Source: Oryzomicrobium sp. (GTDB taxonomy: Bacteria; Pseudomonadota; Gammaproteobacteria; Burkholderiales; Rhodocyclaceae). Taken from it: 64,000 nucleotides of DNA. The notes below the pieces were generated by a model. It did no database searches. It was not told the origin of the DNA and saw only the letters and a list, made by a program, of their open reading frames with translations. How positions within the stretch are numbered: position 1 is the first letter of the stretch; each line of letters starts with the position of its first letter. Shown here one piece after another: positions 1-64,000 of the stretch. The stretch lies in the NCBI RefSeq assembly GCF_021287045.1, contig NZ_JAJTBG010000002.1, forward strand, positions 62,001 through 126,000, given 5' to 3'. Position numbers and translations under genes: made by a program.

Positions 1-2
1 CC

Positions 3-578
3 GTGACGCCACGCAGCGCCACGCCGGTAAACAGCACGGCGGTCCAGGGCACCAACCCGAAAGCATGGCGCTGGCAGTCCCTCGGCGATAGCGAGGTGGC
101 AGGCGACGGAGTGGCCCGGGGCTCGCAGTTGCGCGACATCCGCTGCGCCGGCCTGGCCTGCCGCGTGTACCAGGACAGCGCCGGCGCCTGGACCATCCGG
201 GCCGAGGGGGGCTTTCCCGAAATGGCCGGGCGGACCTTCAACGTCATGCTCATGAACAGCCAGACGCAACGGCTGCAAACCGACAGCCGCCAGCGGGGCG
301 TTTTCAGCGACGGCAGCTTCTGGGACCAGATCGACACCTGGCGCCTGCCCGCCGGCAGCTATGCGGTGTTCTACCACTGGCCGGAACAGGACAAGGTCTT
401 CGCGGCAATCGCCTTCGACGTCCGGCAGGTGCCCGCGCGGCCGAGCAATTCGGGCGGCACTGGCGGCGCAGCGCCTCCCGGAAAGAACCAGCAGGCGATC
501 AACGCCGCACAGCAGAATCAGCGCTGCCTGGCGATGGCGGCAACCAATCCGGACATCCGCTGCGAACCGGCCCGCTGA
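3..578 (+). CDS. Hypothetical protein, possibly 5'-truncated by the window edge
   Basis: An open frame runs from the left edge of the window to a TGA at 576-578. The first possible start is a GTG at position 3, so the true N-terminus may lie outside. The 191 residues visible have a folded-looking middle (about 40-145, mixed hydrophobic and aromatic, including FYHWPEQDKVF), then a Gly/Pro/Asn/Gln-rich tail with two cysteines near the end (RCLAMAATNPDIRC) that could form a disulfide. I do not recognise a family. High GC third positions support real coding. Nothing on function can be claimed. Confidence 0.55.
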   Translation: MTPRSATPVNSTAVQGTNPKAWRWQSLGDSEVAGDGVARGSQLRDIRCAGLACRVYQDSAGAWTIRAEGGFPEMAGRTFNVMLMNSQTQRLQTDSRQRGVFSDGSFWDQIDTWRLPAGSYAVFYHWPEQDKVFAAIAFDVRQVPARPSNSGGTGGAAPPGKNQQAINAAQQNQRCLAMAATNPDIRCEPAR

Positions 579-600
579 ATCGGGCGAGCCAACGACGTGC

Positions 601-948
601 CTAACCCACGCCACCCACCAGCATGAGAGGGGCAGGCGCGGAGCCATCGCCAGCAGGCGCCGCCTGGCGGCCGGACGCCGCCGACTCTCCCTGCAACTGC
701 CGGTAGCGCATGCAGGTGACGCGCAGGAACGAGGCGAAGTTGTCCACCTCGCCCCGGTAGGCCGTCACCTCGTCGTGCAGGGTGGCGATCAGCTGGTTGG
801 TGGTGACGCCCTCGGCGGCAGCCATTTCCGCCAGGGTGTCCCAGAACAGGTTTTCCAGGCGCAGGGTGGTCACCACCCCGTGGATGCGCAGGGAACGGGA
901 CCGGGATTCGTAGAGGATCGGGTCGGCGCGGACGTAGACCTGGCACAT
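601..948 (-). CDS. Ribbon-helix-helix domain protein (RHH_4 type)
   Basis: A 115-residue protein starting at ATG 948 behind a good AGGAG ribosome site. Residues about 17-60 read as a ribbon-helix-helix fold: a short strand (SLRIHGVVTTLRLE) followed by two helices containing FWDTLAEMAAAEG and TTNQLIATLHDE. This is the pattern of the RHH_4 family of small proteobacterial proteins, usually annotated as putative DNA-binding regulators. The C-terminal 35 residues are Ala/Gly/Pro-rich and probably disordered. The family's biological role is poorly known and no target can be inferred. It lies downstream of the DJ-1-like gene on the same strand, separated by about 150 bp with a strong hairpin, so it is probably transcribed separately. 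Confidence 0.75.
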   Translation of the reverse strand: MCQVYVRADPILYESRSRSLRIHGVVTTLRLENLFWDTLAEMAAAEGVTTNQLIATLHDEVTAYRGEVDNFASFLRVTCMRYRQLQGESAASGRQAAPAGDGSAPAPLMLVGGVG

Positions 949-1011
949 GGGCGGCTCCTGCGAACGGGCTAATGGGCGAGGGGGCGAAGCGGCTGCGGGG
1001 CGTGGCCCCCG

Positions 1012-1033
1012 GGTCCGGCCGGCGGGCCGGACC
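1012..1033. repeat. 9-bp GC-rich inverted repeat between two minus-strand genes
   Basis: Arms GGTCCGGCC (1012-1020) and GGCCGGACC (1025-1033) are perfect complements around a 4-nt loop. The hairpin sits between the stop of the DJ-1-like gene (1098) and the start of the RHH gene (948). There is no T-run on either side, so it is not a canonical intrinsic terminator. It may attenuate or help end transcription of the DJ-1-like gene. Confidence 0.45.
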
Positions 1034-1097
1034 GATCGATGGACAACGCTCCGCCGCCCCGGTTCGGCCCGCTCCGGCCTACCGGCGAATCACAGCA

Positions 1098-1679
1098 TCA
1101 CAGGCTGATGCGGGTGCCCAGCACCGCCAGGAACTGGGCCAGCCAGGCCGGATGGGCGGGCCAGGCGGGGGCGGTGACCAGGTTGCCATCGGTATGGGCC
1201 TGGTCCACCGGAATGTCGGCGTAGGTGCCGCCAGCCAGGCGTACTTCGGGGCCGCAGGCCGGATAGGCGCTGCAGGTGCGGCCCTCGATCACCCCAGCGG
1301 CGGCGAGCAGCTGGGCGCCGTGGCAGACCGCGGCGATGGGCTTGTCGGCCTGGGCGAAGTGCTGCACGGCGGCGATCACCTGGGGATTGAGGCGCAGGTA
1401 TTCCGGCGCCCGGCCGCCCGGGATCAGCAGGGCGTCGTAGTCCTCGGCGCGCAGGGTGTCGAAGCTGGCGTTGAGGGTGAAGTTGTGGCCCGGCTTCTCG
1501 CTGTAGGTCTGGTCGCCCTCGAAGTCGTGGATGGCGGTGCGCACGCTCTCGCCGGCCTTCTTGCCCGGACAGGCGGCATGGACCGTGTGGCCGACCATGG
1601 TCAGGGCCTGGAAAGGCACCATGGTTTCGTAGTCTTCGGCGTAATCGCCGACCAGCATCAGGATTTTCTTGGCAGCCAT
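1098..1679 (-). CDS. DJ-1/PfpI family protein (class I glutamine amidotransferase-like)
   Basis: A 193-residue single-domain protein beginning at ATG 1679 with a clear GAGGAGA ribosome site. It has the DJ-1/PfpI Rossmann-like fold: [16 protein letters not shown] at the N-terminus, [13 protein letters not shown] around residue 85, and the nucleophile elbow [10 protein letters not shown] with Cys119-His120. The length is typical of the PfpI/YhbO/YraA group. Family members are reported as glyoxalase/deglycase-like stress proteins or chaperones; the exact substrate cannot be told here. It is divergent from the restriction operon, with about 430 bp between. An FNR-like palindrome at 1912-1925 lies upstream and may link expression to low oxygen. 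Confidence 0.88.
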
Positions 1680-2107
1680 CGATGTCTCCTCGTGTCCTCG
1701 CAGGGGCGCCCGGGGCGGGCGCCGGGGGATGGAGGCCGGGGAGGTTGCCCCGCCCGGCCCGTCCGGCCATTCTCCACGGGGCCGGCGACGCCGGGTAGCA
1801 CCGGGCTGCTACGGGAGAGACAGTAGGGACAACGAAGCCGGACGTGCGGGCGAAATGACATGCCAGCGGCACGCAATGCTTAACCATAGTGCATCGCCGC
1901 GAAGGCTCCGTCTGATCTGCATCAGTCAAAATCGGCGAAAATAGCCGCCGTTGTAAACCATGCCCCGCGGCACTCGCTGTACGCCTACGCCGAAACGGTG
2001 TTACCCGCTCTCCATTCGGCACCACCGGCGATTTGTCTTTCTATTTTCAGCATTACTGCTTGGCCAGCCGGCCTCAAACGGTTTTCCTGGCCGATAAGCC
2101 CCCAGAC
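1680..2107. other. Divergent intergenic region between the DJ-1-like gene and hsdM
   Basis: 428 bp without a convincing gene. The half next to the DJ-1-like gene is GC-rich and holds that gene's ribosome site. The half from about 1840 to 2060 is more AT-rich and should contain the promoters of both flanking genes. The one distinct site I see is the CTGAT-N4-ATCAG dyad at 1912-1925. An in-frame upstream extension of hsdM to about 2033 is possible, but ATG 2108 fits the family start better. Confidence 0.5.
1912..1925. promoter_or_regulatory. Possible FNR/Dnr-family site
   Basis: CTGATCTGCATCAG is a perfect dyad with the TGAT-N4-ATCA core of CRP/FNR-family oxygen or nitric-oxide sensors. It differs from the usual consensus TTGAT-N4-ATCAA only at the outermost pair. 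On the minus strand a TATGGT hexamer at 1888-1883 lies about the right distance downstream for a class II activated promoter of the DJ-1-like gene, but that hexamer is weak. The 5' leader would be about 200 nt, which is long. Confidence 0.35.
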
Positions 2108-4432
2108 ATGACCCAAGCCACCAACAACCTCGCCGCCGATATCTGGACGCTCGCCGACCTGCTGCGCGGCGATTTCAGGCAGAGCCAGTACGGTCGCATC
2201 ATCCTGCCCTTCACCCTGTTGCGCCGCCTCGAATGCGTGCTGGCCCCCAGCAAGGAAGCCGTGCTCAAGCAAGTGCCCATCGTCGAGCAGATGAAGCTGC
2301 CCGAAGAAGCCCAGGAAAAGCTGCTGCTGCGGGCCACCAACGGCCTCAGCTTCTTCAATACCTCGCCCATGGACCTGGGCACCCTTGGGGAGGCCGGCAT
2401 CAAGGCCAACCTGGAGCGTTACATCCAGTGCTTCTCCCGGGATGCCCGGGAGATTTTCGATCACTTCAAATTCGCCGAATTCATTGGCCTGCTGAGCGAC
2501 GCCAACCTGCTCTACAAGATCGTGCAGAAGGTGCGCACCATGGACATCAGCCCCCAGGCTGTCTCCAACTACGAAATGGGCCTGGTATTCGAGGAGCTGA
2601 TCCGGCGCTTCGCCGAAAGCTCGAATGACACTGCCGGTGAACACTTCACCCCCCGGGACATCGTTCGCCTCACCACCTCCCTGGTGTTCATGGAAGACGA
2701 CGAAGCCCTGACCAAGCCCGGCATCATCCGCACCATCTACGACCCCACCGCCGGCACCGGCGGCTTTCTCTCGGCGGGCATGGAATACGTGCACGAACTC
2801 AACCCCCAGGCCGTGATCCGCGCCTACGGCCAGGAGCTGAACCCCGAGAGTTACGCCATCTGCAAGGCCGACATGCTGATCAAGGGCCAGGAGGTGGGCA
2901 ACATCAAGCTGGGCAACACCCTCTCCAACGATCACCTCTACGCCGACAAATTCGACTACATGCTTTCCAACCCGCCCTTCGGCGTGGACTGGAAGAAGAT
3001 CGAAGGCGACATCAGCAAAGAGCACAGCCTCAAAGGCTATAACGGCCGCTTCGGCCCCGGCCTGCCCCGGGTTTCCGACGGCTCCCTGCTCTTTCTCCTG
3101 CACCTGCTCAGCAAGCTGCGCGACGTAAAAGACGGCGGCTCGCGTATCGGCATCATCCTCAATGGCTCACCCCTGTTCACCGGCGGCGCCGGTTCCGGCG
3201 AATCCGAAATCCGCCGTTACATCCTCGAAGCCGACCTGCTCGAAGCCATCGTCGCCCTGCCCACCGACATGTTCTACAACACCGGCATCGCCACCTACGT
3301 CTGGGTGCTCTCCAATAAGAAAACTGCCGAGCGCAAGGGCAAGGTGCAGCTCATCAACGGCGTGAACCTCTGCGGCAAGATGCGCAAATCCCTGGGCAGC
3401 AAGCGCAACGTGATGCTGGACGACGACATCGCCGCCATCACCCGCTGCTTCGGCAACTTTGAAGTGATGGAGGCCCACGCCCTCGACAAGCCTGCCGAGC
3501 AAAAGAGCCCCCGGGGCCGGCCGGCCGCCAGCGCCAAGGCCGAAGCGCCCAAGACCTTCGCCAGCAAGATCTTCGCTACCCACCAATTCGGCTATCGTCG
3601 CATCACCGTCGAACGGCCCTTGCGCCTCTCCTGGCAGTTCAGCGACGCGCGCATCGCCACCCTGCGCTTCCAACCCGGTGCCCTCAACGCCGCCATGCAA
3701 TGGACCTACGCTGAGTACGGCGCCCAGTACTGGAGCGATGGGCCGGACTGCGAAGACTACGGCCAGCTATTCAGTTACACCGAGGAAATCCGCGCCCATT
3801 GCAAGCGCCACTTTGCCGACCTCAAGGAAAAGCAGATCAAGGACCTGCTCGATGCCGACACCTGGCTGGCCCAGAAGCGACTCCTGCTCAAGGCCCGGCA
3901 ACTGCAAGCCGTCATCGGCACCGCCCAGTGCGACGACTTCAATACCTGGGACGACAGCCTCAAAGCCGCTAGCCAGCAAGCCGGCATCAGCCTCGACGCC
4001 AAAGAGAAAAAGCAGCTGGCCGACGCCCTCAGCTGGAAGAACCCGGCCGCCGAGAAAGTCATCAAGAAACTGCACAAGGGCCAGCCGGCGCCCCTCTATG
4101 GGCGTTTCCCCGTCGGCAAGGAGATTGTCGAATACCAGGCCGACAGCGACCTGCGGGACTTCGAGAACATTGCCCTCGACCCCAGTCGCTCGGTCAATGA
4201 AGTCAACGAAGCCTATTTCATCAAGGAAGTGCAGCCCCATGTGCCGGATGCCTGGATCGACGCCAACAAGCGCGACGCCAAGGACGGCGAAATCGGCATC
4301 GTCGGCTACGAGATTCCTTTCAACCGCCACTTCTACCAATACCAGCCGCCACGCCCCTTGGAAGAAATTGATGCCGACCTGGACGCGGTGAGTGCCGAGA
4401 TCATGGCCCTGCTGCGGGAGGTGCATTCGTGA
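2108..4432 (+). CDS. hsdM: Type I restriction-modification DNA methyltransferase subunit M
   Basis: A 774-residue N6-adenine methyltransferase subunit. The start is placed at ATG 2108 ([13 protein letters not shown]) because it gives the standard HsdM N-terminal helical domain ([19 protein letters not shown]); the frame is open upstream to 2033. S-adenosylmethionine motif I is DPTAGTGGF near residue 212, and the catalytic motif IV NPPF is near residue 288. The protein is longer than the classical 500-530-residue HsdM, with a C-terminal extension of more than 200 residues rich in charged helices, as in one large HsdM subfamily. It works as M2S with HsdS to methylate, and as R2M2S with HsdR to cut. 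Its stop overlaps the hsdS start, which implies translational coupling. Confidence 0.93.
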
Positions 4433-5790
4433 GTCGGTATAAGGCTTATCCGGCGTACAAGGATTCGGGGGTGGAGTGGTTGGGGGATATACCCGCGCAT
4501 TGGGTAGCGACTCGCCTGAAAAGAGTGATTTCAAAACTGGAGTCTGGTATTAGCGTCAATGCCACTGATGTGCCGGCACAAAACGGGGACATTGGTGTTC
4601 TGAAGACAAGTTGTGTCTATACACATTCTTTCAGACCATCGGAAAATAAAGCCGTTTTCCAAGATGAGATACATCGCGTCAAGTGCCCGGTCAGAAATGG
4701 GGAAATCATCATTAGTCGAATGAACACCCCCGACCTTGTTGGGGCGAGTGCGCTGGTTGAATGCGAAACAAAGAACTTGTACCTACCTGATCGTTTGTGG
4801 CAAACAGAGTCGCTTAGTTTATTTCCAAAATTTGTTGCTTATTTCATGATGGCCAATGGATTTAGAGCGCAAATTTCGTTGGCCGCGGAAGGCGCTAGCA
4901 GCAGCATGCAAAATATTGCGAAGGAAAACTACCTGGCAATTCATGCTGCACATCCAATATCTTGTCTTGAGCAAGAGAGAATTTCTGACTTCCTTGACCA
5001 CGAAACCGCAAAGATCGACGCGCTGATCGAGAGGCAGCAGCGGTTGATCGAACTGCTCAAGGAAAAGCGCCAGGCGGTCATCAGCCATGCCGTGACCAAA
5101 GGCCTCAACCCCAACGCCCCTATGAAAGATTCCGGGTTGGAGTGGTTGGGCGAGGTACCAAAGCATTGGGGGGTGACGAAATTCCACTACGAAATTGATT
5201 TGCTTGAAGGCCCCGGAATACTGGCTAATGATTTCTTCGACGAGGGAGTTCCTCTTCTTCGGATACAAAACATCAAAAATCACTTTGTAAGTGATGAGTT
5301 CAAAACATTCCTATCACCTTCAAAGGTCAGCTCTAAGTGGGAGCATTTTCGTGTTTCCCGGGGAGACCTAATTATTAGTTGTAGCGCATCCACCGGTTTG
5401 GTTTCCGAAGTGGGCGAAAATGTAGTCGGTGCAGTTCCTTATACTGGACTCATTAGGTTGAGACCACGAAGAAATGCACTAACCAAGGACTTTATTCGGC
5501 ACTTGGTTCAGTCAGATTTGTTTTTTGAGCAAATTAAACTTCTGCAGTCTGGTTCAACAATCCAACATTTTGGACCGTACCATTTACATCAGATGTATAT
5601 AACGTTACCGCCAATCAGTGAGCAAGAAGAGATAGCGAGGGCTATTAGGCATAAGACAGCACGACTGGATGAGTTAATCGTGGCAGGAAATGATCAAATT
5701 GAACTGATCAAAGAACGCCGCACTGCCCTAATTTCCGCCGCCGTCACCGGCAAGATCGACGTGCGCGGCTGGCAGCCTGCCGCTGCCTGA
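4429..5790 (+). CDS. hsdS: Type I restriction-modification specificity subunit S
   Basis: A 453-residue specificity subunit starting at a GTG that overlaps the hsdM stop (GTGA). It has the two-fold internal repeat of Hsd[17 protein letters not shown] near residue 10 recurs as [17 protein letters not shown] near residue 227, each opening a target recognition domain. Each domain ends in a long spacer helix, the first with [20 protein letters not shown] and the second with [20 protein letters not shown]. The two recognition domains (about 4,500-4,980 and 5,200-5,640) are clearly more AT-rich than their flanks, while the conserved helices return to high GC. That is the usual sign of swapped-in recognition domains. 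The bipartite DNA target cannot be read from sequence. Confidence 0.93.
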
Positions 5791-5833
5791 ATGGCCACTG
5801 TGCCTTCCCACTGAACCCGACCCGAGCCCCGCC

Positions 5834-9130
<3,297 letters not shown>

Positions 9131-9186
9131 GTCCAGATTCCCGCAGGGAGACATTTGATGCAGGTACGGCAGTCGGTGAATCCCCC

Positions 9187-10119
9187 TCACCCCGCCGTCA
9201 GCCAGCCCTCGTCCTCGCGCAGGGCGCCGGCCCGGGTCAGGTCGTGCACCAGCCAGTCGGCCAGGGCGTCGTCGTCCAGGCCCAGGTAGCGGACGTTGAC
9301 GCTGGTGACGAAGGACAGGCCGGCGAGGAATTCGGCGAGGTCGGCGCGCTTGATGCGGCGCTTTTCGAGCATGACGAAGGCGACGATCACCTTGATGGCG
9401 TGGCGCGCCAGCCGGTCCAGGCTGGCCTCGAAGCCGGCGAGCTTGCGGTAGGCCCGCTCCAGGGCTGCGTCCACCGCGCCGAAGGCCGGGCCGTGGCCGG
9501 GCAGCACGGCGTCGAGGGACAGACGGCCGAGCATGTCCAGGGTGGCGCGGGTGGCGGCCAGGCCGTCGGCGGTGCCGAGCACCTCGGCGAAGATCACGCC
9601 GAAGCCGTCTTCCCACAGGGCGTCGCCGGAGATGAGCAGGCGCTCGTCCGGGTTGTACAGGGCCAGGGCGTCCATGTCGTGGCCGGGCACGGCCAGGGCC
9701 AGCCATTCTAGGCCGCCGAGGACGAAGCGGTCGCCCGCGCCGTAGGTGGCGTGGTGCTGGAAGCGGGCGGCGGACTGGCCCAGGGGCGAGAGCAGCAGGG
9801 CGTCCTCGTCCCACTCGGCGATGGTGGCGGCCAGGCCCTCGGGCACCACCAGCTCACAGCCGAAGGCGGCGTTGAGGGCGGCGTTGCCGCCGATGTGGTC
9901 GGAGTGGGAGTGGGTGTTGATCACCCGGGTCAGGGTGCGGCCGGCCAGGGCCCGCTCCACCAGGGCCACGGTTTGGGCGGCGTGGCTGACGTAGCCGCTG
10001 TCGATCAGGGTGGCGGCCTCGCCGTCGAAGGCGAGGATGTTGTTGGACGACAGCCAGCCCCGCTCCAGCAGTTGCAGGGAATCGGGCAGAACCGCGGCAA
10101 TGCGCTCGGCGGCCCCCAT
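9187..10119 (-). CDS. Metallo-beta-lactamase-fold hydrolase
   Basis: A 310-residue protein with the metal-binding motif HSHSDH at residues 70-75, further ligands in VPGHDMDAL and GDALWEDGFG, and LPGHGP. These indicate a dinuclear metal centre. After the hydrolase core, the last about 80 residues form a small helical domain (KRRIKRADLAEFLAGLSF) like the C-terminal winged-helix seen in some MBL proteins. The N-terminal LERGWLSSNNILAF resembles the glyoxalase II/hydrolase branch. Substrate is unknown. It is the last gene of a three-gene run in which each start overlaps the previous stop by 4 bp (ATGA), so it is translationally coupled to two DUF1289 proteins. Confidence 0.85.
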   Translation of the reverse strand: MGAAERIAAVLPDSLQLLERGWLSSNNILAFDGEAATLIDSGYVSHAAQTVALVERALAGRTLTRVINTHSHSDHIGGNAALNAAFGCELVVPEGLAATIAEWDEDALLLSPLGQSAARFQHHATYGAGDRFVLGGLEWLALAVPGHDMDALALYNPDERLLISGDALWEDGFGVIFAEVLGTADGLAATRATLDMLGRLSLDAVLPGHGPAFGAVDAALERAYRKLAGFEASLDRLARHAIKVIVAFVMLEKRRIKRADLAEFLAGLSFVTSVNVRYLGLDDDALADWLVHDLTRAGALREDEGWLTAG

Positions 10120-10304
10120 CAGTCGCTCCCGGCGCCGACTTCGGCCTGGACGTTTTCGGGCAGGGGCACGGTCTTATTCGGCTCCGCCGGTGGCGGCGGG
10201 GTGGGGATGCCGAAAATCTCGTCCGAGGTGCGGCCACAGCCCTCGCATACCCCGGTGTCCGGGTCGATCATGCAGATGCCGACGCACAGGTCATCGCTGC
10301 TCAT
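10119..10304 (-). CDS. DUF1289 small cysteine protein (copy 2)
   Basis: A 61-residue protein with the DUF1289 pattern: CVGICMIDPDTGVCEGCGRT, four cysteines in a C-x3-C-x8-C-x2-C arrangement that probably binds a metal or Fe-S centre, followed by DEIFG. The tail is Pro-rich and acidic. DUF1289 proteins are widespread in proteobacteria and of unknown function. The start overlaps the stop of the upstream DUF1289 gene and the stop overlaps the start of the metallo-hydrolase, both by ATGA. Confidence 0.8.
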   Translation of the reverse strand: MSSDDLCVGICMIDPDTGVCEGCGRTSDEIFGIPTPPPPAEPNKTVPLPENVQAEVGAGSD

Positions 10305-10498
10305 TGCGGGCTCCGGGCGGTGGAAGGCTTGGGCTGGGCGGCGCGGCGCGCCGCCACGGCATCGAGGATGGCCAGGCGCTGGGGGTCACTGGCGCGGCCC
10401 CAGGCGGCGATCTCGTCCAGGGTGCGCAGGCAGCCCTGGCAAAGGCCGCTGGCCTTGTCCATGACGCAGACGTTGATGCAGGGGGAAGGAACGGTCAT
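10301..10498 (-). CDS. DUF1289 small cysteine protein (copy 1)
   Basis: A 65-residue DUF1289 protein. The frame is open to 10555, but the start is placed at ATG 10498 because the domain begins right there (MTVPSPCINVCVMDKASG). The four cysteines keep the same spacing as in the next gene (C-x3-C-x8-C-x2-C), followed by RTLDEIAAWGR. It shares this pattern with its downstream neighbour, so the pair is a tandem duplication that has since diverged. No obvious Shine-Dalgarno precedes the start. Function is unknown. Confidence 0.75.
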   Translation of the reverse strand: MTVPSPCINVCVMDKASGLCQGCLRTLDEIAAWGRASDPQRLAILDAVAARRAAQPKPSTARSPQ

Positions 10499-10543
10499 TT
10501 GAGCAGTGCAAAAAACAGGGAGGGGCCAAGACCAAGGCGGGAC

Positions 10544-10627
10544 GGGCATCTTCATGCCCCCTGCCTGGAGAGCCGCGCCAGTGGCCGATCTTCAGGCAGG
10601 CTCCTTTGGAGGCCACGACTGGCGCGG
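10544..10627. repeat. Two inverted repeats between liuE and the DUF1289 pair
   Basis: The larger has 10-bp arms CCGCGCCAGT (10573-10582) and ACTGGCGCGG (10618-10627), with a further GGCC/GGCC pair inside. The smaller is GGGCAT (10544-10549) with ATGCCC (10554-10559) around a 4-nt loop. Neither is followed by a clear T-run in the minus direction. They may act as mRNA 3'-end stabilisers or a rho-dependent boundary for the liu operon, or be degenerate dispersed palindromes. Confidence 0.45.
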
Positions 10628-10662
10628 GGTTCCACGGGGTAGCCGATTTTCCTCCAGCGACC

Positions 10663-11583
10663 TCAGCCGCGCTTGGCGAGGATCGCCCGGGCCACCTTGG
10701 AACCGGTTTCCCGGCCCAGGGCCGCCGAGATGAAGGCGCCGGCATCCACCAGTTTGTCCAGGTCGATGCCGGTTTCGATGCCCAGGCCGTGCAGCAGGTA
10801 GACCACGTCCTCGCTGGCGACGTTGCCGGAGGCGCCCTTGGCGTAGGGACAGCCGCCCAGGCCGGCCACCGAGGCGTCGAAGACGCTCATGCCCAGTTGC
10901 AGCGAGGCCAGGATGTTGGCCACGGCCATGCCGTAGGTGTCGTGGTAGTGGCCGGCCAGTTTTTCCACCGGCACGTGGGCGGTGCAGGCCTCGATCATGC
11001 GCGCCACCGCCAGGGGGGTGCCGACGCCGATGGTGTCGCCCAGGGAGACTTCGTAGCAGCCCATCTCGAACAGGGTGCGGGCGACCCGGGCCGCCGCCTC
11101 GGGGGCGATGGCGCCCTCGTAGGGGCAGCCGACCACGCAGGAGACGTAGCCGCGCACCGGGATGTCCAGGGCGCTGGCGGCGGCCACCACCGGCTCGAAG
11201 CGTTTCAGGCTCTCGGCGATGGAGCAGTTGATGTTCTTCTGCGAAAACGATTCGGAGGCGGCGCCGAAGATCGCCACTTCCTGGGCACCGGCTTCCACCG
11301 CCGCGTCGAAGCCTTGCAGGTTGGGGGTGAGCACCGGGTAGGCGACCCCGTCCCGTTTGCGGATGGCGCCCATCACCGCGGCGTTGTCGGCCATCTGCGG
11401 CACCCACTTGGGCGAGACGAAGGAGGTGGCCTCCACCGCCGGCACCCCGGCGGCGGCCAGGCGCTCGATCAGTTCCACCTTGATCGCGGTGGGGACCACC
11501 TGCTTTTCGTTCTGCAGGCCGTCGCGGGGGCCCACGTCCACCAGCTTGACGCGCTGGGGCAGGTTCATCGGGGAGAGGGACAT
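10663..11583 (-). CDS. liuE: Hydroxymethylglutaryl-CoA lyase
   Basis: A 306-residue TIM-barrel lyase that splits HMG-CoA into acetoacetate and acetyl-CoA, the last step of leucine catabolism. The DRE-TIM start [15 protein letters not shown], the metal-binding HYHDTYGMA, and the loop [14 protein letters not shown] with the catalytic cysteine are all present. An AAGGAA ribosome site precedes ATG 11583. It is the promoter-distal enzyme of the liu operon, 77 bp after liuD. The length matches bacterial HMG-CoA lyases (about 300). Confidence 0.95.
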
Positions 11584-11660
11584 GTCGTGTTCCTTAGCAG
11601 GACGCGGCCGGCGGACGGGACATCCCGCCCCGCCGGCCTGCGGTTAGGCCGGGTGGGCGC

Positions 11661-13679
11661 TCAGGCCGCCTCGAAATCCACCAGTTCGGCGCCGTCGCTG
11701 ACCTGGTCGCCGGCGGCGTAGCGGAAGGCCTTCACCACCCCGGCCTTGGGGGCGGTAATGGTGTGCTCCATCTTCATCGCCTCCAGGATCAGCAGCGGCG
11801 CGCCGGCCTCGACCTTCTGCCCCGGCGTGGCGATGAGGGCCACCACCTTGCCCGGCATGGGGGCGGTCAGGCCGCCGCCCTGATGGCCACCGGCCTCCAC
11901 CTTGTGTAGGGGGTCGTGGCGCTCCAGGATGAAAGTGCTGCCGTTGAGGAAGACGTGGCGCCGTTCGCTCTGGGTGTCATTAACCGCCACCACGCTGGCG
12001 AGCAGGCGCCGGTCGTCCAGTTCCACCGCCAGGCGGTCGCCACCCAGGCACCGACCCCGGGCCAGCACCGGGGCCTCGCCGGCCAGGGCGAGGGTCCAGC
12101 TGTCGTTGCCGTAGGCCACCTCCACGGTGATTTCGGTGTCGTTGCCCGCCGACTTCCAGGTGAGGGTACGCCGGCCGGTCAGGTTCATGCGCCAGCCGTC
12201 CCGGCTCGCCCAGGGGGACCAGGGGTCGGCGCTGGTGCTCGCCGCCTGCTCGGCCTGGGCCTGTTCGCGTAGCAGCTCGGCCACCGAGGCCACTTGCAAG
12301 GCCAGAGCCGGCAACGGGGCGTCGCCCGGGAACAGGTAGTCGCGCTGGCGCTCGATCAGGCCGGTGTCCAGGTCGGCCCCGGCGAAGGCCGGGCAGGCCA
12401 CCAAGCGGGAGAGGAAGGGAATGTTGCTGGTCACCCCGACCACCCGGTAGTCGGCCAGGGCCTGGCGCATGCGCGCCAGGGCGGCGTCCCGGTTCTCGTC
12501 CCAGACGATCAGCTTGGCCACCATCGGGTCGTAGTGGGGGGTGATCTCGTCGCCCTCTTCCACCCCGGTATCGACGCGCACGTAGAGGCTTTCCGCCGGC
12601 GGCGCGAGGCGCAGCAGGCGGCCGGTGGAGGGCAGGAAGCCCCGGTCGGCGTCCTCGGCGTAGATGCGCGCTTCCAGGGCGTGGCCGTGGATCGCCAGGT
12701 CAGCCTGCTTGAGGGGCAGGGGTTCGCCGGAGGCGACGCGCAGCTGCCACTCCACCAGGTCCTGGCCGGTGATCATTTCGGTGACCGGGTGCTCCACCTG
12801 GAGGCGGGTGTTCATCTCCATGAAGTAGAACGAGCCGTCCTGGTTGGCGATGAATTCCACCGTGCCGGCGCCGACGTAGCCCACGGCCTGGGCGGCGGCC
12901 ACGGCGGCCTCGCCCATCTGGCGGCGGCGCTCCGGGGTCATGCCCGGGGCGGGGGCCTCTTCCAGCACCTTCTGGTGGCGGCGCTGCACCGAGCAGTCGC
13001 GCTCGAACAGGTACACGCAGTTGCCGTGGGTATCGCCGAACACCTGGATTTCGATGTGGCGCGGCCGGGTGATGTACTTCTCGACCAGCACATGGTCGTT
13101 GCCGAAGGAGGAGCTGGCTTCGCGCTTGCACGAGGCCAGGGCGGCGATGAAGTCCTCGCCCTTTTCCACCAGGCGCATACCCTTGCCGCCGCCCCCGGCG
13201 GCGGCCTTGATCAGCACCGGGTAGCCGATGGCGTCGGCCTGGGCCTTGAGGAAATCCGGCTCCTGGTTGTCGCCGTGGTAGCCCGGGGTGAGGGGCACGG
13301 CGGCCTTTTCCATGAGGGCCTTGGCGGCGGACTTGCTGCCCATGGCGCGGATGCTGGCGGCCGGCGGGCCGATGAACACCACCCCGGCGGCGGCGCAGGC
13401 GTCGGCGAACTCGGCGTTCTCGGAGAGAAAGCCGTAGCCCGGGTGGATGGCCTGGGCGCCGGTGGCCCGGGCCGCGGCCAGGATCTTGTCCGCCACCAGG
13501 TAGGATTCCCGGGCGGCGGCGGGGCCGATGCACACGGCCTCGTCGGCCAGGCGCACGTGGCGGGCGCCGGCGTCGGCCTCGGAATAGACGGCGACGGTGC
13601 GCACGCCGAGACGGCGGGCGGTCTTGATAACGCGGCAGGCGATCTCGCCGCGGTTGGCAATCAGAATCTTGCTGAACAT
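11661..13679 (-). CDS. liuD: 3-methylcrotonyl-CoA carboxylase, biotin-carrying alpha subunit
   Basis: A 672-residue biotin carboxylase/BCCP fusion. The start is set at ATG 13679 (MFSKILIANRGEIACRV), preceded by AAGGGGG. In order: biotin carboxylase ATP-grasp domain (about 1-445, with the glycine-rich KAAAGGGGKGM loop and MNTRLQVEHPVTE), a linker/BT-like region, and a C-terminal biotinyl domain with the biotinylation motif EAMKMEH. It pairs with the carboxyltransferase from liuB to carboxylate 3-methylcrotonyl-CoA, using bicarbonate and ATP. Pairing with that particular beta subunit and the surrounding liu genes separate it from propionyl- or acetyl-CoA carboxylase. Confidence 0.94.
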   Translation of the reverse strand: MFSKILIANRGEIACRVIKTARRLGVRTVAVYSEADAGARHVRLADEAVCIGPAAARESYLVADKILAAARATGAQAIHPGYGFLSENAEFADACAAAGVVFIGPPAASIRAMGSKSAAKALMEKAAVPLTPGYHGDNQEPDFLKAQADAIGYPVLIKAAAGGGGKGMRLVEKGEDFIAALASCKREASSSFGNDHVLVEKYITRPRHIEIQVFGDTHGNCVYLFERDCSVQRRHQKVLEEAPAPGMTPERRRQMGEAAVAAAQAVGYVGAGTVEFIANQDGSFYFMEMNTRLQVEHPVTEMITGQDLVEWQLRVASGEPLPLKQADLAIHGHALEARIYAEDADRGFLPSTGRLLRLAPPAESLYVRVDTGVEEGDEITPHYDPMVAKLIVWDENRDAALARMRQALADYRVVGVTSNIPFLSRLVACPAFAGADLDTGLIERQRDYLFPGDAPLPALALQVASVAELLREQAQAEQAASTSADPWSPWASRDGWRMNLTGRRTLTWKSAGNDTEITVEVAYGNDSWTLALAGEAPVLARGRCLGGDRLAVELDDRRLLASVVAVNDTQSERRHVFLNGSTFILERHDPLHKVEAGGHQGGGLTAPMPGKVVALIATPGQKVEAGAPLLILEAMKMEHTITAPKAGVVKAFRYAAGDQVSDGAELVDFEAA

Positions 13680-13752
13680 GTGTCCCCCTTGCGGAGCAGG
13701 CCGGCAGCCCACGCGGGCGCCGGCCCTCCGGGCGAAATGGTGCGGAGTGGCG

Positions 13753-14544
13753 TTAGGCGATCCAAGCGGGTTTGCGTTTTTCGAGGAAGGCGCCGATGCC
13801 CTCCCGGCCTTCGTCCGAGGCCCGCACCCGGGTGATGCGCTGGGCGGTGTCCTCGATCACGGCCGCGTCGATGGCCCGGTCGGCCACGGCGGCGATCAGG
13901 GCCTTGCACTCGGCCTGGGCGTTGGGGCCGTTGTTGAGCAGGGCCTCCACCACCTCGCCGACGGCGTCGTCCAGGGCCGCCTCGTCGGGCACGATCTCGT
14001 GCACCAGGCCGAGGCGGTAGGCCTCGGAGGCGGAGAAGCGCTCGGCGCTGAGCATGTAGCGGCGCGCCGCCCGGGTGCCCAGGGCCTGGATGACGTAGGG
14101 GCTGATGACCGCCGGGATCAGGCCGAGCTTGACCTCGGTCAGGGCGAACTGGGCGTCGAAGGTGGCGATGGCCACGTCGCAGGCCGACACCAGGCCGACG
14201 CCGCCGCCGTAGGCCGGGCCCTGGACCCGGGCCACGGTGGGCTTGGCCAGTTCGTTGAGGGTGCGCAGCAGTTCGGCCAGGTTGCGGGCGTCGCGCAGGT
14301 TCTCTTCCGGGCTGTAGCCGGCGGCGCGTTGCATCCAGTTGAGGTCGGCCCCGGCGCAGAAGCTCTTGCCGGTGGAGGAGAGCACCACCACGCGCACGGC
14401 GGGGTTGGCTTCCAGTTCTTTCAGGCCGGCGGTGATCTCGGCGATCAGGGTTTCGTCGAAGGCGTTGTGCCGGTCGCCCCGGTTGAGGGTGAGGATGCCG
14501 ACGGGGCCGTCGACTTCGAGCAGGATGGCGTTGTAGGTGGTCAT
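13753..14544 (-). CDS. liuC: 3-methylglutaconyl-CoA hydratase (enoyl-CoA hydratase family)
   Basis: A 263-residue crotonase-fold enzyme. The oxyanion-hole segments are SFCAGADLNWM and GPAYGGGVGLVSACD, and the substrate-binding EVKLGLIPAVISPYV follows. Its place between the two subunits of methylcrotonyl-CoA carboxylase, with HMG-CoA lyase downstream, assigns it as the hydratase that makes HMG-CoA from 3-methylglutaconyl-CoA. On sequence alone it could be any short-chain enoyl-CoA hydratase. Confidence 0.9.
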   Translation of the reverse strand: MTTYNAILLEVDGPVGILTLNRGDRHNAFDETLIAEITAGLKELEANPAVRVVVLSSTGKSFCAGADLNWMQRAAGYSPEENLRDARNLAELLRTLNELAKPTVARVQGPAYGGGVGLVSACDVAIATFDAQFALTEVKLGLIPAVISPYVIQALGTRAARRYMLSAERFSASEAYRLGLVHEIVPDEAALDDAVGEVVEALLNNGPNAQAECKALIAAVADRAIDAAVIEDTAQRITRVRASDEGREGIGAFLEKRKPAWIA

Positions 14545-14563
14545 GGTCGTATCCGTGCGGGGG

Positions 14564-16186
<1,623 letters not shown>

Positions 16187-16263
16187 GGCGTCACTCGCGG
16201 TGCGTCGGGAGATGCGCTGCTGGGTTGGATTGGATTCGGGATGAAACCGCGGCCGGAAGGCCG

Positions 16264-16872
16264 TCAGAAACCGCCTGGGCCCGCCGCCAGCCAACGTTCG
16301 AGCTGGGGCAGCCGGTCGGCGCCGAGGAAAGGTTCGCCGTCCACGACGATGTAGGGCGACCCGCACACGCCGCGCGCCAGGGCCGCCTCGACTTCCTGCT
16401 TGAGACGGTCCTTGAGGGCCGGGGTGGCCAGGGCCGCTTCCAGGGCGGCGGGGTCGAACCCCTGGGCGGCGGCAATGGCCAGCACGGTGGCCGGGTCGGA
16501 AATGTCCCGGTCATCCACGAACAGGGCGCGAAACAGGGCCCGGCCGAAGTCGCGGGCCCGTGCTTGATCCCGATCCCAGGCCCAGTAGAAAGCCCGGGCG
16601 GCAACCTGGGTGGCGAGCGGAAAGCGGCTCGGCTGGCGGTAGGGTAGCCCCATGAAGCGTGCCGACCGGGCGAAGTCGCGCAGCACGTACTGGCCCTTGA
16701 TGGGCGCCTGGGTCAGAGGCACGGCGCCGGTCTTCTGGAAGATCACTCCGAGCAGTACCGGATGCCAGGCCACGCTGCGACCGTGGCGGGCCGCCAGGTC
16801 GTCGATCCGTTCCGCCGCCAGGTAGCCGTAGGGCGAGGAAAAATCGAAGTAGAAGTCCAGGGGCGCGGTCAT
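16264..16872 (-). CDS. DsbA-like 2-hydroxychromene-2-carboxylate isomerase family protein
   Basis: A 202-residue kappa-GST/DsbA-fold protein with a strong GGAGGG ribosome site at ATG 16872. [15 protein letters not shown] at the N-terminus has the conserved serine of HCCA isomerases in place of a CxxC pair. [16 protein letters not shown], a helical insertion and the C-terminal [21 protein letters not shown] follow. In this family the enzyme isomerises glutathione-activated substrates in naphthalene-type pathways, but distant members occur in fatty-acid and branched-chain operons with no known role. It sits inside the liu operon just upstream of liuB. Confidence 0.85.
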
Positions 16873-17058
16873 GGCGCCCTCCGCGCGGGTTGCGCGCGTC
16901 TGCCGGCGGGCAGGCCGCCGGGCGGGTGGTTGCGATGCATGGGTGTCTCCTCCACGTTCTCGTCTCCCCGGAGCCGCCGGGCGGCTCCCTGTGATTGAAA
17001 TCCGGCGCCCCCGGTTTTATTTAGGTGGCGGAGCGCCGGACGGCGTTGCTTGCGGCGG

Positions 17059-18057
17059 CTACACGCGGCGGCCTCCCAGGACGCCGGTGGTGAACATCAC
17101 GCCGACGATGGTCAGGGCGCCGCCCAGGTAGGCGGCGGTGGACAGCCGCTCGCCGAGCAGCCAGGCCCCCTGCAACACGGCGAACAGGGGGACCAGGTTG
17201 ATGAAGGCCGCGGTACGCGCCGGCCCCACCCGCTGCACACCGTCGGCGTACCAGGTGAAGGACAGGGCGGTGCCGAGCAGGCCGAGGAAGAGGATCGCCG
17301 ACCAGGCGGTCGGGCTGTAGTCGGGCACGCCCAGGTCGCCGTTGACGGCGGCGGCGGCGCCGAGCATGGCGCAGCCGATCAGGCTGGCGTAGGCGGTGGC
17401 GGCCAGGGCGCTCATGGTGGCGGTGGCGCGCCGGCCGATGAAGGTGTAGATGGCCCAGAAGACGACGCAGCCGAGGATGAGCACCTCGCCCAGGCCGATG
17501 GCACCGGCGAACAGGCGGGTGGGGTGGCCGTTGGCGATCACCAGCAGGCAGCCGGCCATGGCCAGGACGATGCCCAGGGCCTTGCGCGGGGTCATCCGGT
17601 CGCCGAAGAACAACCAGGCGGACAGGGCCACCACGGCGGGGTTGAGGGCCACCACCAGGGCGCCCCGGCCGGCGGCGATGTGCTTGAGGCCGAACAGGAA
17701 GCAGAAGTTGTAGAGGGCGATGCCGGACAGGGCGAGCAGGGTGACGGTCAGCCACTCCTGGCGCGACAGTTTGGGCAGGCCGCCTTCGCTGACCACGGCC
17801 ACGGCGGCCAGGGCCAGGCCGGCGGTGAGGAAGCGCCAGAAGGCGGCGGCCAGGGGCGGGACTTCCTGGACGACGACGCGGCCGGCGATCCAGGTACCGC
17901 CCCAGAAGAACATGGTGACGACGAGCTTGGCCAGGATGGCCGGGGTGAGCCGAGTGCTACCGGCGGTGGCGGTCGGGGAATTCAAGACGGGGGCTTTCGC
18001 GGGACGGACGGGAGGACGGCCGGCGCCCGCCATGCCGCGCACCGCAAGGTGCGCCAT
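17059..18057 (-). CDS. EamA/DMT-superfamily membrane transporter
   Basis: An inner-membrane protein of about 330 residues with ten predicted transmembrane helices in two EamA repeats. The first repeat starts at LAKLVVTMFFWGGTWIAGR; the second includes GEVLILGCVVFWAIYTFIGRRA. The reading frame extends to 18141, but that would overlap the thiolase. I chose ATG 18057; ATG 18033 and a TTG near 17985 are alternatives, and none has a good ribosome site. A hairpin (arms GCGCACC and GGTGCGC, 18037-18054) covers the start region. DMT proteins export amino acids or metabolites; the substrate here is unknown. It is embedded in the liu operon. Confidence 0.82.
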   Translation of the reverse strand: MAHLAVRGMAGAGRPPVRPAKAPVLNSPTATAGSTRLTPAILAKLVVTMFFWGGTWIAGRVVVQEVPPLAAAFWRFLTAGLALAAVAVVSEGGLPKLSRQEWLTVTLLALSGIALYNFCFLFGLKHIAAGRGALVVALNPAVVALSAWLFFGDRMTPRKALGIVLAMAGCLLVIANGHPTRLFAGAIGLGEVLILGCVVFWAIYTFIGRRATATMSALAATAYASLIGCAMLGAAAAVNGDLGVPDYSPTAWSAILFLGLLGTALSFTWYADGVQRVGPARTAAFINLVPLFAVLQGAWLLGERLSTAAYLGGALTIVGVMFTTGVLGGRRV

Positions 18058-18082
18058 GGGGAGTGCGCCGGCCGTCCGCACG

Positions 18083-19264
18083 TTACAGCATCTCCACGCC
18101 GACAGCCACGGCCTCGCCGCCGCCGATGCACAGGGAAGCAACGCCCTTTTTCTTGCCGTACTGCTTGAGGGCGCCGAGCAGGGTCACCAGGATGCGGGCG
18201 CCGGACGCGCCGATCGGGTGGCCCAGGGCGCAGGCGCCACCGTGCACGTTGACCTTGGCCGGATCGAGCTTGAGGTCGTGGATGGCTGCCATGGTGACCA
18301 CGGCGAAGGCTTCGTTGATTTCCCACAGGTCCACGTCGGCAGCATTCCAGCCCGCCTTCTTCAGGAATTTCTCGATGGCGAAGACCGGGGCGGTGGTGAA
18401 CAGGTTGGGTTCCTGGGCGTGGGTGGTGTGGCCGACGATCTTGGCCAGGGGGGTGAGGCCCAGGGCCTTGGCCTTGGATTCCTTCATCAGCACCAGGGCG
18501 GCGGCGCCGTCGGAGATGGAGGAGGAGTTGGCGGCGGTGACGGTGCCGTCCTTCTTGAAGGCGGGCTTCAGGGCGGGGATCTTGTCGATCTGGGCCTTCA
18601 GCGGCTGCTCGTCCTGGTCCACCACCACGTCGCCCTTCTTGCCGGCGATGGTGACGGGGGCGATTTCCCACTTGAACTTGCCTTCCTTGATGGCGGCCTG
18701 GGCCCGGGTGGTGGAGGTGATGGCGAACTCGTCCTGGGCGGCCCGGGTGAAGCCGTAGGACTCGGCGCATTCCTCGGCGAAGGTGCCCATCAGGCGGCCC
18801 TTCTGGTAGGCGTCTTCCAGGCCGTCGAAGAACATGTGATCGAGCAGCTGGCCGTGGCCGAGGCGATAGCCGCCGCGGGCCTTGGGCAGCAGGTAGGGGG
18901 CGTTGGACATCGACTCCTGGCCGCCGGCGACGCCGATCTCGTAGGAGCCGGCGAGCAGGCCGTCGTGCACCATCATCACCGCCTTGAGGGCGGAGCCGCA
19001 CACCTTGTGGATGGTGGTGCAGCCGGCGGCCAGGGACAGGCCGGCGCCCAAGGCGGCCTGGCGGGCCGGGGCCTGGCCGACGCCGGCTTGCAGCACGTTG
19101 CCGAACACCACCTCTTCCACCTGCTCCGGCTTGATGCCGGCCCGCTCCACGGCGGCCTTGATGGCCGTGGCGCCGAGCTGGGGCGCGGTCAGGCTGTTGA
19201 AGTCGCCCTGGAAGCCCCCCATGGGGGTGCGGGCGACAGAAACGATGACGATGGGGTCAGACAT
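18083..19264 (-). CDS. Acetyl-CoA C-acetyltransferase (thiolase)
   Basis: A 393-residue degradative/biosynthetic thiolase. The acyl-accepting nucleophile is Cys89 (HKVCGSALKAV), the active-site loop NVHGGACALGHPIGASGAR carries the catalytic His, and the second Cys is in the C-terminal CIGGGEAVAVG. An AGGAGAG ribosome site precedes ATG 19264. In the liu operon it would split acetoacetyl-CoA formed from the acetoacetate released by LiuE, feeding acetyl-CoA to central metabolism. In reverse it could supply acetoacetyl-CoA for PHA made by the nearby phaC. No adjacent phaB is seen. Confidence 0.94.
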   Translation of the reverse strand: MSDPIVIVSVARTPMGGFQGDFNSLTAPQLGATAIKAAVERAGIKPEQVEEVVFGNVLQAGVGQAPARQAALGAGLSLAAGCTTIHKVCGSALKAVMMVHDGLLAGSYEIGVAGGQESMSNAPYLLPKARGGYRLGHGQLLDHMFFDGLEDAYQKGRLMGTFAEECAESYGFTRAAQDEFAITSTTRAQAAIKEGKFKWEIAPVTIAGKKGDVVVDQDEQPLKAQIDKIPALKPAFKKDGTVTAANSSSISDGAAALVLMKESKAKALGLTPLAKIVGHTTHAQEPNLFTTAPVFAIEKFLKKAGWNAADVDLWEINEAFAVVTMAAIHDLKLDPAKVNVHGGACALGHPIGASGARILVTLLGALKQYGKKKGVASLCIGGGEAVAVGVEML

Positions 19265-19325
19265 GGTGCTCTCCTAGGTTGAAATGCTCCGGCCCGGGCG
19301 CCGCGAGGCCCCCGGGCGGATTCGG

Positions 19326-20498
19326 TCATGCAGTCTCGGCGAACAGCTCCCGGCCGATCAGCATGCGGCGGATCTCGCTGGTACCGGCGCCGATTTCGTA
19401 GAGCTTGGCATCGCGCCACAGGCGGCCGGTGGGATATTCGTTGGTGTAGCCGACGCCGCCCAGGGCCTGGATGGCTTCGCCGGCCATCCAGGTGGCCTTC
19501 TCGGCGGTGTACAGGATCACCCCGGCGGCGTCCTTGCGCAGGCTGCGGGCGTGATCGGCGTTGTCGCAGGCGCGGCCGACGGCGTAGGCGTAGGCCCGGG
19601 CGGCGGACCACACCGAGTACATGTCGGCGACCTTGCCCTGCATCAGCTGGAATTCGCCGATGCTCTGGCCGAACTGTTTACGTTCGTGCAGGTAGGGCAC
19701 TACCGTGTCCATGCAGGCTGCCATGATGCCCAGGGGGCCACCGGACAGCACGGCACGCTCGTAGTCAAGGCCGGACATCAGCACCTTGGTGCCGTTGCCA
19801 ATGCCGCCCAGCACGTTCTCCTCGGGCACTTCGCAGTCGTCGAAGAACAGGGGGAAGGTGTTCGAGCCGCGCATCCCCAGCTTGTCCAGGTGGGTGCCGT
19901 GGCTAAACCCCTTCATGCCCTTTTCGACGATGAAGGCGGTCATGCCCTTGGCGCCGGCGTTGACGTCGGTCTTGGCGTACACCACCAGGGTATCGGCGTC
20001 GCCGCCGTTGGTGATCCACATCTTGGAACCGTTGAGGACGTAGCGGTCGCCCTTCTTCTCGGCCTTGAGCTTCATCGATACCACGTCGGAGCCGGCGTTG
20101 GGCTCGGACATGGCCAGGGCGCCGACGTGGTCGCCGGAGATCAGCTTGGGCAGGTACTTGGCCTTCTGGGCGGCGTTGCCGTTGCGGCGGATCTGGTTGA
20201 CGCACAGATTGGAGTGGGCGCCGTAGGACAGGCCCACCGAGGCGGAGGCGCGAGACAGCTCCTCCATGGCGATGATGTGGGCCAGATAGCCCAGGCCGGT
20301 GCCGCCGTACTCCTCCTCGGCGGTCATGCCGAGCAGGCCCAGGTCGCCGAACTTCTTCCACAGGTCGGCGGGGAATTCGTTGTTGCGGTCGATCTCGGCG
20401 GCCCGGGGGGCGATCTCCTTTTCGGCGAAATCGCGGATCGTGTCGCGCAGCATGTCCAGGGTTTCGCCCAGGCCGAAATCGAGGGAAGGGATGTGCAT
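19326..20498 (-). CDS. liuA: Isovaleryl-CoA dehydrogenase
   Basis: A 390-residue acyl-CoA dehydrogenase. The start is ATG 20498 ([17 protein letters not shown]) with GGAG eight bases upstream; the open frame extends further but without family similarity. FAD-binding [13 protein letters not shown] and the C-terminal [20 protein letters not shown] are present. The catalytic base is the Glu of [17 protein letters not shown], the position used by isovaleryl-CoA dehydrogenases rather than the C-terminal Glu of short/medium-chain enzymes. It oxidises isovaleryl-CoA to 3-methylcrotonyl-CoA and passes electrons to ETF. Confidence 0.95.
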
Positions 20499-20563
20499 GG
20501 TTTGTCTCCGGATTGTCGTTTTATATGGGGTGCTGCGATCTTGCGATTCCGGCGGCCGGCGCC

Positions 20564-21025
20564 TCAGCGCTCCGGCCGGTTGGCCAGGGCCATGATGGTT
20601 TGTTGCAGGGTGGCGCACAGGGTGGCCTCCCCGTCGTTATAGGCGAACACGTCGGCCCGGGTGACGAGCAGGGTGCGGCCGGCCCGGACCACCTCGCCGT
20701 GGGCCTCGATGTGGTCGCCAGCGGCGGGTGCCATCAGGTTCAGGGTGTAGGACACGGTGAGCACGCTGGCGTCGGCCGGGGTCAGGGTCATGGCGGCGTA
20801 GCCGGCGGCCGAGTCGGCGATGGCGCCCACCACGCCGCCGTGGATGTAGCCGTGCTGCTGGGTCACTTCCTCGCGGTGCTGCAGCTGGATGACGCAGCGC
20901 CCCGCTTCCACTTCGGCCAGGCTGGCGCCCAGGTGGGCCATGGCCTTCTGCCGGGCAAAGCTGGCGCGCACCCGGCCGGCGAACCCGGCGTCGGCGGGAT
21001 AGAAGGGGGTGCGAGGAGCGGACAT
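20564..21025 (-). CDS. PaaI-type hot-dog thioesterase
   Basis: A 153-residue hot-dog-fold acyl-CoA thioesterase. The catalytic segment [21 protein letters not shown] holds the HGG motif and the acidic residue of the PaaI/YdiI branch. It is the first gene of the liu operon: the predicted LiuR-controlled promoter lies 43-71 bp upstream of its ATG. It probably removes stalled acyl-CoA esters and frees CoA during branched-chain catabolism, a role inferred from context. The start ATG 21025 has only a weak ribosome site. Confidence 0.87.
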
Positions 21026-21067
21026 GGCGGAAGTCTGGTGGCGGATTGGCCGGGGGGCGATGGCGTG

Positions 21068-21096
21068 TTTTTACGTGACGTTGACGTTAACGTCAA
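21068..21096 (-). promoter_or_regulatory. liu operon promoter with LiuR operator
   Basis: The perfect 16-bp palindrome TTGACGTTAACGTCAA (21081-21096) matches the recognised LiuR (MerR-family) operator in proteobacteria. On the minus strand its first half doubles as a -35 box (TTGACG, 21096-21091), followed after exactly 17 bp by TAAAAA (21073-21068) as the -10. The operator therefore covers the -35 and most of the spacer. It lies between liuR and the first gene of the liu operon. Confidence 0.82.
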
Positions 21097-21117
21097 CCAA
21101 GCCGCCGCGCAAAGCGC

Positions 21118-21579
21118 TCAGGCCTTGGCCCGGGCCTGCTCCTGAAGCGCCGGGGCGGACGAAGCGGTCGACGCGCCCGGCGCAGCCACGGCCCCTTCAT
21201 GGCTGGCGAGCATCTGGCGGCACTGGGTTTCGAAGGAATCGATCTCGCCGAGCACCGCCTCGATGTCCTCGCGCTGTTGCAGCAGCGCGGCGCGGCGCCG
21301 TTGCAGCACGTCGAGAAAACGTTCCAGCTGGTGCACCTCGTCACCGCGACCGATGTCGTACATGTCGATCATCTCGCGGATCTCGGCCAGGGAGATGCCC
21401 AGGCGCTTGCCGCGCAGGGCCAGCTTGAGGCGGATGCGGTCGCGCCGCGAATAGACCCGGTTGCGTCCTTCCCGGCTCGGCGCGATCAGACCCTGGTCTT
21501 CGTAGTAGCGGATCGTCCGGGGCGTGATGTCGAACTCCCGGGCGAGCTCGGAGATGGTGTAGGTGCGGGTAGTGGGCAT
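21118..21579 (-). CDS. liuR: MerR-family regulator of branched-chain catabolism
   Basis: A 153-residue MerR-type regulator. The N-terminal winged helix reads YTISELAREFDITPRTIRYYEDQGLI, then RRDRIRLKLALRGKRLGISLAEIREMIDMYD, and a long dimerisation coiled coil (LERFLDVLQRRRAALLQQREDIEAVLGEIDS). The Ala-rich tail has no cysteine pair of metal sensors. The match to LiuR and its position beside the operator and liu operon support the name. It probably acts as a repressor relieved by a branched-chain CoA ester; that is family knowledge. Confidence 0.92.
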   Translation of the reverse strand: MPTTRTYTISELAREFDITPRTIRYYEDQGLIAPSREGRNRVYSRRDRIRLKLALRGKRLGISLAEIREMIDMYDIGRGDEVHQLERFLDVLQRRRAALLQQREDIEAVLGEIDSFETQCRQMLASHEGAVAAPGASTASSAPALQEQARAKA

Positions 21580-21807
21580 GGATTCTGGCGGGCCGGAACA
21601 GGGTGGCGAAGCGGAGCGGCGAAGCGCTGCCTGTGGTCAGGCCCGGGCCTTGAGGGCTATAGTCGAAGAAAAGAGACAACACGGCTCCACAATTCCCGGA
21701 GCATGGACGGAGATACTTCCCGTCCCAGAGGGCAGGACCGCCTGACGGCCGTCCCAATCCCCCAGTGTAGTCAGTTTCCCCAACCTCCATCAATTCACGG
21801 ACGTTTC

Positions 21808-22866
21808 ATGACCACCGCCGCACCCGCTGCCGCCGCCTCCGGCGAAACCGCCGGCCAACCCCGCTACCCCTTCCCCGACCTGCCCGCCCCGGGCGAGCGC
21901 ATCGAAGTGGCCCCGGGCGTCTGGTGGCTGCGCATGCCCCTGCCCTTCGCCCTCGACCACATCAACCTGTGGCTGCTCGAATCCCCCACCGGCTGGACCA
22001 TCGTGGACACCGGCATCGCCACCCCCGAGGTCAAGGCCGCCTGGGAAACCCTGCTGGCCGGGCTGGACAAGCCGGTGGAGCGCATCGTCGTCACCCACTT
22101 TCACCCGGACCACCTGGGGCTCGCCGCCTGGCTGATGGAGCGCACCGGCGCCCCCCTGGCGATGACCGCCGGCGAGTTCCTCACCGCCCACGCGGTGTGG
22201 CACCAAGCCGCCGGCCACGGCACCGACGACATGGTGAGCTTCTTCCGCCTGCACGGGCTGGACGACGAGCGCTGCGCCAAGCTGGCGGCCCGGGGAGCGG
22301 TCTATCCCAAGGGGGTGCCGGCCCTGCCGCAGCGCTACGAGCGGCTCATCGACGGGGACCGGATCGCCGTCGGCGATGCGGAATGGCAGGTGGTGACCGG
22401 TTACGGTCATGCGCCTGAACACGCGGCGTTATTTTCCTGTAAGCATGACGTATTAATTTCGGGGGATATGGTCCTACCGCGTATAACCACCAACGTCAGC
22501 GTGTTCGCCGTGACGCCGGACGCCGATTCCCTGTCTCGATACCTGGACTCGGTGGCCCGCTACGGTGCCCTGGGCGACGATCCCCTGGTGCTGCCCTCCC
22601 ATGGCCGGCCGTTCTACGGCCTGGCCGACCGGGTCGCCGCCCTGGCCGAGCACCACGACGAGCGCCTGGCCGACGTGGAGGCCGCCTGCACCGAGCCCCG
22701 GAGCGCCGGCGACCTGCTGCCAGTGCTGTTCAAGCGCGAGCTGGATTCGCACCAGGTGATGTTCGCCATGAGCGAGGCCATCGCCCACCTGAATTACCTG
22801 GAGCACGCCCGTCGCCTGCGCCGCGAGGCCGGCGGCGACGGCGTGATCCGCTTCCGCCGCCCCTGA
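21808..22866 (+). CDS. Metallo-beta-lactamase-fold hydrolase
   Basis: A 352-residue MBL-fold protein starting at ATG 21808. The metal site is HFHPDH at residues 97-102, with further ligands in TGYGHAPEHAALF, ISGDMVLPRIT and LPSHGRPF. A helical C-terminal segment (about 275-345) ends in HLNYLEHARRL, typical of the LACTB2-like/acyl-CoA hydrolase branch. Substrate is unknown. Codons 201-226 are unusual: TTA twice, GTA, ATT, CTA and ATA cluster where the rest of the gene uses GC-ending codons almost exclusively. It is 64 bp upstream of phaC and may be co-transcribed. Confidence 0.87.
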   Translation: MTTAAPAAAASGETAGQPRYPFPDLPAPGERIEVAPGVWWLRMPLPFALDHINLWLLESPTGWTIVDTGIATPEVKAAWETLLAGLDKPVERIVVTHFHPDHLGLAAWLMERTGAPLAMTAGEFLTAHAVWHQAAGHGTDDMVSFFRLHGLDDERCAKLAARGAVYPKGVPALPQRYERLIDGDRIAVGDAEWQVVTGYGHAPEHAALFSCKHDVLISGDMVLPRITTNVSVFAVTPDADSLSRYLDSVARYGALGDDPLVLPSHGRPFYGLADRVAALAEHHDERLADVEAACTEPRSAGDLLPVLFKRELDSHQVMFAMSEAIAHLNYLEHARRLRREAGGDGVIRFRRP

Positions 22867-22930
22867 TCCGCTCGGGGGCAACCGTTCTTCAGCAGTGCCG
22901 CCAGACCTGATCCAAACCAAGGAGACACCG

Positions 22931-24754
22931 ATGTCGCAGCAAGTCGAGAACGAAAGCACTCCCCTGCCCAACCCCGCCGAAATCGCCAAGTCCTATGCCG
23001 AGGTGGCGCAACGGGCCTCCCGGCTGCTGACCCATTACATGGAAAAGAAGGCCAAGGAAGGGGTCAGCCCCCCCTCCGACGAACTGGGCATCGCCCGGGC
23101 CTTCATGGACCTGTCCGCCCGCCTGATGGCCAACCCCTACAAGATCGCCCAGGCCCAGATGGGCATGATGTGGGACTACTTCTCCCTGTGGCAGGGCTCC
23201 ATGCTGCGCATGATGGGCGTCAACGCCCAGCCGGTGGCCAGTCCGGCCAAGGGCGACAACCGCTTCCGCGACGAGGACTGGGAACAGCACTTCCTGTTCG
23301 ACTTCATGAAGCAGTCCTACCTGATCGCCGCCCGCCACATCCACGACACGGTGTGCGACGTCGAGGGCCTGGACGACAACACCCAGAAGAAGGTCAATTT
23401 CTACACCCGCCAGTACATCGACGCCCTGTCGCCGTCCAACTTTGCCTTCACCAACCCGGAAGTGTTCCGCGAGACGGTGAAGAGCCACGGCCAGAACCTG
23501 ATCAAGGGCCTCAACAACCTGCTTCACGACATCGAGGCGGGGGACGGCCAGCTGCGCATCCGCATGACCGATACCAGCGCCTTCGAGCCGGGCAAGAACG
23601 TGGCCGCCACCCCGGGCAAGGTGGTGTTCCAGAACGACCTGTTCCAGCTGATCCAGTACGAGCCGACCACCAAGGAACAGAACAAGACCCCGCTGCTGAT
23701 CATCCCGCCCTGGATCAACAAGTACTACATCCTCGACCTGCGCGAGAAGAACTCCTTCGTGAAGTGGGCCACCGACCAGGGCCACACCACCTTCATCATG
23801 AGCTGGGTGAACCCGGACGCCCACCTGGCCAAGAAGAGCTTTGAGGACTACCTGCTCGAAGGCTCCCTGGCGGCCATCGAGGCGGTGTGCCAGGCCACCG
23901 GCGAGAAGGAAGTGAACATGGCCGGCTACTGCCTGGGCGGTACCCTGCTGGCCACCACCCTGGCCTACCTGGCGGCCAAGAAGGACAAGCGGGTCGCCTC
24001 CGCCACCTTCTTCACCTCCATGATCGACTTTTCCATCCCGGGCGAACTGGGCGTGTTCATCGACGAGGACCAGGTGTCGTCCCTGGAGAAGAAGATGAAC
24101 GAGCGCGGCTTCCTCGAAGGCTCCGAGATGGCCATGACCTTCAACATGCTGCGCGCCAACGACCTGATCTGGTCGTTCGTGGTGAACAACTACCTGATGG
24201 GCAAGGACCCCTTCCCCTTCGACCTGCTGTACTGGAACTCCGATTCCACTCGCATGCCGGCGGCCATGCACAGCTTCTACCTGCGCAACATGTACATGGC
24301 CAACAAGCTCAAGGACCCGGGCGGCATCACCCTGAACGGGGTGAAGATCGACGTGAGCAAGATCACCACGCCGTCCTACTTCATCTCCACCGTCGAGGAC
24401 CACATCGCCCCGTGGAAGAGCACCTACCTGGGCGCCCGCCTGTTCAAGGGTCCGGTCAAGTTCGTGCTGGGCGGCTCCGGCCACATCGCCGGGGTGGTGA
24501 ATCCGCCGGTGGCCAACAAGTACGGCTACTGGACCAACCCGGCCGCCACCCTACCCGAGACCAGCGACGAGTTCCTGGCCGGCGCCACCCAGAATCCCGG
24601 TTCCTGGTGGAGCGACTGGCAGGAGTGGGTCACCGCCCTCAACGGCAGCAAGCAGGTGCCCGCCCGGGTGCCCGGCCAGGGCGGCCTGAAGGCCGTGGAG
24701 CCGGCCCCCGGCAGCTTCGTCAAGTTCCGTCTCGACACCGCCGTGACGGCCTGA
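22931..24754 (+). CDS. phaC: Class I poly(3-hydroxyalkanoate) synthase
   Basis: A 607-residue PHA polymerase starting at ATG 22931 behind AAGGAGA. The lipase-like box GYCLGG places the nucleophile Cys at residue 334; the catalytic Asp is in STVEDHIAPW and the His in GSGHIAGV. The N-terminal 190 residues are the less-conserved granule/dimer domain. The length and single subunit indicate class I, which uses short-chain 3-hydroxyacyl-CoA. The protein acts at the surface of cytoplasmic PHA granules. phaA/phaB are not adjacent, although the thiolase 4 kb away could supply acetoacetyl-CoA. Confidence 0.94.
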   Translation: MSQQVENESTPLPNPAEIAKSYAEVAQRASRLLTHYMEKKAKEGVSPPSDELGIARAFMDLSARLMANPYKIAQAQMGMMWDYFSLWQGSMLRMMGVNAQPVASPAKGDNRFRDEDWEQHFLFDFMKQSYLIAARHIHDTVCDVEGLDDNTQKKVNFYTRQYIDALSPSNFAFTNPEVFRETVKSHGQNLIKGLNNLLHDIEAGDGQLRIRMTDTSAFEPGKNVAATPGKVVFQNDLFQLIQYEPTTKEQNKTPLLIIPPWINKYYILDLREKNSFVKWATDQGHTTFIMSWVNPDAHLAKKSFEDYLLEGSLAAIEAVCQATGEKEVNMAGYCLGGTLLATTLAYLAAKKDKRVASATFFTSMIDFSIPGELGVFIDEDQVSSLEKKMNERGFLEGSEMAMTFNMLRANDLIWSFVVNNYLMGKDPFPFDLLYWNSDSTRMPAAMHSFYLRNMYMANKLKDPGGITLNGVKIDVSKITTPSYFISTVEDHIAPWKSTYLGARLFKGPVKFVLGGSGHIAGVVNPPVANKYGYWTNPAATLPETSDEFLAGATQNPGSWWSDWQEWVTALNGSKQVPARVPGQGGLKAVEPAPGSFVKFRLDTAVTA

Positions 24755-24792
24755 TGCGCCAGCGCTGACCACACTGCAACACGCCGTAACCG

Positions 24793-24824
24793 ACGGGGGC
24801 CGCCAGGGCCCCCGTTTCTTTTTT
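24793..24824 (+). terminator. Intrinsic terminator of phaC
   Basis: Stem ACGGGGGC (24793-24800) with GCCCCCGT (24808-24815), a 7-nt loop, and a TTTCTTTTTT tract immediately after. It lies 38 bp after the phaC stop. Confidence 0.88.
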
Positions 24825-24930
24825 CGCGCTCCCCGCCGGACACCGCTCCGCTCCCCGGCTTGCGGATACGCCGGCCCGCCATTCGCCGGGCAAACTGCCC
24901 GGAACTCCGCGCCCCTATTGGAGTTACGCC

Positions 24931-25014
24931 ATGAGCAACCGATTTTCAAACTATACGTCCTATGACGTTCGAAGTAGAATCGTCCGTGCATACAAAAAAC
25001 TATTTCTGGCATAA
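24931..25014 (+). CDS. Possible 27-codon leader ORF
   Basis: ATG 24931 with GGAG about 9 bases upstream opens a 27-codon frame ending TAA at 25012-25014, two bases before the inverted repeat at 25017. The predicted peptide is basic near its end (VRAYKKLFLA). The codons (CGA, AGT, AGA, TCA, CTA) are rare for this genome, so it may simply be AT-rich promoter DNA. The position, directly between an SD and a hairpin preceding a gene, is what makes it worth listing. Confidence 0.25.
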   Translation: MSNRFSNYTSYDVRSRIVRAYKKLFLA

Positions 25015-25016
25015 CT

Positions 25017-25041
25017 GTGTGGCGCACTTGGTGCGCCACAC
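25017..25041 (+). promoter_or_regulatory. Perfect hairpin in the leader of the first chemoreceptor
   Basis: Arm GTGTGGCGCAC (25017-25027) is the exact complement of GTGCGCCACAC (25031-25041) with a 3-nt loop. It ends 21 bp before the chemoreceptor ATG, with no T-run, so it is not a terminator. It could be a protein-binding operator or an RNA structure affecting translation or stability. Confidence 0.6.
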
Positions 25042-25062
25042 CAGGCCAGCCCCACTCCAGCC

Positions 25063-27093
25063 ATGAAACGACTCTCCCTCACCCAACAGATCCTTGCCAT
25101 CGCCGCCGCCGCCACCCTGGTCATGGTGCTCGTCCAGAACGCCGTGGTCGCCTACCTGGCCCGGCAAAGCGCCATCGCCCAGACCGAGGCCGCCCTCAAC
25201 GAGCAGGCGTCCCTGATCGTCACCACCCTGGAATTCGCCCAGGAATCCCTCAAGGACCGGGCCCAGAACGCCCTGGCCAACTACCAGCGCAACCTGCCCG
25301 GCCCGGTGCATCTGACCGGGCGCATGGTCAAGACCGGCAACATCGAACTACCCGAGGTGGCCGCCGGCAACCTGGTGCTGAACAACAACTCCGCCGCCCT
25401 CGACGCCTTCAGCAAGGCCAACCCCGGACGGGAGGTGGGCTGGCTGGTGGCCCACGAGGGTAAGCTGTACCGCATCGCCACCCTGGTCAAAGGGGCCAAC
25501 GGCCAGTACCGCAACGGCGAGGAAATGCCGCCGGCCCCCGGTTCGTATACCCAGGACATCCTGGCCAACAAGCCCTACCTGGGCACGGTCCAGCGCGGCG
25601 GTCGGATGAACGCCATCGCCGTAGTGCCGATCGTCGACGACAGCGGCAAGGTCATCTCCGGCATCGCCCTGCGCATGGACGCCGAGAGCAACGTGGCCCT
25701 GCTCAAGAAGAAACTGCACGAGACGCGCATCGCCGAAACCGGCTATCCCTTCGTCCTGGCCGAGCCCTTCGGCGACCAAAAAGAAGGCATGTACGTGATC
25801 CATCCCTCTCTGGAGGGCAAGAAATTCTCCGAGACCGGCGAACAGGGTGCCCGCATCGGCGAGCTGATTCTCAAGCACAAGGACGGCATGCTCACTTACG
25901 ACTGGGCGGACGCCGACGGCCGGCAGCGGGAGAAGGTGGTGGTGGTGCGGGAATTGCCGGAACTGCACTGGAAGGTGGGCGTCGGCTCCTGGACCGACGA
26001 ATTCACCAGCCGCACCCAGGCCCTGCGCAACAAGGTCATCCTCGTCTCGGCCCTGCTCGGCATCGCCCTGGTGGCCGGCATCGCCGCCTTCGCCGCCTGG
26101 CGCCTCAAGCCCGTGGCCGGGCTGGTCCAGGCCACCGAGCGCCTCGGTGCCGGCGACCTGTCCGTGGCCCTGCACGGCGACCCCGCCAGCCGCAACGAGG
26201 TGGACGTGCTGTCCCGCTCCCTGGGCCAGGCCATCACCTCGATCCGCAGCCTGGTGGCCGGCCTCAAGGACACCAGCGCCAGCCTGGGTTCCACCGCCCA
26301 GGAGCTGTCGGCCTCGTCCGCCGACCTGGACCAGGCCACCGCCGCCCAGAGCGAGGCCGCCGCCTCCATGTCCGCTTCGTCCGAAGAACTGTCGGTGAGC
26401 ATCGACCAGGTGGCCGAAGGCGCCCGCTCCGCCCTGGGCCTGACCCAGGAAGCCCGTCAGGTGGTGGAAGACGGCCAGGTGACGGTGGGCCAGGCCATCG
26501 CCGCCATGGAAGAAACCGCCCAGGCGGTGCAGCAGTCCGCCGACCAGGTTGGCGAGCTGGGCCGCCGCTCCCAGGAGATCGAGCACGTGCTGGCCGCCAT
26601 CAAGGGCATCGCCGAGCAGACCAACCTGCTCGCCCTCAACGCCGCCATCGAGGCCGCCCGCGCCGGCGAGGCCGGCCGCGGCTTCGCCGTGGTGGCCGAC
26701 GAAGTGCGCAAGCTGGCCGAACAGTCCGGCAAATCCGCCCAGGAAATCTCCGCCATCCTCTCCCAGGTCCAGACCGGCGTCGGCTCGGTGCGCGAGACCA
26801 TCGCCAGCGCCGTGGACCAGGTGGCCCGCTCGGTGGACGCCTCGCGCCAGCTGGAGGCCGCCCTGGGCCAGGTGGCCGAGCACTCGGGCCAGCTCGGCGA
26901 GGCCATCGGCGACATCGCCGGCGCCACCCAGGAACAGGCCAGCACCGCCCAGAGCATCGCCCGCCAGGTCGAGCAGGTGGCCGTCATGGCCGAGCAGACC
27001 GGCCGCTCCGCCCAGACCAACCGGGAACGCTCCTCGTCCCTGCTGGCCTCCGCCGACGCCCTGTCGGCCGACACCAGCCGCTTCCGGGTGTAG
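25063..27093 (+). CDS. Methyl-accepting chemotaxis protein with periplasmic Cache domain (copy 1)
   Basis: A 676-residue transmembrane chemoreceptor. TM1 is about residues 9-29, a large periplasmic Cache-type sensor spans about 35-320 (with [16 protein letters not shown] and the conserved [11 protein letters not shown] end), and TM2 is about 326-346. A HAMP segment ([21 protein letters not shown]) follows, then a long helical signalling domain with the hairpin tip [19 protein letters not shown] that contacts CheA/CheW. The ligand is unknown; Cache sensors of this type often bind small organic acids or amines. The protein is a close paralogue of the next gene, and the HAMP region is identical at DNA level. 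There is no C-terminal CheR-tethering pentapeptide. Confidence 0.93.
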
Positions 27094-27145
27094 GCCCCGG
27101 CACGGCAGCCGTCATCTCGCCCCCGCCATCCCCCGGATGGCGCCC

Positions 27146-27171
27146 AGGCCCGGCATCCGCCGGGCCTTTTT
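27146..27171 (+). terminator. Intrinsic terminator after chemoreceptor copy 1
   Basis: Stem AGGCCCGGC (27146-27154) with GCCGGGCCT (27159-27167), a 4-nt loop, followed by a run of Ts to 27171. It makes the two chemoreceptor genes separate transcripts. Confidence 0.88.
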
Positions 27172-27216
27172 ACTGGGGCCGTGGATAAGACCACATGACT
27201 AAAGTGGTATTTCTCC

Positions 27217-27251
27217 TACAATCCCCGGCCAAGACGCACGACCAACGTGCG
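27217..27251 (+). promoter_or_regulatory. Candidate promoter -10 and leader hairpin of chemoreceptor copy 2
   Basis: TACAAT at 27217-27222 is a good -10 hexamer in an AT-rich patch; the -35 (ATGACT about 16 bp upstream) is weak. A small hairpin follows in the leader: CGCACG (27235-27240) with CGTGCG (27246-27251). The ATG of the chemoreceptor is at 27292. Confidence 0.4.
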
Positions 27252-27291
27252 CGCCCGAGAACGCCTGCCGACCAACGCACGATAAAAATCA

Positions 27292-29319
27292 ATGAAACGC
27301 CTGCCACTCTCCAAGCAACTCCTCGCCGTGGCCGCCCTGGCCACCCTCCTGATGATCGTGGCGCAAAGCCTGGTCGTCGCCTACCTGGCCAAGCAGAGCG
27401 CCCTGGCCCGCACCCAGGCCGCCCTCAACGAGCAGGCCGGCCTGATCATCACCACCCTGGAATTCGCCCAGGAGTCCCTGAAGGCCCGGGCCCTGGAAAA
27501 CCTGCGCGCCTTCGAGCGCACCCTGCCCGGCCCGGTGCGACTGTCCGGCCGTACCGTGCGTCAGGGCCAGGAAGAACTGCCCGAGCTGGTGGCGGGCAAC
27601 CTGGTGCTGAGCGGCAACCGGGATTTCCTGGAGCACTACGGCAAGCTCAACAGCGGCCGCGAAGCCGCCTTCCTGGTACGCCAGGGCGAGCGTTTCTACC
27701 GGACCGCCACCCTGCTCAAGGACTCCAACGGCGCTTCCCGGATCGGCGAGGCGGTGCCGGAGAAGGAGAGCTACATCCCCAACATCTCCAAGGGTGAGAA
27801 CTTCGTCGGCACCATCCAGCGCAGCGGCCGCATGTACGCCATTGCCGTGACGCCGATCAAGGACGAGGCTGGCAAGGTGGTCGGCGCCATCACCATGCGC
27901 CTCGACGCCGAGAGCAACGTGACCCTGCTCAAGGAGAAGCTGCTCGCCGCCAAGGTCGGCCAGACCGGTTACCCCTTCGTGCTGTCCGAGCCTCACGGCG
28001 ACCAGAAGGAAGGGATGTACGTGATCCATCCCAAGCTCGAAGGCAAGAAGCTCTCCGACGCCGGCCCTGCGGCGGCGGCCATCGGCGAGCAGCTCTTCAA
28101 GCTCAAGACCGGCATGCTCGAATACCCCTGGACCGACAGCGACGGCCGGGTCCGCGACAAGGTGGTGGTGATCCGCGAAATGCCCGAGCTGCACTGGATC
28201 GTCGCCGTCGGTTCCTGGACCGACGAATTCACCGGCGACACCCTGACCCTGCGCAACAAGGTCATCCTCGTCTCGGCCCTGCTCGGCATCGCCCTGGTGG
28301 CCGGCATCGCCGCCTTCGCCGCCTGGCGCCTCAAGCCCGTGGCCGGGCTGGTCCAGGCCACCGAGCGCCTCGGTGCCGGCGACCTGTCCGTGGCCCTGCA
28401 CGGCGACCCCGCCAGCCGCAACGAGGTGGACGTGCTATCCCGCTCCCTGGGCCAGGCCATCGCCTCGATCCGCAGCCTGGTGAGCCGCCTCAAGGACACC
28501 AGCGGTGCCCTGGGCAGCACCGCCCAGGAACTGTCCGGCACGTCGGCCGAACTCGACCAGGCCACCGCCGCCCAGAGCGAGGCCGCAGCCTCCATGTCCG
28601 CCTCCACCGAACAGCTGTCCAGCAGCATCGACCAGGTGGCCGAGGGCGCCCGCTCCGCCCTGGAACTGACCCGGGCGGCGGGGAGCGTGGTGACCACCGG
28701 CCAGGCGACCGTGGGCGAAGCCATCGCCGCCATGGAGGATTCGTCCCAGGCAGTACAGCAGTCCGCCGAGCAGGTGGGCGACCTGGGCCGCCGCTCCCAG
28801 GAGATCGAGCACGTGCTGGCCGCCATCAAGGGCATCGCCGAGCAGACCAACCTGCTCGCCCTCAACGCCGCCATCGAGGCCGCCCGGGCCGGCGAGGCCG
28901 GACGCGGCTTCGCCGTGGTGGCCGACGAGGTGCGTAAGCTGGCCGAACAGTCCGGCCAGTCCGCCCAGGAAATCTCCGCCATCCTCTCCCAGGTCCAGGC
29001 CGGCGTCGGCTCGGTACGCGAGACCATCGCCAGCGCCGTAGACCAGGTGGCCCGCTCGGTGGAGGCCTCGCGCCAGCTGGAAGCCGCCCTGGGGGACGTG
29101 GCCAACCGCTCGTCCCGGGTGATCGAAGCCATCGAGGACATCGCCGGCGCCACCCAGGAACAGGCCGGCGCCGCCCAGAGCATCGCCCGCCAGGTCGAAC
29201 AGGTGGCCGTCATGGCCGAGCAGACCGGCCGCTCCGCCCAGACCAACCGGGAACGGGCCGGCACCCTGCTGGGGGCCTCCGCCAGCTTGGCGCAGGACAC
29301 CAGCCGCTTCCGGCTCTGA
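27292..29319 (+). CDS. Methyl-accepting chemotaxis protein with periplasmic Cache domain (copy 2)
   Basis: A 675-residue paralogue of the preceding receptor with the same order: TM1, Cache sensor ([19 protein letters not shown] and [12 protein letters not shown]), TM2, HAMP and cytoplasmic signalling hairpin ([18 protein letters not shown]). Sequence divergence is concentrated in the sensor half. From the end of the sensor through HAMP, 190 bp are identical to copy 1 (28247-28436 versus 26021-26210), and the hairpin tip is nearly identical. This suggests duplication followed by sensor divergence, with gene conversion or strong constraint on the signalling half. Different ligands are likely but cannot be named. 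Confidence 0.93.
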
Positions 29320-29349
29320 TCCGGCCCAGGTCATCGCGCCACCTCGCAA

Positions 29350-29374
29350 CGCCCGGCCCCGCGCCGGGCGTTTT
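29350..29374 (+). terminator. Intrinsic terminator after chemoreceptor copy 2
   Basis: Stem CGCCCGGC (29350-29357) with GCCGGGCG (29363-29370), a 5-nt loop, followed by TTTT. It lies 30 bp after the stop codon. Confidence 0.8.
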
Positions 29375-29431
29375 CGTATCTACGCCAGGGCGGTGGAGGC
29401 GGGGGCGCAAAGCGGGGGGCGTCAACGAAAC

Positions 29432-29453
29432 GGGGGCGCCCGTAGGCGCCCCC
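29432..29453. terminator. Bidirectional hairpin between converging genes
   Basis: Perfect 9-bp arms GGGGGCGCC (29432-29440) and GGCGCCCCC (29445-29453). Plus-strand flank is ATTCCTTCTTTTA and minus-strand flank is GTTTCGTT, so it can terminate from either side. It should close the ubiUVT transcript, whose last stop is at 29550. Confidence 0.6.
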
Positions 29454-29549
29454 ATTCCTTCTTTTATGCCGACTGGCCCAGACTGGGTGCCGGTCTTCCT
29501 CCCCGTGGGGCTCTCACCAATCCCCGCTTAGGTTCGTTGTGCCAAGCCC

Positions 29550-30047
29550 TCAGGTGCGCTCGGCGATAAAAGGCAGACGCGGCCATTCCACCGCGTCCAG
29601 CAGATTCTTCACCAGCAGGCCCAGCTCGGTGTCGCCCTCGATCACCAGGCGGCGCTGGAAGAACAGGGTATCCGGGTCCTCCTGCCGCGCCAGCAGCTGC
29701 AGGTAGGCCGACAGGGTGGCGCGAAAGGTCAGGTCCGGCGCCGGGCCATCGGCGGCGAGCAAAGGAACGAAGCGCAGGCCGTCGAAGGTGAAGCGGGCCA
29801 CCGCCGCGGTGTCTTCCACCTCCACGGCGAAGACGCGGCCGGTAAGGGGCTCCAAGGCCTCGGCGTCGAGCAGCTTCAGCAGCAGCAGGCCGTTCAGGCC
29901 GCCCACCAGGCCCAGGGCGTGGGGCCACTGGGGCAGGCTCTGGCCGATGCGGGTGACGAAGGCGGGCAGGCGGAAGGTGGGCACCTGCAGGTTGATGCCC
30001 GGCAGGCCGGGCAGGGTAAAGCGGGTAGTCATGGCGATCGGGTTCAT
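29550..30047 (-). CDS. ubiT: SCP2-domain accessory protein of O2-independent ubiquinone synthesis
   Basis: A 165-residue protein with an SCP2 lipid-binding fold over most of its length (GLNGLLLLKLLDAEALEPLTG, FAVEVEDTAAVARF, LTFRATLSAYLQLL, ...GDTELGLLVKNLLDAVEW). The start is put at ATG 30047, six bases after the ubiV stop; ATG 30032 is an alternative. In E. coli UbiT (YhbT) binds the hydrophobic ubiquinone intermediates and is needed with UbiU/UbiV for anaerobic ubiquinone. The ubiU-ubiV-ubiT order here supports the same role. Confidence 0.88.
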   Translation of the reverse strand: MNPIAMTTRFTLPGLPGINLQVPTFRLPAFVTRIGQSLPQWPHALGLVGGLNGLLLLKLLDAEALEPLTGRVFAVEVEDTAAVARFTFDGLRFVPLLAADGPAPDLTFRATLSAYLQLLARQEDPDTLFFQRRLVIEGDTELGLLVKNLLDAVEWPRLPFIAERT

Positions 30048-30052
30048 TGGAT

Positions 30053-30994
30053 TCACGCGCCGGAGGCGGCAACAACCAGAGTGTCGTCCTCGGCGCCGAC
30101 CTTGGCAATCCCCGCCTGGCCGTGCCAGTAGCCGTCGCAGGTGCCGTGGTCGGTGCAAGCGGCCGGCAACCCGGCCGGCTCGCCGCGCCGGGCGGCGTCG
30201 AAAGCGGCCAGCACGGCGAAGAAGTCCTTCGACTGGGGCGACAGGCGCAGGGCGTCGATGCCCAGGTCCAGCAGCGCGGGCAGTTCGGCGAGCAGCGAGT
30301 AGTGCTGGGCCGACATGGTCTGGATGCCGTTCATGGTCAGGAAGGACTGGCCTTCCCGGGTGGCCAGGGTCAGGCCGTCGGCGTGGTCCAGGCAGCGGAA
30401 CTGGCAGTCGTCCTTCTTCAGTCCATAGTGGCGGGCGGTGAAGCAGCGCGCCGAGAAGGCCAGGGGGATCTTGCCCCAGGCGAACACCTCGGTGGCCATG
30501 CCCACCGGACGGCTGGCGTGGAGCGGCGCGATCAGGCTGCGTGGCGCTTCCAGGGGCGGCACCCAGGCGACGGCGCCCTTGGCGGCGAACCAAGCCAGGG
30601 TGGCTTCGTTGTAGACGTTGAGGTGGGGGCCGCAGACGAAGGGCACACCGGCCTCGGCGGCCACTTTCACCGCCCCCAGGTCATTGGCTTCGAGGCGGAT
30701 GCGCCCGCCGCTCTCGGCGCAGGCGGCCACCAGCTTGCGCAGGGCGATCAGGTCGCCCTCGGATTCGGCCAGGGCCAGGGCCGACAGCACCACGTCCTTG
30801 CCGGCGGCGGCCAGGTCCTTGGCCAGACCGATCCAATCGGAGGTGCGCAGCTGGCAGCGGCGCGAGCAGACGCTCTCGCCGACGTAGACGATGTCGGCCG
30901 GCGAATCGCTGGCTTGCAGGTAGAAGTTCTGGACCTCGTCCTTGCTCCAGTAGAACAGGATCGGGCCGATGGCGAGCTTGATCGGGTTGCTCAT
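30053..30994 (-). CDS. ubiV: U32-family hydroxylase subunit of anaerobic ubiquinone synthesis
   Basis: A 313-residue U32 (peptidase-like) protein with a GAGGAG ribosome site at ATG 30994. The cysteines expected for a [4Fe-4S] cluster are present: one set in VCSRRCQLR near residue 43, and the cluster CFTARHYGLKKDDCQFRC in the middle. The U32 signature DLGAVKVAAEAGVPFVCGPHLNV is clear. UbiV forms a heterodimer with UbiU and carries out the O2-independent hydroxylations of the ubiquinone ring using prephenate as oxygen donor. It lies 11 bp after ubiU. Confidence 0.93.
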   Translation of the reverse strand: MSNPIKLAIGPILFYWSKDEVQNFYLQASDSPADIVYVGESVCSRRCQLRTSDWIGLAKDLAAAGKDVVLSALALAESEGDLIALRKLVAACAESGGRIRLEANDLGAVKVAAEAGVPFVCGPHLNVYNEATLAWFAAKGAVAWVPPLEAPRSLIAPLHASRPVGMATEVFAWGKIPLAFSARCFTARHYGLKKDDCQFRCLDHADGLTLATREGQSFLTMNGIQTMSAQHYSLLAELPALLDLGIDALRLSPQSKDFFAVLAAFDAARRGEPAGLPAACTDHGTCDGYWHGQAGIAKVGAEDDTLVVAASGA

Positions 30995-31005
30995 GGACGG
31001 GCTCC

Positions 31006-32040
31006 TCAGCGCCAGGGACGATCGTAGGCGCCCAGGGTGACCTGGTGGCCCTCGGCCACCTTGGCCAGTTCGCTCTGCCAGGCCGGCTTGACGGCGAAGC
31101 CCGGGGCCTTCAGGGCGTCGATGGCCTGACGCAGCACCCGGGTCACCTGGCCGACGTAGGCCGGGCTGCGCTGGCGCCCCTCGACCTTGATGGCGGCCAC
31201 GCCGGCGGCGGCGATCTGGGGCAGCAGTTCGACCACGTTCAGGCTGGTGGGCTCTTCCAGGGCGTAGCCGGTCTCGCCGGCCACCTCGAAGCGGCCCTTG
31301 CACAGGGTTGGGTAGCCGGCCGGCTCGCCCTCGCCGTAGCTGTCGATGAGGATGCCGTTCAAGCGGGCGTTCATGGTCTTGCCCTGCTGCTCCCAGCGCA
31401 CGTACTTAGCCGGGGAGCAAGCCCCCACGGTGTTGGGCGATTCGCCGGTGGCGTAGGAAGAAAGCCAGCAGCGTCCCTCGTTCATGACGCACAGGCTGCC
31501 GAAGCCGAACACCTCGATTTCCACCGTGGTGTGGCGCACCACGTTTTCCACCTGGGCCAGGGTGAGCACTCGGGGCAACACGGCGCGGCGCACGCCGAAG
31601 GCGTCCTGGGCGAAGTTGATCGCCTCGTAGCTGGTGGCCGAGCCCTGGACCGACAGGTGGCGGTGCAGGGCCGGATGGCGCTCGGCGGCGTAGGCGAGCA
31701 GGCCCACGTCGGCCAGGATGACGGCGGTGGCGCCCAGGTCGGCGGCGGCATCCACCGCCCCGTGCCACTCGGCCAGGCGCCCGGCCTGGGGGTAGGTGTT
31801 GATCGCCACCAGCACTTCGCGGCCCCGGTCCCGAGCGTAGCGTACGCCCTCGCGCAGGCTCTTGTCGTCGAAGTTGAGCCCGGCGAAGTTGCGGGCGTTG
31901 GTGGCATTCTTGAAGCCCAGGTAGACCGCGTCGGCCCCGTTGTCCACCGCCGACTTGAGGGCGGGCAGGCTGCCGGCGGGGCAGACCAGATGGGGGATGC
32001 GGAAGGCGCTCGTAGTCGTCGTCGGAGTGCTGCTCACCAT
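31006..32040 (-). CDS. ubiU: U32-family hydroxylase subunit of anaerobic ubiquinone synthesis
   Basis: A 344-residue U32 protein. HLVCPAGSLPALKSAVDNGA begins the TIM-barrel-like fold. The four Fe-S cysteines are in the stretch LCVMNEGRCWLSSYATG, GACSPAKYV and TLCKGRF. HLSVQGSATSYEAINF is typical of UbiU. It partners with UbiV, and the genes are adjacent and co-directional with ubiT. Upstream, an FNR-type site is placed exactly for class II activation, which fits a pathway used when oxygen is absent. Confidence 0.94.
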   Translation of the reverse strand: MVSSTPTTTTSAFRIPHLVCPAGSLPALKSAVDNGADAVYLGFKNATNARNFAGLNFDDKSLREGVRYARDRGREVLVAINTYPQAGRLAEWHGAVDAAADLGATAVILADVGLLAYAAERHPALHRHLSVQGSATSYEAINFAQDAFGVRRAVLPRVLTLAQVENVVRHTTVEIEVFGFGSLCVMNEGRCWLSSYATGESPNTVGACSPAKYVRWEQQGKTMNARLNGILIDSYGEGEPAGYPTLCKGRFEVAGETGYALEEPTSLNVVELLPQIAAAGVAAIKVEGRQRSPAYVGQVTRVLRQAIDALKAPGFAVKPAWQSELAKVAEGHQVTLGAYDRPWR

Positions 32041-32071
32041 GATGGCGCGACGCGGGAAATGGAAAGGGCGC

Positions 32072-32113
32072 AGTCTAGGCCCCCGCCGCCCACCGCCCCT
32101 TGACCTCGGTCAA
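32072..32113 (-). promoter_or_regulatory. FNR-type site and -10 of the ubiUVT promoter
   Basis: TTGACCTCGGTCAA (32100-32113) is a perfect TTGAC-N4-GTCAA dyad of the FNR/Anr/Dnr type. Going downstream on the minus strand, exactly 22 bp separate it from TAGACT (32077-32072), a fair -10. That puts the dyad centre at about -41.5, the class II activator position. The ubiU ATG (32040) would be about 25 nt from the transcription start. Confidence 0.7.
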
Positions 32114-32185
32114 AGAGGTTTCGGAGACGGCCCAAGCCAGCTAAAACCGGCTAAAACCGCGTCGGCGCCCGGCAACGCAGAACAG

Positions 32186-33028
32186 TCACTGGCCCAACTC
32201 CCGGCGCAGACGGCCCAGATAGTCGAGCCCTCGGGGCGCCCGGCTGCCGTACCAGGAGACCATCTCGCCATCGACCAGGGTCACCGGCACCGTGGGAAAG
32301 CGGGCTTGCAGCTCGGCCTGTTCCCCGAGGCCGAAATGGTAGGGCTCGGAAGGCAGCAGAATGCGGGCGGCCTCGGCCACGGCGCGCTCCAAATCCACCG
32401 CTGGATAGCGATCGGCGCCGGTGTCGCCGCCCAGGCGGGCCGGCACCGTGTCCCAGCCGGCGGCAGCCAGGGTGGCGGCGATGTAGGTGTTGCGCGCCAC
32501 GGTCAGCCAGGGGTCGCGCCAGATCAGGTAGAGCACCGGCTCCCGGGGCAGCCCCAGACCGGCCAGTCCGGCCTCGGCCGCGTCCAGTTCGGCAATCAGG
32601 GCGGCCGCCTCGCGGTGCCGCCCGAACAGGGCGCCGATCAGGCGGTAGAGGGCCCGGTTGTCCGCCGGCGTATTGGGGTGGGTGACCACCACGTGGGGCA
32701 CGAAGGCTGCCAGGGCGTCGATTTCCTCGGCCCGGTTCTCGTCCATGTTGGCGATCACGTGGGTGGGGGCCAGGGCCCGCAGCTTGTCCAGGTCGAAGCC
32801 CTTGGTGCCACCCACCTTGGGAATGTGCCGCACCACTTCGCGGGGATGGATGCAAAAGCCGGTGCGCCCCACCAGCAGGGGGGCAAGGCCCAGGTCGACG
32901 AGCAGCTCGGTGATCGACGGCACCAGGGAGACGATGCGCGCGCCGGGGCCGGCGGCGGGATGGCGCACACCCCGGGCGTCGGCCGGGATGGAGGCGATGG
33001 TGTCGGCGGCGGCGGAAGGCAAATCCAT
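32186..33028 (-). CDS. BtuF-like helical-backbone metal/cobalamin-binding protein
   Basis: A protein of about 280 residues with the two-lobed helical-backbone fold of class III substrate-binding proteins: IVSLVPSITELLVDLGLAPLLVGRTGFC, then LRALAPTHVIANMDENRAEEI, and the C-lobe ARNTYIAATLAAAGWDTVPA. The closest known group is BtuF-type cobalamin-binding proteins. I chose ATG 33028; a GTG at 33070 is an alternative. With either start there is no recognisable signal peptide or lipobox, so it may be cytoplasmic rather than periplasmic. No ABC permease or ATPase genes are adjacent. The specificity is therefore uncertain. Confidence 0.78.
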   Translation of the reverse strand: MDLPSAAADTIASIPADARGVRHPAAGPGARIVSLVPSITELLVDLGLAPLLVGRTGFCIHPREVVRHIPKVGGTKGFDLDKLRALAPTHVIANMDENRAEEIDALAAFVPHVVVTHPNTPADNRALYRLIGALFGRHREAAALIAELDAAEAGLAGLGLPREPVLYLIWRDPWLTVARNTYIAATLAAAGWDTVPARLGGDTGADRYPAVDLERAVAEAARILLPSEPYHFGLGEQAELQARFPTVPVTLVDGEMVSWYGSRAPRGLDYLGRLRRELGQ

Positions 33029-33098
33029 GCTAGAAAGAAGGAAAGGCGCCGCCCCCGGGGCGGCGGCCACCTATCCCCACATGATCGAGGAGAACGGA

Positions 33099-33836
33099 AT
33101 GCTAGCCAAAAAAACCGCCGTCGTGACCGGCGCCAGCCGGGGCCTGGGCTTCGAGGTGTGCCGCCGGCTCGGCCAGGCCGGCTGCCGGGTGGTGATGGTC
33201 GCCCGGGACGGTACCGCCCTGGAGCGTGCGGTGGCCGCCCTGGCGGCGGAAGGCCTGGACGTGGCCGGCCGGGCCGCCGACGTGGGCGACGCCGCCGAGG
33301 TGAATGCCCTGGCCGCCTGGGTGGACGCCGCCTGGGGCGGTACCGACATCCTGGTGAACAACGCCGGCGTGTACCTGGACCCCAAGACCCCGGACGATCC
33401 TGCCGCCCAGGGCGTGCTTGCCAGCGATCCGGCGGTGGTGGAGCGCAGTTTCGCCATCAACGTACTCGGCCCCCTGCGCCTGATCCAGGCCTTCTTGCCG
33501 GGCATGGTGGCGCGGGGCCACGGCCGGGTGGTCAATGTGGCCTCGGGCATGGGGTCCCTGGCCGAGGGCGGCCCCTACTGGCCCGGCTACCGCATCTCGA
33601 AGACGGCCCTCAACGCCCTGACCCGCACCACCGCCCATGAGCTGCAACTGGACCCGGCACTGGCCGACGTCAAGGTGAACTCGGTATGCCCGGGCTGGTG
33701 CCGCACCGACATGGGCAGCGCGGCGGCCCCGCGCAGCGCCGCCGAGGGCGCTGCGTCGATCACCTGGGCCGCCCTGCTGCCGGAGGACGGCCCCAGCGGC
33801 GGTTTCTTCCGCGACGGCCAGCCCGTGGCCTGGTAA
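33099..33836 (+). CDS. Short-chain dehydrogenase/reductase
   Basis: A 245-residue classical SDR. The start ATG 33099 follows GAGGAGAACGGA at good spacing; ATG 33081 in frame is less likely. It shows the cofactor motif TGASRGLG, NNAG, the catalytic Ser in NVASGMGS and the YxxxK pair in YRISKTALN. The acidic/basic pattern after beta-2 (VARDG) hints at NADP(H). The closest well-known relatives are carbonyl-reductase-like SDRs with CPGWCRTDMGS. The natural substrate is unknown. It is divergent from the BtuF-like gene, and they share a 70-bp promoter region. Confidence 0.88.
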   Translation: MLAKKTAVVTGASRGLGFEVCRRLGQAGCRVVMVARDGTALERAVAALAAEGLDVAGRAADVGDAAEVNALAAWVDAAWGGTDILVNNAGVYLDPKTPDDPAAQGVLASDPAVVERSFAINVLGPLRLIQAFLPGMVARGHGRVVNVASGMGSLAEGGPYWPGYRISKTALNALTRTTAHELQLDPALADVKVNSVCPGWCRTDMGSAAAPRSAAEGAASITWAALLPEDGPSGGFFRDGQPVAW

Positions 33837-33857
33837 GCCCGGGCTCCGCCGTTCGGC

Positions 33858-34646
33858 CTACACGCCGGACGGCGGCTCGGGCATCAGGGCCCGGTAGGCG
33901 TGCCAGGTGGCGTGCCCCACCAGGGGCATGGTGACGACCAGGCCGACGAAGCCGGTGGCGAAGCCGAGGGCGGTGAGGAACACGATCGACCCCGCCCAAC
34001 CCAGCATCGCCCCGGGATTGCGGGCCAGGGCCGTGGCGCTGGCGATGGCGGCGTTGATGGCGTCCACCCGCCGGTCGAGCATCAGGGGCACCGAGATCAC
34101 CGACACGGCGAACACCAGGGTGGCGAAGAAGCCCCCTACCGCCAGGTAGAAGACCACGAACTCCAGGTTGTCCAGGGCCGAGAAGGCGTGGACGAAACCG
34201 GAGAAGGAGGGCATCGCCCCCTCGTAGAAGACGGCGAAGATGACCATCGAGGCCCGCGCCCAGACCATCAGCACGACGGCCAGGACGGCGGCGAACAGGC
34301 CGATGTTGGAGACGTTGTGGCGCCAGGCCAGGGCCGAGGCGAAGAAGCTCACCGGCTCGCCCCGCTCGCGGCGGCGCGACAGGTCGTAGAGGCCCAGAGC
34401 GAGGAAGGGCCCCACCAGCAGCATGCCGGTGACCAGGGCGCTGAGTAGCGCCGTGGCGTGGTCCAGGGTGGCGGCGAGCAGCCAGCCGCACAGGGCGAAG
34501 GCCGCCCCGTAGGCCAGGCTAGGGGCCGGATGGGCGCGCAGGTCGGCCCAGCCGGCGCGCAGCCAGGCCAGGGGGGCGTCCCCGTCCACCGGCCGGATGG
34601 CGGCCAGCAACTCGAAGGTCAGGCTCTTTTCGTCGGCGGATTGCAT
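33858..34646 (-). CDS. DUF2189 integral membrane protein
   Basis: A 262-residue inner-membrane protein with about six transmembrane segments (for example PSLAYGAAFALCGWLLAATL, SNIGLFAAVLAVVLMVW, GFFATLVFAVSVISVPLML and the C-terminal GFATGFVGLVVTMPLVGHA). It begins with a soluble 30-residue N-terminus. PLMLDRRVDAINAAIASATA is characteristic of the DUF2189 family, often found near cytochrome oxidase genes in other bacteria. Function is unknown. It is convergent with the SDR gene, with only 21 bp between their stops. Confidence 0.82.
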   Translation of the reverse strand: MQSADEKSLTFELLAAIRPVDGDAPLAWLRAGWADLRAHPAPSLAYGAAFALCGWLLAATLDHATALLSALVTGMLLVGPFLALGLYDLSRRRERGEPVSFFASALAWRHNVSNIGLFAAVLAVVLMVWARASMVIFAVFYEGAMPSFSGFVHAFSALDNLEFVVFYLAVGGFFATLVFAVSVISVPLMLDRRVDAINAAIASATALARNPGAMLGWAGSIVFLTALGFATGFVGLVVTMPLVGHATWHAYRALMPEPPSGV

Positions 34647-34695
34647 GGCGGCCTCCAGGCGGGGAACTTCCCCTATGGAGCGGCCGCCGGGGCGC

Positions 34696-35790
34696 TTAGT
34701 TCAATCCGTTGAGCATGCGCTTCATGCCCGCCATCACCGTCAGGTTGGATTGCTCCATGGCCATCAGGGCGGCCAGTGCCCCATCCGCGTCCCGGGCGTA
34801 GAAGCGCTCCACCGCCCGGCGGGCGTGGTCGTGCACCGCCTTGTGCGGCGTTTCCATTTCGGCGTACCCGGGCAGGCGGGCGAAGTGGGCCTTGCCCTCG
34901 CCCTCGTAGTACCAGCGGCCGAGGCGGCACTGGGTTTCGTCCGGCAGCTCCTCGGGGCGCAGGGTGGAAAGGCCGAGGAAGACCTTGTACACCTCCAGTT
35001 TCAAGGCCAGTTCGTCGATGTTGGCCAATTCCACGTTGGCCAGCAGCGACGAGGACGACACCGCCCGCTCCATGGTCTGGGACAGGTCGAGCAGCCGCCC
35101 CATGCTGTGGGTGGCGGCTTCGCTCTCGGCGGAATAACGGGCCGCATCTGCCGCCCCCAGGGACATGACGCTGCGCGCCTGCTGGGTATCGCCCTGGATG
35201 GTGCCGACCAAGCCGGAGATCTCCACCGTGGCCTTGGTGGTGCGCTCGGCCAGCTTGCGCACCTCGTCGGCGACGATGGCGAAGCCGCGCCCGGCCTCGC
35301 CGGCCCGGGCCGCCTCGATGGCGGCGTTGAGGGCCAGCAGGTTGGTCTGGTCGGCGATTTCCTTGATCAGGCTGACGAAGCCGGCGATGTCGGTGACCCG
35401 TTTGGACAGGCTTTCGACGCTGCCAGAGGCCTCGGTCATGCGCCCCACCATGTCGGTCAGATTGGCGGCGATGGTCTGGAAAGCGGCCCGGTTGGTTTCC
35501 GACTCCGCAGCCGCCGTGGTGGCCGATTCCTTGCCCCCCTGCAGGGTGGTGGTGAGGCCGAGGAAGGAGCCCTGCAGGCCGGTCAGCGAATCGCCGAAGC
35601 GCCCCAGGCTGGTGAACACGCCATCGAGCAGGGCCTGGCGGGCGCGCAGGGCTGCCAGCTCGTCGGTCAAGGCGGAGCGCTCGGCCTCCAGGGTGGCGAC
35701 GCGGGTCTCCAGGCGGGCGTTGTCGGCGCGCAGGGCGGCGCACTCGATCTCGCTGCGGCTCAGGGCTTCCTTGGCGGACGAAAAGAACAT
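34696..35790 (-). CDS. Soluble chemoreceptor with C-terminal CZB domain
   Basis: A 364-residue methyl-accepting protein without transmembrane segments. An N-terminal coiled coil (about 10-50) is followed by the signalling hairpin (tip [20 protein letters not shown]) and a C-terminal chemoreceptor zinc-binding (CZB) domain. CZB needs His, Cys, His, His. [12 protein letters not shown] and HKAVHDH supply the Cys and the HxxxH pair, but the first His appears replaced by Glu in [13 protein letters not shown]. Proteins of this layout (TlpD-like) sense zinc- or oxidant-dependent signals in the cytoplasm. The start codon is buried in a strong inverted repeat (35788-35817). Confidence 0.87.
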
Positions 35791-35817
35791 GGCGGCTCCC
35801 CTGATGAAACCGCCATG
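35788..35817 (-). promoter_or_regulatory. Start-codon-sequestering hairpin of the CZB chemoreceptor
   Basis: CATGGCGG (35788-35795) and CCGCCATG (35810-35817) are perfect 8-bp arms. In the mRNA the 3' arm contains the ATG start (35790) and the 14-nt loop contains the AGGGGAG ribosome site. Folding would hide the start codon while leaving the SD in the loop. Confidence 0.55.
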
Positions 35818-35953
35818 GTGGACGCCCTTGGCCGGGGATACCAGCGTTCTTTTGTAACACCCCTAAAGCCGTTGCGGACATAGGGTTTATGCGGGTTGCG
35901 GGGGAAACCGCCCCGCCATGCCAACGGGATTGCCCGGTCGGCCGCGGGACTAA

Positions 35954-36796
35954 CTACAGGGGCAGTCCCCGGGGCTTGCGCTTGGCCCGGCCGAACAGGC
36001 GGTCGTAGACGGCGTTGGGCAGCAGGCGCAGGAGCTTGGCCACCACGCCCATCTGCCAGGGCACCACGGCGTAGCCGGTGCCGGCGTCGATAGCCCGGGC
36101 CATGCGCCGCGCCGCTTCCGCCGCGGGCAGCAGGAAGGGCATGGGGTAGGGATTGACCGCGGTCATGGGGGTATCCACATAGCCGGGGCAGATGGTTACG
36201 GCGCGGATGCCGGACGGTGCCAGTTCCAGGCGCAGGGATTCCAGGTAGGCGATGGCGGCGGCCTTGGAGGCGCAGTAGGCCTCGGCCCCAGGCAGGCCGC
36301 GGATACCGGCCACCGAGGCGATGCCGACCACGCGGCGCGGCAGGCCGTCGCGCAGGGCCTTCATGGCCGGCAGGAAGGGGGCGAAGGTGGCGGCCATGCC
36401 GAAGACGTTGACTTCCAGCACCCGGCGGAAGGCCACCAGGTCCTCGCTTTCCTCGGTGAGGGTGCCCACCGAGATGCCGGCGTTGGCGATCACCACGTGG
36501 GGCGCGCCGAAGCGGGCGCAGAAGTCGGCGGCGGCGGACGCCAGGGCGGCGCTGTCGGTGACGTCGAGGGGATAGGTGGCGGCTAGCGCACCACCCAGCT
36601 CCCGGGCCAATTCGTCGAGCCGGTCGGCGCGGCGGGCGGCCAGGCCGAGCTGCCAACCGGCGGCGGCATAGTGGCGGGCGAAGGCTTGGCCCAGGCCGGA
36701 ACTGGCCCCGGTGATGAAAACGCGCCGCGGCAGCCCCGGGGGGGACTGGCGCGGCGCATTCTGCTTGCCGACGGGAACGGGCAGGGGCGAAGTCAC
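35954..36796 (-). CDS. Short-chain dehydrogenase/reductase
   Basis: A 280-residue SDR. After a 24-residue Pro-rich N-terminal stretch come VFITGASSGLGQAFARHYA (cofactor loop), VVIANAGISVG, IASVAGIRGLPG with the catalytic Ser region, and YCASKAAAI with the YxxxK pair. The C-terminus (LLRLLPNAVYDRLFGRAKRKP) looks membrane-associating and basic, as in many bacterial SDRs next to argS/dsbA. Substrate is unknown. It follows dsbA on the same strand with a 37-bp gap and is probably the last gene of the argS transcript. Confidence 0.86.
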   Translation of the reverse strand: MTSPLPVPVGKQNAPRQSPPGLPRRVFITGASSGLGQAFARHYAAAGWQLGLAARRADRLDELARELGGALAATYPLDVTDSAALASAAADFCARFGAPHVVIANAGISVGTLTEESEDLVAFRRVLEVNVFGMAATFAPFLPAMKALRDGLPRRVVGIASVAGIRGLPGAEAYCASKAAAIAYLESLRLELAPSGIRAVTICPGYVDTPMTAVNPYPMPFLLPAAEAARRMARAIDAGTGYAVVPWQMGVVAKLLRLLPNAVYDRLFGRAKRKPRGLPL

Positions 36797-36833
36797 GGGA
36801 TCACAGGCTCACGCGCTCGCGCGTTCCGCTGGC

Positions 36834-37499
36834 TTACTTGCGTGCCTTGTCGCTGCGGGCCAGGGCGACCACCGCGTCGGCGCGGGTGAGCACCTCGCCG
36901 AGGTTCTTCACACCCTCGGTGCTGACCAGGTAGCGGCCATCCACGGCCAGGGCGGGCACGCCGTTGATGCGGTAGGCCTGGACCATCTGGTTGGCCCGGT
37001 TGACCTTGCTGGCGACCGAGAACGACTTGTAGGCGTCGGCGAACTTGCGGCCGTCCACGCCCTGCTTCTCGACCCAGGCCTGCATGTCGTCGGGCACCGG
37101 CATGCGCACGCCCTGCTCGTGGATGGCGGCGAAGATGGCGCTGTCCAGACGGGCCACGTCGCCGGTCACTTCCAGGGCGTAGTAGAGCTTGGCCAGGTTG
37201 GCCCAAGCGGCGTTCCAGCCGGCCGGGACGCGCTTGAAGGCCACGTCGGCGGGCAGCTTGGCGACCCAGGCGTCGAGGGGCTTGTGGAAGTCGTTGCAGT
37301 GCGGGCAGCCGTAGGAGAAGAACTCGATCACCTCGATCTTGGCGCCGGACTCGGTGGGCTGGGGCGGATCGATGGGCTGATAGTCGCGGCCACGGGCCGC
37401 CGGGGCGGCAAAGGCCGGCAGGGCGGGGAATGCGGCCAGAGAGGCCGACGCGGCGGCGGCCAGGACGAAATCACGACGGGAACGATCAATCTTCACCAT
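36834..37499 (-). CDS. dsbA: Thiol:disulfide interchange protein DsbA
   Basis: A 221-residue DsbA-type oxidase. The thioredoxin-fold active site CPHC is at residues 65-68 (FFSYGCPHCND), the helical insertion follows, and the cis-Pro loop is GVPALAVDG. It introduces disulfides into periplasmic proteins. The N-terminus DRSRRDFVLAAAASASLAA has a twin-arginine pattern (SRRDF) before a hydrophobic stretch and an AxA-type cleavage site (AFA-AP), so export may be by Tat rather than Sec. It is placed 12 bp after the SPOR gene. Confidence 0.93.
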   Translation of the reverse strand: MVKIDRSRRDFVLAAAASASLAAFPALPAFAAPAARGRDYQPIDPPQPTESGAKIEVIEFFSYGCPHCNDFHKPLDAWVAKLPADVAFKRVPAGWNAAWANLAKLYYALEVTGDVARLDSAIFAAIHEQGVRMPVPDDMQAWVEKQGVDGRKFADAYKSFSVASKVNRANQMVQAYRINGVPALAVDGRYLVSTEGVKNLGEVLTRADAVVALARSDKARK

Positions 37500-37511
37500 G
37501 GGGAATCTCCA

Positions 37512-38231
37512 TCAATCCTTGTTCTTGACCAGGCTGGCCTCGACGCCGGCCTTGGCCAGTTCGGAACGGGCGCGGTTAACCTCGTCCATCTTGCCATAAG
37601 GTCCGAGGCGGACCCGGTACCACACCTTGTCGCCGACCATCACCTGCTGCACCGTGGCCTCCATGCCGAGCATGGCCAGGTTGGCCTTCTGGTTGTCGGC
37701 ATCGCCCGAGCGCTGGAAGGAACCGGCCTGGATGAAGAAGGGGCCTTCCTTGCCGTCCTTAGTCTCCTTCGCCTCCTTGGATTCCTTCGCCCCATCCTTG
37801 CCATCCTTGGCGGCGTCCTTGGCCGCCGGCTTGTCGGCGGCCGTCGCGTCGGTCTTGGGCTCGGCCTTGCCGGGCAGGATGTCGTAGAACTGGAAGCGCT
37901 TTTCCGGCACCGGGTCGCCGGGCTTGCCCGGCAGGGGTACCGGAGCGGCCGCCTGGGGCGCGGCGCCGGCGGCCGGGGCCTGGGCCGGCGCCGGGGTGCC
38001 GGGCTTGGCGGCGGCCAGGTTGCCGGAGGTTTCCTTGGCGTCCTTGGGCGGCGGCTGGGTCTTGTCCACGAAGGGCATGGGCGCCTTGTTGATGTACAGC
38101 ACCACCGCCAGGGCCGCACAGACCCCCAGCACCAGGCCGATGATGATGCCGATCAGGGTGCCGCCGCCGGCTTTTTTCGCCGGGGAGCGCTTGCCGGAAG
38201 TGCTTTGGGGTCGTTTCAGGTCACGGCTCAT
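37512..38231 (-). CDS. SPOR-domain single-pass membrane protein
   Basis: A 239-residue protein: basic N-terminus, one transmembrane helix at about 25-47 (TLIGIIIGLVLGVCAALAVVLYI), a long Ala/Pro/Lys-rich periplasmic linker (about 50-158), and a C-terminal SPOR domain (FFIQAGSFQRSGDADNQK to the end). SPOR domains bind denuded glycan strands at the septum, so it is probably a divisome-associated FtsN-like protein. The linker has repeated DGK/ESKEAKETK charged blocks. It lies 15 bp after argS. Confidence 0.9.
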   Translation of the reverse strand: MSRDLKRPQSTSGKRSPAKKAGGGTLIGIIIGLVLGVCAALAVVLYINKAPMPFVDKTQPPPKDAKETSGNLAAAKPGTPAPAQAPAAGAAPQAAAPVPLPGKPGDPVPEKRFQFYDILPGKAEPKTDATAADKPAAKDAAKDGKDGAKESKEAKETKDGKEGPFFIQAGSFQRSGDADNQKANLAMLGMEATVQQVMVGDKVWYRVRLGPYGKMDEVNRARSELAKAGVEASLVKNKD

Positions 38232-38246
38232 AGAGGGATTCCGGAG

Positions 38247-39977
38247 TTACATCGATTCGGGGCAGGAGACGCCGAGCAGCACCATGCCGTTGCGGATCAC
38301 CTGACGGGTGGCCAGGGCCAGGGCGACGCGGGCGTCGCGCAGGGCGGCGTCGTCCACCAGCATGCGCTCGGCGTTGTACCAGGCGTGGAAGTCGCCGGCC
38401 AGGTCCTTCAGGTAGAAGGCCACCGCGTGCGGCGCCAGGTCCCGGGCGGCGGCCTCGATCACCTCGGGGAAGGCGGCCAGGCGGGCGGCCAGGGCCAGTT
38501 CCCGGGGGTTGGCGAGCAGGCCCAGGTCGACCTTGGCCAGGTCGGCGGCCTCGCCGCCCCACTGGTTGACCACCGAGCACACCCGGGCGTGGGCGTACTG
38601 GATGTAGTAGACCGGGTTTTCGTTGCTCTGGCTCTTGGCCAGGTCCAGGTCGAAGTCCAGGTGCTGGTCGGACTTGCGCAGCACGTAGAAGAAGCGGCAG
38701 GCATCGTTGCCCACCTCGCGGCGCAGCTCGCGCAGGGTGACGAACTCGCCGGAGCGGGTGGACATGGAGGCTTTCTGGCCGTCCTTGTAGAGCACGGCGA
38801 ACTGCACCAGGGCCACCTGCAGCTTGGCCTCGTCCTGGTCCAGGGCCTTGAGCGCGCCCTTCACCCGGGGGATGTAGCCGTGGTGGTCGGCGCCCCAGAT
38901 GTTGATGACCTTGTCGAAGCCGCGCTCGAACTTGTTGAGGTGGTAGGCGATGTCCGAAGCGAAGTAGGTGAACAGGCCGTTCTCGCGCTGCACCACCCGG
39001 TCCTTCTCGTCGCCGAAGGCGGTGGAGCGGAACCACTTGGCGCCGTCCTGCACGTACAGATGACCGGCCTTTTCCAGGCGTTCGACGCATTTCGCCACCA
39101 AGCCGGTGTCGAACAGGGACTTTTCCGAGAACCACACGTCGAAGCGCACGCCGAACTCTTCCAGGTCGTCGCGGCCGTCGGCCAGCTGCTCGGACAGGGC
39201 GTGCTGGTGGACGTAGGCCCAGTCGGGGCCGAGCAGGCGCTTAGCGTTGGCGATCAGGCCATCCAGGTGTGCTTCCTTGTCGGCTTCCACCGACGGCACG
39301 TCGGCCAGGATTTCGGCGGCGGGGCGCACGTACTTGGCGCCGTGGGCGGCGTCGATCTGGGCGCCCATGTCGCGCACGTAGTCGCCCTGGTAGCCGTTGG
39401 GGGGGAAGGGCACGGCCACGCCGTGGCGTTCCAGGTAGCGCAGCCAGGTGGACACCCCGAGGATGTCCATCTGCCGGCCGGCGTCGTTCACGTAGTACTC
39501 CCGGGTCACGTCCCAGCCGGCGAAGGCGAGCAGGTCGGACAGGGAGGCGCCGTAGGCGGCGCCGCGGCCGTGGCCGACGTGGAGCGGACCGGTGGGGTTG
39601 GCGGAGACGAACTCCACTTGCAGCTTCTGCTGGCCACCCAGGGTGGACCGGCCGAAGTCGGCGCCGCCGTCGAGCACGGCACGCACCACCGCCAGCTTGG
39701 CGGCGGGCTTGAGGGTGAAGTTGATGAAGCCGGCGCCGGCCAGGTCCACCTTCTCAAGCCACTCGGAACGGGGCAGCTCGTTGATCAGTTGCTGGGCGAT
39801 TTCCCGGGGGTTCTTCTTCAGGGCCCGGGCCAGTTGCATGGCCAGGTTGGTGGCGAAGTCGCCGTGGGATTCCTGCTTGGGCCGCTCCAGATGAATGTCG
39901 GCCTCGGCCCCGGGGGCGACGCTGGCCAGGGCGGCCTGGAGCAGGCTGGTGAGATGGGAACGAATGTCGTGGGTCAT
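38247..39977 (-). CDS. argS: Arginine-tRNA ligase
   Basis: A 576-residue class I synthetase. The HIGH-type motif is [11 protein letters not shown] in the stretch [13 protein letters not shown]. The KMSKS-like loop appears as [13 protein letters not shown]. The N-terminal Add1 domain (about 1-110) and the C-terminal DALR anticodon domain ([14 protein letters not shown] to the end) are complete. Length is typical. It starts the argS-SPOR-dsbA-SDR string, conserved in betaproteobacteria, and is divergent from the ABC-F gene. Confidence 0.96.
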
Positions 39978-40004
39978 CGCCGGGCGAAAAATTGCAAAAG
40001 GGCG

Positions 40005-40010
40005 ATTATA
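40005..40010 (-). promoter_or_regulatory. -10 box of argS
   Basis: A perfect TATAAT on the minus strand 28 bp upstream of the argS ATG (39977). No good -35 is visible 17 bp further upstream. Confidence 0.5.
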
Positions 40011-40088
40011 CGTGCCCGGGGCCGGTTCTCATGCCCCGGCGGCGCGGACCGAGGCCGGGCGCGCCGCGGCGGGGCAACGCCCCTCGGG

Positions 40089-40094
40089 TATAAT
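40089..40094 (+). promoter_or_regulatory. -10 box of the ABC-F gene
   Basis: A perfect TATAAT in GGGTATAATTC, 46 bp upstream of the GTG start at 40141. The -35 region is GC-rich and poor. Confidence 0.6.
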
Positions 40095-40140
40095 TCAAGG
40101 TTTTGTTTTTACGCGGGTTCGTCCCGCCACAGGATTCACC

Positions 40141-41763
40141 GTGCTCGTCGCCAACAACATCACCATGCAATTCGGGGCCAAGCCCCTGTTCGAAAACGTC
40201 TCCGTCAAGTTCGGCGAGGGCTACCGCTATGGCCTGATCGGCGCCAACGGGGCGGGCAAGTCCACCTTCATGAAGATCCTCTGCGGCGACCTCGACCCCT
40301 CCGCCGGCAACGTCAGCAAGGACGTACACGAGCGCATGGCCTACCTGCGCCAGGACCAGTTCGCCTACGAGGACCAGCGGGTGATCGACGTGGTGCTGAT
40401 GGGCCACGAAGAGATGTGGGCGTGCATGCAGGAGAAGGACGCCATCTACGCTAACCCGGAAGCCACCGAAGACGACTACATGAAGGCGGCCGAACTGGAA
40501 GGCAAGTTCGCCGAATACGACGGCTACACCGCCGAATCCCGGGCCGGCGAGCTGCTGCTCGGCGTGGGCATCCCCACCGAAAAGCACTTCGGCCCGATGC
40601 GCGAGGTAGCCCCGGGCTGGAAGCTGCGGGTGCTGCTGGCCCAGGCCCTGTTCGCCAACCCGGACATCCTGCTGCTGGACGAACCGACCAACAACCTGGA
40701 CATCAACACCATCCGCTGGCTGGAAAACGTGCTCAACGAGCGCGAATCCACCATGATCATCATTTCCCACGACCGCCACTTCCTCAACCAGGTCTGTACC
40801 CATATGGCCGACCTGGACTACGGCAAGATCACGGTCTACCCGGGTACCTACGACGACTTCATGGAAGCCTCGACCCAGGCCCGGGAACGTCAGCAGAACG
40901 CCAACGCCAAGGCCAAGGAGCGGGTCGCCGAGTTGCAGGAATTCGTGCGCCGCTTCTCCGCCAACAAGTCCAAGGCCAAGCAGGCCACCTCCCGCCTCAA
41001 GCTGATCGACAAGATCAAGCCCGAGGACGTGAAGCCCTCGTCGCGCCAGTACCCGTGGATTCGCTTCGAGTACGACGACAAGGACAAGCTGCACCGGCTG
41101 GCGGTGGAAGTGGAAAACCTGTCCTTCACCTACCCGGGCGGCGAGCGGCCGATCTTCAACAATCTGACCTTCGCCGTGGAAGCCGGCGACCGGGTGGCGG
41201 TGATCGGTGAGAACGGCGCCGGTAAGACCACCCTGCTCAAGCTCCTGATGGGCGAGCTGACCCCCAACCACGGCACCCTCAAGTGGGCCGACAAGGCCAA
41301 GCTCGGCTACTACGCCCAGGACCACGCCGCCGAGTTCGCCAACCCGGTCAGCCTGACCGACTGGGTGGCGCCCTACGCGCGGGCCACCATCGCCGACGGC
41401 GGCGACCTGGAAACCCTGATCCGCGGCACCCTGGGCCGGCTGCTCTTCTCCGGCGATGAGCAGAAGAAGCCGACCAACGTCATCTCCGGGGGCGAGCAGG
41501 GCCGCATGATCTTCGGCCGGCTGATGCTGGAAAAGCCCAACGTGCTAGTGATGGACGAACCGACCAACCACCTGGACATGGAGTCGATCGAATCCCTCAA
41601 CACCGCCCTGGACAAGTTCAAGGGCACCCTGGTGTTCGTCTCCCACGACCGGGAATTCGTCTCCACCATCGCCAACCGCATCATCGAGGTGAAGGGCGAC
41701 GGCACCGTGGTCAATTACCAGGGCAGCTACGAGGACTACCTGGCCAGCCAGGGCGTCGAGTAA
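40141..41763 (+). CDS. ybiT: ABC-F ATPase, YbiT type
   Basis: A 540-residue tandem-ATPase ABC-F protein without transmembrane segments. The GTG start at 40141 gives the standard N-terminus ([20 protein letters not shown], read as Met first). Walker A motifs are GANGAGKS (34-41) and GENGAGKT; Walker B boxes are [11 protein letters not shown] and [11 protein letters not shown]. The linker between the halves has [16 protein letters not shown], the P-site tRNA interaction motif. The sequence closely follows E. coli YbiT. ABC-F proteins act on ribosomes; YbiT's precise role is unsettled. Confidence 0.93.
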
Positions 41764-41801
41764 AGCGACCGCCGCAACCGGCCCCCGGGGCCGGCTGCAA
41801 C

Positions 41802-41835
41802 AAGCCCGGGAGGCCACGCCGTCCCGGGCTTTTTC
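41802..41835 (+). terminator. Intrinsic terminator of ybiT
   Basis: Stem AAGCCCGGGA (41802-41811) with TCCCGGGCTT (41822-41831), a 10-nt loop and a T-run at the end. It begins 39 bp after the stop. Confidence 0.88.
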
Positions 41836-42044
41836 ATGGGCGCGAGGTTGGCCTTGCCCCAGCGGCCGCCGCCCCGCCTGCGTGGGCGCATGGCTGAAGA
41901 ATGGCGTGGACATTGGCTTTCCGGCCTGGCCGACCTGTGGATAGTCCCTAAAGGATGACAGTGCGATTGTTGCTAGGGTAAGACCCTGCGCCGTGCCACC
42001 CGCGCGGCGCCAACTCGACACCGCATCCCCATGAAGGACTCCAG

Positions 42045-43871
42045 ATGAAAGGTTTGGGACTCCAGGCCCGTTTCGCCCTCTTCGGTTTCGCGCCCCTGGT
42101 GGTGGCCCTGGTCATCGGGGCGATGGCCCTCTCGATCAACGAATCCCGCCGCATGGAAGCGGAAGTGCGGCAGCAGTCCGCCAACACCGCCGCCAGCATC
42201 CTGCAACTGTTGCAGTTGAGCGACGGCCTGGTCGGCGAGCAGACCCGCAGCGCCATGAAGCTGTTCAAGGAAACGAGCGCCCAGCTCGGCCCGGCCAGCG
42301 CGGGCGAGGCGGTAGCGGTGGGCGGCCGCACGCCGCCCAACCTGCGCTTCGGCGGCCGGGGCCAGGCCCTGGGCACGGCCCTGGTGGACGGCATGACCGG
42401 CATCGCCGGCGGCAGCGCCACCCTCTTCGCCCGGGACGGGCAGGACTTCGTGCGCATCGCCACCAACGTCAAGACAGCGGACGGCCAGCGGGCCGTCGGC
42501 ACGGCCCTGGACCCGAACGGCAAGGCCTACGCCGCCCTCAGCCGGGGCGAGGCCTTCTACGGCCAGGTGGACATCCTCGGCTCCCCCTACCTGACCGGCT
42601 ACGAGCCCATCGTGGATGGGGCCGGCAAGGTGGTCGGCGCCTGGTACGTGGGCTTCAAGGCCGATCTGGCCGGGCTCAAGGCCCTGATCGGCGAGAGCGC
42701 CGCCTTCGGCTCCGGCTTCGTCGCCCTGCTCGACGGCAAGGGCCAGCCCTTCCTCCATTCCCGGGGCATCGAGCCCGACGCGCTCCTGGCGCGCCTGGCG
42801 GAAGCCCGCCGGGACGGCGGGCGCGACTGGGAAGCGATCGAACGGGACTTTCCGGCCTGGGGCTTCCGGGTGGCGGTGGCCTACAGCCGCCAGGAAGTGG
42901 CCGAAGCCGGCCGCCGCGCCGCCCTGCCGGTGCTGGCGGGGGGCCTGGTCATCACCGCCGCCCTGCTGGCCCTGCTCACCCTGGTCCTGCGCCGGGTGGT
43001 GCTGGCCCCGGTCCGCCAGGCCGTGGCGGCCGCCGACGCCCTGGCCGAAGGCGACCTGACGGCGCGCCCCGAGGCCGCGCGGGACGACGAGATCGGCCGC
43101 CTGCTCCAGGCCATGGCGCACATGACGGACCGCCTGGCGAACATCATCGGCCAGGTGCGCGGCGCCGCCGACAACCTTTCGGCGGCGTCGGAGGAAGTCT
43201 CGGCCACCGCCCAGTCCCTGGCCCAGTCCGCCAGCCAGCAGGCGGCGTCGGTGGAGGAGATTTCGGCCACTCTGGAGCAATCCACCGCTTCGGTGCATAC
43301 CAACACCGAGAACGCCCACACCACCGACGGCATGGCCACCCAGGCCGCCCGGGAGGCGGAAGCCGGCGGCGCCGCCGTGGCCGAGAACGTCCAGGCCATG
43401 CGCCAGATCGCCGACAAGGTGGGCATCATCGACGACATCGCCTACCAGACCAACCTGCTGGCCCTCAACGCCGCCATCGAGGCGGCCCGGGCCGGGGAAC
43501 ACGGCAAGGGCTTCGCCGTGGTGGCCGCCGAAGTGCGCAAGCTGGCCGAGCGCAGCCAGGTGGCCGCCGGCGAGATCGGCACCGTGGCCGGCACCACGGT
43601 ACGCCAGGCGGCGCATGCGGGGGAACTGCTGGAGCGCATCGTGCCGACCATCGGCCAGACCTCGGCCCTGGTGCGGAACATCGCCAGCGCCTCGGAAGAG
43701 CAGGCCCGCGGCATCGCCCAGATCAACCAGGCCATGGGCCAGCTCAACCAGGCCACCCAGCAGAACGCCTCGGCCTCCGAGGAGCTGGCGGCCACGGCAG
43801 AAGAAATGGGCGCCCAGGCCGAATCCCTGCAACAACTGATGCACTTCTTCCGGCTCAACCCGGGGCGCTGA
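42045..43871 (+). CDS. Methyl-accepting chemotaxis protein with Cache_3/Cache_2-type sensor
   Basis: A 608-residue transmembrane chemoreceptor. TM1 is about 9-31. The periplasmic sensor (about 35-290) contains [19 protein letters not shown] and [23 protein letters not shown], the pattern of Cache_3-Cache_2 fusion sensors. TM2 is about 295-318, followed by HAMP ([18 protein letters not shown]) and the signalling domain with tip [20 protein letters not shown]. The ligand is unknown. It is flanked by two ABC-F genes and no other che gene. The ribosome site AAGGA lies upstream of ATG 42045. Confidence 0.93.
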
Positions 43872-44032
43872 GGGGGCGCCGCCCCTGACTGGACAGGCGT
43901 TGAGGCGGCGCGCAAGGTCCGCGCCAGACGGGCATCTTCGGGCGGGCACGGCCAAACGCCGCGCCCTGCCACGGGTTTGGGGCAGGCCCCGTGGAAACCC
44001 GCGCCAGGCGCGGACTTCCGAGCTGCCCCCCG

Positions 44033-45961
44033 TTATGCCTCGGGCAGAGACTCCAGGGCTTCCTGCACTTCGAGCCAGCGCATCTCGCCGTCCTCGATCA
44101 TCGTCGCCAGTTCGCCCTGGCGCTTGAGCAGGCCGGCCAGCTGGGGGTGGGGCGGGCTGGTGTAGAGGGACGAATCGGCGAGGCGCTCTTCGAGCAGCTT
44201 CTTCTCGCCCTGCCAGCCGTGCAGTTTCTTTTCCAGTTGCTCGCCTTCCTTGACCAGGGGACGGCGCTTGGCCAGCAGTTCCTTGCGCGCCGCGGCGTCG
44301 GCCTCCCGGCTGGCGGCGCGCTCGGCCTTGGCTTCCTTGGCTTCCACGTCCACCGGCCGGGCGGCGTTGCGCGCCTGGGTCAGCCAGGCGGCGTAGTCGT
44401 CCAGGTCGCCGTCGAAGGGCGTCACCTGGCCGTCGGCCACCAGCAGCAGGGTGTCGGCGGTGGTCTTGACCAGGTGCCGGTCGTGGGAAACCAGCACCAC
44501 GCCGCCCTCGAAGCCTTGCAGGGCGAAGGCCAGGGCCTCGCGCATCTCCAGGTCCAGGTGGTTGGTGGGTTCGTCGAGCAGCAGCAGGTTGGGGCGCTGC
44601 CAGATCAGCAGGGCCAGGGCCAGGCGCGATTTCTCGCCGCCGGAGAAGGGCGCCACCGGCCGGGTGGCGGCGTCGCCGCGGAAGTCGAAGCCGCCCAGAT
44701 AGTCGCGATGCTGCTGCTCCGGGGTGTCCGGGTCGAGCCAGCGCAGGTGGTCGAGGGCCGAACCCTCGGGGCGCAGGGCTTCCACCTGGTGCTGGGCGAA
44801 GTAGCCGATCTTGAGGGCCTTGGCCTCCTGGCGCTCGCCGGCCAGGGGCGGATGAACGCCGGCCAGCAGCTTGATCAAGGTCGATTTGCCGGCGCCGTTC
44901 ATGCCCAGCAGGCCGATCCGGTCGCCGGGGCGGATGGTCAGGCGCACGTGGCTGAGGATGGTGCGCTCGATCGTGTTCTCACCCGCAGCGCTGCGGTAGC
45001 CGGCCTGGATCTTGTCCAGGCTGAGGAGGGGGTCGGGCAGGGCTTCGGGATCGCGGAAGCTGAAGGTGAACGGGGTGTCCACGTGGGCCGCCGCCACCGT
45101 CTCCATGCGCGCCAGGGCCTTGATGCGGCTCTGGGCCTGGCGGGCCTTGGTGGCCTTGGCGCGGAAGCGGTCGATGTAGACCTGCAGGTGGGCCACCTCG
45201 CGCTGCTGCTTCTCGAACAGGGACTGCTGCTGGGCCAGTTGGGCGGCGCGCTGGGTCTCGAAGTCGGAGTAGCCGCCCTTGTACAGGGTCATGGCCTGCT
45301 GCTCGATGGCCAGCACGTTGCCGCATACCGCATCGAGAAAGTCCCGGTCGTGGGAGATCAACAGCAGGGTGCCCCGGTAGCTCTTCAGCCAGGTCTCCAG
45401 CCACAGCACCGCGTCCAGGTCCAGGTGGTTGGTCGGTTCGTCGAGCAGCAGCAGGTCGGAGCGGCACATCAGGGCCCGGGCCAGGTTGAGGCGCATGCGC
45501 CAGCCGCCGGAGAACTCGGCCACCGGGCGGGAAAAATCCGGATCGTGGAAGCCCAGGCCGTGCAGCAGTTCCGCCGCCCGGGCCTTGGCGCCGTAGCCGC
45601 CGATCTCGCCCAGGCGGGCGTGGATGGCACCGATGGCCTCGCCGTCGTGGCTTTCCTCGGCCCGGGCCAGATCGGCCTCCAGGCGGCGCAGTTCCTCGTC
45701 GCCGTCGAGGACGAAGTCCAGGGCCGGCGAAGGCAGGGCCGGGGTTTCCTGGGCGACGTGGGCCATCACCCAGCGCTCGGGCCACTCCAGGTCGCCGGAT
45801 TCCGGGTGCAGGCCGCCGTTGAACAGGGCGAAGAAGGTGGACTTGCCGCTGCCGTTGCCCCCCACCAGGCCGACGCGCCAACCCGGGGCGATCTGTAGCG
45901 AGGCGTCGCGCACCAGGGGATGGCCCGCCCGGGCGAAGGTCAAACGGCGAAGAACGATCAT
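44033..45961 (-). CDS. yheS: ABC-F ATPase, YheS type
   Basis: A 642-residue ABC-F protein. The start ATG 45961 gives MIVLRRLTFARAGHPLVRD; the frame is open upstream. The first Walker A is GGNGSGKS (34-41), the second GMNGAGKS; signature and Walker B boxes are [13 protein letters not shown] in both halves. The inter-domain linker has VYIDRFRAKATKARQAQSR. A C-terminal coiled coil (about 520-640, rich in Lys/Glu/Ala) matches YheS rather than Uup in register. It probably acts at the ribosome. Confidence 0.92.
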   Translation of the reverse strand: MIVLRRLTFARAGHPLVRDASLQIAPGWRVGLVGGNGSGKSTFFALFNGGLHPESGDLEWPERWVMAHVAQETPALPSPALDFVLDGDEELRRLEADLARAEESHDGEAIGAIHARLGEIGGYGAKARAAELLHGLGFHDPDFSRPVAEFSGGWRMRLNLARALMCRSDLLLLDEPTNHLDLDAVLWLETWLKSYRGTLLLISHDRDFLDAVCGNVLAIEQQAMTLYKGGYSDFETQRAAQLAQQQSLFEKQQREVAHLQVYIDRFRAKATKARQAQSRIKALARMETVAAAHVDTPFTFSFRDPEALPDPLLSLDKIQAGYRSAAGENTIERTILSHVRLTIRPGDRIGLLGMNGAGKSTLIKLLAGVHPPLAGERQEAKALKIGYFAQHQVEALRPEGSALDHLRWLDPDTPEQQHRDYLGGFDFRGDAATRPVAPFSGGEKSRLALALLIWQRPNLLLLDEPTNHLDLEMREALAFALQGFEGGVVLVSHDRHLVKTTADTLLLVADGQVTPFDGDLDDYAAWLTQARNAARPVDVEAKEAKAERAASREADAAARKELLAKRRPLVKEGEQLEKKLHGWQGEKKLLEERLADSSLYTSPPHPQLAGLLKRQGELATMIEDGEMRWLEVQEALESLPEA

Positions 45962-46101
45962 GGCAAATCCAGAACTGAGAGGGACATCACCCCGGACACT
46001 GCCCGACACACGGCCCATCGCCGTGCACCCATAGGGGGCGGACAGGGGCGGCAACCGGCGTCGGCGCGCCGCGGCCGAACGGCCGGCGGGTTTCGGAAAA
46101 C

Positions 46102-46140
46102 GGGGAAATCCCCTATTTTACGGGGATTCGGAATTTCCCC
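46102..46140 (+). promoter_or_regulatory. Overlapping inverted repeats in the leader of the next gene
   Basis: GGGGAAAT (46102-46109) pairs with ATTTCCCC (46133-46140). AATCCCC (46107-46113) pairs with GGGGATT (46122-46128). The two pairings share three bases, so they may be alternative or partly nested structures. The second ends 8 bp before the ATG at 46148, where a Shine-Dalgarno would be expected but is not seen. Confidence 0.5.
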
Positions 46141-46147
46141 CACCGCC

Positions 46148-46975
46148 ATGCGCTTCTCCCGTCCCGCCTCAGCCCTCCCCGCCGCCCCCACCGCAACCCT
46201 TCGCACGCCGCGCCTCATCGCGGCCACCCTTCTCGGCCTTTTCACCCTTTGCGCCCTACTGCCAGCCACCGTCCACGCCCAGCCGGCCCCGGCCAACGAC
46301 CAGCCCTGGAGCGGCGACGCCGAGCGCGCCGGCCTGGTCGGCCGGGCCGATACCCTGCGCACCCGGGCCAAGGCCATGCGCGACGAATCGGTGGCCAAGT
46401 ACCAGGCCGAGTATCAGGCCTGCTACGCCCGCTTCCGCGTCGTCGCGTGCCAGGACGAGGCCAAGAAAGCCAAGACCGCCGCCGAACTCGAAGCCCGCAA
46501 GGTGGATGCCGAAGCCCGGGAATTGGAACTGGAGATTCGCACTCGGGACCAGGCCACCAAGGCCGCCCGCGAACGGGAAGAGGCACCGCGCCGCGCCGCC
46601 AGCCAGCAGCGCCAGAGCGAGGAATTCAAGGCCGACAAGGCGCGCCAGGACGCGGAGCGGGAACAGCGGCAGGAGGACAAGGCCAAGGCCGTGGAGGCCG
46701 GCGCCGCCCAGGCCGCCGCCGAGCGGCGCGAAACCGCCGCGCGCCTGTCCGGCAAGCGCGCCGACAAGGCCGCCCAGGCACCCGAAGCCGCCAAGCGGGC
46801 CGAGGACCAGCGCGCCAGCGTGCAGGAGGCCCACCAGCGCATGGCCGAGCGCGACGCCAAGGTGGCCGAGAAGAAGGCCCAGCGCGAGGCCAAGGCAAAA
46901 CAGCGGGCCGAGGAACGGGCCAAGGCCGAGGCCGCCGGCATCATTCCGCCCCAGCCGACCGCCGCCAAGCCCTAG
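46148..46975 (+). CDS. Secreted Ala/Lys/Glu-rich coiled-coil protein of unknown function
   Basis: A 275-residue protein. A signal peptide of about 44 residues (ATLLGLFTLCALLPATVHA, cleavage before QPAPA) is followed by a mature chain that is almost all charged helix, with many Ala, Arg, Lys, Glu and Gln (for example EARELELEIRTRDQATKAAR and QRAEERAKAEAAG). One cysteine pair (CYARFRVVAC) lies near residue 100. The sequence resembles periplasmic helical proteins of low complexity; I do not recognise a family. It is divergent from yheS, and the leader has the inverted repeats listed separately. Confidence 0.75.
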   Translation: MRFSRPASALPAAPTATLRTPRLIAATLLGLFTLCALLPATVHAQPAPANDQPWSGDAERAGLVGRADTLRTRAKAMRDESVAKYQAEYQACYARFRVVACQDEAKKAKTAAELEARKVDAEARELELEIRTRDQATKAAREREEAPRRAASQQRQSEEFKADKARQDAEREQRQEDKAKAVEAGAAQAAAERRETAARLSGKRADKAAQAPEAAKRAEDQRASVQEAHQRMAERDAKVAEKKAQREAKAKQRAEERAKAEAAGIIPPQPTAAKP

Positions 46976-47105
46976 CCACCGTAGCCGCCGTCCGCCGCCG
47001 GACGCACCGGGGCGGGGCGCCGTCCCGCCCTTCGGCAACCACCGACCTCTTCCGGCCTCCGGCAACGCCGGCCCGGCCCTGCCCGGTGCCGGCGGGGCCC
47101 CGTGG

Positions 47106-47111
47106 TAAAAT
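47106..47111 (+). promoter_or_regulatory. Candidate -10 of the riboflavin operon
   Basis: TAAAAT in a GC-rich setting, 40 bp before ribE. There is no good -35, and I see no FMN-riboswitch sequence in the 175-bp gap. Confidence 0.35.
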
Positions 47112-47150
47112 CGCCGCCTTTCCTCCCTCACCGCTTGCGCGGGAATCCCC

Positions 47151-47759
47151 ATGTTCACCGGAATCATTGCCGCCGTCGGCCGCATCGCCGAGCGCACCCC
47201 CCGCGAAGCCGGGGTGCGCCTGACCATCGACGCCGGCACCCTGGACCTCAGCGACGTCGCCCTGGGCGACTCCATCGCCTGCAACGGCGTCTGCCTCACC
47301 GTGGTCGAGCTCGGCCCGCGCACGTTCAAGGTGGACGTCTCCCCCGAGTCCCTGTCCTGCACCGTCGGTCTGGAAGGCGACGGCCCGATCAACCTGGAAA
47401 AGGCCCTGCGCCTGGCCGACCGCCTGGGCGGCCACCTGGTGTCCGGCCACGTGGACGGAGTCGGTGAAGTGCTCGCCTTCGATGCCATCGGCGACAACCG
47501 CCGCCTGGTCATCCGCGCCCCGGCCGAGCTGGCCCGCTACATCGCGCGCAAGGGCTCGATCGCGGTCAACGGCGTGTCCCTGACCACCAACACGGTGGAC
47601 GGCCGCGACCTCGCCATCAACCTGATCCCCCACACCCTGGACAACACCACCCTGCACCTGCTCGCGGCGGGCGCCAAGGTGAACCTGGAAGTGGACCTGA
47701 TCGCCCGCTACGCCGAGCGCATGCTCAACGCCGACACCGAGAGCGAGGTGGCCGCATGA
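47151..47759 (+). CDS. ribE: Riboflavin synthase, alpha subunit
   Basis: A 202-residue riboflavin synthase with the expected two-fold internal repeat. [14 protein letters not shown] opens the first barrel, [15 protein letters not shown] is its lumazine-binding segment, and the second barrel has [16 protein letters not shown] and [13 protein letters not shown]. It dismutates two 6,7-dimethyl-8-ribityllumazine to give riboflavin. The stop overlaps the ribBX start by 4 bp (ATGA). This gene is called ribC in some E. coli nomenclature. Confidence 0.95.
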
Positions 47760-48886
47760 ACGCCGTGCAAGCCTCCGCCATCGCCCCGGTCCAGGACATC
47801 ATCGCCGACATCCGCGCCGGCAGGATGGTGATCCTGGTGGACGAGGAAGACCGGGAAAACGAGGGCGACCTGGTGCTCGCCGCCGAGTTCGTCACCCCGG
47901 AAGCGATCAACTTCATGGCCAAGTTCGGCCGTGGCCTGATCTGCCTGACCCTGACCGACGCCCGCTGCCGCCAGCTCGGCCTGGAGCAGATGGTGCGCGA
48001 CAACAAGACGCCCCACGGCACCGCCTTCACCGTCTCGATCGAGGCCGCCGAAGGCGTCACCACCGGCATCTCCGCCCACGACCGCGCCCGCACCGTGCAG
48101 GCCGCCGTGGCCAAGGATGCGGGCCCGGACGACATCGTCCAGCCCGGCCACATCTTCCCCCTGCGCGCCCAGCCCGGCGGCGTGCTGGTGCGCGCCGGCC
48201 ACACCGAGGCGGGCTGCGACTTCGCCGCCCTGGCGGGGCTGGAACCGGCCTCGGTGATCTGCGAGATCCTCAAGGACGACGGCACCATGGCCCGTCTGCC
48301 GGACCTGATCGAGTTCGCCCGGGAGCACGGCCTGAAGATCGGCACCATCGCCGACCTGATCCACTACCGCAGCCGGGTCGAAACCCTGGTCAGCCGCGTC
48401 GCCGAGCGCACCGTGAACACGCCCCACGGCGAGTTCCAGTTGATCGCCTACGCCGACCGGGTGGCCGAAGAGGTGCACCTGGCCCTGGTCAAGGGCGCCC
48501 CGGGGCCGGACACGGAAACCCTGGTGCGGGTACACGAGCCCGTGTCCATCCTCGACTTCCTCGACCCCGACAGCGGCCGCCACGCCTTTTCCCTGGACCA
48601 GTGCCAGCAGGCGGTGGCCCGCCACGGCACCGGGGTGATCGTGCTGCTGCACCGCCCCGAGAGCGGCGCCGACCTGAAAGCGGCCCTCACCGCCGCCCCC
48701 GCCGACAAGCCCGCCCCGCGCAAGTGGGACCCCCGCTCCTACGGCATCGGCGCCCAGATCCTGCGCGACCTCAAGGTGCGCAAGATGAAGCTGCTGGGCA
48801 GCCCGCGGCGCATGCCGTCGATGACCGGCTTCGACCTGGAAGTCACCGGCTACGTGCCTTCCCCGGCGGACGCCGCCGCCCTGTAA
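47756..48886 (+). CDS. ribB: 3,4-dihydroxy-2-butanone-4-phosphate synthase fused to a degenerate GTP cyclohydrolase II-like domain
   Basis: A 376-residue RibBX-type fusion. The N-terminal half is an intact DHBP synthase: [17 protein letters not shown] (acidic loop), [13 protein letters not shown], and [13 protein letters not shown]. The C-terminal half has the fold length of RibA (GTP cyclohydrolase II) but the zinc-binding cysteine trio is missing: where a canonical domain has a Cys-rich motif, this one reads [15 protein letters not shown]. The GTP cyclohydrolase activity is therefore probably absent, and a separate RibA must exist elsewhere in the genome. Confidence 0.93.
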
Positions 48887-48908
48887 CGAACACCAGACTG
48901 GAGCCCCC

Positions 48909-49394
48909 ATGGCCCGTTTCAACGACATCTACGAATACGACGAGAACCTCGCCGGCGCCGGCCTCAAGGTCGGCGTGGTGATGAGCCGCTTCAACCAGGA
49001 CGTGTGCGAGGGCCTGCTCTCGGCCTGCGTCACCCAGCTCAAGCAACTGGGCGTGGCCGACGCCGACATCGCCATCGCCACCGTGCCCGGCGCCCTGGAA
49101 ATCCCGCCGGTGCTGCAACGCCTGGCCCAATCCGGCCGCTATAACGCCCTGGTGGCCCTGGGCGCGGTGATCCGCGGCGAGACCTACCACTTCGAGGTGG
49201 TGTCCAACGACGCCTGCCGCGCCATCATGGAAGTGCAGCTCGACACCGGCGTGCCGGTGGCCAACGGCGTGCTCACCTGCGAGGACGACGACCAGGCCAT
49301 CGCCCGCATGCACGAAAAGGGCAGCGACTGCGCCAAGGCAGCGGTGGAAATGGCCAATCTGCACGCGGCAATCGCCGCCCGGGAGGGTGTATGA
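48909..49394 (+). CDS. ribH: 6,7-dimethyl-8-ribityllumazine synthase
   Basis: A 161-residue lumazine synthase with a GGAG ribosome site. [32 protein letters not shown] and [17 protein letters not shown] (with the catalytic His) are all present, followed by [15 protein letters not shown]. It joins the ribityl pyrimidine and dihydroxybutanone phosphate. Its stop overlaps the nusB start. Confidence 0.95.
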
Positions 49395-49972
49395 GCAAGA
49401 ACGACGGCAAGGTCCTGCGCCACCAGGTGGGCAAGCCCTGGACGCCCCGGGAGAAGTCGCCCCGGCGCATGGCCCGGGAATACGTGATCCAGGGTCTCTA
49501 CCAGTGGCGCGTCGGCGGCAACGACGAGGCCGCCATCGAGGCCACCCTGGAAGCCCTGGTGGCCGACGCCAAAGCCATCGAGGCCGAGGAAGCGGCGGAA
49601 TTCGCCGCCGCCAACCCGGGTCTGGTCGCCGAGGCCCAGGCCAAGGAACCGCCCATCGACCGCAACTTCTTCCTCGCCCTGCTGCGCGGCGTGCTCGCCC
49701 AGCACGACGCCCTGGCGGCGGAGATCGCCCCCTGCCTGGACCGGCCTTTCGACGAGCTGTCGCCCATCGAGGCCGGTGTGCTGCTGCTCGGCGCCTTCGA
49801 GTTCAAGCACCACCCGGAAACCCCCTACAAGGTGGTGCTCAACGAAGCCATCGAGCTGGCCAAGGCTTTCGGCGGCACCGACGGGCACAAGTACGTGAAC
49901 GGCGTGCTCGACAAGCTGGCCGCCCGCCTGCGCCCGGTGGAAGTGGAAGCGCGCAAGAACCCCGGCGCCTGA
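49391..49972 (+). CDS. nusB: Transcription antitermination factor NusB
   Basis: A 193-residue NusB. The fold signature segments [20 protein letters not shown]-like (actual text [19 protein letters not shown]), [32 protein letters not shown] and [16 protein letters not shown] are all present. An insertion rich in Ala/Glu (about 40-85) makes it longer than the 140-residue E. coli protein. It binds boxA RNA with NusE during rRNA antitermination. The start overlaps the ribH stop (ATGA). Confidence 0.93.
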
Positions 49973-50000
49973 TCCGCCCGGCACCGCGGACATCCCCATC

Positions 50001-51011
50001 ATGCCCGGCACCGCCGCCCCCCCCGGCGAATTCGACCTGATCGACCGCCACTTCGCCCGCCCCACCCCCGGGGCGGATCTGGGGCCGGGGGACGACTGCG
50101 CCCTGGTGACCCCGACGCCGGGGATGCAGCTGGCGGCCACCACCGACATGCTGGTGGCCGGCACCCACTTCTTCGCCGACACCGACCCGGAAGCCCTGGG
50201 CTGGAAGACCCTGGCGGTGAACGTCTCGGACCTGGCGGCCATGGGCGCCACGCCGCGCTGGGCCCTGCTCGCCGGCGCCCTGCCGGCGGCCGACGAAGCC
50301 TGGATCGCCGCCTTCGCCAAAGGCTTCTTCGCCTGTGCCGGCGCCTTCGCCATGGACGTGATCGGCGGCGACACCACCCGGGGGCCCCTCAACCTGTGCG
50401 TCACCGCCCTGGGCGAAGTGCCCGCCGGCCGCGCCCTGCGCCGCGACGGGGCCAAGCCCGGCGACGACCTGTGGGTTTCCGGCCGCCCCGGCCTGGCCAA
50501 CCTGGGCCTGCGCCACTTGCAAGGCGACCTCGACCTGCCCACGGCGCCGGTCGCGGGTGAGCCGCCGCTGCGCGACGCCTGTCTCGCCGCCCTGACCCGA
50601 CCCCAGCCCCGGGTCGCCCTGGGCCTGGCCTTGCAGCGCCAGGGCCTGGCCCACGCCGCCATCGACGTTTCCGACGGCCTGCTCCAGGACCTGGGGCACA
50701 TCGCCCGCCGTTCCGCCCTGGCCGCCACGGTGTGGCCCGAACGCCTGCCGGCTCTGCCCGCCGGGGTGGACGCGGCCATCGCCCGGGCTGCCCAGCTGGG
50801 CGGCGGCGACGACTACGAACTGGTCTTCGCCGCCCCCGCCGCCGCCCGGGAGGCCATCGCCGCCTTGGCCCACGCCTTGGACCTGCCCCTCACCCGCTTC
50901 GGCGTGCTGTCCGCCCCGGACGAGGCGCCGGCGGGCAGCGTCACCGCCCTGGACGAGGCCGGCCAGCTCTTCCCGGTGGCCCGGCGCGGCTACGACCACT
51001 TCGCCGCCTGA
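50001..51011 (+). CDS. thiL: Thiamine-monophosphate kinase
   Basis: A 336-residue ThiL. The N-terminal GEFDLIDRHFARP, the metal- and ATP-binding GPGDDCALV, TTDMLVAGTHF, VNVSDLAAMGATP, GGDTTRGP and C-terminal GGGDDYELVF match the family throughout. It phosphorylates thiamine monophosphate to the diphosphate cofactor. It lies 28 bp after nusB, as commonly found. Confidence 0.95.
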   Translation: MPGTAAPPGEFDLIDRHFARPTPGADLGPGDDCALVTPTPGMQLAATTDMLVAGTHFFADTDPEALGWKTLAVNVSDLAAMGATPRWALLAGALPAADEAWIAAFAKGFFACAGAFAMDVIGGDTTRGPLNLCVTALGEVPAGRALRRDGAKPGDDLWVSGRPGLANLGLRHLQGDLDLPTAPVAGEPPLRDACLAALTRPQPRVALGLALQRQGLAHAAIDVSDGLLQDLGHIARRSALAATVWPERLPALPAGVDAAIARAAQLGGGDDYELVFAAPAAAREAIAALAHALDLPLTRFGVLSAPDEAPAGSVTALDEAGQLFPVARRGYDHFAA

Positions 51012-51074
51012 ACGCCCCACGGCGGCGGCGAACCTTTTTCCACCCGCTCTCCCGATTCCGTCATTCCACACCCG

Positions 51075-51563
51075 ATGAGCAACCGCCCCGGCCTGAAATT
51101 CCTCTTCGCCCACCCCGCCCACTTCATCGCCTGCGGCCTGGGTTCCGGCCTGTCGCCCTTCGCCCCGGGCACCGTCGGCACCCTGTTCGCCTGGGCCACC
51201 TTCCCGGTGCTGCGCCACGCCTTGCCCACCGACCTGCCCCTGCTGGTCTTCCTGCTGGTGTGCTTCGTCGGCGGCGTGGTGGCCGCCCACCGCACCGGCC
51301 GCGACCTGGGAGTGGTGGACCATGGGTCCATCGTCTGGGACGAGATCGTGCCCTTCTGGCTGGTGCTGGTGTTCTGCCCGGCCGGCTGGCTGTGGCAAAC
51401 CGCCGCCTTCTTCCTGTTCCGCGTCTACGACATCGTCAAGCCCTACCCGGCCAACTACTTCGACGAGAAGGTGAAGAACGGCTTCGGCGTGATGGCCGAC
51501 GACGTGTTCGCCGGCGCCTACACCATCCTGACCCTGGCCGTCGCCAAGTTCATCATCGGCTGA
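51075..51563 (+). CDS. pgpA: Phosphatidylglycerophosphatase A
   Basis: A 162-residue inner-membrane PgpA. HFIACGLGSGLSPFAPGTVG is the family's N-terminal signature, followed by the metal-binding DHGSIVWDEIVPFW and a C-terminal FFLFRVYDIVKPYPANYFDE. About four membrane-spanning stretches are visible. It dephosphorylates phosphatidylglycerophosphate to phosphatidylglycerol. The order thiL-pgpA-cinA is conserved in many proteobacteria. Confidence 0.94.
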   Translation: MSNRPGLKFLFAHPAHFIACGLGSGLSPFAPGTVGTLFAWATFPVLRHALPTDLPLLVFLLVCFVGGVVAAHRTGRDLGVVDHGSIVWDEIVPFWLVLVFCPAGWLWQTAAFFLFRVYDIVKPYPANYFDEKVKNGFGVMADDVFAGAYTILTLAVAKFIIG

Positions 51564-51595
51564 CGTCCCCACGCATTTTTCCCGGAGCCTCCGCC

Positions 51596-52102
51596 ATGAT
51601 CACCCAGCGCGACCTGGAAGCCCTCGCCGCCAAGGCCGGCGCCCTGCTCTTGGCCCGGGGCGAATGGCTGGCCACCGCCGAATCCTGCACCGGCGGCTGG
51701 ATCGCCCAGGCGGTCACGGCGATTGCCGGCAGTTCGGCCTGGTTCGACCGGGGTTTCGTCACCTATTCCAACGCGGCCAAAGAAGACATGCTCGGCGTGC
51801 CGCGCCAGACCTTGATTGCCACGGGTGCCGTCTCGGAAGCCACGGCCCGGGCCATGGCCGAAGGGGCCGTCGCCAAGAGCCGCGCCCAGTGGGCCGTTGC
51901 CGTGAGCGGCATCGCCGGCCCCAGCGGCGGCAGCCCGGACAAACCGGTGGGCACGGTGTGCTTCGCCTGGGCCGGCCCGGGCGGAGTCGAGGCGGTCACC
52001 CGCCATTTTCCCGGCGACCGGGAAGCGGTGCGCGCCGCCACTGCGGCCCTGGCCCTGTCCCACCTGATCACCCGGCTGGAAGGCGCCACGGTCGGCGCCT
52101 GA
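51596..52102 (+). CDS. pncC: Nicotinamide-nucleotide amidohydrolase (CinA C-terminal family)
   Basis: A 168-residue stand-alone CinA C-terminal domain with a GGAG ribosome site at ATG 51596. TAESCTGGWIAQAVTAI holds the catalytic Ser, VTYSNAAKEDMLGV and AVSGIAGPSGGSPDKPVGTV complete the active site. It deamidates NMN to nicotinic acid mononucleotide, recycling pyridine nucleotides. There is no N-terminal CinA domain. Confidence 0.93.
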   Translation: MITQRDLEALAAKAGALLLARGEWLATAESCTGGWIAQAVTAIAGSSAWFDRGFVTYSNAAKEDMLGVPRQTLIATGAVSEATARAMAEGAVAKSRAQWAVAVSGIAGPSGGSPDKPVGTVCFAWAGPGGVEAVTRHFPGDREAVRAATAALALSHLITRLEGATVGA

Positions 52103-52266
52103 TACGCAGCCGCCGCCGATAGATTAATTTTTCTAATACGTCGCGGCGGAAAAAGCCGCAAACTCAAGGACTGGCGCGGACCTTCGTTTTTCCGCCGGCC
52201 GGTCACATGAATTTTATTAATACATCCCTCGCCAGGCCCGGCGGGTCGGGAATCGGAAACCAGGAA

Positions 52267-53100
52267 TCAGGCCGCCTCTTCTTCCTGGCGGCGGCGCAGG
52301 CTGAAGGTCGGCCAGTTCCAACTCATGCCCCAGGCGTAGAAGGCGATGAACATCATCACGTCGAGGAAGCTGCCGAACAGCAGGTAGAAGATGGGTAGGA
52401 ACAGCAGGCTGAGGTGCCACAGCAGCACCGTGTGCAGGGCGAACTGGAAGGGCAGGGCCAGGGCGAAGTAGGCCAGCACCAGCGCGGTCAGGGCCAGCTT
52501 CTGGTGCAGCGGAAAGTTGAACACGTAGTAGGTGAAGCCGAAGATCCAGGGCACCAGGAACATCAGGATCAGCCCCATCGCCAGCCCGCTGAACAGGTAG
52601 GAGCCCAGGCCGTGGGGGAAGGAAGCCGGCACCAGGGCGAAATACACCAGGGCGGTGGCATGGATCAGCACCGCCGCCCGGATGGCGTAGATCAGGGGCA
52701 GCAGGCGGACCGGCGGGATCAGCTTGGTGGACAACCACAGCAGCACGCAGCCGATGGCGCTGATCCACCATTGCAGTTGGGTCGGGGCGCCGGCATACAG
52801 CTCGATGCGCGGCAGCCACACCGTGGCCACCACCAGGTCGAAGGGGGCGGCCACCAGGCCGCCGGGAAAGTCCGTGGCGGCGAACCAGAATTTCAGCACA
52901 GCGAACCAGAACGGCACGATCTCTTCGATCGACAGCAGCAGCAGCAGGTTGAAGACCAGCGGCAGCAGCAGGGCGATCAGCAGGTTCCCCTTGTGCAGGG
53001 AGACGTGGTAGATCGCCCGGTGCAGCTGGATACGCCGGCCGCCGAAGCCCTTCGAGCGGATGGCCTCGATGCGCGTTTGCAGGTCCTGGTCCCGGTCCAT
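52267..53100 (-). CDS. Polytopic membrane protein of the exopolysaccharide operon
   Basis: A 277-residue protein starting at ATG 53100, four bases after the stop of the outer-membrane barrel gene. A basic cytoplasmic N-terminus (about 45 residues) is followed by six or seven predicted membrane helices (LLIALLLPLVFNLLLLLSI, LQWWISAIGCVLLWLSTKLI, YLFSGLAMGLILMFLVPWI, LALTALVLAYFALALPFQF, HLSLLFLPIFYLLFGSFLDV) and a short Arg/Glu-rich tail. I do not recognise a family. As the last gene of the operon it may be an accessory inner-membrane component of polymer synthesis or export. Confidence 0.8.
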   Translation of the reverse strand: MDRDQDLQTRIEAIRSKGFGGRRIQLHRAIYHVSLHKGNLLIALLLPLVFNLLLLLSIEEIVPFWFAVLKFWFAATDFPGGLVAAPFDLVVATVWLPRIELYAGAPTQLQWWISAIGCVLLWLSTKLIPPVRLLPLIYAIRAAVLIHATALVYFALVPASFPHGLGSYLFSGLAMGLILMFLVPWIFGFTYYVFNFPLHQKLALTALVLAYFALALPFQFALHTVLLWHLSLLFLPIFYLLFGSFLDVMMFIAFYAWGMSWNWPTFSLRRRQEEEAA

Positions 53101-53104
53101 GGCG

Positions 53105-54154
53105 TCAGAAGTCCTTGAACAGGCTGAACTCGCCGCCCAGCCGGCGGTAGTAGGGGTTGCTGTACTCGCCCACCCGGGCCTGGAAGCCCCAGTCGCGGCC
53201 GACCCATTCGCGCCAGGTGAGCAGGGTGTCGTGGCTGGGGAAGTTGGCGAGGATGTTGTCGCCACTGCCCACCAGCTGGTAGCCCTCCTGGCCCTGGGCG
53301 AAGCGCAGGGAGATGAAGCGTTCCTTGTCGCGGCCGTAGGTCACCGCCACGTTGTAGTAGTCGGCGAAGACGCTGCCCGGATCGCTGCGGTTGATACGCA
53401 CGCCGCCCTCGATCACCCAGGGGCCGTCGAAGTAGTAGGCGGCGTTGAGCAGCACGGCCAGGTCCCGGTGCTCGTCCTTGGCCTTGATCGAGGACAGGCC
53501 CACGCCGATCACCAGGTTGCGCGGTTCGAGGAACTTGCGGTTGATCACCACGTCGCCCCGGTAACGCGGCTGGAAGAAGCCGCCGTTGCTGGTGGCCAGG
53601 GAGGTGGACACGAACCAGTCGTCGTTGATGACGTGGGTGTTGCCGACCACGAACAGGAGGCCCCGGTCGCCAAACTGCTGGAGGTCGGCCACTTCGCCGG
53701 TCCAGGTGTTCTTGGGGTCCGAGGCGTACACGCCGCGCACGAACTGGCTGTTCCAGTTCTGGTAGCCGGCGGTGAGGGAGTTGAAACCGAAGCCGGCCTC
53801 GATGGTGCCCTTGGGTACGAACGGCTCCGGCGCTTCCGGCTCTCCCGGAGCTTCCGGCTCTCCCGGGGGCCCCGGGGGCCCCGGAGGGCCCGGGGGCCCG
53901 GGTGGGCCGGGCGGGCCGGGTTCGTCCTCGCCCGGCGCGGCGGGGGCTTCACCGGCGGCCGGTTCGGCCGGGGTGGTGGCCGGGGCCGGCGTCGCGGGGG
54001 ACGCCAGGAAAGGCGCATCGGCGCTGGAGTTCAGAGGTGCGGCGGGAACGTTGACGGCCATTTCGGGCGCGGTATCCGGCTCGGCGGACCAGACGGCGCC
54101 TGCGGTGGCGCCGAGGATCAGGCTCAGACCGAGGCGGGAGAGACGGCGGGGCAT
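53105..54154 (-). CDS. YaiO-type outer-membrane beta-barrel with collagen-like linker
   Basis: A 349-residue protein. Signal peptide about 1-24 (LGLSLILGATAGAVWSA), an Ala/Pro-rich segment, then a run of Gly-Pro-Pro triplets at residues 79-98 and PEAPGEPEAPEPF. The remaining about 235 residues are alternating hydrophobic/aromatic strands ending in an aromatic residue (LGGEFSLFKDF), as in an outer-membrane barrel. GGVRINRSDPGSVFADYY and VTYGRDKERFISLRFAQG resemble the YaiO family, which in E. coli sits beside a glycosyltransferase and a deacetylase. It is likely the export pore of the operon. Its start overlaps the epimerase gene by 31 bp. Confidence 0.82.
   Translation of the reverse strand: MPRRLSRLGLSLILGATAGAVWSAEPDTAPEMAVNVPAAPLNSSADAPFLASPATPAPATTPAEPAAGEAPAAPGEDEPGPPGPPGPPGPPGPPGPPGEPEAPGEPEAPEPFVPKGTIEAGFGFNSLTAGYQNWNSQFVRGVYASDPKNTWTGEVADLQQFGDRGLLFVVGNTHVINDDWFVSTSLATSNGGFFQPRYRGDVVINRKFLEPRNLVIGVGLSSIKAKDEHRDLAVLLNAAYYFDGPWVIEGGVRINRSDPGSVFADYYNVAVTYGRDKERFISLRFAQGQEGYQLVGSGDNILANFPSHDTLLTWREWVGRDWGFQARVGEYSNPYYRRLGGEFSLFKDF
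53861..53920 (-). repeat. Gly-Pro-Pro coding repeat
   Basis: Sixty bp of near-perfect 9-bp-like GC repeats encode about six consecutive Gly-Pro-Pro triplets in the outer-membrane barrel protein. The tract is slippage-prone, so triplet number could vary between strains without changing the frame. Confidence 0.75.
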
Positions 54155-55323
54155 ATGTTTTTATGGTGGATGAAATGGTTGGAAAGGAGGGTGGCGATGC
54201 GCTGGCCGGCCAGCCCGTCGCCGAAGGGGTTGATGGCCTCGCGCATGGCGGCGGCCAGGGCCGGGCGGGTGGCCAGCTCGCGCACCGCGGCGGTCACCAC
54301 GGCCCGGTCGGTGCCCACCAGCCGGCCGGCGCCGGCCTCGATCAGCTCGGGGCGCTCGGTGGTCTCGCGCAGCACCAGGATCGGAGTATGCACCGCGGCG
54401 GCTTCTTCCTGAATGCCACCGGAATCGGTGAGCACCAGCCAGGCACGGTGCAGCAGCCACATCAGGGCGGCATAGCCCATCGGCTGGGTGAGGAAGAGGC
54501 GGCCGGCGGCTTCGGCCGGCAAGTCGCCCAGGGCGCCGTGCACCACCTCCTGGACCCGAGGATTGGCGTGCACCGGCCAGACCACCAGCAGATCGGGGGA
54601 TTCGAGCAGCAGGTCGCGCACCGCCCCGGCCACGCTGGCCAGGGGGCCGTTGAGGTTCTCGCGCCGGTGCGAGGTCACCAGCACCAAGCGGCGGCCGGGC
54701 AGCAGGCCGGGCAGGTCGGCCAGGTCCTGCTGGAGTTCGGGAATGGCTTCCTGCCTGGCGCCGTCCATTTTCCCGGCGAGTTGCACCGCATCCACGATGG
54801 TGTTGCCCACCATGTGGATGGCCTGCTCGGCGATGCCCTCGCGCAGCAGGTTGGCCCGGGCCTGGGCGGTGGGGGAGAAGTGCCAGGTGGCGAGACGGCC
54901 GATCAGTTCCCGGTTCTTCTCCTCGGGGAAGGGGTCGTACATGCAGTGGGAGCGCAGGCCGGCCTCGACGTGACCCACCGGCACCTGCTGGTAGAAGGCC
55001 GCCAGGGCCGCCATCAGGGCGCTGGAGGTGTCGCCGTGCACCAGCACGGCGGCCGGGGCACTGTCTTCCAGGATCCGGCCGATCTTGTCCACCATCAGGG
55101 CCGACAGGTGGGACAGGGTCTGGCGCTGCCGCTCCAGGTCCAGGCTGAGGGCCGGGCGCATGCCGAAGAAGTCGTACATGGGGTCGGCCATTTCCCGATG
55201 CTGGCCGGTGTGCAGCACCAGGGGCTCCAGGTCGGTGGCGCGCAGGGCATGGTAAACCGGGGCCATCTTGATGATCTCCGGCCGGGTGCCCATGCACAAC
55301 AGGATGGTATTGGACAGTTTCAT
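54124..55323 (-). CDS. wecB: UDP-N-acetylglucosamine 2-epimerase (non-hydrolysing)
   Basis: A 399-residue GT-B-fold epimerase. MGTRPEIIKMAPV at residues 11-23, VLVHGDTSSALM, GHVEAGLRSHCMYDPFPEEKN, MVGNTIVDAV, VTSHRRENL and the C-terminal LTDSGGIQEEAAAV match the WecB family, with the catalytic acidic and His residues in place. It interconverts UDP-GlcNAc and UDP-ManNAc. The start overlaps the deacetylase stop (ATGA). Within this operon it probably supplies UDP-ManNAc to the synthase; WecB also serves enterobacterial-type antigens in other bacteria, but no such genes are here. Confidence 0.92.
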   Translation of the reverse strand: MKLSNTILLCMGTRPEIIKMAPVYHALRATDLEPLVLHTGQHREMADPMYDFFGMRPALSLDLERQRQTLSHLSALMVDKIGRILEDSAPAAVLVHGDTSSALMAALAAFYQQVPVGHVEAGLRSHCMYDPFPEEKNRELIGRLATWHFSPTAQARANLLREGIAEQAIHMVGNTIVDAVQLAGKMDGARQEAIPELQQDLADLPGLLPGRRLVLVTSHRRENLNGPLASVAGAVRDLLLESPDLLVVWPVHANPRVQEVVHGALGDLPAEAAGRLFLTQPMGYAALMWLLHRAWLVLTDSGGIQEEAAAVHTPILVLRETTERPELIEAGAGRLVGTDRAVVTAAVRELATRPALAAAMREAINPFGDGLAGQRIATLLSNHFIHHKNICPAVSPASV

Positions 55324-57188
55324 GGCAGTGCCTTGCGGGTGAATTCGAATTCGAAGTTGCGGCCGTGGCCGGCGACGACGCGCCAGGCGCGACCGATGTC
55401 CTCGACCCGGCCGTCGCCCACCGTCACGCGGGGCTGCTGCCCGCCGGCCTTGGGCACCTCCCAGGCCAGGTCGACCAGGTCGGTGGGGTGGGTGGCCTTG
55501 AGGGTCAGCCGGTCGCCGCTGCCGACGTAGGACCAGACCGCCTGCTCGCGGCGGTTGAGGAAGTCGGCGGCGGCGGACATGGTGGTCCAGCGGAAGCGGC
55601 CGGCGGCGTGCAGTTCCCGGGTATGGGCGAACAGGGCGCGCAGGGCCTCGGGGTAACGGTGGAAGCCGTGGGGGTGGGAGTAGATGGTGCGCAGGGTGCC
55701 GGTGTCGGCGGTGAAGTCGGCGGCGGAGGTGAGCCAGTTCTTGACCGTGTCTTCGCTCAATTCCTCTTCGTCGAACTCCTCGAAGGCGGCCATGTTGCCC
55801 AGGATGAGCACCGGGAAGGACCAGATGTGCTTGGCGTTGAGACGGCCGTTGCGGTAGCTGCGGGTGGGGGCCATGCCGGTGTTGCCGGTGAAGTAGTAGG
55901 CCACCATGTTGTGGGCCTCCAGCCACTCGGTCACCCATTCGGGCTGGTTGCCCAGAGGCGCCGAATACTCCCGGGACGGCCGCCCGGCGATGGCCGAGAC
56001 CGCCTTCTCGTTCATCTCCAGGTACTTGACCATCTCATCCTTGTTGGTGTCGTTCACCCGGCCGCCGAAGTAGTTGTGGATCCAGCCGCCGTGGTCCCCC
56101 AGGGCGTCGCCCCGGTCCCGGAACCGGGCCACCCACTTGCGCGCCTGGGCGTTGTGCTCCAGGTCGAGGCCCTGCTTGTCGCCGAAGGCCGCCATGTCCG
56201 GGCCGGCGGTGAAGTGGATCGAGAACGGTCCCTGGTCCAGGGCGCCGAAGCTTTCCAGGCGCTCGAACTCGGGGGTCGAGGCGTTGGAGTCCACGTGCCA
56301 GTTGAACACCAGGCCGCCGATGCCGTCGGCGGTGGCCTTCAGCACCGGCAGGCCGAGCCGGTCGAACACCAGGTGGTGCAGAAAGGCGTGCAGCAGCGTC
56401 CCGTCGGTCTGGCCCTTGAGGTAGCCGATGGGGGTGTTGACGAACAGCACCCCGCCTTCGCCGAGGCGGCGGTAGCCGGCGGCCACCCCGCCCGAGTCGC
56501 TGGCGAGCAGTGCCTCGCCGGTGTAGGCGCCGGAGGTGGGCAGGATGGGGTAGAGCAGGGCGCCGTACTGGTAGCCGGTGATGGCGTAGGTCTTGCCATG
56601 GAGCAGTTCCTCGGCCGGGGGCGAGGACATCTCCATGGTCTTGCCCGGGGGCAGCAGGAGCCGGCGCCCCCCGGCGTCGGTGACGAACAGGGGGCCCCGC
56701 TCCACTCCACCGGCGCCGAAGCGCTCCCGGTCCGGGCCGTAGCGCACGCCCACCAGGCCGGACAGGGGAGAAGCCGCCCCCGCCGGCACGTCGCTGCTGA
56801 TCACGGTGCCGCCGTCGTAGACCACCATCAGCTGGCCGCCCCGGGCGGCGAACTGCTCCAGGCGGTTGACCACCACCGGGGTGATCTGACGGTGCAGGTT
56901 GTCCGGCAGGATCGCCGCGCTGCCGCGGTCGCTCGTTTCGGGACGGAGCAGGAAGTCCGAATCGCTGATGGTGCGCATCGGAATGCCTTCTTCCTTGGCC
57001 GCATCCAGCCAGATGCTCACCGCCGGCGCGGCCGGGTCCTGGCCTTCGGGCAGGATCAGGTAGACGGTGTGCTCGGCCATCGCGGCATCGTTGCGCTGCC
57101 CCCACCAGGAATAAAGGGCTCCCAGGGCGACGAACAGCAGCGCCCAGGGCACGACGGCAAAGAGGAAGCGTTTCAGCGCAGCGAACAT
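55320..57188 (-). CDS. Membrane-anchored polysaccharide deacetylase-like protein
   Basis: A 622-residue protein with an N-terminal transmembrane anchor (about 9-27) and a periplasmic body. Residues about 40-290 resemble a Rossmann/glutamine-amidotransferase-like domain (AARGGQLMVVYDGGTVISSDV, GEGGVLFVNTPIGYL). From about 290 the polysaccharide-deacetylase fold is suggested by NWHVDSNAS (H298, D300), GDHGGWIHNYF (H366, H371), SREYSAPLGNQPEWV and SHPHGFHRYP. It would remove acetyl groups from an N-acetylated polymer in the periplasm. The motifs deviate from classical CE4 (TFDDG), so activity is inferred. It overlaps the glycosidase gene by 16 bp. Confidence 0.78.
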   Translation of the reverse strand: MFAALKRFLFAVVPWALLFVALGALYSWWGQRNDAAMAEHTVYLILPEGQDPAAPAVSIWLDAAKEEGIPMRTISDSDFLLRPETSDRGSAAILPDNLHRQITPVVVNRLEQFAARGGQLMVVYDGGTVISSDVPAGAASPLSGLVGVRYGPDRERFGAGGVERGPLFVTDAGGRRLLLPPGKTMEMSSPPAEELLHGKTYAITGYQYGALLYPILPTSGAYTGEALLASDSGGVAAGYRRLGEGGVLFVNTPIGYLKGQTDGTLLHAFLHHLVFDRLGLPVLKATADGIGGLVFNWHVDSNASTPEFERLESFGALDQGPFSIHFTAGPDMAAFGDKQGLDLEHNAQARKWVARFRDRGDALGDHGGWIHNYFGGRVNDTNKDEMVKYLEMNEKAVSAIAGRPSREYSAPLGNQPEWVTEWLEAHNMVAYYFTGNTGMAPTRSYRNGRLNAKHIWSFPVLILGNMAAFEEFDEEELSEDTVKNWLTSAADFTADTGTLRTIYSHPHGFHRYPEALRALFAHTRELHAAGRFRWTTMSAAADFLNRREQAVWSYVGSGDRLTLKATHPTDLVDLAWEVPKAGGQQPRVTVGDGRVEDIGRAWRVVAGHGRNFEFEFTRKALP

Positions 57189-58189
57189 GGCGTATTGGGA
57201 TCGACGTGGGTGGACAGCCCTTGCCACAGGGCGTCCTCAAGAACATTCCAGCGGGCGCCGTGGCGCAGCGCGGCGGTCTGGCGCACCCAGCAGGCGACAG
57301 TGGGGGCATCGCCCTGCTGTTGGGCCACCTGGGCCATCAGCCCCCAGGGATAGTCATCCGCCGACAGGGTCAACCAGGCGTGGCGGTAACGGCGCATCCA
57401 CTCCCGGTAACCGATGGCGGGCTTTTTCATCAGGCTGGGCAGGCCGTGCAGCAGCGGGTAGAGCTGGGCCACCAGGTGGGGGTAGAAGGCCCCGTCGGCC
57501 TCGTCCTCGCTGGTGTGGCGCAGCAGGCCGTCGGCCTTGGGCGGGAACAGGCCGCCCAGGCGGCGCTCCACCAGGTCGGCCTGCTGGCGCAGGCGGCGGG
57601 CGCCGGCGGCATCGCCCCAGGCGGCCTGCTTGCCGGCGACGACGCGCAGGGCGGCCACCACCTCGCAATTATCCATGAGCAGGGCGACCCGCTGGGTTGG
57701 CGAGATCACGTAGCCCCCCAGGCGAGGATCGTACAGCCGAGCCAGGGCCGCCCGGCTCTGCTCGGCGCTGTTGTGCCAGGCGGGGGGCAGGCCCTCGGCC
57801 GGGGCGGCGACGTGGAGCAGCTCCAGCCACAGGGCGAGCAGGGAATCGTCGGCGTCGGCCTCCTGGCATTGCAGCCAAGCGCCGTCCTCGGCGATGCAGT
57901 AGCGGCCAAACAGGCCGTCGGCGGTGGGCCGGGCCAGCATCCAGTCGATCCAGCGGCCAGCCGGGGCGGCGATGTCCAGCCCCAGCTCCCGGGCCGCCAG
58001 AAGGGCCTTCAGGGCGAAGTAGGGATCGACGAAATCGCCCTGGTAGTGGGTGGTGATCGCCCCGTCGTCGCGCTGGTAGCCAGCCAGGTCGAGGCTGGCG
58101 CCCCGGGCCAGCCAGGGGGCGGCCGCCAGGGCCAGGCCGAGCACGAGGCCGCCCAGGCGGGCGGCCAGAGGGCGGGAGCGGCGGTTCAT
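57173..58189 (-). CDS. Periplasmic (alpha/alpha)-barrel glycosidase-like protein
   Basis: A 338-residue secreted protein. The signal peptide spans about 1-31 (LGGLVLGLALAAAPWLARGA). The mature part is helical with repeated Trp/Asp-rich segments: GDFVDPYFALKALLAAR, GRYCIAEDGAWLQCQEADAD, and the acidic cluster ADADDS at 111-116, which recalls the catalytic Asp region of GH8-like cellulases such as BcsZ. I therefore read it as a six-hairpin glycoside hydrolase acting on the nascent polymer, a part found in most synthase-dependent systems. Exact GH family is uncertain. The start overlaps the preceding stop by ATGA. Confidence 0.72.
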   Translation of the reverse strand: MNRRSRPLAARLGGLVLGLALAAAPWLARGASLDLAGYQRDDGAITTHYQGDFVDPYFALKALLAARELGLDIAAPAGRWIDWMLARPTADGLFGRYCIAEDGAWLQCQEADADDSLLALWLELLHVAAPAEGLPPAWHNSAEQSRAALARLYDPRLGGYVISPTQRVALLMDNCEVVAALRVVAGKQAAWGDAAGARRLRQQADLVERRLGGLFPPKADGLLRHTSEDEADGAFYPHLVAQLYPLLHGLPSLMKKPAIGYREWMRRYRHAWLTLSADDYPWGLMAQVAQQQGDAPTVACWVRQTAALRHGARWNVLEDALWQGLSTHVDPNTPCSLR

Positions 58190-59271
58190 GCCAGCACCTC
58201 GCCCTCTTCCCGGGCCCAGATCGAGCCGTACACCAGAGCGCCGGGGGCGATGCGGATACGCGGCGCGGTGATGGTGGTGGGGTGGCCGGGGGCGCCGACC
58301 ACGCAGCCGGGGCCGATTTCCACCACGTCTTCGGCGACGATCGGGCCCATGGCCTGACTGTCCCGCTCCATGACCACCCGGGCGCCCGCCACCACGCTGC
58401 CGTGGACCCGGCTGCCGCTATCGAGCAGCACGTCCCGGTTGCCCTTGATCGAGCCGGCAACGAAGGCACCGGCGCCGACCAGAAGGTCGGCGGATGCGAT
58501 CAGGTGGCCCCGGTGCCAGGTGCCGCCGGCCACGGCCAGGTCCCCGCGCACCAGCCAGCGCCCCATGTCGCCGGCCTGGAGCCGGGGAGGGGCCTCCATG
58601 GCCTCACGGCGGCGCAGGCGCTGCCGGGGCGAGGCCGGGGCGGGCCGGACCAGGGGAGTGAATTCGATCCGCGGGGCATACATGCGGCCGAAGCGGCAGC
58701 CCGGGCCCAGCAGCAGGCGCTGCCCCGCCGAGGCCCGGCCGTAGAGCCGGCTGCCCTCGCCCGCCACCGCCACGCCGTCGGCATGGAGCCAACGCAGGAC
58801 GTAGGTTTCCGCTCCCAGGCGGATGTCGCCCTTGGCCAGCACGGCACGCAGCACCAGGCCCGAACCACCGCGCAGGGAGCCCTCGGCATAGACCTCGCCG
58901 GAAAAGATGTGGTCGTTGGGCAACATCAGGTCGCCGGCCCCCAGGACCAGGCGGGTGGTTTCCCGGGCGTCGGCTTCCCGGCCTTGCAGGCGCGGGGCGC
59001 GGTCGGCCGGTACGGCGATCACCTGGGTGCCGTTGGACAGGGCGGCCTCCACCTGGGTCCCGTCAGTCCCGGCCCGGCCCAGGTAGGGGCGCAGCTGGGC
59101 ATCGACGAAACGCTGGAAACCGGCGGCGAAGTGGCCGATGTGGCCGCCGTATTCGCGCACCACGTTGAGGGGCGCGGCGTCGCTCGGATGCAGCCATTCC
59201 AGGGCGGCCGGGGCGAGCGGCAGCAGGAACAGGACGGCGCAGCTGAGCGCCAGAAGCAGCAACCCGATCAT
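58186..59271 (-). CDS. Membrane-anchored beta-helix (bactofilin/hexapeptide-like) protein
   Basis: A 361-residue protein starting at ATG 59271, two bases after the synthase stop. One N-terminal transmembrane helix (about 2-26, LLLLALSCAVLFLLPLAPAAL), a short spacer, then two blocks of repeating short strands: GSLRGGSGLVLRAVLAKGDI and later RGDLAVAGGTWHRGHLIASA, SIKGNRDVLLDSGSRVHGSV, VVAGARVVMERDSQAMGPI. This is the hexapeptide/bactofilin (polymer-forming cytoskeletal) style. It has no obvious catalytic residue. It could scaffold the synthase or be an acetyltransferase-like relative. Confidence 0.72.
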   Translation of the reverse strand: MIGLLLLALSCAVLFLLPLAPAALEWLHPSDAAPLNVVREYGGHIGHFAAGFQRFVDAQLRPYLGRAGTDGTQVEAALSNGTQVIAVPADRAPRLQGREADARETTRLVLGAGDLMLPNDHIFSGEVYAEGSLRGGSGLVLRAVLAKGDIRLGAETYVLRWLHADGVAVAGEGSRLYGRASAGQRLLLGPGCRFGRMYAPRIEFTPLVRPAPASPRQRLRRREAMEAPPRLQAGDMGRWLVRGDLAVAGGTWHRGHLIASADLLVGAGAFVAGSIKGNRDVLLDSGSRVHGSVVAGARVVMERDSQAMGPIVAEDVVEIGPGCVVGAPGHPTTITAPRIRIAPGALVYGSIWAREEGEVLA

Positions 59272-59273
59272 GA

Positions 59274-60923
59274 TCAGCCCACGGAGCCCGTCTGGTGGTG
59301 CGGCGTGGCTCCGGCCGGCAGATGCACGGGGACGGGGGTGGCCCCCGGCTGGCGGTAGCGCACGGTCTTGTCCCACACCAGGCTGCGGCGCAGCAACCAG
59401 TCGAAGAAGAACTGGTTCCAGGTGGCCCGGGCGATCGACAACAGGCTGATCAGGAAGCCGAACAGGTTGAGGGGCAGCAGGCGGATGCGGTTGCGGTTGC
59501 CGTCCAGGTGCACCGCCGCCGAGATCTCGAAGTAGGCGGCGAAGTTGCCCAGGGCCCCGTAGCCCATCAGGGCGAACATGGCCAGGGCGCCGGACAGCCA
59601 CTGGTTGGTGGTGCAGTAGAACAGGAAGATGGCCAGCATCCAGCCGAACAGCAGCAGGGGGGACATGGCATAGACCCCGAGCAGGAGCAGGCCGTCCATC
59701 CGCTCGGCGAAGCTCACGCCCCGGTTGAACAGCAGCCGCCCGGCGTAGCGCAGCGCCGCCTGGTTGTGGCCCTTGGCCCAGCGCATGATCTGGCGCACCC
59801 GCACCGGCCAGCTCTCGGGCACTTCCTCGTAACACTCGGAACGGTTCTGGTAGACAGTTTTCCAACCCGACAGGAGCAGGCGGTAGGTCAGGTCGGTGTC
59901 CTCGGCCAGGGCGTCGTCGCGCCAGCCGCCGATGCCTTCCAGGGCGATGCGGCGCACCCCGCCCACGGTGCCGCCGTACTGGGGCACCATGCGCAGGTTC
60001 ATGCGCGCCTGCTGGTCCACCTGGTAGCCGCCGGAGCGCTCCAGGTCGAGCAGGCGGGTGAGCAGGTTGCTGCCGGTGTTGAGGGGCACCACCCGGCCCA
60101 TCACCGCGCCGGTCTCCGGATCGAGGAAGGGGGCCACCAGTTGCTTGATCAGGCCTTTCCCGGGCACGTAGTCGGCATCGAAGATGATGATGATGTCGCT
60201 CTCCACCAGTTCGGTGGCGTCCTTCAGCGCCGCCGACTTGCCCGGCTTGCCGCCGCTGCGGTGGAAGGGGGTGATGCGCCCCGGAAAGCGGACCACGTAG
60301 CTGTCGATGATCTCCCGGGTGCGGTCGGTGGAACGGTCGTTCACCGGCATCAGGCGGATGCGCTCGGGCGGATAGTCCACGTCGAGCAGGGCTTCCAGGG
60401 AGTTGGCGATCACCGCCTCTTCGTTGTGGGCGGCGATGAACACGGTCACCGTGGGCCAGTCCGCCGTGTCGATGTCCACGTAGGGGTGCCGCTGCCGGCC
60501 GAACAGCCGATTGAAGGCGAAGTAGTAGTGGCGCAGGGTGTAGACGACGATCAGCGCCAGGACAAAGAACAGCAGCACCAGAGCCGTCACCGCCGTCTCG
60601 TTGGAAATCTGCGTCAGCCGGGAACTGACGAAGCCGGCATCCGGCGGCAGGGGTTGCCACTCGCTCACCGGCTTGATCCGCAGCACCGCCTCGGGAGGCA
60701 CGGCATCGCCGTAGTAGGTGGGCGGCTCCGGCCGCACCGCGACGTCCAGGGGCACCACCGGCGCCGGAACCTCGCCACCCATGGCCTCGGCGGTGGCGCC
60801 ACCGGCCGGCGCCTCGCCCACGCCCTCGCCTTCAGCCGCGCGCAGCTGGCCGGCGGCCAGCAGCAGCCCTCCTGCGACGAGGCAGGACAAAAACGGGCGC
60901 TTCAGGAAAGAAAAGGGGGACAT
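59274..60923 (-). CDS. Processive GT2 exopolysaccharide synthase
   Basis: A 549-residue family-2 glycosyltransferase. ATG 60923 gives a signal-like N-terminus (1-30, SCLVAGGLLLAAGQLRAA), then about 80 periplasmic residues and TM1 at about 111-131. The cytoplasmic catalytic domain has NDRSTDRT (Asp196), the DxD motif FDADYVPG (249-251), AEDTDL (acid/base, 341-342) and QIMRW (378-382), the processive-synthase signature. Three or four more membrane helices follow. This is the layout of BcsA/PgaC-type polymerising synthases, without a PilZ domain. The periplasmic N-terminal extension is unusual. It is the first gene of the seven-gene operon. Confidence 0.9.
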   Translation of the reverse strand: MSPFSFLKRPFLSCLVAGGLLLAAGQLRAAEGEGVGEAPAGGATAEAMGGEVPAPVVPLDVAVRPEPPTYYGDAVPPEAVLRIKPVSEWQPLPPDAGFVSSRLTQISNETAVTALVLLFFVLALIVVYTLRHYYFAFNRLFGRQRHPYVDIDTADWPTVTVFIAAHNEEAVIANSLEALLDVDYPPERIRLMPVNDRSTDRTREIIDSYVVRFPGRITPFHRSGGKPGKSAALKDATELVESDIIIIFDADYVPGKGLIKQLVAPFLDPETGAVMGRVVPLNTGSNLLTRLLDLERSGGYQVDQQARMNLRMVPQYGGTVGGVRRIALEGIGGWRDDALAEDTDLTYRLLLSGWKTVYQNRSECYEEVPESWPVRVRQIMRWAKGHNQAALRYAGRLLFNRGVSFAERMDGLLLLGVYAMSPLLLFGWMLAIFLFYCTTNQWLSGALAMFALMGYGALGNFAAYFEISAAVHLDGNRNRIRLLPLNLFGFLISLLSIARATWNQFFFDWLLRRSLVWDKTVRYRQPGATPVPVHLPAGATPHHQTGSVG

Positions 60924-60937
60924 GGGGCACGCCAACA

Positions 60938-60958
60938 CTTGGGGAGTGGAACCCCAAG
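60938..60958 (-). promoter_or_regulatory. Hairpin at the start of the synthase gene
   Basis: CTTGGGG (60938-60944) and CCCCAAG (60952-60958) are perfect arms with a 7-nt loop, ending 15 bp upstream of the chosen ATG (60923). It covers the place where a ribosome site would be, and I see no clear Shine-Dalgarno. Confidence 0.45.
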
Positions 60959-60989
60959 CTTAAGCGCCCCGAGCTCCTGGAAGGAATGA

Positions 60990-61017
60990 AATATTTTGCA
61001 CAGCAGGCAATATTTTG
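60990..61017 (-). repeat. Paired direct repeat upstream of the EPS operon
   Basis: CAAAATATT occurs twice in the same orientation on the minus strand (60998-60990 and 61017-61009), start-to-start 19 bp, 65-95 bp upstream of the synthase ATG. Two identical AT-rich 9-mers in this genome are more than expected by composition. They look like a tandem regulator site. Confidence 0.45.
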
Positions 61018-61025
61018 GGCGAAAT

Positions 61026-61044
61026 AAAAAACAACGTGTTTTTT
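61026..61044. repeat. A/T hairpin
   Basis: AAAAAACA (61026-61033) and TGTTTTTT (61037-61044) are perfect arms around ACG. It could be a weak bidirectional terminator or a bent-DNA operator. Confidence 0.45.
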
Positions 61045-61226
61045 CTCACAAAACATATAGCAAACCCCAGCAATCACAAGGGAATGCAAGCTTTTGACAG
61101 GCTCGAAGAAAAAATAAAAATTCTCTTTGGAAAATAACGCCATCACCCATAGGAGGGCTTTTCGGCACCCTTAGTTCCTAGCTTGAGGGGTTTCTTGGAC
61201 AAATCGTGAGAAATGTCACCACCGAC

Positions 61227-61243
61227 CAATTTGTATCAAATTG
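61227..61243. promoter_or_regulatory. 17-bp palindromic operator candidate
   Basis: CAATTTG (61227-61233) and CAAATTG (61237-61243) are perfect complements around TAT. It sits in the middle of the shared intergenic region and does not match the NrdR or FNR patterns. Confidence 0.45.
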
Positions 61244-61343
61244 CTAACGATTCCCCTGCCATGGCAACACCGGCACAGCATCATCGCCCCCCAGGCCGCA
61301 ACCATCCCAAAGACATTGCAACTTTTCATTTCAGCAAAAACAA

Positions 61344-61359
61344 ACACAACATGTAGTAG
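61344..61359 (+). promoter_or_regulatory. NrdR box 1
   Basis: ACACAACATGTAGTAG matches the NrdR consensus acaCwAtATaTwGtgt at the conserved core positions. It starts 31 bp before the second box. Confidence 0.72.
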
Positions 61360-61374
61360 AAGCACAATGCAAAA

Positions 61375-61390
61375 ACACTAGATGTAGTGA
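61375..61390 (+). promoter_or_regulatory. NrdR box 2
   Basis: ACACTAGATGTAGTGA matches the NrdR consensus well. Two boxes 31 bp apart (three helical turns) is the arrangement NrdR uses on ribonucleotide reductase promoters. Confidence 0.8.
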
Positions 61391-61435
61391 AATTTCGTTG
61401 ACGACGCCGTTTCCGGTCCGGTACATTGCAGACCA

Positions 61436-61640
61436 TGATGGTTCCCCCTTCCGGGGGATGAAACGGGAATTCGGAGCGGTGGGCTGCGGCCCCTCGCGCA
61501 AGCCGAAGCTGCCCCCGCAACTGTGAGCGGAGAGCGTGCCCCGACGGCCACTGGAGCAAGATGCCTCCGGGAAGGCCGGGGCCGGCGCCAACCAGGCGCC
61601 ACGCGACGACCCGCAAGCCAGGAGACCGGCCATCGCTGCA
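61436..61640 (+). ncRNA. Cobalamin (B12) riboswitch
   Basis: The conserved segments occur in order: CCCCCGCAACTGTGAGCGG (61512-61530), GCCACTGG, GGGAAGGC, and the B12 box AGCCAGGAGACCGGCC (61616-61631). This is the standard core of the cobalamin aptamer, here about 200 nt upstream of nrdA on the same strand. Upstream pairing elements begin near 61436. High B12 would repress the downstream class Ia reductase, so the cell would rely on a B12-dependent (class II) enzyme when B12 is available. That second enzyme is not in the window. Confidence 0.93.
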
Positions 61641-61842
61641 ACGCCGCCTCACCGGAGTCGCCAGAATCACCATCGACTCACCGCCGGGCGGCAACGTTTT
61701 CACTTGGGGCGGGGCGCCCCGGGAAAGCGCGGCGACCCCGGCGGGGCCGTCCGGCATGGGCGCATGGGTTCGGCCGCAACGGCCGCCAGGCACCGGCCTC
61801 CGCGCGCCCCCAGGCTCCCCGGCCCGTCACGGGGAGATCCGC

Positions 61843-64000
61843 ATGCACCATCCTTCCAGCGCCATCGAGCAGGGCCACGGCCCGGCCACCAGCCCTTCCG
61901 CGCCCTTGCCCACCCTCGAAACCGGCGCCGAGCTGCCGGGCAGCCCGGCCTACACCCCCGGCCTGGGGGTGAGCGTCGACGCCCGCAGCTTCGAGGTAAT
62001 CCGCCGCAACGGCGCGGTGGTGGCCTTCAACCCAGACAAGATCACCGTGGCCCTGACCAAGGCCTTCCTGGCGGTGGAAGGCCACCAGGGCGCCACCTCG
62101 GCCCGCGTCCGCGACGTGGTGGGCGAACTCACCGCCACCGTGGTCCAGGCGCTCACCCGGCGCCTGCCCGGCGGCGGCACGGTGCACATCGAGGACATCC
62201 AGGACCAGGTGGAACTGGCCCTGATGCGTTCCGGCTCCCACGACGTGGCCCGGGCCTACGTGCTCTACCGGGAGAAACGGGCCGCCGAGCGGGCCGCGGC
62301 ACGGGCGGCCCAGGCCACCGACGAGCGCGTCGACGAGCCGGTGTTGCACGTGGTGGACGGCGAGACCCGCCGCCCCCTGGACCGGGCCGCCCTGCTGGCC
62401 ACGGTGCAGGAAGCCTGCGCCGACTTGGCCGACGTTTCCGCGGAAACCGTGCTGGAACACGCCCTGCACAACCTCTACGACGGCGTGCCGGTGGTGGCGG
62501 TGCGTCAGTCCCTGGTGCTGGCCGCCCGCACCCTGATCGAGCGGGAACCGGCCTACAGCAAGGTTTCCGCCCGGCTGCTGCTCGATTCGATCCGCGTCGA
62601 GGTGCTCGGCCAGCCCACCACCCACGGCGCCATGACCGCCGGCTACGCCGAGTATTTCCCCCGGGCCATCCGCCGCGGCATCGCCGCCGAGCTGCTCGAC
62701 CCGCGCCTGGCCGAATTCGACCTGGAGGTGCTGGGCCGCGCTCTGGTGGCCGACCGGGACCTGCAGTTCGACTACCTGGGTCTGCAAACCCTCTACGACC
62801 GCTACTTCCTGCACGAGGACGAGCAGCGCATCGAGCTGCCGCAAACCTTCTTCATGCGCGTGGCGATGGGCCTGGCCCTGAACGAGATCGACCGGGAAGC
62901 CCGGGCCATCGAGTTCTACAACCTGCTCTCGTCCTTCGACTTCATGAGCAGCACGCCGACCCTGTTCAACAGCGGCACCCGCCATTCCCAGCTGTCGTCC
63001 TGCTACCTGACCACCGTCTCCGACGACCTGGAAGGCATCTACCAGTCGGTCAAGGAAAACGCCCTGCTGCAAAAGTACGCCGGCGGCCTGGGCAACGACT
63101 GGACCCCGGTTCGCGCCCTGGGCAGCCGCATCAAGGGCACCAACGGCAAGAGCCAGGGGGTGATCCCCTTCCTCAAGGTGGTCAACGACACCGCCGTGGC
63201 GGTGAACCAGGGCGGCAAGCGCAAGGGGGCGGTGTGCGCCTACCTGGAGAGCTGGCACCTGGACATCGAGGAATTCCTCGAACTGCGCAAGAACACCGGC
63301 GACGAGCGCCGCCGCACCCACGACATGAACACGGCCAACTGGATTCCCGACCTGTTCATGCAGCGGGTGATGAACAACCAGGACTGGACCCTGTTCTCCC
63401 CCAGCGACACGCCCGATCTGCACGACAAGTACGGCAAAGCCTTCGCGGCCGCCTACACCGCCTACGAGGCCAAGGCCGACCGGGGCGAGATCAAGCTGTT
63501 CAAGCGCATTCCCGCCGTGCAGCTGTGGCGCAAGATGCTGACCATGCTGTTCGAGACCGGCCATCCCTGGATCACCTTCAAGGACGCCTGCAACCTGCGC
63601 TCGCCCCAGCAGCACGTGGGCACCGTGCACAGCTCCAACCTGTGCACCGAGATCACCCTCAACACCTCCGAGACCGAGACCGCGGTGTGCAACCTGGGCT
63701 CGGTGAACCTGCCGGCCCACCTGGTGCAGGTGGACGGCCAGTGGACCCTGGACCAGGCCAAGCTCAAGCGCACCATCCGCACCGCCATGCGCCTGCTCGA
63801 CAACGTGGTGGACATCAACTTCTACGCCACCCCCAAGGCGCGCAACGCCAACGTGCGGCACCGCCCCGTCGGTCTGGGCATCATGGGCTTTTCCAACTGC
63901 CTCCAGGAAATGGGCCTGCCCTACGCCTCGGACGAGGCAGTGGTCTTCGCCGACCGCTCCATGGAAGCGGTGTGCTACCACGCCTACTGGGCCTCCACCG
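61843..64000 (+). CDS. nrdA: Class Ia ribonucleoside-diphosphate reductase, alpha subunit (truncated at window end)
   Basis: An open frame from ATG 61843 (GGGGAG ribosome site) to the window edge, 719 codons visible. A Gly/Pro-rich start is followed by the ATP-cone (FEVIRRNGAVVAFNPDKITV, about 50-140). The catalytic barrel then has SSCYLTTVSDDLEGIYQS (first redox Cys), GGLGNDWTPVR, SNLCTEITLN (radical Cys, Asn and Glu) and ETAVCNLGSVNLPAH (second redox Cys). These mark an NrdA that reduces ribonucleoside diphosphates with a small NrdB subunit, expected downstream. Expression is under two signals seen in the leader: NrdR boxes and a B12 riboswitch. Confidence 0.94.
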   Translation, partial: MHHPSSAIEQGHGPATSPSAPLPTLETGAELPGSPAYTPGLGVSVDARSFEVIRRNGAVVAFNPDKITVALTKAFLAVEGHQGATSARVRDVVGELTATVVQALTRRLPGGGTVHIEDIQDQVELALMRSGSHDVARAYVLYREKRAAERAAARAAQATDERVDEPVLHVVDGETRRPLDRAALLATVQEACADLADVSAETVLEHALHNLYDGVPVVAVRQSLVLAARTLIEREPAYSKVSARLLLDSIRVEVLGQPTTHGAMTAGYAEYFPRAIRRGIAAELLDPRLAEFDLEVLGRALVADRDLQFDYLGLQTLYDRYFLHEDEQRIELPQTFFMRVAMGLALNEIDREARAIEFYNLLSSFDFMSSTPTLFNSGTRHSQLSSCYLTTVSDDLEGIYQSVKENALLQKYAGGLGNDWTPVRALGSRIKGTNGKSQGVIPFLKVVNDTAVAVNQGGKRKGAVCAYLESWHLDIEEFLELRKNTGDERRRTHDMNTANWIPDLFMQRVMNNQDWTLFSPSDTPDLHDKYGKAFAAAYTAYEAKADRGEIKLFKRIPAVQLWRKMLTMLFETGHPWITFKDACNLRSPQQHVGTVHSSNLCTEITLNTSETETAVCNLGSVNLPAHLVQVDGQWTLDQAKLKRTIRTAMRLLDNVVDINFYATPKARNANVRHRPVGLGIMGFSNCLQEMGLPYASDEAVVFADRSMEAVCYHAYWAST

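Follow-up and report, generated by a model that had tools for sequence, protein, structure and literature searches.

A conserved seven-gene locus for the probable synthesis, trimming and export of a surface polysaccharide

Five synthase-dependent polymers, namely cellulose, acetylated cellulose, PNAG, alginate and Pel, were listed in a 2020 paper (PMC7112194, partial text). Such systems combine, in a single operon, a processive GT2 synthase with modifying and hydrolytic enzymes and an outer-membrane barrel. In 2021 these five were joined by NGR, the product of the NfrBA-WecB system of E. coli. Its GT2 synthase NfrB depends genetically on WecB, and UDP-ManNAc was proposed by the authors as the donor (PMC8669469; PMC8669472, partial text); in species without another WecB, wecB is found beside nfrB in the nfr locus (PMC8669469). 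E. coli also carries yaiP-yaiX-yaiS-yaiO, in which a GT2 gene lies near an outer-membrane barrel gene; yaiX is split by an insertion sequence in strain K-12.

The locus described here lies on the minus strand at positions 52267-60923 of the window, the whole stretch of 64,000 nucleotides that was analysed. A seven-gene operon with tiny gaps and overlaps had been claimed in an earlier note on this DNA, and the open reading frame coordinates gave seven co-directional genes with the junction lengths described there: from g1 to g7, a 2 bp gap, overlaps of 4, 16, 4 and 31 bp, and a 4 bp gap (Table 1). The arrangement is more than chance, since this gene set was found again in other genomes.

Table 1. 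Genes of the seven-gene locus and the upstream element, in window positions.
Feature	Positions	Strand	Length	Basis
g1, processive GT2 polysaccharide synthase	59274..60923	-	549 aa	Pfam, motifs, hydropathy
g2, bactofilin-like beta-helix protein	58186..59271	-	361 aa	PF04519 (below cut-off), hydropathy
g3, (alpha/alpha)-barrel glycosidase-like protein	57173..58189	-	338 aa	AlphaFold2, fold match
g4, membrane-anchored NodB-fold deacetylase	55320..57188	-	622 aa	AlphaFold2, Foldseek, Pfam matches of the family
g5, WecB-type non-hydrolysing UDP-GlcNAc 2-epimerase	54124..55323	-	399 aa	TIGR00236, motif blocks
g6, YaiO-family outer-membrane beta-barrel	53105..54154	-	349 aa	TIGR04390, PF19413
g7, polytopic membrane protein without known family	52267..53100	-	277 aa	hydropathy
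Candidate operator or promoter element, inverted repeat AAATATT-N13-AATATTT	60983..61015	-	33 bp	

Co-occurrence of the seven proteins as a block across taxa, the check suggested in the earlier note, was confirmed in 80 loci kept of 106 confirmed, all fetched via the deacetylase; because this protein was the bait, co-occurrence in the 80 is conditional on it. Fifty-seven loci had at least 21,000 bases, and the other 23 were shorter, ended by contig ends. With iterated profiles, which were refined on matches from these same loci and read at bit-score thresholds chosen by the analyst, all seven families were present in 51/80 loci; of the 57 longer ones, 43 had all seven and another 10 had six. 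First-round profiles, built from three genomes, gave seven families in 34 and six in 19 of the 57, the lower count arising because g3 was missed in nine Comamonadaceae/Sphaerotilaceae-type loci. Two of the loci are the window's own (L001, L009) and four come from a single genome, G052 (L004, L005, L008, L088). The best-scoring copy was used for block spans and neighbourhood counts where a family was present twice, and the span had a median of 8.75 kb in the 53 loci with both GT2 and g7. Carriers were Beta- and Gammaproteobacteria and Acidobacteriota, among them Cupriavidus, Ralstonia, Burkholderia, Collimonas, Variovorax, the sheath-formers Sphaerotilus and Leptothrix, Methylococcaceae and soil Acidobacteriota. 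The seven-family set is a conserved module, and the same gene set is recurrent in many soil and water bacteria.

Across 349 genomes of the order, g7 was found in 6 (the window's own included), full-length g4 in 5, and both in 5; that is, g7 accompanied full-length g4 in 5/5 genomes and occurred in 1/344 of the others, and in 4 of the 5 the distance between the two genes was no more than about 2.3 kb. Exceptions were also recorded. The six other families cluster without the deacetylase in one genome (L108), and in G052 the deacetylase lies on a different contig from the block, so deacetylation may be optional. The g3 family was absent from 12/57 loci, and a deacetylase without the block was seen in 3/57, including L088 of G052. 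Carriage on plasmids was considered and rejected: among 72,556 plasmid records, one (Cupriavidus sp. P-10) had the g4 deacetylase at E<=1e-5.

The synthase carries all three motifs that had been claimed for a processive GT2, DAD (249-251), ED (341-342) and QIMRW (378-382), together with TM-like segments at about 105-137, 409-439 and 480-500 by hydropathy. It scored 107.3 bits against PF13641 and 84.5 bits against PF00535, and curated Pfam/NCBIfam cut-offs were passed by the GT2, WecB and YaiO proteins of the window. The locus shares with the systems of PMC7112194 (partial text) the processive synthase, modifying and hydrolytic enzymes, an outer-membrane barrel and the single operon, and has in addition a WecB, a bactofilin-like protein and a polytopic protein that belongs to no known family. 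Membership in bcs was rejected, with 73.9 bits against the CelA model (cut-off 699.1) and no BcsB family in the seven proteins, and so was membership in pga, with 118.9 bits against PgaC (cut-off 422.3), the best NCBIfam score of the synthase. The Pfam/NCBIfam scans thus agree with the earlier note that the set matches neither of these systems; pel and alg were compared through the general scans of the seven proteins only. A periplasmic TPR scaffold of the BcsC, PgaA, PelB or AlgK type is usual, though not present in every synthase-dependent system, and a c-di-GMP receptor domain is common but not universal in such operons. In Pfam, none of the seven proteins matched a TPR family at E<=0.1, or PilZ, MshEN or any similar receptor domain for c-di-GMP. 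GGDEF-type genes adjoin five Sphaerotilus/Leptothrix loci, a hint only of c-di-GMP control.

The barrel protein far exceeded the cut-offs of the YaiO family models (TIGR04390, 148.9 against 32 bits; PF19413, 101.4 against 23.9), in agreement with the outer-membrane barrel that had been proposed, and its N-terminal part contains a collagen-like (GPP)n linker at residues 80-100. A partial likeness to yaiP-yaiS-yaiO had been suggested as well. Both loci have a GT2 near a barrel of the YaiO models, but the likeness to yai is thin: direct comparison gave no match between g6 and E. coli YaiO or between g4 and YaiS, and the synthase is 26% identical to YaiP over 320 aa.

The claimed sugar-nucleotide epimerase proved to be, more precisely, a WecB-type UDP-GlcNAc 2-epimerase, with 403 bits against TIGR00236 (cut-off 210.15) and the motif blocks GTRPEIIK, HGDT, HVEAGLR and HRREN. 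It is the only TIGR00236 match in the window's genome, and its WecB-type identity points to UDP-ManNAc. WecB lay in the same neighbourhood in 52/57 loci; in L050 and L063, six-family blocks that lack wecB alone, the genomes carry WecB on another contig. The locus resembles NGR in having a GT2 with WecB and an outer-membrane component, and in NGR UDP-ManNAc is the proposed donor; it differs in its extra deacetylase, glycosidase-like, bactofilin-like and polytopic proteins and in being without MshEN, NfrA and YbcH. That it is a member of E. coli nfr (NGR, phage N4 receptor) minus the c-di-GMP domain is very improbable. The pairing of components and the placement of wecB beside nfrB in some species (PMC8669469) favour such membership, but the synthase is closer to BcsA (86.4 bits) and YaiP (85.5 bits) than to NfrB (28.5 bits), has no MshEN at Pfam E<=0.1, and none of the seven proteins matched E. 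coli NfrA or YbcH by BLASTP or HMM; membership was rejected. In the GT2 tree, E. coli NfrB falls outside the rows of the block, with a very long branch and an unsure position, and the placement of the E. coli rows, L071 and L089, all on very long branches, is likewise unsure.

A secreted synthase-dependent polysaccharide other than a ManNAc homopolymer would consist either of GlcNAc or of GlcNAc and ManNAc in alternation, joined by a single bifunctional GT2, and only part of the donors would come from WecB; we consider this rather unlikely. The top NCBIfam score for PgaC, well under its cut-off, argues for GlcNAc in the product, and the alternating polymer is in keeping with known single GT2 synthases that use two donors, such as hyaluronan synthase. 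A pure GlcNAc polymer would have no need for WecB, yet WecB is nearby in most of the longer loci, an argument that leaves the alternating polymer untouched.

Besides the window's own protein, the family alignments comprised 52 of 85 locus rows for g4, 41 of 59 for g3, 18 of 67 for g7 and 16 of 64 for g2, and searches of the PDB with the g3, g4 and g7 proteins or profiles found no firm relative by sequence. The AlphaFold2 model of g4 (pLDDT 93.6) has three domains: after a helix at 2-36 come a GH42-trimerisation-like alpha/beta domain, a NodB-type domain (about 290-548) and a C-terminal beta domain (about 551-617). GH42/GH164 enzymes and the deacetylases 3qbu, 8t0j and 3rxz were among the best 50 of 574 Foldseek rows. 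The window protein scored 15.7 bits against the Pfam deacetylase family, under the cut-off of 23.1; Polysacc_deac_1 (PF01522) matched 36/53 aligned members (E<=0.01) and Glyco_hydro_42M 11/53. The deacetylase assignment of the earlier note was upheld by the NodB-type fold and the family matches, though the window protein itself is below the cut-off. H366 and H371, invariant in the 53 rows, would bind metal. An AXE1-type acetyl xylan esterase was rejected, with no match in the genome.

Agd3 of Aspergillus is the founding CE18/CBM87 deacetylase, and its bacterial relatives are located in uncharacterised EPS operons (PMC7229062, partial text). The g4 model has the same order of alpha/beta, NodB-type and C-terminal beta domains, and 3QBU is the closest solved deacetylase for both proteins among the matches listed (same partial text). 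Agd3 was absent from the best 50 of 574 Foldseek rows and gave no sequence match to g4 in the PDB searches; the histidine spacing in g4 is HxxxxH, in contrast to HxxxH in CE18/Agd3 and CE4, and the Gram-negative Agd3 operons described so far carry Pel-like outer-membrane parts (PMC7229062, partial text). The Agd3 link is a lead.

For the periplasmic glycosidase of the earlier note, g3, the AlphaFold2 model (pLDDT 92.7) is an (alpha/alpha)-barrel, and the protein is probably exported, its signal peptide being judged by eye. Its best PDB structural match, among the best 50 of 758 Foldseek rows, was the endo-mannosidase MmpH (7qsj), a moderate one (E 2.8e-6, TM 0.60, rmsd 7.1, 14% identity). The window protein matched no Pfam or NCBIfam family, and the top matches of a sequence-profile search of the PDB were terpene-cyclase-like (alpha/alpha) barrels (E 0.0055); given these and the moderate fold match, a glycosidase identity is not certain. 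MmpH is a mycobacterial methylmannose polysaccharide endo-mannosidase with an acid pair three residues apart, D47/D50 (PMC9883506, partial text). D112 and D115 of g3, nearly invariant in 42 aligned rows that also share the C-terminal consensus WNVxEE, may be their equivalents, whereas MmpH acts on another polymer and has no membrane system.

For the claimed beta-helix membrane protein, g2 was found to be bactofilin-like with an N-terminal TM-like segment (residues 1-27, hydropathy); PF04519 gave 25.8 bits in the window protein, under the cut-off of 27.9, and matched 15/17 aligned members at E<=0.01. The extra polytopic protein, g7, likewise matched its description, with several TM-like segments by hydropathy and no family in the Pfam and NCBIfam scans. 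Its 19 aligned members matched 0 Pfam families and gave two chance-level NCBIfam matches, one member each; the best PDB match by sequence had E 0.9. Bactofilins are known chiefly for cell-wall and cytoskeletal roles, which would suit an operon whose GT2 is no polymer synthase. In that case the operon would modify or attach some other glycan, be it O-antigen, sheath or cell-wall polymer, and the barrel would export a modified oligosaccharide. Five loci from sheath-forming Sphaerotilus/Leptothrix (L053, L054, L057, L060, L084) point the same way. Nevertheless, the synthase has QxxRW and several TM segments like processive synthases, and Pfam assigned none of the seven proteins to a Wzx, Wzy, ABC or lipid-linked sugar transferase family. 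We regard such a decorating role as distinctly improbable.

The probable role of the operon is to produce, trim and export a sugar polymer of the cell surface. On balance we favour a complete synthase-dependent exopolysaccharide machine; its polymer would contain ManNAc and have lost part of its N-acetyl groups. From gene content, model folds, motifs and conservation of the set we infer the sugar, the sequence of steps and all enzymatic activities as follows. WecB would convert UDP-GlcNAc to UDP-ManNAc in the cytoplasm, and the GT2 would polymerise it and translocate the chain over the inner membrane, probably with g7 as membrane partner. The membrane-anchored deacetylase would take off part of the N-acetyl groups, the (alpha/alpha)-barrel enzyme may cut chains or remove misdirected polymer, the bactofilin-like beta-helix could serve as scaffold, and the YaiO-family barrel would be the outer-membrane exit. 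Counted for this mechanism were the tight operon, the GT2 motifs, the co-localised families, the WecB neighbourhood, the NfrB precedent and the folds of g3 and g4. Counted against it were the distance of the synthase from NfrB, the loci without g3, the L108 and G052 exceptions, the sub-cut-off score and histidine spacing of g4, the moderate fold match of g3, the lack of a TPR or c-di-GMP domain and the deacetylases without the block.

More tentatively, and with considerable doubt, a cationic 'polymannosamine' (partly de-N-acetylated poly-ManNAc) could form a further synthase-dependent class besides cellulose, acetylated cellulose, PNAG, alginate, Pel and NGR. Here the TPR scaffold would give way to a bactofilin-like beta-helix, a new polytopic family would assist the synthase, and new families of NodB-fold deacetylase and (alpha/alpha)-barrel glycosidase would process the chain. 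If true, this widespread, unnamed seven-part module would stand for a new matrix polymer, with at least two proteins (g3, g7) lacking a Pfam home in the window and an unusual deacetylase. No name or product for the locus was found among the matches listed in the open-licence literature, subscription papers and preprints being outside this scope, and within it the description 'probably undescribed' stands. The Rubrivivax/Thauera floc cluster was rejected as a different locus, with asparagine synthase, several GT2 and Wzx-type genes (PMC3684757, partial text). A 2026 comparison of Sphaerotilus and Leptothrix names wza/wzb/wzc and calls sheath-formation genes poorly understood; the sheath genes named in its partial text do not include the seven-gene block (PMC13386937).

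Upstream of the operon, no leader riboswitch exceeded Rfam thresholds, the one hit above them being a cobalamin switch on the opposite strand, and the sole match at E<=1 in 60900-61430 was a chance snoRNA. The 33-bp inverted-repeat element is identical at 30/33 positions in a congener (L006) and, at <=3 mismatches, forms a single site genome-wide, against 0 in the control.

The seven genes are packed as tightly as the earlier note had claimed, with gaps of 2 and 4 bp and overlaps of 4, 16, 4 and 31 bp by their ORF coordinates.

Features of the seven-gene block and its upstream region (window coordinates)
Feature	Position	Strand	Remarks
Seven-gene block	52267-60923	-	g1 to g7: GT2 synthase, bactofilin-like, glycosidase-like, deacetylase, WecB epimerase, YaiO-family barrel, polytopic membrane protein
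Collagen-like (GPP)n run	53855-53917	-	g6 residues 80-100, within the N-terminal linker
GC-poor leader	60924-61420		5' of g1; GC 0.46 versus 0.68 window-wide
Candidate 33-bp element	60983-61015	-	inverted repeat AAATATT-N13-AATATTT, upstream of g1
Cobalamin riboswitch	61422-61648	+	107 bits, E 8.3e-26; belongs to the divergent gene past the leader
Frame behind the riboswitch	61561-63999	+	leaves the window; by eye a class I ribonucleotide reductase large subunit

The seven-gene set is real and conserved. A search of genome contigs with the deacetylase alignment returned 106 relatives, of which 80 were kept as loci. Co-occurrence as a block across taxa, proposed as a check in the earlier note, was found, with the seven families together in 51 of the 80 loci. 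All seven genes stand together in the sister species (locus L006) and in a genome from another family of the same order (L007), the latter with wecB shifted to the front. Cupriavidus necator A5-1 (L029) and Sphaerotilus natans ATCC 13338 (L054) are among the other strains with the block. In the 57 loci that span 21 kb or more, seven families were present in 43 and six in 10 (8 without g3 and 2 without wecB); L071 held four, and L066, L079 and L088 the deacetylase alone. These counts come from profiles iterated on hits from the same loci; the stricter first-round profiles gave 34 loci with seven families, 19 with six, 1 with three and 3 with the deacetylase alone. By family, presence in the 57 loci was 54 for GT2, 54 for g2, 45 for g3, 57 for g4, 52 for WecB, 53 for YaiO and 53 for g7. 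Fourteen gene orders were observed among the 53 loci holding both GT2 and g7; two of these loci had the order of the window. GT2 adjoined g2 in all 53 (reversed in one) and YaiO adjoined g7 in 52. The 14 Acidobacteriota rows of the GT2 tree formed one group (support 88/95). The ten Burkholderia loci (L067-L070, L072, L073, L075, L078, L081 and L082) have in common a distinct arrangement in which wecB runs on the opposite strand; their bactofilin-like protein matches weakly.

Co-occurrence was also assessed without retrieval through the deacetylase, using g7 and g4 profiles in 349 genomes of the order, including the window's own. The g7 profile matched six genomes, and the g4 profile exceeded 600 bits in five; short g4 matches below 25 bits in 14 more were ordinary deacetylases. 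All five genomes with full-length g4 contained g7, as did none of the 14 with a weak match, and the two genes lay at most ~2.3 kb apart in four of the five. The fifth, G052, carries a six-family block on one contig (L107, 9400-16157) and g4 on another without the block, and the sixth g7-containing genome, G415, carries a cluster of six families that lacks g4 (L108, 7638-16079). The core is therefore GT2, g2, WecB, YaiO and g7; it is often, though not always, accompanied by g3 and g4. Single-protein searches, which are less sensitive than profiles, matched four of 61 relatives: the genome of the window, the congener and two members of other families. None of the 35 other genera in the window's family gave a match, nor did any of the 273 other genomes in the class sample. 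Judged from these searches, the system looks rare within the family of the window.

The proteins g1, g5 and g6 exceeded curated Pfam and NCBIfam cut-offs. The synthase g1 contains the DAD, ED and QIMRW motifs and scored far under the cut-offs of both the PNAG and the cellulose synthase models. The WecB equivalog g5 (403 bits versus a cut-off of 210) was the sole match to this model in the window's genome and keeps motif blocks with a catalytic meaning. Both YaiO-family models were satisfied by g6, and direct comparison of g6 with E. coli YaiO gave no match. At least six G-x-y repeats occurred only in the congener L006 among 70 YaiO-family frames of other loci.

A bactofilin resemblance follows a single N-terminal TM-like segment in g2. 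In the g4 family, 36 of 53 aligned members matched the polysaccharide deacetylase family, and H298, H366, H371, H505 and P506 were invariant and D300 nearly invariant across the 53 rows. The predicted structure of g3 is a confident (alpha/alpha) barrel (pLDDT 92.7), whose top solved-structure match among the best 50 of 758 was the endo-mannosidase MmpH (E 2.8e-6, TM 0.60, rmsd 7.1). An excerpt of PMC9883506 describes the MmpH acids D47 and D50, three residues apart, and the glutamate base E262. Nearly invariant D112 and D115 and a WNVxEE consensus occur in g3, and we infer that these aspartates and glutamates may be equivalent to the MmpH acids and base; against this equivalence, the best PDB sequence matches of the g3 profile were terpene-cyclase-like chains, though weak (E 0.0055). 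For g7, no Pfam family was matched by 19 members, nothing in the PDB fell under E 0.9, and the two NCBIfam matches were both at chance level.

Taken as a whole, the block very probably encodes a secreted-polysaccharide machine. WecB-type enzymes convert UDP-GlcNAc into UDP-ManNAc, as established for E. coli WecB, and g5 would supply UDP-ManNAc by this route. Both wecB-less six-family blocks (L050 and L063) were accompanied by WecB on another contig of the genome. According to excerpts of PMC8669469 and PMC8669472, the E. coli NfrB synthase requires WecB, with UDP-ManNAc as the donor proposed by the authors. By analogy with NfrB, g1 would polymerise ManNAc, and the membrane-located deacetylase g4 would then give free amines. 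Parallel deacetylations are those of PNAG by PgaB and of Pel by PelA. The chain may be trimmed by g3 and exported through the barrel g6; a scaffold role for g2 and a synthase-partner role for g7 would be the simplest guesses. ManNAc is, on balance, the favoured main sugar, and a partly de-N-acetylated ManNAc homopolymer is put forward as a tentative product.

NGR was added to the synthase-dependent exopolysaccharide systems in 2021. Five had been identified by 2020, as counted in an excerpt of PMC7112194. Agd3-like deacetylases occur in uncharacterised bacterial exopolysaccharide operons, and the Gram-negative operons of this type differ in having Pel-like outer-membrane parts, as described in an excerpt of PMC7229062. 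No named locus with this gene content appeared among the matches listed from the open-licence PMC literature. As far as this literature goes the block is undescribed, and it is most likely a new form of synthase-dependent exopolysaccharide system.

Upstream of g1, the 33-bp element is a single site genome-wide, and the sister species L006 shares 30 of its 33 bases; apart from the riboswitch portion, the leader around it showed no similar match to this congener. A B12 switch ahead of a B12-independent reductase would be an arrangement of known kind. A Pfam scan detected no c-di-GMP domain in the seven proteins. A scan of the 84 loci L006-L089 showed a GGDEF motif in 11; in L021, at least, it is a chance occurrence, since it lies inside a g3 frame. 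In five Sphaerotilus/Leptothrix loci (L053, L054, L057, L060 and L084), a divergent GGDEF-motif gene adjoins the block upstream of GT2, and Pfam confirmed GGDEF and EAL in the three tested (L054, L057 and L084). The same five loci additionally hold one or two extra deacetylase copies.
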